DNA of 29,960 bases from positions 1-29,960 of IMG/VR virus record IMGVR_UViG_3300042298_000433. One strand, 5' to 3'. Each line of letters starts with the position of its first letter. The stretch's first letter is position 1. Shown here piece after piece: positions 1-29,960 of the stretch. The position numbers were made by a program, and so were the translations under genes. Source of the stretch: a virus. The notes under the pieces are model-generated. The model worked only from the letters and a program-made list of their open reading frames with translations. It searched no databases and had not been told where the DNA came from.

Positions 1-312
1 AACTATTTCCTTGGCGGATACCCCGTTTTGACACATCCAACACTCGGTCAAGACCTTCGCTTTGGAGACAGATATGGCAACTTGTTTGATGCATACACAA
101 AGTATATTTCATCCGAGAAGTTTAAGTCGGCAACCGGAACCGGTATGAGTTTCTATGCTGCACTTCCACTTGCCTTCATTGAGGATATGTACTATGCCTA
201 TCGTGAGTTTAAGTTTTCGGACACAAATGAGGAGTTTGTAATCACAAACATCTCTGATGGAAAGATTTACGACAACTACATCTACGCAAAGCTGGACATC
301 AAGTTTTTGTAA
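1..312 (+). CDS. C-terminal part of a virion-region protein, cut by the window edge
   Basis: Frame 1 is open from the first base to the TAA at 310-312, so this is the 3' end of a longer gene; the TTG at 28 is not needed as a start. About 103 residues are visible. They are rich in aromatic residues (FAYREF-like stretches, many Tyr) and end in a beta-like segment (YIYAKLDIKFL). I recognise no domain. It lies directly before the head genes on the same strand with an 8-base gap, so it probably belongs to the late virion transcript. It could be a tail or baseplate protein if the genome is circularly permuted; that is inference. Confidence 0.6.
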   Translation, partial: NYFLGGYPVLTHPTLGQDLRFGDRYGNLFDAYTKYISSEKFKSATGTGMSFYAALPLAFIEDMYYAYREFKFSDTNEEFVITNISDGKIYDNYIYAKLDIKFL

Positions 313-316
313 ATTA
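306..316 (+). repeat. TTTGTAAATTA motif, copy 1
   Basis: The 11-mer TTTGTAAATTA overlaps the TAA stop of the first gene and ends 4 bases before the next ATG (321). Identical copies lie at 1793, 3710 and 26736, each at a stop codon in the late transcript. Confidence 0.6.
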
Positions 317-320
317 AGAT

Positions 321-830
321 ATGGCTAAAACCTATAATGACTACCCGGCTTCTGCTACGGCAAACGCTAAAAAAGCATTGGAGTGGAAGAAGAAATACGG
401 AGACGAAGTTAAGGGAATGACTGCTGTTGGTTGGGCTAGAGCAAATCAGCTCTCTAACAGAGAGTCTTTGTCATACTCAACTATTGCTCGGATGGCTGCT
501 TTCAATCGTCACAGAAAAAACGCAGAGGTGGCTCCTGAGTATAAGTCTACCCCTTGGAAAGATCGTGGGTATGTTGCTTGGTTAGGGTGGGGCGGAACTT
601 CTGGTGTTAACTGGGCTATCCGCAAGGCCGAGTCTATCCGTAACGGAAATATGGAAGAGCATTATCCAAATGACAACGATCAAGAAATGGTCGAGGGAAT
701 TGCTGAAATCATTTCAATGGTTAAGGACGAAGAGAATAGACGAGAAATTGCAGAGTATCAAATTCAAGAATTGAAGTCAGACGGAGTTGTGTTTGACGAA
801 GCTGACTTTCTTAAAAAATCAGGACTATGA
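321..830 (+). CDS. small head-region protein, adjacent to prohead protease
   Basis: 169 residues. The N-terminal half (about residues 5-110) has the pattern NAKKALEWKKKYGDEVKG, then GWARANQL, then a GYVAWLGWGGTSG segment and KAESIRN. From memory, this arrangement occurs in small phage head-morphogenesis proteins or as a domain fused to prohead proteases. The C-terminal 50 residues are acidic and helical. Its TGA overlaps the ATG of the protease gene (ATGA at 827-830), so the two are probably translationally coupled and made together during prohead assembly. The exact function is unknown to me. The start ATG follows the TTTGTAAATTA motif. Confidence 0.65.
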   Translation: MAKTYNDYPASATANAKKALEWKKKYGDEVKGMTAVGWARANQLSNRESLSYSTIARMAAFNRHRKNAEVAPEYKSTPWKDRGYVAWLGWGGTSGVNWAIRKAESIRNGNMEEHYPNDNDQEMVEGIAEIISMVKDEENRREIAEYQIQELKSDGVVFDEADFLKKSGL

Positions 831-1792
831 TTCCAGTATATGAGGTTGATATTGATATGGAAGGATGGGAGTCCGGAATGACTGCCATTTCACTTGTTTC
901 TCGCCCAGCCATTCAGCGTTCTTTTGTTGCACTTTCTGAGCAGGAAGAGAAGCCTACTACATTTAAGTTCGCAGATATGGACAAGAAGCAGTTGGTTGGG
1001 CCAATCATGGTTCCGGAGCAACTGATCTACCGCAAGAGCGAGCGTATGGGTGAATACTACATTAAGTTCACCGCAGAAAGCATTGAGAAGATTATGGCTA
1101 AGTGGTCCAGAGACGGATTCCGTGCTTTTAATCTTGAGCATTCTATTGGCCTTGGTCAAGACTCCGTTTACATCCTTGAGTATTGGATTAAAGAGGATGA
1201 CAACGACAAGAGCAAGAAGTACGGCTTTGACGAGCCGATTGGTACAGCCTTCGTTAAACTACAAGTCGTTTCTGACTTGGTGTGGGAGGATGTTAAGCAG
1301 AACCAGTTGACTGGTTTTTCAATTGAAATAGATAGTAATTTGATTAAAACAAAAGAAGAGATGACTGAGAATCTAAAGTTCGCTGTCGAGATGGGTGAGC
1401 GTTTCGCCAAACTCGAAGGGGAAATCTCTGGACTGAAGACTACCATTGAATTTTTGATGAGTGCGTTGGAGGAGAAAGAGATTGCAGAAGAGTCAGCCAC
1501 TCAAGAATTGTCTGAAGAGACAGTTGAAGAGACGGTTGAAGAAAGCGTAGAGTTGTCCGAAGAGACAACCGAAGAGGTAGTAGAAGAGCCTACTGCCGAA
1601 GAGGTGATTGAGGAGGAAGTAAAATTAGAAGAACAGGAGACTTTGGTTGAAGAGGCTGAATTGAAGCTCTCCGAAGAACAAGAATCGCAAACATCTGAAG
1701 AAGTAGTTGAGGCTAAGACGATTGAATTTAAGGCTATCACGCCCGAAAAAATCAACTTCATCAACAACTTCCTAGGTAAGCCTCGGTACTAA
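827..1792 (+). CDS. XkdF-like prohead serine protease with acidic scaffold-like tail
   Basis: 321 residues. The first 175 or so match the XkdF/S78-type prohead protease layout: the opening PVYEVDID, a SLVSRPAI segment, KQLVGPIMVPEQLIYR, FNLEHS with a candidate catalytic His105, and LTGFSIE with candidate Ser165. In this family the enzyme processes the scaffold and capsid proteins in the prohead. Residues about 185-215 are a predicted coiled coil. Residues about 220-300 are a low-complexity run of Glu, Val and Thr (ELSEETVEE-like repeats), which could serve as a scaffold fused to the protease; no separate scaffold gene lies between it and the capsid gene. That fusion role is inference. It is coupled to the preceding gene by ATGA. 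Confidence 0.85.
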   Translation: MIPVYEVDIDMEGWESGMTAISLVSRPAIQRSFVALSEQEEKPTTFKFADMDKKQLVGPIMVPEQLIYRKSERMGEYYIKFTAESIEKIMAKWSRDGFRAFNLEHSIGLGQDSVYILEYWIKEDDNDKSKKYGFDEPIGTAFVKLQVVSDLVWEDVKQNQLTGFSIEIDSNLIKTKEEMTENLKFAVEMGERFAKLEGEISGLKTTIEFLMSALEEKEIAEESATQELSEETVEETVEESVELSEETTEEVVEEPTAEEVIEEEVKLEEQETLVEEAELKLSEEQESQTSEEVVEAKTIEFKAITPEKINFINNFLGKPRY

Positions 1793-1803
1793 TTTGTAAA
1801 TTA
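1793..1803 (+). repeat. TTTGTAAATTA motif, copy 2
   Basis: Begins one base after the protease TAA (1790-1792) in the 45-base gap before the capsid gene. It is followed by an A-rich leader (AAAGTAAAACAAGAAC) ahead of the ATG at 1838. Confidence 0.6.
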
Positions 1804-1837
1804 AAGTAAAACAAGAACAAACTAAATCTTTTATAAG

Positions 1838-2731
1838 ATGCCTGTAACTATTGCTAATCTACCTTGGGGTAATCGTACCCCAGACCTGTTCATCGATGCG
1901 ATGGTAAAAAGCGCCAAAGTATTGGAGCGCTTCCGTCTCGTTGACAATGTTAAATCTAAGGCCAACGTGCCTATCTTCAGCGCAGCTCTGACCTTCGGTT
2001 CTGACTTGTGTGTATTCGACCCTCAGTCGACTGCCGCAATCAACGAGAAGGAAATGACTGTTGATACCTACAAGTGGGCTTTCTTGAACTGCAAGAACGC
2101 ATTGGAGTCTTCCTACCGTTCTGTATTGTTGAAGCAAGGTCAGCACAACGAAGAGACTATGGATGCTCAATTTAAAGATTGGGTTTTCGATTACTTCGCT
2201 AAGTTGTCTGCTCAAAAGGCTTTGGAAGTTGCTGCTACCAAGTTGACTACCGAAATGTCTGGCGATGGTACTGTAATTGACTTCGATACCAATGCCGCCA
2301 TCACTTCCAACAACATCTTGTCCTTCATGGAGGGTTCTTACAAGTTGATGAGCGCTACGATGTTGGCTGCTGTATACGGAGACGCTGATCGTGCCTACAA
2401 GCCCGCTTTCTTCTTGTCTACCAACGCTATGCAGTCTTACCAAATCGCTATCGCTGCTTTGTACACTACGGCTCCTATCGGTATCGCTGAAGGAAACATT
2501 CCTCCTTACTACGGAATGGAAGTTATCCACTTCCCATCTTTGGCTGCTGGTGAGTTCTTCATCTCTGCTCCTGACAACATCGTTATGTTGACTGATGAGT
2601 ACAACGATGTTCGTGCTATCGATATGAAGTATGAGTCTGAGTTGTCTAGTGACAAAATCTGGGGTCAGTTCAAGTTGGGCTTCTCTTACCTGAAAGGTAC
2701 TGAGATCGTTTTCGCCAAGAACCACGCATAA
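1838..2731 (+). CDS. major capsid protein
   Basis: 297 residues, the length of a compact HK97-fold capsid protein. It sits directly after the prohead protease and is followed by a strong terminator, as expected for a highly expressed gene. It opens MPVTIANLPWG, has a segment with DTYKWAFLNCKNALE, and a C-terminal part (GIAEGNIPPYYGMEV, ADNIV-like, KLGFSYLKGTEIVF) resembling the P-domain/A-domain end of phage capsid proteins. Codon use is more regular and C-ending (TTC, AAC, TAC) than in its neighbours, consistent with high expression. Assignment rests on position, length and these features rather than on one diagnostic motif. Confidence 0.85.
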   Translation: MPVTIANLPWGNRTPDLFIDAMVKSAKVLERFRLVDNVKSKANVPIFSAALTFGSDLCVFDPQSTAAINEKEMTVDTYKWAFLNCKNALESSYRSVLLKQGQHNEETMDAQFKDWVFDYFAKLSAQKALEVAATKLTTEMSGDGTVIDFDTNAAITSNNILSFMEGSYKLMSATMLAAVYGDADRAYKPAFFLSTNAMQSYQIAIAALYTTAPIGIAEGNIPPYYGMEVIHFPSLAAGEFFISAPDNIVMLTDEYNDVRAIDMKYESELSSDKIWGQFKLGFSYLKGTEIVFAKNHA

Positions 2732-2740
2732 ATAATAACT

Positions 2741-2765
2741 GGGGAGGGTAACACCTCCCCTTTTT
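2741..2765 (+). terminator. intrinsic terminator after capsid gene
   Basis: Stem GGGGAGG (2741-2747) / CCTCCCC (2754-2760), loop of six, then TTTTT. It lies 10 bases after the capsid stop. Because late genes continue downstream, it may be a partial terminator that sets the capsid dose. Confidence 0.85.
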
Positions 2766-2779
2766 AAAACCTATATAAA

Positions 2780-3316
2780 ATGGCCTGTGAGGTAACTCTT
2801 TCTGGAATCACTTTCGACCCCTGCTCTATTGCAACTGGTGGTCTGAAAGCTCTATACATCTACAATCGCTCTGCCGTTGATACGGAAGTGACTGTAAGCG
2901 CTGTTGCTGGTACTTATACCTGCGCAACTAACTTGGTGGCTACTGGCGTTGCTTTGGACTTCAACACGAAGGACGGCTTCTCCAACTTTACTGACGTTAA
3001 AACTATCAACGCAAATGGTTCTTTCGAGGTTGTTCCTACCATCCAGGTAGAATTTTCCACGATGGACATTGTTACTCGTACTGCCTTGGAGAAAATCGCT
3101 ACTCCAGGTGCTGAATTGGTAGCTTTTGTTGAGACTGCCGCCGGAACCCGCCACATGGTAGGTTGGGACTTCGGTTTGTATGCTTCTTCTGTTGATGGTG
3201 CTTCTGGTGCTGCTCGTGGTGACAAGAATCGCTTTCAGTTGACGCTGACTGGTTCTGAGAACTACTTGGCTTACCAACCCGCTGCTAACATCGACTGGAC
3301 GAACATCATCCCATAA
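2780..3316 (+). CDS. probable major tail tube protein
   Basis: 178 residues, rich in Thr, Val, Ala and Asn with alternating beta pattern, and no charged helices until the end. It begins MACEVTLSGITFDPC and has a glycine-rich stretch (GASGAARGDKNRF) followed by a beta strand (QLTLTGSENYLA), a pattern seen in tail-tube-like proteins. Like the capsid gene it has expression-optimised codons and its own strong terminator 24 bases downstream, so it should be an abundant virion protein. A decoration or head-fibre protein is an alternative, since it lies next to the capsid gene and before the portal. Confidence 0.6.
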   Translation: MACEVTLSGITFDPCSIATGGLKALYIYNRSAVDTEVTVSAVAGTYTCATNLVATGVALDFNTKDGFSNFTDVKTINANGSFEVVPTIQVEFSTMDIVTRTALEKIATPGAELVAFVETAAGTRHMVGWDFGLYASSVDGASGAARGDKNRFQLTLTGSENYLAYQPAANIDWTNIIP

Positions 3317-3340
3317 TAGTCCGAGTTAGTAATAAACAAG

Positions 3341-3365
3341 GGGAGGGGTTATCCCCTCCCTTTTT
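3341..3365 (+). terminator. intrinsic terminator after probable tube gene
   Basis: Eight-base-pair stem GGGAGGGG (3341-3348) / CCCCTCCC (3353-3360), loop TTAT, then TTTTT. It resembles the capsid terminator in sequence, so the pair may have arisen by duplication. Confidence 0.85.
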
Positions 3366-3377
3366 ATTTTGCAATAA

Positions 3378-3716
3378 ATGAAAACAGCAAAAGCAGGTCT
3401 TGTTAATTATCTTTCGTTTATTAGAACGATAGATATTACTATTAACGACTTTGATTTAGTATTAAAGTCCACTGTTGGAAATAAAATTTATAATTTCAAC
3501 AATCTTCAAGACCTGTATAACCTTGTTGGTTGCAGAGACTTTTTTGTTTTGACATTGAACTTAATCACAACACAAGTCATTGGCGGTGAATACACACTAG
3601 AATTATACAACAATAATATCTTCCGTGGTTCGTACCTTATCAACGTAATTGGATATGAGTATGACGAAACAGGAAATGGAGCGTATAAGAGTGTAGTATC
3701 AGTTAATGATTTGTAA
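3378..3716 (+). CDS. unknown small virion-region protein
   Basis: 112 residues; not recognised. Mixed beta and alpha character, with NYLSFIRTIDITINDFDLVL near the start and an ending rich in Gly, Tyr and Asn. The sequence is AT-richer than the two genes before it. It starts 12 bases after the terminator T-run and its TAA lies inside the third TTTGTAAATTA copy. Its position between tube and portal suggests a minor virion or assembly role, but nothing in the sequence defines it. Confidence 0.65.
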   Translation: MKTAKAGLVNYLSFIRTIDITINDFDLVLKSTVGNKIYNFNNLQDLYNLVGCRDFFVLTLNLITTQVIGGEYTLELYNNNIFRGSYLINVIGYEYDETGNGAYKSVVSVNDL

Positions 3717-3720
3717 ATTA
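3710..3720 (+). repeat. TTTGTAAATTA motif, copy 3
   Basis: Contains the TAA of the 112-residue gene (3714-3716) and ends 7 bases before the portal ATG at 3728. Confidence 0.6.
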
Positions 3721-3727
3721 TTAGTAT

Positions 3728-4984
3728 ATGGCATCACTAATTCAACAGGCTGTAGAGTACGTTAAAGAGAGCTTCTCTGCTTCTACATCCATCAGCGGTC
3801 CTGCTACTGCCGACAGAATTTCCACCAACCCACTAGAGAAATCTGTAGAAAATCTTAATGGTCGCTACAGCCTTGGGCAAACCGAGGTGGGTGAGTACAT
3901 TAAGTTCGGTATTAATGACGACTTCCCGACTATCCTTGATCGGATGTTGCGTCAATCCCCTGTACACTCAGGCATCATCACCAAGAAAGCAAAGATGGTT
4001 TCCGGGAAGGGAATCACTTACGACTTTGAAAACGTAAAAACTCCAGCAAAACAAGCAGAAATTAAGGCTTTTTTAGCCAATTGTGCTGGAAAATCACAAG
4101 GATTCTACGATCAAATTGTTCACTCTGCCTTTGAAAACGAGCATAAAGGTGCAATTGCAATCTACGTCAAGTGGAACGCAGAACACAACAAGCCTATTGA
4201 GCTTCGCTCTTTGGACATTAAGGGTGTACGTGCCGCTAAGCCAAAGGATGGAAAGGTCACACACTACATTGTTCGGAGGAAGTTTGGGCCAAACGCTTTG
4301 TCGATGCAAGACAATGAGCCACGTTTGATTCCTGCCTTTGATAAGTTCTCTAAAAACAGAGAGGAAATTCTCTACGTTAAGAACCCATACTCTGGTAACG
4401 AGTTCTACGGAGTTCCAAACTACATCTCTGCGTATCACTTTATTGCTGCGGACTTTGAGTTTGGTAAACACATCCAACACTCCGCCAAGAATGGTTTCAG
4501 CCCAAAGGTACTAGCCACCTTCATTGGTCGCAATATGACCAACGAGCAGAAGCGTGAGGAGTTCAACAAGTTCAAGGCTTCATTTACTGGCGCTGAAGGA
4601 GAAACAGTAATTGCATCTTGGGTTAAAAACAAAGACGAGGCTCCTCAGTTCACCCCGCTTGATGTAAGCAATCTTGACAAGACTGTTGATGTGTTGTCAC
4701 GTTTAAACGATGCAAAGATCCTTACAGCGCATAATATCACGTCTCCGACATTGTTTGGTGTGATGGTGGCTGGTAGATTGGGTGGCACTGGAAATGAATT
4801 GGTAGGTGCATATCAAATCTTCCGGGCTACCGAGACCTTGCCAAACCGTGAGTTAGTATTGGCTGCTTACAATAGAATCCTTTCTGTTGCTGGATACGAC
4901 AAGATTAATATCCAAATTGAAGAGGAATTAGTAAATTTAGAGTCTCTAAAAGGAGCTAACACTCAAGATATAACCAATGGTTGA
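3728..4984 (+). CDS. phage portal protein
   Basis: 418 residues, typical for a compact portal. The N-terminal part has the expected order: a low-complexity lead, then LGQTEVGEYIKFG, DDFPTILDRMLRQSPVHSGII (a helix common in portals), and KKAKMVSGKGITYDF. The middle contains LRSLDIKGVRAAK and NPYSGNEFYGVPNYISAYHFI, which resembles the portal wing region where a conserved tyrosine- and proline-rich turn precedes long helices. The product forms the dodecameric ring for DNA entry and exit. Its stop overlaps the next ATG by 8 bases. The gene follows the capsid and tube genes rather than the terminase, an uncommon order. Confidence 0.85.
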   Translation: MASLIQQAVEYVKESFSASTSISGPATADRISTNPLEKSVENLNGRYSLGQTEVGEYIKFGINDDFPTILDRMLRQSPVHSGIITKKAKMVSGKGITYDFENVKTPAKQAEIKAFLANCAGKSQGFYDQIVHSAFENEHKGAIAIYVKWNAEHNKPIELRSLDIKGVRAAKPKDGKVTHYIVRRKFGPNALSMQDNEPRLIPAFDKFSKNREEILYVKNPYSGNEFYGVPNYISAYHFIAADFEFGKHIQHSAKNGFSPKVLATFIGRNMTNEQKREEFNKFKASFTGAEGETVIASWVKNKDEAPQFTPLDVSNLDKTVDVLSRLNDAKILTAHNITSPTLFGVMVAGRLGGTGNELVGAYQIFRATETLPNRELVLAAYNRILSVAGYDKINIQIEEELVNLESLKGANTQDITNG

Positions 4985-5489
4985 TACTATCTTCATCAAT
5001 GACGAGTACGTTTACAAGACGTATCCTCTCCCCCAGAGGCTCGACAAGGGTACGCTCTACCCAATTATCTCACTAGAGCAAGTTACTTCCATTCAAGACT
5101 TGCTTGGTAGTGCTTTGTACGAACACTTGTACACGAAAGTCACAAACCAAACACTAACAACCGACGAAGCAAAGTTGTTTAAATTGGTACAGTTGTCTTT
5201 GTCACTTTATTCTGTGCGTTCTGCTGTTACTTTCTTGCGTAGCGCTACTTCTAAAACAAAAAACGAAGAGCAGAAATCCGATCAAATATCCCTTGACTCA
5301 ATCATCTCTGCTGTCGATAGTAAGATTTCTTATGTTGACAAAAGAGTTGTGAACTTTATTAAGAGCAAGCCAACGATTTTGACCATTGCTCAATCCTCTG
5401 ACAATGATAAATTTGTTGAGGAAGATACTTATAATGGTTCACCAATTTTCTACCCCGATTTCATTATCGAGGGAGAGTGTCAAGAATAA
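4977..5489 (+). CDS. head-tail connector-like protein
   Basis: 170 residues. The segment TLYPIISLEQVTSIQDLLGSALYEHLY, followed by alternating helices (KLFKLVQLSLSLYSVRSAVTFLRS), resembles the helical connector/adaptor proteins of Bacteroidota phages (DUF6712-like, from memory). The overlap with the portal stop (ATGGTTGA) points to translational coupling. It would sit under the portal ring. Family assignment is by pattern and position. Confidence 0.6.
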   Translation: MVDTIFINDEYVYKTYPLPQRLDKGTLYPIISLEQVTSIQDLLGSALYEHLYTKVTNQTLTTDEAKLFKLVQLSLSLYSVRSAVTFLRSATSKTKNEEQKSDQISLDSIISAVDSKISYVDKRVVNFIKSKPTILTIAQSSDNDKFVEEDTYNGSPIFYPDFIIEGECQE

Positions 5490-5492
5490 GAT

Positions 5493-8400
5493 ATGGTAAA
5501 TAAGAAAAGCCTTGCCACGTTTGTAAGAACGCTTGGCAATCAAGTCATTGCGGGGTTTAAGCACTTCCTAAATAATGTAAAGATTGGGGGAGATTTAATT
5601 TACGACCCAGACCCACTTGGTTCTACTGCCACAAACCTACTTACTGTTGATGCACAGGGAGTTGTAAGAAAAGCAACTTCTCTTGCTGGCGTAACTGGAA
5701 CCGTAACTAGCGTTGCTATAACAGCACCATCAGCATTTACAGTTACTGGTTCGCCAATTACAAGTAGTGGAACCATTGCTATCGGAGCCGCTGGCACTGC
5801 TGCACAATATGTTCGTGGCGATGGTCAGCTAGGAGACTTTCCGACTAGTAGCGGGGGTGGCTCTAGTGTTAGTTACTACCTTAATGGTAGTGTAAACCAA
5901 GGCACACTTGGCGGTAATGTTTACCGTGAGCTTAACAAAACACCTATTATTGGTGCTGGTACTGATTTTACTATTGCTGCTGATGGATACATTGCCCAGT
6001 TTATAACAGATGCTAATGATCCATCTTTACTAGAAATCCCCGGTGGAAACTGGAACTTTGAATTTTACTTTAGCTCATCTTCAAGTGGAGGAACTCCATC
6101 TTTTTATGTTGAGTTAAGCAAGTACAATGGAACAACCTTTACACCAATTGCAAATAATTCAGCATTTCCAGAATTTATAGCCTTTGGTACAACTGTATCT
6201 GCATACTTTGGAGCCCTTGCTGTTCCACAGACTACACTTGCTGTAACAGATAGGTTAGCCATAAGGGTTTATGTAATTCACAGCGGAAGAACAATAACTC
6301 TACATACTGAAAACGGACACTTGTGTCAAGTTATTACCACTTTCTCTACTGGACTTAACGCACTTAATGGACTGACTAAACAAGTTCAGTATTTTGCCAC
6401 CGGCAGTAGCGGAACTGATTTTAATATCAGTTCTATTTCCGACACTCATAGGTTTAATATCCCAACAGCATCTGGTACAAATAGAGGACTGCTATCATCT
6501 TCTAATTGGACAAACTTTACTGCTGCTTACAATGACAAAATAAATAGTGCTGCCGTAACTGGCACGACCACCAAGACACTGACACTAACTCAACAAGATG
6601 GTGGAACGATTACCGCATCTTGGACTGACATTAACACAAACGTTGTTACTTCTGTTTTTGGAAGAACTGGTGCTGTCGTTGCAACTAGTGGAGATTACAC
6701 CACTGCTCAAGTAACAGAAAGTGGTAATCTTTATTTTACAAATGCTCGTGGAATCGGTAGTACCTTAACTGGGTATGCAAGTAGTGCTGGAGTTATCAGT
6801 TCAGCAGATACTATTTTAAGTGCTATACAGAAGTTAAATGGAAACATAGGTGCGCTTATTACTGGTGTTTCTAGTGTAAACGGATTAAGTGGTGCTGTTA
6901 CTCTGACCACTACGAACATAGCAGAGGGAACTAACCTCTACTATACCAATACTAGGACTCGTTTAGCACTAAGCGCTGGAGCTGGGATTAGCTACAACAA
7001 TACAACAGGAGTAGTTTCTTCTACTATTACACAATACACTGATGCTTTAGCAAGGGCAAGTATTAGTGCTGGTACGGGCATTAGTTACAATAGCACAACT
7101 GGTGTAATTACCAATTCATTACCAGACCAAACAGTAATCATAACCGCAGGCAGTGGAATAAGCGTATCGGGTAGTTATCCATCTTTTACTGTTGCGTCGA
7201 CAATAACACAATACACAAACGCTCTTGCTAGGGCGGCAATAAGTTTGACCACCACGGGAACAAGCGGTGCGGCAACGTACAATAATACAACCGGCGTCCT
7301 AAACATTCCGCAATATCAATCGGTGTTGACGAATCCCGTCACGGGAACGGGTACGACGAATTACGTTTCCAAATTCACGGGAACAAGCACCGTTGGAAAT
7401 TCGCAAATCTTTGACAACGGAACCAACGTCGGCATTGGGACGACTAGTCCATTAAGGTTATTGCACGTTGCTGGATTTGCATATTTTGATACCGACATAT
7501 TTGGTGCTGTAAATAACGGTATATTTTTCAGTGGTGACGGGTCTTACGGTAGTGGAGTACACGGAAGAAATTCCGGAAATGATTTAGTGCTTCAGTCTGG
7601 TGGCTCTGAACAAATGAGAATCATCTCTACTGGCAACGTTGGTATTGGGACAACATCGCCAACGGCAAAATTGCAAGTGGCAAAAGGCGCTCAATCAAAT
7701 ACAGTTTCCATAGCCAATTCAGCAGCATATATATACGGAGCAGATGTTGGATTAGCAATTGGTCAAGACAATGGTGCGGGTGGATATGGAACTTGGGTTC
7801 AATCTGCTCGATTGTCAGATGGAGTGTCGTTTAGTATGGCTTTGAATCCAAACGGTGGCAACGTTGGTATTGGAACTATATCACCATCGGTAAAATTGCA
7901 CGTTGTTGGTGGAACGGCTCTGATAAAATCAAACGTAAATAACGGAAGCCCGATTTTAACAATCCACACAAACGATGATTTAGGTTACACGTTTTCAAGA
8001 AGCAATACAAGTGGATTTTTAGAATTTGATGGAAACCAAACAGGCTTCATTGGGTATGTGTTTAAAAATGGCAACGTTGGTATTGGTACTACTAACCCAG
8101 TAAGTTTGTTAAACCTAAATAATGGTGATGCTTTTATTAACGTAAGCGACACTATTAGGGGGCTTCAATTCGGTTATGCTGGCCCTACTCACGGATCATA
8201 CCGAGCTGCCGTTATGGGGGGCGCAGAGTCTTACGGTGGAACAGATAGCGGTATGCTTACATTCCATACACAGAACGGATATGTGGTAAGCGCAATACCA
8301 CCAGAGCGAATGCGAATTACATCCGCTGGCAACGTCGGCATTGGAACAACAAGTCCTGGAGCAAAACTTGATGTTACTGGAACAATAAGGCAATCTTCTG

Positions 8401-9341
8401 TTATCTCTTCTTTATTAAAAACCAATGCTAGCGGAGATTTAGTGGCTGCAACGGCAGGTACAGATTATCAAGCAGTTTTAACAAACCCTGTCACAGGAAC
8501 AGGAACAGCAACACGTATAGCATATTGGAGTGGTACTAATACAATAACAAGTACCTCTAACTTATATTGGGATAATACAAATGCTCGATTAGGCATAGGT
8601 ACTACGGCACCTAGTGCTAAGGTGCATCTTGTTGAAGGAAATTTTGTAACAAGATTCTTAGTTGGACAAAGTACGTTTACTGGGTATAACTCAGGATTAA
8701 CTGCTGGTCAGAAGGGTAATATTATTGTAGGTCAGGCTAACTCCACAAATAATGCATATGTAATAAACTTTATATATCAATCAAGTGGATCAACCTCAAA
8801 TTCAATTGGGCTTGGATTTTTTAACAATGATGATATAGTTACCATTAGTGCAAACAAAAATGTGGCTATTGCAACTACTCCAACTACTGGATATACACTT
8901 ACCGTTGGTAGCATTGTAGGTGGTACTGGAACAGTATTGACAAAGGGTAGTGTTAAAATTGAAACTGGTGCTTTGGGTGTTGGAGTAAATGCTAGCGCAA
9001 CTGCTGGTAGAATAGATGCTTCAAATGATATTGTACCGTTTTCTTCTTCTGATTTAAGACTAAAAGAAAACATAAAAAACATTACAGATCCAATTGATAA
9101 AATCAAAAGACTTAACGGTGTTGAGTTTGATTGGATTAAAGAACTTGAGCAATCTCACGGTTACTCTGGTCACGATACTGGCATAATCGCACAAGAGGTT
9201 CAAGATATTTTACCAATGGCTGTCAGAACTAATGCAAGTGGATACTTAGCTGTAAGATATGAAAAGTTAATTGGTCTATTAATAGAGGCTGTTAAAGAAC
9301 AGCAAGTTCAAATTGATTATCTTAATTCAAAATTAAATTAA
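5493..9341 (+). CDS. tail fibre with C-terminal S74 auto-cleaving chaperone
   Basis: 1282 residues. The N-terminal about 40 residues hold a short helix that may anchor it to the virion. The body is a Gly/Thr/Ser/Asn-rich beta fibre with several repeat types: GISYNNTTGV-like, TQYT(D/N)ALARA-like, NPVTGTGT twice, and NVGIGTTSP-like six times. The last 100 or so residues, from SSDLRLKENIKNI (about residue 1184) through GIIAQEVQDILP and the long helix ending KEQQVQIDYL, are the intramolecular chaperone of endosialidase (peptidase S74). In that family the Ser-Asp pair cuts the chaperone off after the trimer folds. It is unusual in lying between the connector and lysis genes, far from the tape measure. 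It probably determines host binding. Confidence 0.92.
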   Translation: MVNKKSLATFVRTLGNQVIAGFKHFLNNVKIGGDLIYDPDPLGSTATNLLTVDAQGVVRKATSLAGVTGTVTSVAITAPSAFTVTGSPITSSGTIAIGAAGTAAQYVRGDGQLGDFPTSSGGGSSVSYYLNGSVNQGTLGGNVYRELNKTPIIGAGTDFTIAADGYIAQFITDANDPSLLEIPGGNWNFEFYFSSSSSGGTPSFYVELSKYNGTTFTPIANNSAFPEFIAFGTTVSAYFGALAVPQTTLAVTDRLAIRVYVIHSGRTITLHTENGHLCQVITTFSTGLNALNGLTKQVQYFATGSSGTDFNISSISDTHRFNIPTASGTNRGLLSSSNWTNFTAAYNDKINSAAVTGTTTKTLTLTQQDGGTITASWTDINTNVVTSVFGRTGAVVATSGDYTTAQVTESGNLYFTNARGIGSTLTGYASSAGVISSADTILSAIQKLNGNIGALITGVSSVNGLSGAVTLTTTNIAEGTNLYYTNTRTRLALSAGAGISYNNTTGVVSSTITQYTDALARASISAGTGISYNSTTGVITNSLPDQTVIITAGSGISVSGSYPSFTVASTITQYTNALARAAISLTTTGTSGAATYNNTTGVLNIPQYQSVLTNPVTGTGTTNYVSKFTGTSTVGNSQIFDNGTNVGIGTTSPLRLLHVAGFAYFDTDIFGAVNNGIFFSGDGSYGSGVHGRNSGNDLVLQSGGSEQMRIISTGNVGIGTTSPTAKLQVAKGAQSNTVSIANSAAYIYGADVGLAIGQDNGAGGYGTWVQSARLSDGVSFSMALNPNGGNVGIGTISPSVKLHVVGGTALIKSNVNNGSPILTIHTNDDLGYTFSRSNTSGFLEFDGNQTGFIGYVFKNGNVGIGTTNPVSLLNLNNGDAFINVSDTIRGLQFGYAGPTHGSYRAAVMGGAESYGGTDSGMLTFHTQNGYVVSAIPPERMRITSAGNVGIGTTSPGAKLDVTGTIRQSSVISSLLKTNASGDLVAATAGTDYQAVLTNPVTGTGTATRIAYWSGTNTITSTSNLYWDNTNARLGIGTTAPSAKVHLVEGNFVTRFLVGQSTFTGYNSGLTAGQKGNIIVGQANSTNNAYVINFIYQSSGSTSNSIGLGFFNNDDIVTISANKNVAIATTPTTGYTLTVGSIVGGTGTVLTKGSVKIETGALGVGVNASATAGRIDASNDIVPFSSSDLRLKENIKNITDPIDKIKRLNGVEFDWIKELEQSHGYSGHDTGIIAQEVQDILPMAVRTNASGYLAVRYEKLIGLLIEAVKEQQVQIDYLNSKLN
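7420..8620 (+). repeat. six NVGIGTTSP-type repeats in the fibre gene
   Basis: DNA repeats encoding (N)VGIGT(T/I)(S/N)P start near 7420, 7632, 7858, 8069, 8327 and, more diverged, 8590. Several share the core AACGTTGGTATTGG. Spacing is about 210-265 bases. They mark tandem fibre modules and are candidate points for domain swapping by homologous recombination. Confidence 0.8.
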
Positions 9342-9352
9342 TAAACAATTAA

Positions 9353-9742
9353 ATGTCAAATCAAATTACATATACTTGGGACTGCCGAACAACTGATGTA
9401 TATCCATCATATCAAGAGTTTAGTGATGTTGTCTACAACGTTCATTGGCGTTTAACCGCAGAGCAGATTGTTGCTGAAAAGCGTTACTACGCTGTGTCTA
9501 TTGGCACACAGACAATCTCTACTGACACCATCCAGCCAGAGGGCTTCTTGCCATTCCCATCACCAACTGACGAACAGGCTTGTACTACCTTCTTGAATCA
9601 GGTTACTGAATGGGTAAAGGAAGAGATGGGTCAAGAACGCATTGACGAGATGGAAGCATCTTTGGATACCCAGATTGCAAACCAAATTAATCCTCCGAGC
9701 GTAACTTTAACAATCGGAGTTAGTGAACCTTATGCTGTATAA
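9353..9742 (+). CDS. conserved phage protein of the ITYTWD...VYNVHWRLT type
   Basis: 129 residues. The opening ITYTWDCRTTDVYPS, then VVYNVHWRLTAEQ, YAVSIGTQTI and a C-terminal EWVKEEMGQERIDEMEASLDTQI helix match a small family seen in many marine and freshwater phages next to tail-fibre genes (DUF7936 from memory). Its function is not established. It starts 11 bases after the fibre stop with an A-rich leader, so it is probably co-transcribed with the fibre. Confidence 0.7.
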   Translation: MSNQITYTWDCRTTDVYPSYQEFSDVVYNVHWRLTAEQIVAEKRYYAVSIGTQTISTDTIQPEGFLPFPSPTDEQACTTFLNQVTEWVKEEMGQERIDEMEASLDTQIANQINPPSVTLTIGVSEPYAV

Positions 9743-9756
9743 GCAAAAAGATTTAC

Positions 9757-9764
9757 TATATTTG
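9757..9764 (+). promoter_or_regulatory. possible promoter -7 box TATATTTG
   Basis: TATATTTG fits the Bacteroidota TAnnTTTG box and lies in the 42-base gap before the gene at 9785. I see no clear TTTG or TTG at the proper distance upstream, so the call is weak. Confidence 0.4.
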
Positions 9765-9784
9765 TATAAACAAATTTATTAACA

Positions 9785-10054
9785 ATGGCAAAAGTAAAAG
9801 AAGAGCAGCTCTCAAAGGTTGTCGAACTCAAGCAGATGCAGGAGCAACTGACTCTTGAAGTAGGTTCACTCACAATGGCTAAGAAAGAAATTGACGAGCG
9901 ATTGGAAAAAGTATATCAACTGGTTAAAGAAACTGCCGAGCAGGTTCAAGTAATCGTTGAGGAAATCTCAAAAGAGTATGGCCCCGGCACACTGGATATT
10001 CAAACTGGAGAGTTTACTCCAGCGGAATCTCCTGATGCTGAGGTCGTTGAATAA
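9785..10054 (+). CDS. small acidic coiled-coil protein
   Basis: 89 residues. From residue 8 to 65 it is a continuous amphipathic helix with heptad spacing (VVELKQMQEQLTLEVGSL, then RLEKVYQLVKETAEQVQ), followed by a short acidic tail. No signal or membrane segment. A strong terminator closes the gene 22 bases downstream, so it is the last gene of its transcript, just before the lysis block. Role unknown; a fibre or assembly accessory is possible. Confidence 0.7.
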   Translation: MAKVKEEQLSKVVELKQMQEQLTLEVGSLTMAKKEIDERLEKVYQLVKETAEQVQVIVEEISKEYGPGTLDIQTGEFTPAESPDAEVVE

Positions 10055-10076
10055 AACAACATAAAGTGTCTAGAAG

Positions 10077-10100
10077 ACCCCGCTATTTGCGGGGTTTTTT
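10077..10100 (+). terminator. intrinsic terminator before lysis block
   Basis: Stem ACCCCGC (10077-10083) / GCGGGGT (10089-10095), loop TATTT, then a run of six T. Confidence 0.9.
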
Positions 10101-10139
10101 AGTAACTGATATTGTATATTAATATATACTTTATTCAAA

Positions 10140-10304
10140 ATGAAAGATACAACAGCCGTTGAAGTAGCGAAGCCTTGGCTCCTAACTGGTGGCTCATTTA
10201 TACTGGCAAACTTTAGTCAAGTGCTTGGCATCACAGCGATGCTGCTATCAATTGCCTATACCGCTTGGAAGTGGTACAGGGACATTAAGCGTGATGGATT
10301 TTAA
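10140..10304 (+). CDS. 54-residue membrane protein, holin candidate
   Basis: An ATG at 10140 opens 54 codons to a TAA at 10302-10304. Residues about 13-24 are hydrophobic and residues about 26-44 (FSQVLGITAMLLSIAYTAW) form a clear membrane helix, ended by the basic tail KWYRDIKRDGF. This size, topology and basic end fit small phage holins. It lies between a terminator and the endolysin and overlaps the next gene by 11 bases. No sequence family is proven; small membrane proteins of other function are possible. Confidence 0.65.
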   Translation: MKDTTAVEVAKPWLLTGGSFILANFSQVLGITAMLLSIAYTAWKWYRDIKRDGF

Positions 10305-10521
10305 GCCAATTATAGAGCGTTTATTTGTCAGTTGGAAGAGTACCCTGCTTGGGATGTCAATACTCTTTGTATGCTTCTTATTAGTGTTCCTAGACAAGGC
10401 ATCTCTCACCGAGGTGTCTACCTTTACGCTCGGTGGTTTTTACTTACTATTTTTAAAAGACGAAAATGGCAAAACAACAAATCGAAGAACGAAAGCCAAG
10501 GGCAAGGAAGAAGTTGGGTAG
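10294..10521 (+). CDS. 75-residue two-helix membrane protein, second holin or antiholin candidate
   Basis: The ATG at 10294 lies inside the 3' end of the 54-residue gene. The product has two hydrophobic stretches (about residues 15-33, STLLGMSILFVCFLLVF, and about 43-56, FTLGGFYLLFL) separated by an acidic turn, then a strongly basic tail (TTNRRTKAKGK). This is the class II holin layout. A longer in-frame reading upstream is possible but would overlap the first gene fully, so the ATG at 10294 is preferred. Which of the two membrane proteins is holin and which antiholin cannot be told. Confidence 0.65.
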   Translation: MDFKPIIERLFVSWKSTLLGMSILFVCFLLVFLDKASLTEVSTFTLGGFYLLFLKDENGKTTNRRTKAKGKEEVG

Positions 10522-10576
10522 ACATACCAAGCACTCCAAGACCAAGCAAAAGAAATACAAAGGTCAAGGAAGATAA
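10466..10576 (+). CDS. very basic 36-residue peptide
   Basis: An ATG at 10466, inside the 75-residue gene in another frame, opens 36 codons to TAA at 10574-10576. About half of the residues are Lys, Arg or His (ERKPRARKKLGRHTKHSK, then KQKKYKGQGR). The overlap of 56 bases continues the nested pattern of the two genes before it. A nucleic-acid-binding peptide is plausible, but function is unknown. Its length is close to what chance allows; the composition and chain of overlaps are the reasons to report it. Confidence 0.5.
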   Translation: MAKQQIEERKPRARKKLGRHTKHSKTKQKKYKGQGR

Positions 10577-10602
10577 CACAATTCGGAATTTATCCGAGCT
10601 TG

Positions 10603-10634
10603 ATTGTTTTATTGTGCATTAAGTCGTACTTTTG
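10603..10634 (+). promoter_or_regulatory. probable promoter of the endolysin-spanin genes
   Basis: ATTG at 10603-10606, a 20-base spacer, then TACTTTTG (10627-10634), fitting the Bacteroidota TTTG/TAnnTTTG pattern with a weaker -33 box. It lies in the 141-base gap between the basic peptide and the endolysin. Confidence 0.55.
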
Positions 10635-10658
10635 AGCGTAATGATGCTTAAAAGGTAC
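10626..10658 (+). repeat. inverted repeat over the -7 box of the endolysin promoter
   Basis: Arms GTACTTTTGAGC (10626-10637) and GCTTAAAAGGTAC (10646-10658) pair over 12 positions with one bulged G and one G-T pair. The left arm contains the TACTTTTG box. Much of the left arm would lie upstream of the transcript start, so an operator is more likely than an RNA hairpin. Confidence 0.5.
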
Positions 10659-10717
10659 AAAACGTATATTATTAGTGCAATTTAAGACACGTTATTAAAT
10701 CAAACTAATAAGTAAAA

Positions 10718-11191
10718 ATGAATATATCAGCAAACTTTACGATGCAAGAACTGACCAAGACCAATACTGGTCTTCGGAATGTTCCTAGTCGTGATCAAGA
10801 CAGACGAATCAGATTATTGGTTCGTAGACTTTTGCAGCCACTTCGTGATGCAGTAGGGCCTTTGCAGGTTAATAGCGCCTTCAGATCATTGGAAGTAAAC
10901 TCTGCTGTTGGTTCACATTCTGGAAGCCAACACGTCAGAGGAGAGGCTGCCGACATAGAAGGTATTGATGTAAGCAACTTTGAGGTAGCTGCATACATCT
11001 ACAACAACATGGACTTTGACCAAATGATTCTTGAGTATCATCAAGACGGTCAGCCAAAGTGGATTCACGTTTCCTATAAAGAGACGGGAAACAGAAAGGA
11101 AACAAGGATTGCAATGAAGAAGAAAACCAAAACTGAATATCCACTTTATACACCAGCATTATCTCAAAAAATTTATGGAAAAGAGCTTTGA
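10718..11191 (+). CDS. endolysin, M15-family D,D-peptidase-like
   Basis: 157 residues. Zinc-site motifs of the peptidase M15A/VanY-like group are visible: SQHVRGEAADI supplies His72 and Asp79, and WIHVSY supplies His117. VNSAFRSLEVN upstream fits the conserved arginine strand. It should cut peptide cross-links in host peptidoglycan. There is no signal peptide, so release depends on a holin, which fits the two membrane proteins upstream. The basic tail (MKKKTKTE) may bind the cell wall or membrane. The spanin-like gene follows at once. The start ATG has an A-rich leader (AAGTAAAA). Confidence 0.88.
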   Translation: MNISANFTMQELTKTNTGLRNVPSRDQDRRIRLLVRRLLQPLRDAVGPLQVNSAFRSLEVNSAVGSHSGSQHVRGEAADIEGIDVSNFEVAAYIYNNMDFDQMILEYHQDGQPKWIHVSYKETGNRKETRIAMKKKTKTEYPLYTPALSQKIYGKEL

Positions 11192-11276
11192 AGATTTCAT
11201 CAAGGATTTAGAACAAGCGCAACAGCCTATTTGCAACATAGACAATCCAGACTTATGCGAAACCTGCTCATCTTAA
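11175..11276 (+). CDS. 33-residue ORF nested between endolysin and spanin
   Basis: An ATG at 11175 overlaps the last 17 bases of the endolysin. 33 codons run to TAA at 11274-11276, overlapping the spanin start by 22 bases. The peptide is acidic with three Cys near its end (CNIDNPDLCETCSS). It may serve to carry ribosomes from endolysin to spanin, or be a chance ORF. Confidence 0.35.
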   Translation: MEKSFEDFIKDLEQAQQPICNIDNPDLCETCSS

Positions 11277-11650
11277 TAACTGCTATATTCCTTTTTGGCG
11301 GATGTTCTGCGAAGTGGCACCTCAAACGTGCAATTGCAAAAGGGGCGAATGTACACGTTCAAAAATGGGACACGACAATAGTGACCAAGGAAAGAACACT
11401 AAGAGACACGGTGGAGATTCTAAGGGACACGACAATCATTCAAGACGGGGTGTCCGTTAATCTTCAGTACAAGGATAGATTGATTTATGTCGAGGCTAAA
11501 TGTCAACCAGACACTATTCCGGTGACAAAGTACATTACGAAAACTGTTTCGGTAGAAGAGAAGAAAGGTGATTATAGATTCTTCTGGCAGGTTATTTTTG
11601 CCGCATCTATTATTTATTTATTCTCACTCTTGGTTAGAACGAGGGAATAG
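11255..11650 (+). CDS. u-spanin-like lipoprotein with C-terminal membrane helix
   Basis: 131 residues from the ATG at 11255. The N-terminus is a lipoprotein signal: MRNLLILITAIFLF then the lipobox FGGC with Cys17. The middle is a soluble beta-rich region with repeated charged strands (TIVTKERTLRDTVEILRD). The C-terminus, about residues 109-127 (FFWQVIFAASIIYLFSLLV), is a membrane helix followed by RTRE. One protein anchored in both outer and inner membranes is the u-spanin design known from phage T1 gp11, which disrupts the outer membrane at lysis. The position right after the endolysin supports it. A TTG start 8 codons earlier is possible but would spoil the signal peptide. Confidence 0.75.
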   Translation: MRNLLILITAIFLFGGCSAKWHLKRAIAKGANVHVQKWDTTIVTKERTLRDTVEILRDTTIIQDGVSVNLQYKDRLIYVEAKCQPDTIPVTKYITKTVSVEEKKGDYRFFWQVIFAASIIYLFSLLVRTRE

Positions 11651-11660
11651 TGTATATTTG
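11630..11660 (+). promoter_or_regulatory. consensus-like promoter after the spanin gene
   Basis: TTG (11630-11632), 20-base spacer, TATATTTG (11653-11660). The -7 box starts 3 bases after the spanin stop, and no + strand gene follows before a terminator, so it would make only a short RNA. Confidence 0.6.
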
Positions 11661-11662
11661 TT

Positions 11663-11733
11663 CATCGAGAGTGGTTACTCGATGTTGCTTTCATTGTTTT
11701 TTGGTAGAGAGGGGACTTCGGTCCCCTCTTTTT
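11663..11733 (+). ncRNA. candidate small RNA of about 70 nt
   Basis: Starts 2-3 bases after a TATATTTG box. The 5' end folds into a 7-bp hairpin (CATCGAG 11663-11669 / CTCGATG 11678-11684). A U-rich linker and then a strong terminator hairpin follow. There is no convincing ORF. Promoter, 5' hairpin and terminator in 100 bases is the layout of a bacterial small RNA. Alternatively it is only a transcription barrier between converging operons. No known family recognised. Confidence 0.4.
11708..11733 (+). terminator. intrinsic terminator with TTCG loop, end of the late lysis block
   Basis: Nine-base-pair stem AGAGGGGAC (11708-11716) / GTCCCCTCT (11721-11729), loop TTCG, then T-run. The reverse strand lacks a T-run, so it works for + strand transcripts. 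The T-run touches the 3' end of the last - strand gene. Confidence 0.9.
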
Positions 11734-11878
11734 ATTTCTTATTTTCTTTCCAGCTCAAGTAGCAAATAGCAAGTCTCTGCTGGTTCATCGTGTAGTCCAT
11801 AACCATTGAAGGATTGGACATACAGCGCTCAATAAACTCCTTCTGTTTCTCTTCTTTCTTTGGGATTGGGATTGGCAT
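11732..11878 (-). CDS. small conserved phage protein (FIERCM...QRLAICYLSW)
   Basis: 48 residues from ATG at 11878 to TAA at 11734-11732. MPIPIPKKEEKQKEFIERCM, then a spacer, then QQRLAICYLSWKE matches a short motif I know from many tailed phages (a Cys-Met helix followed by QR-AIC-W), sometimes as the tail of prohead proteases and sometimes as a separate small gene. Its function is not known. It overlaps the preceding gene by 50 bases in a different frame and is the last gene of the - strand operon. Confidence 0.6.
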   Translation of the reverse strand: MPIPIPKKEEKQKEFIERCMSNPSMVMDYTMNQQRLAICYLSWKENKK

Positions 11879-11978
11879 CTTCTTTTTTATTTAATTTACA
11901 GGTGCAAGAATTTTTATCACAGTCACCTGGATCACATCCATAGATGACGTGATGCCCTGCGTGTTCGTTTGGAATCAT
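11829..11978 (-). CDS. cysteine-rich 49-residue protein
   Basis: ATG at 11978 overlaps the TGA of the membrane-protein gene (ATGA). 49 codons run to a TGA at 11831-11829. The N-terminal half holds GHHVIYGCDPGDCDKNSCTCK, with four Cys and two His that could bind a metal; the rest is charged. The last 16 codons overlap the next gene. ATGA coupling and the Cys pattern support it; length is short and no family is recognised. Confidence 0.5.
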   Translation of the reverse strand: MIPNEHAGHHVIYGCDPGDCDKNSCTCKLNKKEDANPNPKERRETEGVY

Positions 11979-12223
11979 TTGATAAACCTCTTAAACATTT
12001 CATTTGTCATAAACGAAGTAACGAAGGCGAAGAATATGTTTATATCGTTTAATGCAAAGAAGATTGCAGACACCCAGAAAGACATACAATAGATGCAGTT
12101 GAATGGCTTAAAGTCAAACAAACTCTGAATAATGTACTGCGTATAGTCAAACACATAGACACCAACAAGAGTTGCTGAGATTAGCACACTCCAGTAAAGG
12201 ACTTCAATAATTTCTTGGATCAT
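11975..12223 (-). CDS. small membrane protein with CIYCMSFW motif
   Basis: 82 residues with three hydrophobic segments: about 7-27 (EVLYWSVLISATLVGVYVF), 43-58 (CIYCMSFWVSAIFFAL) and 62-74 (INIFFAFVTSFMT). The KPFNCIYCMSFW segment just before the second helix recurs in small phage membrane proteins. Start overlaps the upstream stop by ATGA. A role in membrane modification or exclusion is possible; nothing shows which. Confidence 0.65.
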   Translation of the reverse strand: MIQEIIEVLYWSVLISATLVGVYVFDYTQYIIQSLFDFKPFNCIYCMSFWVSAIFFALNDINIFFAFVTSFMTNEMFKRFIK

Positions 12224-12633
12224 AATTCTTGGCTTAAATTATCGTCTTTCTGTGATTTAATAAACTTGTAAACCCACTCACCATCTTCAAAGACCTGCAT
12301 ACGAACTTTTGTTTTCTGTCCGTAGATGTCAGACCAAGCAAATGACTTGACCTTATTTATCATTGTAGTCTTAGCCATAGCGATGATAAGATTTGCTGCG
12401 CTCTTATCCTCCTCGTAGTAATGCAAGAAACGTTCACAGATACGCATAACAGCCTCATCAATAAGCACCTGCCGCACCTCTGGGTTGTTGGTATCAAAAT
12501 ACTTGTGCGCTATGTCGTAACACCTGTCCAAGATGTATTGACCAAGCGTGTTGGTAATCACTCCAGACAACTTGGAAATGATTGCTTCACGCTCAACAGC
12601 GGCCTTATCGTATCGAGAGTTCTTCTGAGGCAC
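12220..12633 (-). CDS. unknown helical protein, faintly sigma-like
   Basis: 137 residues starting at GTG 12633; a stop lies two codons upstream and no ATG is near. All-helical, with ERFLHYYEEDKSAANLIIAMAKTTMINKVKSFAW, which resembles in style the helix of phage late sigma factors (gp55-like) that precedes DNA-binding residues, then a basic stretch (YGQKTKVRMQV). This resemblance is weak and I would not name it a sigma factor without profile search. It overlaps the upstream gene by 29 bases. Confidence 0.6.
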   Translation of the reverse strand: MPQKNSRYDKAAVEREAIISKLSGVITNTLGQYILDRCYDIAHKYFDTNNPEVRQVLIDEAVMRICERFLHYYEEDKSAANLIIAMAKTTMINKVKSFAWSDIYGQKTKVRMQVFEDGEWVYKFIKSQKDDNLSQEL

Positions 12634-12805
12634 TGTCTAATATGATTATAATGTCGTCTAAGCCACCATAGAGGTATTCTAAGGGCATTTCTGTTATAAA
12701 TGATATGCTGATTAAGCTGACTTTATTTTTGGTCCTTAAAAGCGTTTTAATTGCCTTATACAACTCTATCTGCTCATCAGCATTAAAGTAGGTAACTTTA
12801 TCCAT
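12605..12805 (-). CDS. unknown 66-residue protein
   Basis: The ATG at 12805 overlaps the upstream stop by 8 bases (ATGGATAA), so I prefer it to a longer form starting at 12883. The product opens MDKVTYFNADEQIELYKAIK and ends acidic. Mostly helical, no recognised domain. It lies in the distal part of the replication operon. Confidence 0.55.
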   Translation of the reverse strand: MDKVTYFNADEQIELYKAIKTLLRTKNKVSLISISFITEMPLEYLYGGLDDIIIILDSASEELSIR

Positions 12806-13025
12806 ACGGTCTGATTCTTTTGGCGAACGAGTTATCGAGGCGAGAAATAATATCAATGAGTTCATTCTCTCTACGTCTGACATCTTCCATCTGTTCTTTG
12901 GTGGTTTCTGTTCCGGTGTTTGCGTAAAGGAGTTTAGCCTCCTTGAGGAGTGCGTCTACTCTTTGTCTTACCTCTCGATCTTGGTAGTAGGGACTGCTCG
13001 GAATACTCATCTCTTTCTGTGACAT
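12798..13025 (-). CDS. unknown 75-residue charged helical protein
   Basis: MSQKEMSIPSS, then a long charged helix (DREVRQRVDALLKEAKLLY, then EQMEDVRRRENELIDIISRL). It overlaps the resolvase gene by 92 bases. A second Met at residue 6 gives a slightly shorter form. Function unknown; a coiled-coil partner of a replication protein is possible but unproven. Confidence 0.55.
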   Translation of the reverse strand: MSQKEMSIPSSPYYQDREVRQRVDALLKEAKLLYANTGTETTKEQMEDVRRRENELIDIISRLDNSFAKRIRPYG

Positions 13026-13392
13026 TAAATAGTTTTATTTGTGCGATGTATGTGTTCTTTTCCATAGTCCCGTCATAGTCGATACGAACCGACTTGAAAT
13101 ACTTAGGACTGTCATCTTCAACCACGCCCATATCAACAAGACTATCAGCCGTAAATTTTGCACAAAGAATACTATTGTCGCAATCAAACCGACTATTGTA
13201 AAAAATGTGTAGCTCAAAGCCTTCCGCAAAGTGCGCATCGTACTCAGAAATCTTCTCTTTAATGATCTTTTTGTAAGCATCTCCTTGTTTTTTTCTAATT
13301 GCAAAATGCCTCCCAGCATAATACTCGTTGAGGCTTGGTGGCTTTGGTAATGTTATTTTGATTGTAATGTCTTGGGCCATAGGAATATACAT
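12934..13392 (-). CDS. RusA-like Holliday-junction resolvase
   Basis: 152 residues. The RusA pattern is visible: an N-terminal strand and PPSLNEYY turn, then SRFDCDNSILCAKFTADSLV with acidic residues Asp70, Asp72 and Asp83, and GVVEDDSPKYF with Asp93-Asp94. In this family the acidic residues bind metal and the dimer cuts branched DNA, here likely recombination or replication intermediates before packaging. The tail after residue 125 is basic (RSRGKTKSRRT). A second ATG at 13380 is possible; the one at 13392 has the better A-rich leader. Confidence 0.8.
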   Translation of the reverse strand: MYIPMAQDITIKITLPKPPSLNEYYAGRHFAIRKKQGDAYKKIIKEKISEYDAHFAEGFELHIFYNSRFDCDNSILCAKFTADSLVDMGVVEDDSPKYFKSVRIDYDGTMEKNTYIAQIKLFNVTERDEYSEQSLLPRSRGKTKSRRTPQGG

Positions 13393-13820
13393 TTATCTCT
13401 AGGTACATTATAAGTTACATCAATACCTTTCCGATACTTGGAATTGATGTGCTTGATAGTTCTGTACTCTTCCTTGAAAATTTCACTGCTCTTGCACATA
13501 ACAAATGCACCTGTCTCACGGCAGACAACAACATACCAAAACTCAATGTGATCCCACTTCTTTTTTCTGGCAAGAAAAGACACTGTTGGAAATGGAAAGT
13601 CGTCCTTGCAAGTCCAAGGATAGTTAACCTTAACCTCGGCTTCTAAGAACACCAGTTCTCCCTTTTTGATTGCGGCAATATCAATGCCGTAATCTTCTTC
13701 ACGTTTGGGAATTACTTCGTAACCTCTAGAAACAACAAAGGATGATACTTGCTGTATCCCCCAATCATTGTCTTCGTTGTACGAAGCACGGCTAAATTTT
13801 CCAGCTCCTGTGTTTCTCAT
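13353..13820 (-). CDS. possible PD-(D/E)XK-type nuclease
   Basis: 155 residues. EEDYGIDIAAIKKGELVFLEAEVKVN (residues about 41-66) has the order Asp, then strand, then ExExK, the layout of the PD-(D/E)XK active site. Upstream lies a helix with SSFVVSRGYEVIPK, as at the start of restriction-like folds. FWYVVVCRE later is a core strand. It lies between the DUF1599-like and resolvase genes, in a DNA-processing context. The assignment is by fold pattern only. Start overlaps the upstream stop (ATGA). Confidence 0.6.
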   Translation of the reverse strand: MRNTGAGKFSRASYNEDNDWGIQQVSSFVVSRGYEVIPKREEDYGIDIAAIKKGELVFLEAEVKVNYPWTCKDDFPFPTVSFLARKKKWDHIEFWYVVVCRETGAFVMCKSSEIFKEEYRTIKHINSKYRKGIDVTYNVPRDKCIFLWPKTLQSK

Positions 13821-14080
13821 TTCTGTCGGTCAATAGCTATCTGAAGTAGAATCAAATAGCCGATTATGTCAGAGATTGTATCCTCCGTTAAGTCATTGAT
13901 GCCGGAGTTCTTGATACGCATCAGTTTGTCATCAAGTCTACAACCCAGATTATCAATGGCGTTCCCACGACCAAAGATATTAGCAGGATTGAGAGCAGAA
14001 TCTCCATACGCTTGATTCTTTTCGGTGAGAAGTTTTTTGATCGCATCGCACTTTTCTTCAATTTGTTGTGACGTGTTCAT
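13817..14080 (-). CDS. DUF1599 / nucleotide-modification-associated (Nmad1-like) protein
   Basis: 87 residues from the ATG at 14080. LTEKNQAYGDSALNP, IFGRGNAID, RLDDKLMRI and EDTISDIIGYLILLQIA follow the order of the DUF1599 family, an all-helical fold related to MazG-type pyrophosphohydrolases; acidic residues E and D in these helices would bind magnesium. The family is often found with nucleotide or base modification genes. No clear base-modifying enzyme is visible in the window, so its substrate is open. A consensus promoter ends 3 bases before this ATG. Confidence 0.78.
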   Translation of the reverse strand: MNTSQQIEEKCDAIKKLLTEKNQAYGDSALNPANIFGRGNAIDNLGCRLDDKLMRIKNSGINDLTEDTISDIIGYLILLQIAIDRQK

Positions 14081-14083
14081 AAG

Positions 14084-14113
14084 CAAATGTAGTTATTCCT
14101 CCGCATTATCAAA
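14084..14113 (-). promoter_or_regulatory. internal promoter, possibly leaderless
   Basis: On the - strand TTTG (14113-14110), 18-base spacer, TACATTTG (14091-14084), then CTT and the ATG at 14080. The usual start point for such promoters would fall at or beside the ATG. Confidence 0.55.
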
Positions 14114-14422
14114 CTCTACACGGTGAACAGATTTTTTATCACCATTACAAACAATAATACGACCATTGTGAAGATTAAAGAATATGTACTTTTCTTCCGA
14201 CCCGGTGTAGTCATTAATGTCAACTTTAAAGATGTATCCATTGATAGATAGCCTGTCTCCAACTATCTCACACTCATTTCGTTTTTCAAAACTATAGGTG
14301 AAGTAGATTACTAGAAACTTTAGCCAGTTTGCTTTCCATCCATTAGGGTCAAATGTTAAGGATTCCTTGCTTGGGTTCTGGCTTTTCTTCGTATTGCTTT
14401 GCTGCGTAGAATCGTTCTCCAT
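14093..14422 (-). CDS. unknown 109-residue protein
   Basis: The start overlaps the helicase gene by 74 bases in another frame; no later good start exists. The N-terminal about 20 residues are Ser/Asn/Lys-rich and probably disordered. The rest is mixed, with WLKFLVIYFTYSFE and beta segments (LSINGYIFKVDIND, KYIFFNLHNGRIIVC). Not recognised. The promoter for the next gene lies inside its 3' end. Confidence 0.6.
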   Translation of the reverse strand: MENDSTQQSNTKKSQNPSKESLTFDPNGWKANWLKFLVIYFTYSFEKRNECEIVGDRLSINGYIFKVDINDYTGSEEKYIFFNLHNGRIIVCNGDKKSVHRVEFDNAEE

Positions 14423-15305
14423 CTTTCATTTCATAATATCTGTTGCGTACTCTGTCGTAGTACATATAAACATAACCCAAGTTGCCGACAATCTTTGGCT
14501 TGGCTTTGACGATGCTAATCTTAACTTGATTAGGCTCGTAGGGGATTCCGTGTTCGTCCTCAAGGCCGTAAGGACAGCGCCAGACATTGACAATCATCAT
14601 ACCTTTGCGTGACCATTGCATACCTCCTGCGATGTCGTTCATAGTCGGGATGTCCACATAGCCAACTCCGTTCTTGTACTTTGTCTGCTGGTGCTTGGTG
14701 TGTACGGTAACGATGGTGTGGTAGTCACGCTCTGATGAGTGCTTACGCACACGAGTAAGTACCTGACCGATGGCGATGTCATCACGGACACCGGAAGCGA
14801 TGTCTGTCTTAATCTCTGTGAATGGATCAATACAACAGCCGTCAATCTTTACTCCAGACTTCTCAATCTCCTCAACCGAAGTGTAGAAACCCTCGATGGT
14901 CATATCCTTTAGGCCACAATCAATGATAAAGAAGTGCTGCATAATAAAGTTAAGCGCACGTTCAGCCTCATCATCTGATGCAGTAATCTTATCATTGAGG
15001 ATGTAAGGCTTACGCAGGTACACCCAGCATAATTCTGCGAACAAGTCAGCAGGAGAGCCGGTCTCTGGGGAGTATACAGCCCACTTCCAACCACTGTACT
15101 GGGAAAGGTTCATCATAATCTCAAACGCAAACTGAGACTTACCCTGATGCGCCCCAGCATAGATGTAGGTGGTACTTCCACGCTTGAGTGAATACTTGTC
15201 AAAGAGTCCTGAGAAGCCGGGATAGTCACCACGCTTCATACCCTCGGTACGCATAGACCTAAGTTGGTCACGCACCTTGTCTACGGTGAAGATAAATTCT
15301 TTCAT
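14349..15305 (-). CDS. replicative DNA helicase, DnaB/RecA-fold ATPase domain
   Basis: 318 residues. Walker A GAHQGKS at 51-57; Walker B segment KIDGCCIDPF at about 153-162 with the acidic residue in the usual place; TIVTVHTKHQ at about 197-206 fits the DnaB H3 motif; GGMQWSRKGMMIVNV and a late arginine-rich strand follow. The N-terminal primase-interaction domain of full DnaB (about 150 residues) is absent, as in several phage helicases. No primase gene is seen in the window. It would unwind the phage replication fork. It starts with an ATG followed by a T-rich upstream strand and lies 16 bases after the next gene up. Confidence 0.85.
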   Translation of the reverse strand: MKEFIFTVDKVRDQLRSMRTEGMKRGDYPGFSGLFDKYSLKRGSTTYIYAGAHQGKSQFAFEIMMNLSQYSGWKWAVYSPETGSPADLFAELCWVYLRKPYILNDKITASDDEAERALNFIMQHFFIIDCGLKDMTIEGFYTSVEEIEKSGVKIDGCCIDPFTEIKTDIASGVRDDIAIGQVLTRVRKHSSERDYHTIVTVHTKHQQTKYKNGVGYVDIPTMNDIAGGMQWSRKGMMIVNVWRCPYGLEDEHGIPYEPNQVKISIVKAKPKIVGNLGYVYMYYDRVRNRYYEMKDGERFYAAKQYEEKPEPKQGILNI

Positions 15306-15321
15306 TGTTTTTTTTTCTTAA

Positions 15322-15579
15322 TTACTTATTTCTCTTTCCAAGTAATTCGGACTTGGTTATTTCCGCTAGGCGAAAGTCCTTAACTTTTGTGCTGTCTTTT
15401 ACTCCAAGCCGGGCCATACTCATACCCATTGCAATTATGTCCTTGTTGATTTGTTCTAGCTCGCTAGCATAGGACATAATCCAACCTTTCTTGATGACGT
15501 TGTGGTACCCACTGCCAATCTTTTTCTTCCAAGTGAATACACCCTCGGTGTACCAAATGTCGTCGTTAATTTCTTCCAT
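15322..15579 (-). CDS. unknown 85-residue protein
   Basis: Basic and helical, with three aromatic-rich strands at the start (DIWYTEGVFTWKKKIGSGYH) and a helix (ASELEQINKDIIAMGMSMAR). No domain recognised. It lies between SSB-like and helicase genes and follows a terminator hairpin, so its level may depend on read-through. A helicase-loader role is possible from position only. Confidence 0.6.
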   Translation of the reverse strand: MEEINDDIWYTEGVFTWKKKIGSGYHNVIKKGWIMSYASELEQINKDIIAMGMSMARLGVKDSTKVKDFRLAEITKSELLGKRNK

Positions 15580-15582
15580 AGC

Positions 15583-15610
15583 AAAAAAAGAGGGGGAACA
15601 AGTCCCCCTC
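15583..15610 (-). terminator. intrinsic terminator after the SSB-like gene
   Basis: On the - strand GAGGGGGA / TCCCCCTC (15610-15603 and 15597-15590), loop of five, then seven T. Genes continue downstream on the same strand, so it may lower helicase expression relative to SSB. Confidence 0.88.
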
Positions 15611-15631
15611 GTTATTAAGATTGCTGTAAAA

Positions 15632-15898
15632 TTAGAACGGCAAATCGTCGTTCACAACAGGAGCCTGTGAGTCAACACGCTTTCCACTAGACTGCGGAGC
15701 AGCACCAGATGCTTTGTAATTGTTGATCTCGGCATACTTGCCATTCTTTCCAGACTTGATGTCGATGTGCAGCCATCCTCCTTCGTTCTTGGCCTCAGCC
15801 ATTTTCTCGAAGTCTTGTGGACCAAACTTCAGTTTGATGATCTCTCCGTACTGGGTAGCAATCACGTCTACCTTGCCGATGAATGTTTTGTCGCTCAT
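15632..15898 (-). CDS. small SSB-like single-strand DNA-binding protein
   Basis: 88 residues. The first 60 are beta-rich (TFIGKVDVIATQYGEIIKLKFG, GGWLHIDIKSGKNGKYAEIN), compatible with a reduced OB-fold. A Ser/Gly/Pro-rich linker follows, and the protein ends in VVNDDLPF. An acidic tip ending Asp-Asp-Leu-Pro-Phe is the partner-binding tail of bacterial SSB. The core is shorter than the about 110 residues of a normal OB-fold SSB, so it is either a minimal form or a different fold that has taken on an SSB-like tail. Neighbours (exonuclease, helicase) support the role. Confidence 0.7.
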   Translation of the reverse strand: MSDKTFIGKVDVIATQYGEIIKLKFGPQDFEKMAEAKNEGGWLHIDIKSGKNGKYAEINNYKASGAAPQSSGKRVDSQAPVVNDDLPF

Positions 15899-15903
15899 GG
15901 TTT

Positions 15904-16311
15904 TTATTTATTTAAAATTAATTCTTGCAGGTGATTAATACGTTGTTCTGTTCTCGCAATAGCAGCTTCTGCTCGCTCAAGCCGTGATGCGATGTCAATT
16001 GGGTTTTGCATTTCTGTAGTCACTGAACTATATAGCACCCGATACAAGTGGGAGTATTGAAGGTCAGCCATTCTGTTCTGGTGGGATAGGCATAAGTGAG
16101 ATGCAGACTTATAGTGGATGTTAAGAAGCCGTGCGATTCGGGCCACGATGATTCCGTGGTTGTAAAGAACGGCTGCACACAATGCTCTTGCGAGGACTGA
16201 TTCTTTTTTCTTTGATCCATTTAGCATTAAGTCTTTGTCTAAACCTCCTATCCGTGAGCATACAGTATCAAGAACTAAGTTCTCGAATTGTGTTGATTTT
16301 TTTTCGGACAT
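15904..16311 (-). CDS. helix-turn-helix protein, distantly DnaA domain IV-like
   Basis: 135 residues. KKESVLARALCAAVLYNHGIIVARIARLLNIHYKSASHLCLSHQNRM (about residues 35-80) has the order of a DnaA domain IV: a helix starting with Ala-Arg, a turn, IARLLN-like helix and a recognition helix with SASHLC where DnaA has HSTVLHA. The rest ends in a coiled coil (SRLERAEAAIARTEQRINHL), which suggests dimers. It lacks an ATPase domain. It could bind replication-origin or operator DNA. The better DnaA-IV match in the window is at 19399; this one is weaker. Confidence 0.55.
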   Translation of the reverse strand: MSEKKSTQFENLVLDTVCSRIGGLDKDLMLNGSKKKESVLARALCAAVLYNHGIIVARIARLLNIHYKSASHLCLSHQNRMADLQYSHLYRVLYSSVTTEMQNPIDIASRLERAEAAIARTEQRINHLQELILNK

Positions 16312-16313
16312 AG

Positions 16314-17045
16314 TTAAAGTGTTGAACGGTAAACGCTACCGAATTTATACTCACCATCCATAAAGCAATGCTTGTACAGTGATGTGGCTTCAATCAGTTT
16401 TGCAACACCTCGGTCAATAAACTCGTCCGAACACTCGAAGATACCAATCTCAACAGGATGTTCCTTCGTTACAACTACAAAGATAAACCTATCGCCACCA
16501 AACAAATGCTTGTAAAGGGCTGCTTGTCTATCGTAGTTATACTCTCTGGCTTTCTTATGGAAGTCAGCAACAGAGCTTGAAGTGGTCTTCAAGTCAATAA
16601 TGACACGAGAAAAACCATCGTCAAGTATTCCGTCTGCCTTTGCCTTAACAGGAACACCAAAGGAATCTCCGACAGCGGGAACTTCAGCCTTGAAGATTGA
16701 ACGGTCAATAAGACCAGTCAACTCTTGGGAGTAGTCAAGCCTCTCACGCACAGCGCAATAGTTCTCGTACTCTTTTGAAGTAAGGATAATTTTGCCTTCG
16801 TTGAGCTTTGCAAACTCTTTGTAAGCAGCACCGTACCTTCTGTCAGCATACTCTACTGCAAGATCAATACCCTCCAAGAAGTAGGAGTGAACGGCACGAC
16901 CAAAGTAGTAGGCAGGAATATCCTTCTGTTCCCAGAGTCTGTTCTTCCAAAGGTAGAACTTGTCAAGGGACTCCATAAGAATACCCATCGAGGAGTTCGA
17001 CAGGTATTCTCTATCGGAGTAGTATTCTTCGTCAGTTTGGAACAT
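16314..17045 (-). CDS. PD-(D/E)XK exonuclease of the RecE/Cas4-like type
   Basis: 243 residues. GRAVHSY (Gly49, His53), VKAKADGILDD with Asp138, IIDLKTT with Asp151 and Lys153, then YNYDRQAALY with Gln174 and Tyr178 are the ordered motifs of this nuclease group. With the annealing protein encoded just upstream it makes a phage recombination pair: the nuclease resects ends and the annealase pairs the exposed strands. The start overlaps the ERF stop by one base (TAATG), so the two are translated together. Codon use matches the neighbours. Confidence 0.88.
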   Translation of the reverse strand: MFQTDEEYYSDREYLSNSSMGILMESLDKFYLWKNRLWEQKDIPAYYFGRAVHSYFLEGIDLAVEYADRRYGAAYKEFAKLNEGKIILTSKEYENYCAVRERLDYSQELTGLIDRSIFKAEVPAVGDSFGVPVKAKADGILDDGFSRVIIDLKTTSSSVADFHKKAREYNYDRQAALYKHLFGGDRFIFVVVTKEHPVEIGIFECSDEFIDRGVAKLIEATSLYKHCFMDGEYKFGSVYRSTL

Positions 17046-17677
17046 TAACCGAAGATTTGCTTAATCTGCTCTTCTGTTGCAGCGTACTTCACAAGGGCTG
17101 TGCGTACATCTTCTGCCTTCCCAAACTCAACAGCAGTCTTCATGCGATCAATGATTTCTGATGTCAGTGGCTGCTTGACTGGAGCCTGTGATACTGGCGC
17201 ACCTTTTCCGTGGGTGTTGGTAGCGTCAGCATCTTTGGTATCGTCAATTAAGAACATACCATTGAGTGCGTACTTCCGAGCGTAGGACGATGACGAGCCA
17301 AAGGACTGGGCGATGTCCATCCCCTTGCGATTCGGGTCAATACCTGCCTGTGCAGATACCCGTGCCGAGGTGTGACCATCAGTTACCGACACCGTGGCCT
17401 CAACGTACATCATTCCGCTGGCTTCAACAGAATGAATCGTGTCGCTGATAGTCATCCGCAAGGAATACTTCTTGAGTAGCGGCTTTACTGCTTCAAGGAT
17501 GTCCTCTGCGTTCCGGTAGGCGTACTTACCGAAGGAGTTGTACTGCCCCTTTGGGGCTTTCAGTTCGTGTTGAACTGCAATCAGCCGATCATCAAACGAT
17601 GATGTGGGCAGGGTTTGAACTGCTACCTCATCGAATGAAGTGGGCAGCTCTGGCGCTTCTTGTTTTCTAGTTGCCAT
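17045..17677 (-). CDS. erf: ERF-family single-strand annealing protein
   Basis: 210 residues. The ERF core is visible: AVQHELKAPKGQYNSFGKYAYRNAEDILEAVKPLLKKY-like region (residues about 34-72), then ARVSAQAGIDPNRKGMDIAQ and SFGSSSSYARKYALNGMFLIDDTKDAD (to about residue 155). The C-terminal third is a linker and a small helical domain. The protein pairs complementary single strands in phage recombination and repair. It is the first gene after a consensus promoter (17703-17733), so it heads the recombination-replication operon. The N-terminus to residue 25 is probably disordered. Confidence 0.9.
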   Translation of the reverse strand: MATRKQEAPELPTSFDEVAVQTLPTSSFDDRLIAVQHELKAPKGQYNSFGKYAYRNAEDILEAVKPLLKKYSLRMTISDTIHSVEASGMMYVEATVSVTDGHTSARVSAQAGIDPNRKGMDIAQSFGSSSSYARKYALNGMFLIDDTKDADATNTHGKGAPVSQAPVKQPLTSEIIDRMKTAVEFGKAEDVRTALVKYAATEEQIKQIFG

Positions 17678-17702
17678 TGTTTTTGGTTTTAATTAAACAT
17701 TA

Positions 17703-17733
17703 CAAATATAACAATACTTTGGATAAAAAACAA
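17703..17733 (-). promoter_or_regulatory. promoter of the ERF-exonuclease-SSB operon
   Basis: On the - strand TTG (17733-17731), 20-base spacer, TATATTTG (17710-17703), 25 bases before the ERF ATG. The leader ends in AAAACCAAAAACAATG. Confidence 0.65.
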
Positions 17734-17738
17734 CATCA

Positions 17739-17885
17739 CTACCAATTTTCTTCTTGGTCATCAGAAGTTTTATCCATCATATTCGAGATAATAAAAAACT
17801 TTAGGTTATAGTTTGGTTCCATCTTTAATTGCTTAAAGGCCTTGTCAATGCTTTCAGACAGTGCGTCGTAGTGCTTATCCTTCAT
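17739..17885 (-). CDS. unknown 48-residue protein
   Basis: ATG at 17885 overlaps the stop region of the upstream gene by 11 bases; 48 codons run to TAG at 17741-17739. The peptide begins MKDKHYDALSESIDKAFKQL, amphipathic helix, and ends acidic (DDQEENW). Overlap with the upstream gene and the lack of another explanation for this gap support it. Confidence 0.5.
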   Translation of the reverse strand: MKDKHYDALSESIDKAFKQLKMEPNYNLKFFIISNMMDKTSDDQEENW

Positions 17886-18159
17886 CTAATTCTTCATAAT
17901 GCTCTCCCGTATTCCCATTTTGTCCAATGATATTCATTCGGCGGTTTAAGGCATCTTCTTCTTTACGCCAATAGGCAATCTTTTCTGCCGTGTTATTTAG
18001 CTTCTCGTTGGTGTTAGTATCCCACTGGTATTCGCACTTGCCATCCTTAATAGGTGGGTTCATAAAGTAGGATTGCCACATTCCCGTAGGGGCAGTGAAG
18101 CGGTAGCACGTTTCTTTTAGTTCGCACCCCTCCCCCGTGCATTTAGTAATGTCGGTCAT
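17875..18159 (-). CDS. cysteine-containing small conserved phage protein
   Basis: 94 residues from the ATG at 18159, which has an A-rich leader (AAAAACAAAATAGAA); a longer form from TTG at 18189 is less likely. DITKCTGEGCELKETCYRFT and KDGKCEYQW give four Cys with CxxxxC-like spacing, seen in small phage proteins that may bind zinc. The C-terminal half is a charged helix. Function unknown. Confidence 0.6.
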   Translation of the reverse strand: MTDITKCTGEGCELKETCYRFTAPTGMWQSYFMNPPIKDGKCEYQWDTNTNEKLNNTAEKIAYWRKEEDALNRRMNIIGQNGNTGEHYEELDEG

Positions 18160-18181
18160 TTCTATTTTGTTTTTATTTGCA

Positions 18182-18400
18182 TCATTCAATTGTCAAATTA
18201 TTGGCATTAAGTAGCGAATGCAAATCTTTCCGTATCGTAGCGTAGCATTTGTACTTTTCCTCTGGCAACTCTCCGTACTTTAAGTTCGATCGCAGGTTTT
18301 GGTCTAACTGCCAAAGGACGTGCTTGAACATACCGCCGTTGACGGCCTCCATAAACTCTGTCTCCTCTTCTGGTAAATTAAATTCAAGAATTGCTTTCAT
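18182..18400 (-). CDS. small conserved phage protein (MKAILEFNLPEEETEF type)
   Basis: 72 residues: MKAILEFNLPEEETEFMEAVNGG, then LWQLDQNLRSNLKYGELPEE. I recall this N-terminal strand plus helix from many tailed phages as a protein of unknown function beside replication genes. The stop lies just ahead of the next gene's leader. It is probably soluble and cytoplasmic. Confidence 0.7.
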   Translation of the reverse strand: MKAILEFNLPEEETEFMEAVNGGMFKHVLWQLDQNLRSNLKYGELPEEKYKCYATIRKDLHSLLNANNLTIE

Positions 18401-18401
18401 T

Positions 18402-18674
18402 TCAAGATTGTAAATGAATTTCTTCTAGTGATGCCTCAAGCATATTGTGTATACCACGCTGCATACTTGAGAACGACAAGTCTTTTTCCTCGTCATCAAG
18501 CGTATCAAGATACTGCTGCAAGTGCTTCTCCAACTTAGCCGTTAGGTTGTTTACCAATGACTTGATGTCGTGCTTGTACAGTCTTGTCTCTTTCAGCTCA
18601 TCCATCAGCTCCAACTGGCACTGCTGTAAGATGATTAGTTTAGTTGCAAGACGAACGTGCTTAGGTACTTCCAT
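18402..18674 (-). CDS. unknown 90-residue helical protein
   Basis: Nearly all helix (KLIILQQCQLELMDELKETRLY, then LTAKLEKHLQQYLDTLDDEEK). One base separates it from the next gene down. No recognised domain. Confidence 0.6.
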   Translation of the reverse strand: MEVPKHVRLATKLIILQQCQLELMDELKETRLYKHDIKSLVNNLTAKLEKHLQQYLDTLDDEEKDLSFSSMQRGIHNMLEASLEEIHLQS

Positions 18675-18736
18675 TGCTTTGTTATTTGGTGGTTAGATAT
18701 GCTTCCATCGTGGAAGTCTTGATAGTCTTCTTCCAT
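18635..18736 (-). CDS. possible 33-residue ORF
   Basis: ATG at 18736, 33 codons to TAA at 18637-18635, overlapping the 90-residue gene by 40 bases. It begins MEEDYQDFHDG. It fills the space between tRNA and next gene but has no other support. Confidence 0.25.
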   Translation of the reverse strand: MEEDYQDFHDGSISNHQITKQWKYLSTFVLQLN

Positions 18737-18749
18737 AATTTAGTTTTTG

Positions 18750-18821
18750 TAGCTCCGCCCAGAATCGAACTGGGAACCAGTGCTTAGAAGGCACTTGTTA
18801 TATCCGTTTAACTACGGAGCC
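18750..18821 (-). tRNA. tRNA-Arg(UCU)
   Basis: Read on the - strand: acceptor stem GGCTCCG / CGGAGCT, D-stem GTTA / TAAC, anticodon stem AGTGC / GCACT with loop CTTCTAA (anticodon TCT), T-stem CCCAG / CTGGG with loop TTCGATT, discriminator A. The CCA end is not encoded. It reads AGA codons; phages often carry tRNAs for codons common in their genes and rare in the host, which cannot be tested here. Confidence 0.95.
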
Positions 18822-18826
18822 ACGAA

Positions 18827-18834
18827 CAAAGATA
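18827..18834 (-). promoter_or_regulatory. -7 box directly upstream of the tRNA
   Basis: TATCTTTG on the - strand, ending 5 bases before the tRNA 5' end, so the tRNA may be made from its own start point as well as by processing. No good -33 box at normal distance (a TTG at 15 bases only). Confidence 0.45.
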
Positions 18835-18838
18835 GTAA

Positions 18839-19042
18839 TTATTCGGCATCAATAGTACCACCACGAAGTGCAATAGTACCACGATAGTATTTCTTACGAT
18901 TGTAAGAATCACGCTCTTCCAACTCCGGAGCGCAGAATCCAAAATGGTTAAGAAACGAATTGCTATAGTCGTTCTTAGCCAGCCCCTGCTCTACCAATCG
19001 GTAGTAGTTCTGCCGATCAGAATACCTGTCCTTTTTACTCAT
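18839..19042 (-). CDS. unknown 67-residue basic protein
   Basis: The ATG at 19042 overlaps the upstream stop by 8 bases, so it is preferred to a longer reading from 19183. The product (MSKKDRYSDRQNYYRLVEQG, later NRKKYYRGTIALRGG) is rich in Tyr, Arg and Lys. No domain recognised. Confidence 0.6.
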   Translation of the reverse strand: MSKKDRYSDRQNYYRLVEQGLAKNDYSNSFLNHFGFCAPELEERDSYNRKKYYRGTIALRGGTIDAE

Positions 19043-19295
19043 GGTTGTAAACTTCGTATGGTTCCAACTCATAAAGAACTTCAACCACGTTGCACCATAG
19101 TTCAAGTTCACGCATTCCAAATGCTTCATCTGGCAGACACCCAATAGCATCAGCAACTTCCTGCGCTTGACGCTTCGCTCCATCTATTGCTAGCATAGCA
19201 ATGTAACCACCATCCAATTTTGAACCAAGAGCCAACTTTAAGTATTGCAACTCTGAGTCAAATAGCCGTTGTGCGATTTCTTTTGCTTCAGTCAT
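19035..19295 (-). CDS. unknown 86-residue protein
   Basis: Helical, acidic (MTEAKEIAQRLFDSELQYLKLALG, then AKRQAQEVADAIGCLPDEAFG). The last part is rich in Glu and Tyr. Not recognised. It lies 11 bases after the 30-residue membrane peptide gene and is probably co-translated with the 67-residue gene below it. Confidence 0.6.
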   Translation of the reverse strand: MTEAKEIAQRLFDSELQYLKLALGSKLDGGYIAMLAIDGAKRQAQEVADAIGCLPDEAFGMRELELWCNVVEVLYELEPYEVYNHE

Positions 19296-19306
19296 TTTGT
19301 TTTTTG

Positions 19307-19399
19307 TTAAATTAATTCACCGACGATTGTTCCAACAATGATTCCAAGAAGGAAAAAGAACGCTGCAAGTACAGCGATGTCTCTAATTACTTTATCCAT
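19307..19399 (-). CDS. 30-residue single-helix membrane peptide
   Basis: ATG at 19399 shares its A with the stop of the DnaA-IV-like gene (TAATG). 30 codons run to TAA at 19309-19307. MDKVIRDIA is followed by a 17-residue hydrophobic stretch with small-residue spacing (FLLGIIVGTIVG), as in helix-packing peptides. The one-base stop-start overlap and clear membrane character make a chance ORF unlikely. Role unknown. Confidence 0.6.
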   Translation of the reverse strand: MDKVIRDIAVLAAFFFLLGIIVGTIVGELI

Positions 19400-19860
19400 T
19401 ACAGTGGTTGATTAAGTTCTTCCTCGTGTTCCAATTCTTTCTTAATGAAGTATAGCATCCGGTTGGTAGCATACTTTGAATTTCCAAAATAAGGGTCTCT
19501 AGAGCGCAATATAGATACTATCTCGGTAGCCATAGTCTGATACTCATTGTCAGTCTTGAAACGATTTCCCAGCGTGTTTCTTACGGCTTGATATACCTCG
19601 TCGTAGATAACAGACATCTGTCGGTCTCCACACTCAAGCAGGTTCTTTACCTCCTTGATGCTGTTGATGATCGTTGCGTGGGTCTTACCTAACAACCGAC
19701 CAATCTCAGACAGCCCCATATCGGCATTGTTATATAAGATGAACGCCACTGCGTGGCGGTAGTACACCACCTCTCGCTTACGAGTAGATGCACGAAGGTC
19801 TACGCCAAGTTTGAACTCAACGATACCAATCAGGTCTTTCTTCAGAATTTTGTGTAGCAT
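19399..19860 (-). CDS. DnaA domain IV-like DNA-binding protein
   Basis: 153 residues. RKREVVYYRHAVAFILYNNADMGLSEIGRLLGKTHATIINSIKEVKNL (about residues 27-75) follows domain IV of DnaA helix by helix: basic loop, long helix, LSEIG helix, then GKTHATIINSIKEV in place of the DnaA signature GRDHSTVLHA. No AAA+ ATPase part is present, so it binds DNA without ATP control. The C-terminal half is helical (NEYQTMATEIVSILRSR, then FIKKELEHEEEL). The start codon lies inside an 18-bp palindrome, and an AT-rich tract follows upstream: self-regulation or origin binding is likely. It could be a replication initiator or a transcription switch. Confidence 0.8.
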   Translation of the reverse strand: MLHKILKKDLIGIVEFKLGVDLRASTRKREVVYYRHAVAFILYNNADMGLSEIGRLLGKTHATIINSIKEVKNLLECGDRQMSVIYDEVYQAVRNTLGNRFKTDNEYQTMATEIVSILRSRDPYFGNSKYATNRMLYFIKKELEHEEELNQPL

Positions 19861-19876
19861 AATGTAATTACATTAT
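19859..19876. repeat. 18-bp palindrome over the start codon of the DnaA-IV-like gene
   Basis: ATAATGTAATTACATTAT is a perfect palindrome; its first two bases are part of the ATG on the - strand. ATGTAATTACATTATA (19862-19877) is identical to 23999-24014 in the late control region. A near copy of the half site (TATAATGTT) follows at 19876-19884. Confidence 0.8.
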
Positions 19877-19925
19877 ATAATGTTATTAAATTATATATTA
19901 ATATATATAATATAATATAATTATA
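19861..19925. other. 65-bp AT-rich tract, possible origin or operator
   Basis: Apart from two C/G base pairs in the palindrome and two near its ends, the tract is only A and T, with runs of TATA and TAATA. It is far more AT-rich than its surroundings and separates the DnaA-IV-like gene from the 115-residue gene upstream. An unwinding element or a regulatory gap would both fit. Confidence 0.45.
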
Positions 19926-19926
19926 G

Positions 19927-20274
19927 TTAGAAGTCAATAGGGGTTTCAAATTTTTCTTGTTGTATAGCGGCTAGCGCCTTCTCTAGGTCGGCTGCTTTCT
20001 GCATAAAGTCATTCCTCTGAGTGAGGATAGTGTGGTACTTGGACTTGGTCTCCTGCATTATTTTACCAATGTGTGATAAGTCTTTGCAGTAGGTCTCATA
20101 GTCCGTGAACACGTCGTATAGGTTTTTCCAAATGTTGATGACCCTGCTTCGCTGCTCCCGGTCTTCCAAAGAGTTGGCGTACTGGAGTAGCGCATCAAGC
20201 CAATCGTTCATTTGAATCCGCTTACCTGCGAAGATCAAGTCCCATTCGTTACCGTGTAGTGGCGATATAGTCAT
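19927..20274 (-). CDS. unknown 115-residue helical protein
   Basis: MTISPLHGNEWDLIFAGKRIQ, then long helices (LDALLQYANSLEDREQRSR, KYHTILTQRNDFMQKAADLEKALAAIQ) with coiled-coil character near the C-terminus. No domain recognised. It reads into the AT-rich tract and lies 11 bases below the 47-residue gene. Confidence 0.6.
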   Translation of the reverse strand: MTISPLHGNEWDLIFAGKRIQMNDWLDALLQYANSLEDREQRSRVINIWKNLYDVFTDYETYCKDLSHIGKIMQETKSKYHTILTQRNDFMQKAADLEKALAAIQQEKFETPIDF

Positions 20275-20285
20275 TTATAGGCGAT

Positions 20286-20429
20286 TTAAAGGACTTTCTC
20301 TGCTCGGTGGACAAATGCCTCATTGAGTCTCTCAATCTCTCGTTCTAGGGCCTCTATTCGCCGCTGCTGAAATTCTACCATCTGCATAGCGGTATCAATA
20401 GACCAAGATATTCTTCTGCCGTATTCCAT
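20286..20429 (-). CDS. 47-residue coiled-coil protein
   Basis: ATG at 20429, 47 codons to TAA at 20288-20286. MEYGRRISWSIDTAMQMVEFQ is followed by a charged coiled coil (RRIEALEREIERLNEAF). It fits tightly between two other genes (1 and 11 bases). Function unknown. Confidence 0.55.
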   Translation of the reverse strand: MEYGRRISWSIDTAMQMVEFQQRRIEALEREIERLNEAFVHRAEKVL

Positions 20430-20430
20430 T

Positions 20431-20655
20431 TTAGTCTCTTTTTAGTTTGAATCCGAACTCCTCTACAAAATCATCCTCACCAAACTCACCATCCCACTCT
20501 TGGTAGTGCCGCTTACCTTTTGAATCCTGCCACGATACTGACACGTTGGTAGATTGTCCATTATTTGTTACTTCTACCTCAACGATTTTGTAGAAGTAGA
20601 TATTTCTTACAGGCAATACTTTCATTTTTTTGGGGTCGATAATTAATACTTTCAT
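20431..20655 (-). CDS. unknown 74-residue protein
   Basis: The ATG at 20655 carries the shared leader AAAAACCAAAACAATG, so it is preferred to a longer reading from 20763. Beta-rich (KVLPVRNIYFYKIVEVEVTN) and then acidic (WDGEFGEDDFVEEFGF). Not recognised. Confidence 0.65.
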   Translation of the reverse strand: MKVLIIDPKKMKVLPVRNIYFYKIVEVEVTNNGQSTNVSVSWQDSKGKRHYQEWDGEFGEDDFVEEFGFKLKRD

Positions 20656-20666
20656 TGTTTTGGTTT

Positions 20667-20939
20667 TTAGAATTGATACTCGATTCCGTGAATACGAACA
20701 GACTTCACGTTGTCTTGCTTTACGGTGCGATAGCCCTTGTCCTGTACTGAGTAGATAACCCAATCCTCTTGCAGGGCAGTGCGAACACCACCTTTTAGGT
20801 GTTTGGTAACTCCGAAGCGACCTACCATTTTGCGCTCCTCCCCATTTAGTTTGGTAAAGGTCACGGAAAAGAATGATCCGGTTTCTGATGCGATGCTGCG
20901 AATAACGTGCAGTACATCTTTTGGTGCTGATACTTTCAT
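20667..20939 (-). CDS. small SH3-like beta-barrel phage protein
   Basis: 90 residues. TGSFFSVTFTKLNGEERKMVGRFGVTKHLKGG, then KGYRTVKQDNVKSVRIHGIEY matches a small protein found in many tailed phages, described as SH3-like. The RFGVTKHLKGG turn is the most typical part. Function unknown; it may modify host protein interactions. A candidate promoter lies 25 bases upstream, inside the end of the preceding gene. Confidence 0.7.
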   Translation of the reverse strand: MKVSAPKDVLHVIRSIASETGSFFSVTFTKLNGEERKMVGRFGVTKHLKGGVRTALQEDWVIYSVQDKGYRTVKQDNVKSVRIHGIEYQF

Positions 20940-20952
20940 GGTTAATTGTTTA

Positions 20953-21504
20953 TTAGTTGTTTACAAAGTTAAACTCTTTTTCAATATCCTGCAAGTCTTT
21001 TTCACTTAGTGGTGTAAAAAAGTTGTCAAGGTATGTTTCCTTAAATTCTGCAAAGTCTTCGCAGTTCTCGGCGTAGCATCTGACTTCTTCCCAGAATTGA
21101 TCACAACCGGAAACCCATAGCCACTCAAGGTAGGTATAGCAGGTATCTTCAACATCACCGTATTGGTAGGTAGTTGTTCCACCGAATCCCTCGCCTGGTT
21201 CTTCGTATTCGTTTACAATCTTCACAGGATAGTGTAGCGAAATTAGGCGAAGGAACTCGTCTGGTGGACACCAAGCACTATCGCCAATTACCATTAGATG
21301 CCTGTCCTCGTTGCGCTCTGTCCATAAATCCCACCATTTAGAGCCGAGGTTTACCGAATCGGTTATATACCCTTCACTGAAAAAAGACGCTGCGAATTTT
21401 TGGAAGGACTCTTTCTTTAGTTCGCTGTTAAACTTCTCTTGAAGTTCGTCAAGGATTAATTTATCGCCTGAGATCAGGACGTGGTTATAGCAATTGTTAG
21501 CCAT
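20953..21504 (-). CDS. YubB/Api92-like protein
   Basis: 183 residues. MANNCYNHVLISGDK, then NLGSKWWDLWTE, IGDSAWCPPDEFLRLIS and YPVKIVNEYEEPGEGFGG follow the order of the ferredoxin-like YubB/Api92 family seen on phages and plasmids. Function is unknown in that family. The N-terminus and the SAWCPP turn are the most typical parts. The last 50 residues are acidic. Leader AAAAACCAAAAAAATG. Confidence 0.75.
   Translation of the reverse strand: MANNCYNHVLISGDKLILDELQEKFNSELKKESFQKFAASFFSEGYITDSVNLGSKWWDLWTERNEDRHLMVIGDSAWCPPDEFLRLISLHYPVKIVNEYEEPGEGFGGTTTYQYGDVEDTCYTYLEWLWVSGCDQFWEEVRCYAENCEDFAEFKETYLDNFFTPLSEKDLQDIEKEFNFVNN
20964..20994 (-). promoter_or_regulatory. possible internal promoter for the SH3-like gene
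   Basis: On the - strand TTG (20994-20992), 20-base spacer, TAACTTTG (20971-20964). It lies inside the 3' end of the YubB-like gene. Confidence 0.35.
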
Positions 21505-21520
21505 TTTTTTGGTTTTTAGA

Positions 21521-21805
21521 TTAGTAGGGTTTTTCGTACCCGGAACTCACTGGGCGGAATCTTTCCACTACCCACATAAGGCAGCACACACCTTCGTCCG
21601 TAATTTTCTTTTCTATATCCATTCCATTAAGATTTTCCTCAATGTAGTCGTATACAAATAGTGCAGACTCGTCTGACAAAGAATAGGTTTTATAGTTTAG
21701 GTTGGTGTTAATCCATAGGTCTTGATCGTTCTCGTCACTTATGCCGATGTGGTATAGGTAGTCGACAATTTCATCAATGCCGATGTACTTTTCGTGTAGT
21801 CCCAT
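21521..21805 (-). CDS. unknown 94-residue acidic protein
   Basis: Acidic and aromatic (MGLHEKYIGIDEIVDYLYHIG, ESALFVYDYIEENLNGMD), with a Cys pair (VCCLMW) near the end. No domain recognised. The leader is a variant of the shared motif (AAAAAACTAAAACAATG). Confidence 0.6.
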   Translation of the reverse strand: MGLHEKYIGIDEIVDYLYHIGISDENDQDLWINTNLNYKTYSLSDESALFVYDYIEENLNGMDIEKKITDEGVCCLMWVVERFRPVSSGYEKPY

Positions 21806-21824
21806 TGTTTTAGTTTTTTATTGG

Positions 21825-22541
21825 TTAGTCAATTACAAATCCGGTGGTGTCTTTCTTGGCTTTTCCTTTAGCCTTTAGTCCTAAAATTACGTTGCGATTG
21901 TATAACATCATAATATCTGATTGGTCTCCGTCAATCACTGGGTATCCTAGGAAGGTATCCGGAAGTTCTTTGCGGAAAACTACCGCCACATTACCGCCCC
22001 GGTTTAATACTTGCAGTGCGTTAGGTATAGCGTCCGGTGATTCGCTGAATGAGTAGGTCACAATATAGTCGTGTCCCTGCACGGTCTTACGGAACCCCGC
22101 CTTACGTTCAATTTTAGTATAGTCGTAGAATACCACGTTCGGCTCTATATCGTGGGCAAGGGTTAGCATTTCCACCAATTTAACATCGCTCGTTCCGTTT
22201 AGCCTTACAGCAAGTTTGTCTACTTTTTTGGCGGCTTTATTTACTTCTTTGGCGGTTTGGGCAAGAAACCCAGGTCGGTCGTGTAGGTAGTATTCCGTTC
22301 GGTTCATTCGTGATTTTGCTACGTTACTGAATGCACCACGCCCGGCAGTGAATAGACACGCAGCGGCACACCCTGCGGTTGCCTTTGGGCATAGGTTTAT
22401 ACCCTTGGAATTTTGAGTAAAGGGAGCAAGGTACAGGATAAGGGTCTCAATGCTATTTTTAGCCGTTTTAACGTTGGTTGAACCCTTGGACAATAGTTTA
22501 TCCGGAACTTTGAAAATAGTTTCTTTAATCGCAGTTTTCAT
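21825..22541 (-). CDS. conserved phage protein with CP-AT-GC-ACLFTAGRG motif
   Basis: 238 residues. The region NLCPKATAGCAAACLFTAGRG (about residues 51-70) with four Cys, then RMNRTEYY, KLAVRLNGTSDVKLVEM and YSFSESPDAIPNAL is characteristic of a protein family of unknown function carried by many phages. The Cys cluster suggests a bound metal or iron-sulfur cluster. Radical-SAM-like chemistry has been guessed for such layouts, but I see no CxxxCxxC in the right place. It is the largest gene in the small-gene block. Leader AAAAACCAAAACAATG. Confidence 0.75.
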   Translation of the reverse strand: MKTAIKETIFKVPDKLLSKGSTNVKTAKNSIETLILYLAPFTQNSKGINLCPKATAGCAAACLFTAGRGAFSNVAKSRMNRTEYYLHDRPGFLAQTAKEVNKAAKKVDKLAVRLNGTSDVKLVEMLTLAHDIEPNVVFYDYTKIERKAGFRKTVQGHDYIVTYSFSESPDAIPNALQVLNRGGNVAVVFRKELPDTFLGYPVIDGDQSDIMMLYNRNVILGLKAKGKAKKDTTGFVID

Positions 22542-22552
22542 TGTTTTGGTTT

Positions 22553-22738
22553 TTAGTCGTTGTAAATAATTTCGTCTACTTGTTTTAGTACGCTTTCAAT
22601 GCAGTAAAACATATCCTCCGGGTTCTGGGAGTATATATGTTTAAACATTACAAGGTGCTGCATGGTGCCTTTTAGTACGCCCGCTGCATTAACATAACGG
22701 TCTCGGCTTTCTTCAATTGTTTGAGTGTAGGTTTCCAT
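22553..22738 (-). CDS. unknown 61-residue protein
   Basis: Helical (METYTQTIEESRDRYVNAAG, then LVMFKHIYSQNPEDMFYCIE), no domain recognised. Start has the shared leader (AAAAAACCAACACAATG). Confidence 0.6.
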   Translation of the reverse strand: METYTQTIEESRDRYVNAAGVLKGTMQHLVMFKHIYSQNPEDMFYCIESVLKQVDEIIYND

Positions 22739-22757
22739 TGTGTTGGTTTTTTAGTGG

Positions 22758-22934
22758 TTATTTTTTAGCGTTGGTTTGATGAATATCAAAAAGGCATACC
22801 CCAAAGGCAACCCAAATAATGTAAACGGTTAATATAGGCAAGGCATACAACGCCCCGAAATTTTGGGCAACTGCAATACTTGCGTATAAAAGGACTATAA
22901 AGATAGCCGCAAAAATTAGTGTACTTTTTTTCAT
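22758..22934 (-). CDS. 58-residue membrane protein
   Basis: ATG at 22934 with leader AAAAAACCAACACAATG; 58 codons to TAA at 22760-22758. Two hydrophobic helices: about residues 5-23 (TLIFAAIFIVLLYASIAVA) and 29-49 (LYALPILTVYIIWVAFGVCLF), with a short hydrophilic tail. The first helix could instead be a signal peptide (AVAQ cleavage-like). The shared leader makes this a real gene with good probability. Function unknown. Confidence 0.65.
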   Translation of the reverse strand: MKKSTLIFAAIFIVLLYASIAVAQNFGALYALPILTVYIIWVAFGVCLFDIHQTNAKK

Positions 22935-22946
22935 TGTGTTGGTTTT

Positions 22947-23246
22947 TTATTTGTTATTGTTGGTTAGAAATTGTTGCGCTTTATTTCTGTATGCCTGCAT
23001 TCTTTCGTTCTCCGCCCTGCGTTGCTTTGCGTTGGTTGGCTTAGCGTGTGCAATCTGTAAAAGCGTTCCCATGTCCGTATCCGGAGCGCAATTGTTATAT
23101 GCTTTCTTGTGTGCCTTTCCCGTGCGTGCGCTCTTTTTTGTATCCTGTGGTGAGCGCATAATTTTACCGCATATAGCGGAACTCTTAGCGTTGAACATGG
23201 TAGCACCGACCTTGCGGCATTCCCATTGAAATGAAGTACCTTGCAT
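22947..23246 (-). CDS. unknown 99-residue basic protein, first gene of the array
   Basis: MQGTSFQWECRKVGATMFNAKS, then a basic helical half (AKPTNAKQRRAENERMQAYR). It carries the leader AAAAACCAACACAATG and is the first ORF after the structured region. Overlapping ORFs in other frames on both strands are shadows. Low-complexity basic character suggests nucleic-acid binding, unproven. Confidence 0.55.
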   Translation of the reverse strand: MQGTSFQWECRKVGATMFNAKSSAICGKIMRSPQDTKKSARTGKAHKKAYNNCAPDTDMGTLLQIAHAKPTNAKQRRAENERMQAYRNKAQQFLTNNNK

Positions 23247-23268
23247 TGTGTTGGTTTTTATTTAGTGA

Positions 23269-23332
23269 GCGTGTATCGGTACGACCGATATATACGTTAT
23301 TCATCCCGTATATGTAACCCCGTTACACACGC
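23269..23332 (-). other. perfect four-way-junction fold, 64 nt
   Basis: In + coordinates: closing stem GCGTGT (23269-23274) / ACACGC (23327-23332); arm 1 ATCGGT/ACCGAT (23275-23280, 23284-23289, loop ACG); arm 2 ATATACG/CGTATAT (23290-23296, 23307-23313, 10-base loop); arm 3 GTAAC/GTTAC (23314-23318, 23322-23326, loop CCC). Every base is either paired or in a hairpin loop, and none is unpaired at the junction. On the - strand a seventh closing pair (G-U) forms. It lacks T-loop and D-loop bases, so it is not a tRNA. It lies 23 bases before the start of the 99-residue gene. Confidence 0.75.
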
Positions 23333-23339
23333 CCTATTT

Positions 23340-23674
23340 TCTTAGGTGGGCAATCTTTGAGAGGTTGCAAAAGTGGTAGGAAAATTTACACCTTTCGTCT
23401 CTATGCCCTTGCTTTACCCTCGGTTCCCCATGTCCTACCATGGTTCCCCTTCGCTTCCGCCACGCTTCCTGTGTGGGTAAAGTTTGCCTAATATCGCCAC
23501 CTTTTCGCCAAATTGCCTTTCGGGTAATTCGGTGGGGACTTTCGGACCAAAATAAGAAAAGAACGTCGTGACGAATAGTTAAGGCAATAACTATTCTCTG
23601 CAAAGGTGTCTTTACATTTCTCTGGCTCATCGCCAGCAGAACGGAGTGTCAACTACTTTGTTTCTATCACTACT
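23340..23674 (-). ncRNA. candidate structured RNA (leader or independent)
   Basis: About 330 bases without a credible gene, downstream of a consensus promoter. Pairings in + coordinates: 9-bp hairpin 23573-23581/23588-23596; 5-bp hairpin 23622-23626/23632-23636; 8-bp long-range 23388-23395/23602-23609; 8-bp 23412-23419/23475-23482, which encloses hairpin 23428-23432/23439-23443, whose loop can pair with 23374-23381 (pseudoknot-like); nested stems at 23497-23535 with a C-GAAA-G tetraloop. CGAAAG occurs three times on the - strand. GGGGAACC occurs twice, 20 bases apart, flanking the central hairpin. I recognise no known RNA class; a long 5' leader of the early operon is the alternative. Confidence 0.5.
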
Positions 23675-23705
23675 CAAAGATACGAAAGTTTTCTACACTA
23701 CCAAA
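23675..23705 (-). promoter_or_regulatory. consensus promoter of the structured RNA and early array
   Basis: On the - strand TTTG (23705-23702), 19-base spacer, TATCTTTG (23682-23675). Both boxes match the Bacteroidota consensus. Transcription should start near 23668-23672. Confidence 0.75.
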
Positions 23706-23719
23706 CAATATGTAGAAAA
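23689..23719. repeat. 9-bp inverted repeat around the -33 box
   Basis: TTTTCTACA (23689-23697) and TGTAGAAAA (23711-23719), 13-base spacer holding the -33 box. This is an operator-like position for a dimeric repressor. CCAAACAATATGT beside it (23701-23713) has a near copy at 23761-23773 (11 of 13 bases). Confidence 0.6.
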
Positions 23720-23914
23720 GTTTTATCTTTTTTTTTGCACCTGTCAAAAATAGTTACCCACCAAACATTTTGTGTTAAATCTTTTGATCGTGACCGCAAA
23801 CTGTGAGAGGATTTGTTAAGTCTGTCCACTCTATACGGGGGGAATTGTGAAAGACAAATTAAAACCAAATAAATGCAACTTAATTATTTTAATTATTTTG
23901 TATATAATTAAATT
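23720..23914. other. intergenic control region, no gene seen
   Basis: 195 bases between the early promoter and the nonamer array. ORFs here are short, overlap regulatory repeats and lack coding character. A T-run (23724-23736) and TATTTTTG on the - strand (23752-23745, no -33 partner) are the only other signals seen. Confidence 0.6.
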
Positions 23915-24014
23915 ATAATGTAGAACTAATTATAATGTAAGTACATTAGTATAATGTAATACGCTTACGCTATATGTATAATGTATCTACATCTTATGAT
24001 GTAATTACATTATA
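23915..24014. repeat. five-copy TATAATGTA nonamer array
   Basis: Direct copies at 23915-23923, 23932-23940, 23950-23958 and 23977-23985, plus an inverted copy (TACATTATA) at 24006-24014. Start spacings are 17, 18, 27 and 29. A TACATTA half site at 23942-23948 makes an inverted pair with the second copy around one G. The array ends 15 bases before the -33 box of the late promoter. Confidence 0.8.
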
Positions 24015-24029
24015 CGCAGACACTTTGAA

Positions 24030-24060
24030 TTTGCTACATTCACTTTATTGTGTATATTTG
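24030..24060 (+). promoter_or_regulatory. consensus promoter of the packaging/tail operon
   Basis: TTTG (24030-24033), 19-base spacer, TATATTTG (24053-24060), then TGT and the ATG at 24064, so the transcript should be leaderless or nearly so. It lies directly downstream of the nonamer array. Confidence 0.75.
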
Positions 24061-24063
24061 TGT

Positions 24064-24336
24064 ATGGATTACAATTTGTATTTGAAGATTGCTGGTACGC
24101 AGATAATTCCTGATGGTATGCAGCAAGAAGTATTCGACGCTCACAACTCTTTGATTGGTGAGAGTAAGTTTGTGTATAAGAAGGAGGACCGCCACACCTA
24201 CTGCTCTTCGTGTAAGGCTAGAGTGATGTCTAATCTATGGAAGCACTACCACTACGAGTATCAAGAGAAGTTTGACAGCTTGGAGTTCACTGGAAACCTT
24301 GGTATCAATCAGATGCCGTTATACAGAATGAAGTGA
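24064..24336 (+). CDS. unknown 90-residue protein, first gene of the packaging operon
   Basis: MDYNLYLKIAGTQIIPDG, then FVYKKEDRHTYCSSCKARV (CxxC, possibly with nearby His as a zinc site) and WKHYHYEYQEKF. A longer reading from 23974 would run through the nonamer array and promoter and is rejected. A later ATG at codon 19 is possible if the transcript starts downstream. Its TGA shares its last base with the terminase small subunit ATG (TGATG). A role in packaging regulation is possible from position only. Confidence 0.65.
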   Translation: MDYNLYLKIAGTQIIPDGMQQEVFDAHNSLIGESKFVYKKEDRHTYCSSCKARVMSNLWKHYHYEYQEKFDSLEFTGNLGINQMPLYRMK

Positions 24337-24803
24337 TGGCTGGCGCAGTTAGGGACGAGAGGAACAACGTGGTCAAGGGCCACGGTGCGCAGTTGACTAC
24401 ACTTCAAGAGAGCTTCTTGCAGCGTCTACGGGAGGAAGGTGTCCACAGGCAATCTAAGATAGCAAAGGAGCTTAATTACACGAGTTACTATCGTGATAAG
24501 AATAACTACGGCACAGAGTTCTATAAGCAGCTTAGACAGGCTGTAGATGACTTCAGACAGAACATCGCAGTTGCTAAGGGTACGAACCTAGACGCTTTGG
24601 TTGTAATGCGTGATGAGTCTATTGCTGTTGGTGATTACAAGGCAGCAATGGAAGCCATCAAGATCATTAACGATATGCAGGGTCACAAGGCTCCTACGCA
24701 GGTGACTAAGACAAACATCGATGTCAAGGCTACTATTGATCTCACTGCTCCGGTGGAGGACGATATGGGCTACATTGATATAACGCCAGAGGATGGAGAT
24801 TAA
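24336..24803 (+). CDS. terS: terminase small subunit
   Basis: 155 residues from the ATG at 24336 (a GTG one codon earlier also reads). The N-terminal part is a helix-turn-helix-like segment (TLQESFLQRLREEGVHRQSKIAKELNYTSYY), followed by a helical middle (EFYKQLRQAVDDFRQNIAVAKGTNLDALVVM) and an acidic tail. This layout and position directly before the large subunit are typical of the protein that selects phage DNA for packaging. The stop overlaps the large-subunit start by 11 bases. The sequence alone would not prove it. Confidence 0.75.
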   Translation: MAGAVRDERNNVVKGHGAQLTTLQESFLQRLREEGVHRQSKIAKELNYTSYYRDKNNYGTEFYKQLRQAVDDFRQNIAVAKGTNLDALVVMRDESIAVGDYKAAMEAIKIINDMQGHKAPTQVTKTNIDVKATIDLTAPVEDDMGYIDITPEDGD

Positions 24804-26049
24804 GTTATACAAGCCCACGGCCCCACAGGTGGAGTTTTACAAGTTGGTAAACGAAAAAAAGCCGTTTATCAGTTTGATCGTTGCTGGTCGCCAAACGGGT
24901 AAGTCGTTCTTTATGATGAACGATGCGCTGTACCGCAGCCTAAACAACAAAAAACATAGGTGCTTTTGGGTGAGTCCTATTCAAGACCAAGCCAACAAGG
25001 TGATGAAGGACATCGAAGCGATGTTTATCAACCACCAAGAGTTGTTTGGTCAGATCGTAAAACGCTTTGACAGAAAGAACAATGAAGTCTATTTTTACAA
25101 CGGCTCGTTTATCAAGTTTCGTTCAGCGGATTCGGGCGACAATCTTCGTGGTGCTACACTGGATTACATCTACATTGACGAGGCTGCCTATATGAACATT
25201 GAGTTCATCAACGAAGTTCTGCTTCCTATGGTGACTCGCACAGGTGGGCGGGTGTGTATGGCCTCTACCTTCAATGGCAAAAACTGGTTCTGGGACAAGT
25301 ACAATGATGGTATTAAAGAAGAAAACGCCGAAGAAGTGATTTCCATTAAAAAAACCTACTTGGACTTGAATGACCCCGCTGTCGACAAGACCGTTTCTGG
25401 CATCCGCAAGTCTATGACAAAATCTCAGTTCGATCAAGAGTTCTTGTGTCGCCCTGTAGCACACGATGCTTTGTTTCAAAATATCGAGGACTGCATCGCC
25501 CAAACCACCCCGGACGATGTAGAGAGAACTTATCTTGGGATGGACATCGGTGTGGCGCAAGATTACACGGTGCTTACGGCACTAGATCAGAACTATAACA
25601 TCATCGACATCGATAGGTTTCACTACCGGATGGAGGGGATGAACAATCACGAGTTTAAACAAAGAATTAAAGACTTCTACCATAAGTGGAACAATGACAA
25701 CAAGTTAGCCGCTTGTTACTTTGAAATCAACAATAACAACTTGCTGTTTGAAGAACTTTCTGACGACGAGCAATTGCACAAATTGGTTCCGTTTCAGACC
25801 ACCGCCAACACAAAGCCGGAAATTATCCGCAACTTGATACGTCTGTTTGACAATAAAGAAATCAGCATACCAAACAACGACAACCTAATTAGGGAATTGT
25901 ACGACTTCAAGTCAAAGCGCAATCCAGTTACCGGGAATATGCAATTCTCAAACACGGATGGAAAGCACGACGATATGGTAATGTCACTGGCTATTGCCGC
26001 TTGGTGCTGCAAGGAAGAGCAGGATGGTGGAATAACAATGTTCCTATGA
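24793..26049 (+). CDS. terL: terminase large subunit
   Basis: 418 residues. ATPase: Walker A AGRQTGKS (31-38), Walker B YIYIDEAA (about 125-132) and a coupling segment (VCMASTFNG, 154-162). Nuclease: GMDIGVAQD with Asp251, YFEINNNN with Glu311, and GKHDDMVMSLA with Asp393/Asp394, the RNase H-like triad. It powers DNA entry through the portal and cuts the concatemer. The next gene starts inside its stop (ATGA). The portal is not next to it but lies about 21 kb to the left in this window. Confidence 0.96.
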   Translation: MEIKLYKPTAPQVEFYKLVNEKKPFISLIVAGRQTGKSFFMMNDALYRSLNNKKHRCFWVSPIQDQANKVMKDIEAMFINHQELFGQIVKRFDRKNNEVYFYNGSFIKFRSADSGDNLRGATLDYIYIDEAAYMNIEFINEVLLPMVTRTGGRVCMASTFNGKNWFWDKYNDGIKEENAEEVISIKKTYLDLNDPAVDKTVSGIRKSMTKSQFDQEFLCRPVAHDALFQNIEDCIAQTTPDDVERTYLGMDIGVAQDYTVLTALDQNYNIIDIDRFHYRMEGMNNHEFKQRIKDFYHKWNNDNKLAACYFEINNNNLLFEELSDDEQLHKLVPFQTTANTKPEIIRNLIRLFDNKEISIPNNDNLIRELYDFKSKRNPVTGNMQFSNTDGKHDDMVMSLAIAAWCCKEEQDGGITMFL

Positions 26050-26735
26050 CGATACAATCGTTTCTGGAGTTTCGGAAATACGCAGTCCGTGGTACGCTTG
26101 AGCAATACTACGAAAGTCTAGATGTCTACGCAAAGCTCGATGCCATCAAAATCTTTAACAAGATTAAAGAGGAAGATGTGCCAAAGGAAAATAATACCAT
26201 CTATAGTGATTACAATGTAATTACAGACGTAGAATCTATGGTGCTTGGTCAGTTCATAATGATCGAGCAAATTATGAACGCACAGACCGACACGAAGGAA
26301 TTACAGATTCTAAACTTGATAGTAAGGCCAAAGGCTGACGAGGAGTTCAATTATGTCAACTCAGAAGCTGAACAAACGCATTCAAAGAAAATAGCACAGC
26401 TAGATGCCCTTGAAGGTATCTCCATCTTCAACGAGTTTGTTCGCAGCAGAGAGGAAACGCTTTTTAAGAAGTTTAACGGCGTTATCTACCAAGAGCCGGA
26501 CGAATCTATCACAGAGGAGGAGAAAGAGCCTGACAGCTCGCCAGAGGCTCAATTCGGACGTATGTGGTATTGGTACTCCATCATCAGAGAACTTGCGGCT
26601 GAAGATATACTACGCCACGACCAAGTGACGATGCTAAAGATGTCTAAGGTTCTAGTGGAGTTAGCTTACAAAATTCAGAAGGGACGGATTGAGTACAACC
26701 GCCAGCGACGTGAGGATATGATGCGTAGGCGGTAA
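26046..26735 (+). CDS. unknown virion-assembly-region protein
   Basis: 229 residues from the ATG that overlaps the terL stop (ATGA). Mostly helical. The middle has two long helices (SMVLGQFIMIEQIMN and QLDALEGISIFNEFV), followed by an acidic linker (SITEEEKEPDSS) and a C-terminal helical domain (FGRMWYWYSIIRELAAEDIL, then KVLVELAYKIQKGRIEYN). Its position upstream of the tape measure suggests a tail-assembly or completion role; a chaperone analogue is possible but no frameshift site is evident. Not recognised. Confidence 0.6.
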   Translation: MTIQSFLEFRKYAVRGTLEQYYESLDVYAKLDAIKIFNKIKEEDVPKENNTIYSDYNVITDVESMVLGQFIMIEQIMNAQTDTKELQILNLIVRPKADEEFNYVNSEAEQTHSKKIAQLDALEGISIFNEFVRSREETLFKKFNGVIYQEPDESITEEEKEPDSSPEAQFGRMWYWYSIIRELAAEDILRHDQVTMLKMSKVLVELAYKIQKGRIEYNRQRREDMMRRR

Positions 26736-26746
26736 TTTGTAAATTA
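26736..26746 (+). repeat. TTTGTAAATTA motif, copy 4
   Basis: Begins one base after the TAA (26733-26735) and lies 14 bases before the ATG at 26761. Confidence 0.6.
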
Positions 26747-26760
26747 TTAAAAGGTTGTAT

Positions 26761-27204
26761 ATGAATAATCTTGTCGAGTTTTACGAGTTTGTTAAAGACT
26801 TCGCAGAGAGGCACATGATGGTCAACGAGTTCAAAGTCCTTGGTAACGAGGAAGAACTTGAGAACATTGACCCAGGCCCTCGTGTGCTTGTTTTGATTCC
26901 TTTGTCTAGCGACATTTCCAGAGAAGGAAACAGACCAATTTACAGCGTTGAGTTTTTACTGCTTGTTGCTGACAAGGCTGATGAGAACGACTCTTTGCAG
27001 TTGCTGTCTTCTACCGAGGAGAACATCTTTGTTATCGGTCAGTTGCAGGACTACATTCAACAGCAATCGAAGGACGCAGAGTTCGGTACAATTGAGATTG
27101 TTAACCAACTTCGTGATGACTATAACATCACTTCAGCATACACACGCTTCACGATGATCTTTACTAGAAAGAAGCACGGAAGACCCATCAATCTAACAGC
27201 ATAA
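26761..27204 (+). CDS. unknown 147-residue protein, possible tail-terminator-like
   Basis: MNNLVEFYEFVKDFAERH, then beta strands (RVLVLIPLSSDIS, IYSVEFLLLVADKAD), a helix (NIFVIGQLQDYIQQQ) and a final strand pair (YTRFTMIFTRK). An alpha/beta protein of this size between terminase and tape measure resembles tail terminator or head-completion proteins in layout only. The ATG at 26761 is used; a TTG two codons earlier is unlikely. Confidence 0.6.
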   Translation: MNNLVEFYEFVKDFAERHMMVNEFKVLGNEEELENIDPGPRVLVLIPLSSDISREGNRPIYSVEFLLLVADKADENDSLQLLSSTEENIFVIGQLQDYIQQQSKDAEFGTIEIVNQLRDDYNITSAYTRFTMIFTRKKHGRPINLTA

Positions 27205-27208
27205 TAAG

Positions 27209-27391
27209 ATGGCTAAGAGAAAGAAGATCGAATTAACAGAAGAGCTTACGCAGCCTATTGTACTTGGTGAATACACCTTAGATGTTGTTCCAGCGCCCGG
27301 AGAAGACTTGTACAAGTGCATCGAGTGCGGAGGCATCAATGAGACCAAACAGTGCAAGAGATGCGGTGGTAGCATTTCTCGCAAACTGTGA
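27209..27391 (+). CDS. 60-residue zinc-ribbon protein
   Basis: YKCIECGGINETKQCKRCGG gives two CxxC pairs 10 residues apart, a minimal zinc ribbon. The N-terminal part is a basic lead (MAKRKKIELTEEL) and a strand. Its stop overlaps the next start (GTGA), so the two are coupled. In this position it may bind the following protein or nucleic acid. Confidence 0.7.
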   Translation: MAKRKKIELTEELTQPIVLGEYTLDVVPAPGEDLYKCIECGGINETKQCKRCGGSISRKL

Positions 27392-28023
27392 TAAGCCCAC
27401 AAAAACAATCTGGTCAACTGCGTTCACTACTTATCAAGGAATTGAGAAGTAGAGGCGTTAGGGATAGTATTGCGAATAGATTAAAGGACAACAAGAACTT
27501 AGGTTCTTACGACCTTTACAAAACGGCTTTAATGATTCAGGAAGAGAGGGCCATAAGAACGAGGTACAATATCGATAAAGAAACCGGAGCTATATACAAC
27601 GTAAGAATTGAATATAACCTCGTTCTTCCTTTCTACGCAAAGAGAATAGACACAGTTCTATCCAAAGGGCTAACCACTTCAAATTATCCGGGATGGGCAA
27701 TTCAAGACTGGATAGATACTAAGTCAAACTTTACTTGGAAGATAAGACCACGTTACTTCCAGAAGGTAAAAAGTAAGTCCGGTAAAGTGTATATATATGA
27801 GAGAGACATTCAAGACCCGACTTGGCGAAATGCACTTGCCTATCGGATTTTGATGGCTATCAGAAAACGTGGTGGCATTAAAAACAAAACTGCATTAATC
27901 ACCGCTGCTGAAATTGGCTTTCAGTTTGCGGTGCTTCGTGCTTCTGAGATATTTAACGAACTCTGGGACATCGACCTATCTCAAGAAATTGAATCACAGA
28001 TTATTGCAAACTTCGACCTATAA
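27388..28023 (+). CDS. unknown 211-residue protein before the tape measure
   Basis: GTG start overlapping the zinc-ribbon stop (GTGA). Basic helical N-terminus (QLRSLLIKELRSRGVRDSIA), central aromatic-rich part (YNLVLPFYAKRIDTVLSKG) and C-terminal helices (NALAYRILMAIRKRGG, FQFAVLRASEIFNELW). The stop overlaps the tape measure start (TAATG). A tail-completion or tape-measure-associated protein is likely from position. Not recognised. Confidence 0.6.
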   Translation: MISPQKQSGQLRSLLIKELRSRGVRDSIANRLKDNKNLGSYDLYKTALMIQEERAIRTRYNIDKETGAIYNVRIEYNLVLPFYAKRIDTVLSKGLTTSNYPGWAIQDWIDTKSNFTWKIRPRYFQKVKSKSGKVYIYERDIQDPTWRNALAYRILMAIRKRGGIKNKTALITAAEIGFQFAVLRASEIFNELWDIDLSQEIESQIIANFDL

Positions 28024-29960
28024 TGGCTAAGAATACCAAGACGCTTTCGGCTGATGTTGTAAAACTTTCAGAAGAATTAAAAAGACTTTCTGCCGAACTT
28101 TCTAAAACCAAGAAGGGTACAATTGAGTATACAGTTGCCTACAACAAGCTAGTTAAGGTAATAAAGGAAACAACTCAAGCGTCAAGTGTCCTTGAACAAA
28201 GAACAAAGAGCCTTTCTTCAGCAAATAAAACTCACACACAGAGTATTAATGCTGCCGCAAGTGCGCAACGGAATTTTAATTCTGCTGTGAAAGATGCGTC
28301 AAGCACTATTAGTAAGTCATCAAAAGGTGGCGGATTTATGGACAAGTTTCTTGGTTCATTTACCCCGGCAAAATTAGGTTCTACACTTGGAACAGTAACT
28401 AGATTCCTTGGTGTTGGTAGTGCTGTCTTTGCTGCCGTTGAAGGTATCAAGCAAATAACGATAGAGTCTTTTAAGACTTTTGTTTCATTAGAACAGCAGT
28501 TTGCTTCACTTTCTGCAATATCTGGTGCTACTGCTAGCCAGATGGAAGAATTGCAAAAAGCAACTTTTGAGGTAGCGTCATCAACTGGTTACACCACTAG
28601 TGAAATAATCCAACTGGAGTCAAGCCTTATTAAACTTGGTGTTCCAATTGAAAGTGTAACAGACTCGCTTGGAGTCATTTCTATGGCATCAAGAGCTTTG
28701 GGTGCTGACCTTTCTCAAGTTGGTGAATTGTTGTTTAAGGTGTCAGATCAGTTTGGACTAACTCAATCTGAACTTGGTTCAACAGCGGCAACACTTGTAA
28801 AGTCCATAAACGAATCTGCGCTTTCTTTTGAAGAGTTTGGAACTGCTATACAGTATGTTGGTCCGATTGCAAATCAATTAGGGGTTACATTCCAAGAGAC
28901 AAGTGGATACATGGAAATCCTTTCTAATGCTGGATTCAAGGCATCTAAGATTGGTACTGGTCTTCGTGATATTTTTATTGACATAAAAACTCCAGGAGAA
29001 GAACTTTCTGACACAATACAGAGGTTAGCTGGTGAAAACTTGAGTTTGTCTGAAGCTGTTGACCTTGTTGGAAAAACATCCGCAGCTCAATTATTTGTAC
29101 TGCTTAGAAATGCAGACGCAATAAAAAGACTATCAGATGCAACCTTGTCTGCTGACGATGCATTAAGAGATATGTCTGACTTATTGTTAGCAAACTCTAA
29201 GAATATGAATACAACCCAAGGTAGACTAAACTCTCTTAGCACTGCTTGGGAAGCATATAAAAATAGAGTTGGTCAGGCAATAACAAGCACAGAGTTATTT
29301 ATTAGACTTCTTGGGATACTTGACTCAAAGGCAGAGGCTACAGCAAGAGCATACAATAGAATTGCAAATCTATCACAGGGTCAATTCAATCTACTTACTC
29401 AGCAATTTTCAGCAGCTACTGGACCATTCCAAAGAGCGCAGATAGCATCTACAGCAATTAAAAAAGAAGAATTAGATGCCCTAAGAAGGACTTATCAATT
29501 ACAAGTTCCAACAGCAGATAAGAAGTCTGGACTTACTTTTGAGAAATTCCTTGAGGAGGTATCTCTTGGTCAAAGAGAGCAGGGTTCTAATGCTGGTCAA
29601 GCATTGTTTGGATTCACCAATACTCTTAATGAGATAAGATTACAAGCAAAAGAACAGGATAACATATTAAAAATAAAACAACAGCAATTAGGCAAGTATG
29701 AAGATGCATACAGTCAACTTGAAAAACTAACTGGAAAAACTCTTGAAAACCAAGCAGAAGCATTATTAGTTAAATTATCAGAAGAAAGCAAAAGACTTCA
29801 AGATCAAATTTTAGCTACACCAGACGACGATAAGTACAAGCAAGAACTTGAGGCAAGACTTGTTGTTACTCAACAATACACAAATAGAATTGGAGAACTT
29901 CTTTCTGGAGATGCTGAAAGACAAGCTGAGATAGATGAGAAAAATAAAAAAGAAGAAGAA
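28023..29960 (+). CDS. tape measure protein, 5' part
   Basis: ATG at 28023; 646 codons are visible and the frame is open at the window end. The opening is a coiled coil (LSEELKRLSAELSKTKK). A hydrophobic stretch (FLGVGSAVFAAVEGI, about residues 123-142) follows, then the TP901-type tape measure core from about residue 155 to 370: SAISGATASQMEELQKATFE, SSTGYTTSEIIQLESSLIKLG, VISMASRALGADLSQVGE, and the later KIGTGLRDIFIDIKTPG. A long coiled coil continues to the end. The protein sets tail length. It is coupled to the gene before it (TAATG). Confidence 0.92.
   Translation, partial: MAKNTKTLSADVVKLSEELKRLSAELSKTKKGTIEYTVAYNKLVKVIKETTQASSVLEQRTKSLSSANKTHTQSINAAASAQRNFNSAVKDASSTISKSSKGGGFMDKFLGSFTPAKLGSTLGTVTRFLGVGSAVFAAVEGIKQITIESFKTFVSLEQQFASLSAISGATASQMEELQKATFEVASSTGYTTSEIIQLESSLIKLGVPIESVTDSLGVISMASRALGADLSQVGELLFKVSDQFGLTQSELGSTAATLVKSINESALSFEEFGTAIQYVGPIANQLGVTFQETSGYMEILSNAGFKASKIGTGLRDIFIDIKTPGEELSDTIQRLAGENLSLSEAVDLVGKTSAAQLFVLLRNADAIKRLSDATLSADDALRDMSDLLLANSKNMNTTQGRLNSLSTAWEAYKNRVGQAITSTELFIRLLGILDSKAEATARAYNRIANLSQGQFNLLTQQFSAATGPFQRAQIASTAIKKEELDALRRTYQLQVPTADKKSGLTFEKFLEEVSLGQREQGSNAGQALFGFTNTLNEIRLQAKEQDNILKIKQQQLGKYEDAYSQLEKLTGKTLENQAEALLVKLSEESKRLQDQILATPDDDKYKQELEARLVVTQQYTNRIGELLSGDAERQAEIDEKNKKEEE

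Follow-up and report, generated by a model that had tools for sequence, protein, structure and literature searches.

The region that opens the early operon of this phage specifies a real, probably functional structured RNA with no known class and no known homolog. We regard it as quite possible, and tentatively as the best explanation, that this RNA is an untranslated, highly structured, cis-acting 5' leader of the early-operon mRNA, approximately 400 nt in length (roughly 23669-23247, minus strand). The observations behind this reading are a promoter motif, folding statistics that indicate an excess of local structure, the absence of a coding signal, the position of the RNA, and the recurrence of structured RNAs in this operon among related phages, and because of these a structured untranslated RNA at this location is supported.

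Genome setting and promoter

The window, meaning the whole stretch of DNA that was analyzed, corresponds to an IMG/VR virus record 29,960 bases long. The terminase large subunit (TerL; Pfam Terminase_6N) is encoded on the plus strand at 24793-26049, and a long early operon of 11.7 kb is encoded on the minus strand from ~23246 to 11975, which includes gp88, an Erf-like annealing protein, a PDDEXK nuclease, a DnaB-like helicase, and a RusA-like resolvase. The first gene of this operon (22947-23246, minus strand, AUG at 23246) encodes a basic protein of 99 amino acids that contains TNAKQRRAENERMQAYRNKA; no family match to this protein was found, nor any relative in viral contigs. Phages with related TerL proteins were collected at about 105 loci (denoted L003, L005, and so on), some of which are duplicates, with TerL sequences 65-73% identical to that of the window in a ten-sequence alignment. 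Relatives of TerL in bacterial genomes were distant only (21-29%).

A promoter of the form TTTG-N19-TATCTTTG had been recognized in a sequence-only reading of the window, and it was borne out as a strict match to the consensus at 23705-23675 on the minus strand. The minus strand of the 30 kb contained four strict matches, compared to 0.5 expected per strand, and this one is located between genes. Promoters of this Bacteroidota type (TTTG-N19-TAnnTTTG) presumably point to a Bacteroidota host, and the phage is a probable Bacteroidota phage. The promoter also resembles GTTTGGTAGT...TATCTTT, which is found upstream of the early genes in L006 and L060. From the promoter to the next credible start codon on the minus strand, at 23246, there are ~430 nt.

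The only strict Bacteroidota promoter on the plus strand of the window (24030-24064) stops 4 nt short of an internal ATG, at 24064, that is in frame within the open reading frame at 23974-24336, so 24064 is probably where that gene starts. In addition, TTCCCCCCGTATAGAGTGGACAGACTTAA-N19-CGGTCA on the minus strand at 23796-23850 is the window's instance of a DNA element, TTCCCCCCGCTCCGAGNGGYTAGCTTA-N~20-CGGTCA, that was kept ~1,000-1,450 bp before terL in nearly all of the TerL relatives. This element could be a cos/pac site or a site of terminase recognition, or it could be an operator.

Predicted folding of the proposed leader RNA

Several local domains were predicted on the minus strand of this region. 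The 5' domain (23560-23675; z -3.30, with 2 of 200 shuffles as stable) is made up of three hairpins, including a 9-bp hairpin (23596-23588 with 23581-23573, pairing probability about 1). The second domain (23484-23545), which is weakly supported (z -1.26), contains hairpins capped by GAAA, and CGAAAG loops were located at 23544, 23522, and 23397. In the central domain (23412-23482; z -3.71, 0 of 200 shuffles) an 8-bp stem, CUUUACCC/GGGUAAAG (23482-23475 with 23419-23412, probability about 0.93), encloses hairpins, and two copies of GGGGAACC (23449-23442 and 23429-23422) flank a CCAUG/CAUGG hairpin. The 9-bp hairpin, the enclosing stem, the loops, and the duplication had all been described from the sequence and are present as described. 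Two other pairings from the same description stood only in part. The 8-mers of a possible long-range stem (23609-23602 with 23395-23388) are perfectly complementary, but the probability of this stem in the nested fold is about 0 because a local hairpin that competes with it wins. Likewise, the loop sequence UGGUAGGA is perfectly complementary to the distant 8-mer UCCUACCA (23440-23433 with 23381-23374) and might form a pseudoknot, but this pairing overlaps the stem of the central hairpin, and a pseudoknot lies beyond nested-fold scoring.

The structure had been thought to end at 23340, whereas it continues beyond that position in a predicted four-way junction of 26 pairs (23334-23267, minus strand; z -3.82, 0 of 200 shuffles). 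The outer stem of the junction (23334-23327 with 23274-23267) encloses three arms at 23326-23314, 23313-23290, and 23289-23275, and with each arm in parentheses the junction reads GGGCGUGU (GUAAC GGG GUUAC) (AUAUACG GGAUGAAUAA CGUAUAU) (AUCGGU CGU ACCGAU) ACACGCUC, leaving zero unpaired bases at the junction itself. Downstream of it come ACUAA and, 20 nt after the stem, the start codon (AUG) of the 99-aa gene. Because the outer stem competes with pairing of the 5' end in the full-length fold (probability about 0.05), the junction may form in only part of the molecules, or may form first during transcription.

The domains with z values of -3.3 (23675-23560), -3.7 (23484-23410), and -3.8 (23338-23255) were picked after the fact, and therefore all 80-nt windows of the record were scanned. 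The minus strand of 23255-23675 had the strongest summed local folding of the ~1,000 segments of the window, with a close runner-up (-12.6 compared to -12.4) and a leader mean z that was only in the top 6%. Five perfect helices of at least 8 bp were found, compared to 0.69 +/- 0.82 in shuffled sequences, and none of 300 shuffles reached that number. The proposal that the pairing is more ordered than a plain spacer would need is supported by the excess of helices and the top-ranked local folding. The 346-nt region folded as one piece was only mildly unusual (z -1.9). Segments that folded nearly as strongly were located at 9781-10400 on the plus strand, the runner-up in the scan, and at 11461-11700 on the minus strand; the former contains a terminator-like GACCCCGCTATTTGCGGGGTTTTTT near 10078.

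Searches for a known class or homolog

No class had been recognized from the sequence, and the covariance search agreed. The sole match to the Rfam 15 models at gathering thresholds in the window was a tRNA (18750-18821), and the Rfam models, including GOLLD, ROOL, 6S-flavo, ribozymes, and riboswitches, gave zero matches up to E 5 in 23200-23800. GOLLD and ROOL are, like the window RNA, large structured phage RNAs of unknown function, but they are bigger and have Rfam models. They are often found near tRNA islands (PMC12286853).

No homolog of the window RNA was found in phage records with blastn at E 1e-5 or E 10, and no copy was found in the related loci with blastn and nhmmer. In about 60 loci of related phages, sequence searches and two structure models revealed no relative of it, and covariance models built on either the 3' junction or the central domain identified no homolog. 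The pattern of duplicated GGGGAACC was matched at 52 loci in IMG/VR, none of them related.

Structured RNAs in related phages

The TerL relatives share the layout of the window, and on the early-operon strand, too, they encode noncoding RNAs of other kinds. In L005 there were three Pistol ribozymes (RF02679; 5241-5175, 4744-4682, and 4355-4290, minus strand) between consecutive early genes, ending 20-21 nt before the next ATG; Pistol was absent from the window in the identical search. Pistol RNAs have been found near phage genes (PMC4604425).

A newly recognized, undescribed covarying RNA was also identified in these phages. This three-way-junction-CUAA element consists of a closing stem, a hairpin, a second hairpin with the loop AGCGAUA, and the other side of the stem, followed by CUAA, and it is found on the minus strand in L018 (4246, 3885, and 3448), L109 (1216 and 775), L070 (1204), L016 (5781), L025 (5818), L100 (1306), and L108 (1257). 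The distance to the start codon was 20-37 nt in L016, L018, L025, L070, L100, and L109, while L108 has a GTG or an unassigned start codon. A covariance model (R1) built from six copies identified three further copies (E 7e-6 to 0.01). In the nine-row alignment, 10 of the 12 pairs had double changes (0 of 500 shuffles), and 94% of the cells paired, whereas the shuffles reached 70% and the slid controls 33-52%. The structure had been used to fit the alignment, but the slid controls were still far lower. There was no Rfam family that matched this element. Its pattern, which was one base too long as searched in IMG/VR, matched a single unrelated contig, and a general search for a stem, then CTAA, then ATG showed no enrichment over other tetramers.

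A second undescribed RNA family, with hairpins, among them a GUGGNGACCAC hairpin, and with a long stem in which compensatory changes are seen, was found on the minus strand in L003, L006, L060, and L111 and in L043, L050, and L069. It is located directly after a gene for a small Arg-rich protein, near gp88 (for example, L050:1810-1615). A wider search with the D/E RNA pattern showed no broader distribution, as its new matches were coding sequence or a near-duplicate of L069. L025, L100, and L108 have an RNA of ~350 nt between early genes with 22 pairs changed on both sides, a count from three sequences only, and L005, L016, L070, and L109 have GC-rich leaders of 450-500 nt after the promoter.

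Two other sequence features were observed near the early promoters of these phages. CTTTGA, a candidate boxA, is present at the start of the leader in L025, L100, and L005 and overlaps the promoter -7 motif in several cases. Recurring imperfect inverted repeats, CTAACT..CTGATAATCA..AGTTAG, resembling iterons or operators, are found upstream of the early promoter in L016 (6464-6382), L070 (1880-1714), L109 (1911), L103, L106, and L041.

The four-way junction of the window can be compared to these elements. It is similar to the Pistol ribozymes of L005 in that both are in the same phage group, on the early strand, and end 20 nt (window) or 20-21 nt (L005) before a start codon, but the window has no Pistol match or core, and the arms of its junction are perfectly paired. 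With the three-way-junction-CUAA element it shares a closing stem, a multi-helix junction, and CUAA followed by AUG (in the window, ACUAA and 20 nt), and the second element of L109 has both the 20-nt spacing and the ACUAA tail. However, the window junction is four-way and has no AGCGAUA loop. Model R1 did not match it, the best regional score being 5.1 bits elsewhere in the region, and the likeness is therefore limited to position and the 3' tail. The window junction occupies the same place as the elements of the relatives, and membership in their class is not claimed.

Alternative explanations

It is quite improbable that the region is a plain AT/GC-biased spacer in which the structure arose by chance. 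The modest z for the region as a whole and the z values below -4 reached by 200-nt windows elsewhere in the phage are consistent with such a spacer, but the long-helix count was unmatched in the shuffles, each of three separate domains was more stable than 198-200 of the 200 shuffles, and so long a spacer would be costly for a compact phage. It is highly unlikely that the first early gene is instead a basic 98-aa protein encoded at 23630-23334 and that the pairings are incidental. This 98-codon ATG frame on the minus strand had been overlooked when ~330 nt were described as lacking a credible gene, and an ATG frame of at least 98 codons occurred on the minus strand in only 0.25% of shuffled versions. 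Nevertheless its codon score (-0.134) was below that of every gene in the window (lowest -0.015) and resembled those of spurious or non-coding frames. No family and no homolog of significant extent were found for it, the lone tblastn match spanning 16 residues, and a peptide-pattern search with it returned nothing. The frame was rejected as a gene on its codon usage and absent homologs, and the description of a region with no credible gene stands, extended to ~400 nt.

The main rival to the leader reading is that the RNA is a processive-antitermination element in the style of HK022 put or lambda nut, in which the nascent RNA, alone or with the basic 99-aa protein, would bind polymerase and allow it to read through terminators of the 11.7-kb operon, which we judge possible but unlikely. 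As in those systems, a structured RNA separates a phage's early promoter from its early genes, here directly downstream of the promoter, and there is a strong intrinsic terminator, GAGGGGGACTTGTTCCCCCTCTTTTTTT (15610-15583, minus strand), midway through the operon and a few nt ahead of an ATG at 15579, with no strict promoter close downstream. The first gene also encodes an Arg/Lys-rich stretch, NAKQRRAENERMQAYRNKA, which we take to be reminiscent of N proteins, and in D/E-type relatives the RNA comes after a gene for a small Arg-rich protein. However, the 99-aa protein had no detectable homology to those Arg-rich proteins in a profile comparison (probability 0.4%), and this relationship was rejected. 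HK022 put requires RNA only (PMC9378689), but it is far shorter and the host type differs, and no boxA/boxB-like element or put-like hairpins were recognized in the window. Furthermore, only one such terminator was found in the operon, and none in L003, L014, L016, L018, L024, or L025. It is unlikely as well that the RNA is a trans-acting phage noncoding RNA processed out of the early transcript, such as a regulator or a decoy for host factors or defenses. A trans-acting RNA would fit the size and multi-domain fold, as well as the noncoding RNAs, differing in sequence, that recur at about this location in related phages. It would also fit the Pistol ribozymes of L005, which indicate that cleavage between genes can take place in the early transcripts of this group. 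In contrast, the window RNA has no terminator or 3' end of its own and continues into the first gene with a spacing of 20 nt only, and no target was identified. The sequence-only reading had left open whether this is a phage ncRNA or a regulatory leader; a leader fits better than a free-standing ncRNA because no terminator was seen separating the RNA from the 99-aa gene and because the 3' junction ends 20 nt ahead of the AUG, much as the Pistol ribozymes and the three-way-junction-CUAA element precede start codons in the relatives.

Proposed function and significance

Under the leader reading, a transcript would begin at the Bacteroidota-type promoter, fold into several local domains, and close with the four-way junction just before the first start codon, where the relatives place a three-way-junction-CUAA element or a Pistol ribozyme. 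The leader would then act in cis after transcription, either by setting or shielding the 5' end of the early mRNA or by gating translation of the first gene, and its 3' junction would be the part that controls the 5' end, stability, or translation. Here transcription, cis action, processing, and what the structure does are all inferred, and the role of the leader is probably in mRNA processing, stability, or translation. An improbable extension of this model is that the Pistol ribozyme, the three-way-junction-CUAA element, and the four-way junction of the window are interchangeable RNA-processing elements between early genes, with Pistol in one lineage and the three-way junction in others, the latter two of the three being undescribed self-cleaving ribozymes or signals for host RNases, and that they would cut just before each start codon and free the structured RNA upstream.

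If real, this would be an undescribed leader RNA, and with its relatives it would make up a set of structured RNAs, quick to change, in the early operons of a group of environmental phages. With its clear covariation and its Pistol-like sites, the three-way-junction-CUAA element is a direct and inexpensive test case for a new self-cleaving or processing RNA. The pattern across the relatives is of greater interest than the window sequence by itself. The folded RNAs in comparable places in related phages suggest that this group manages its early messages with RNA structures.
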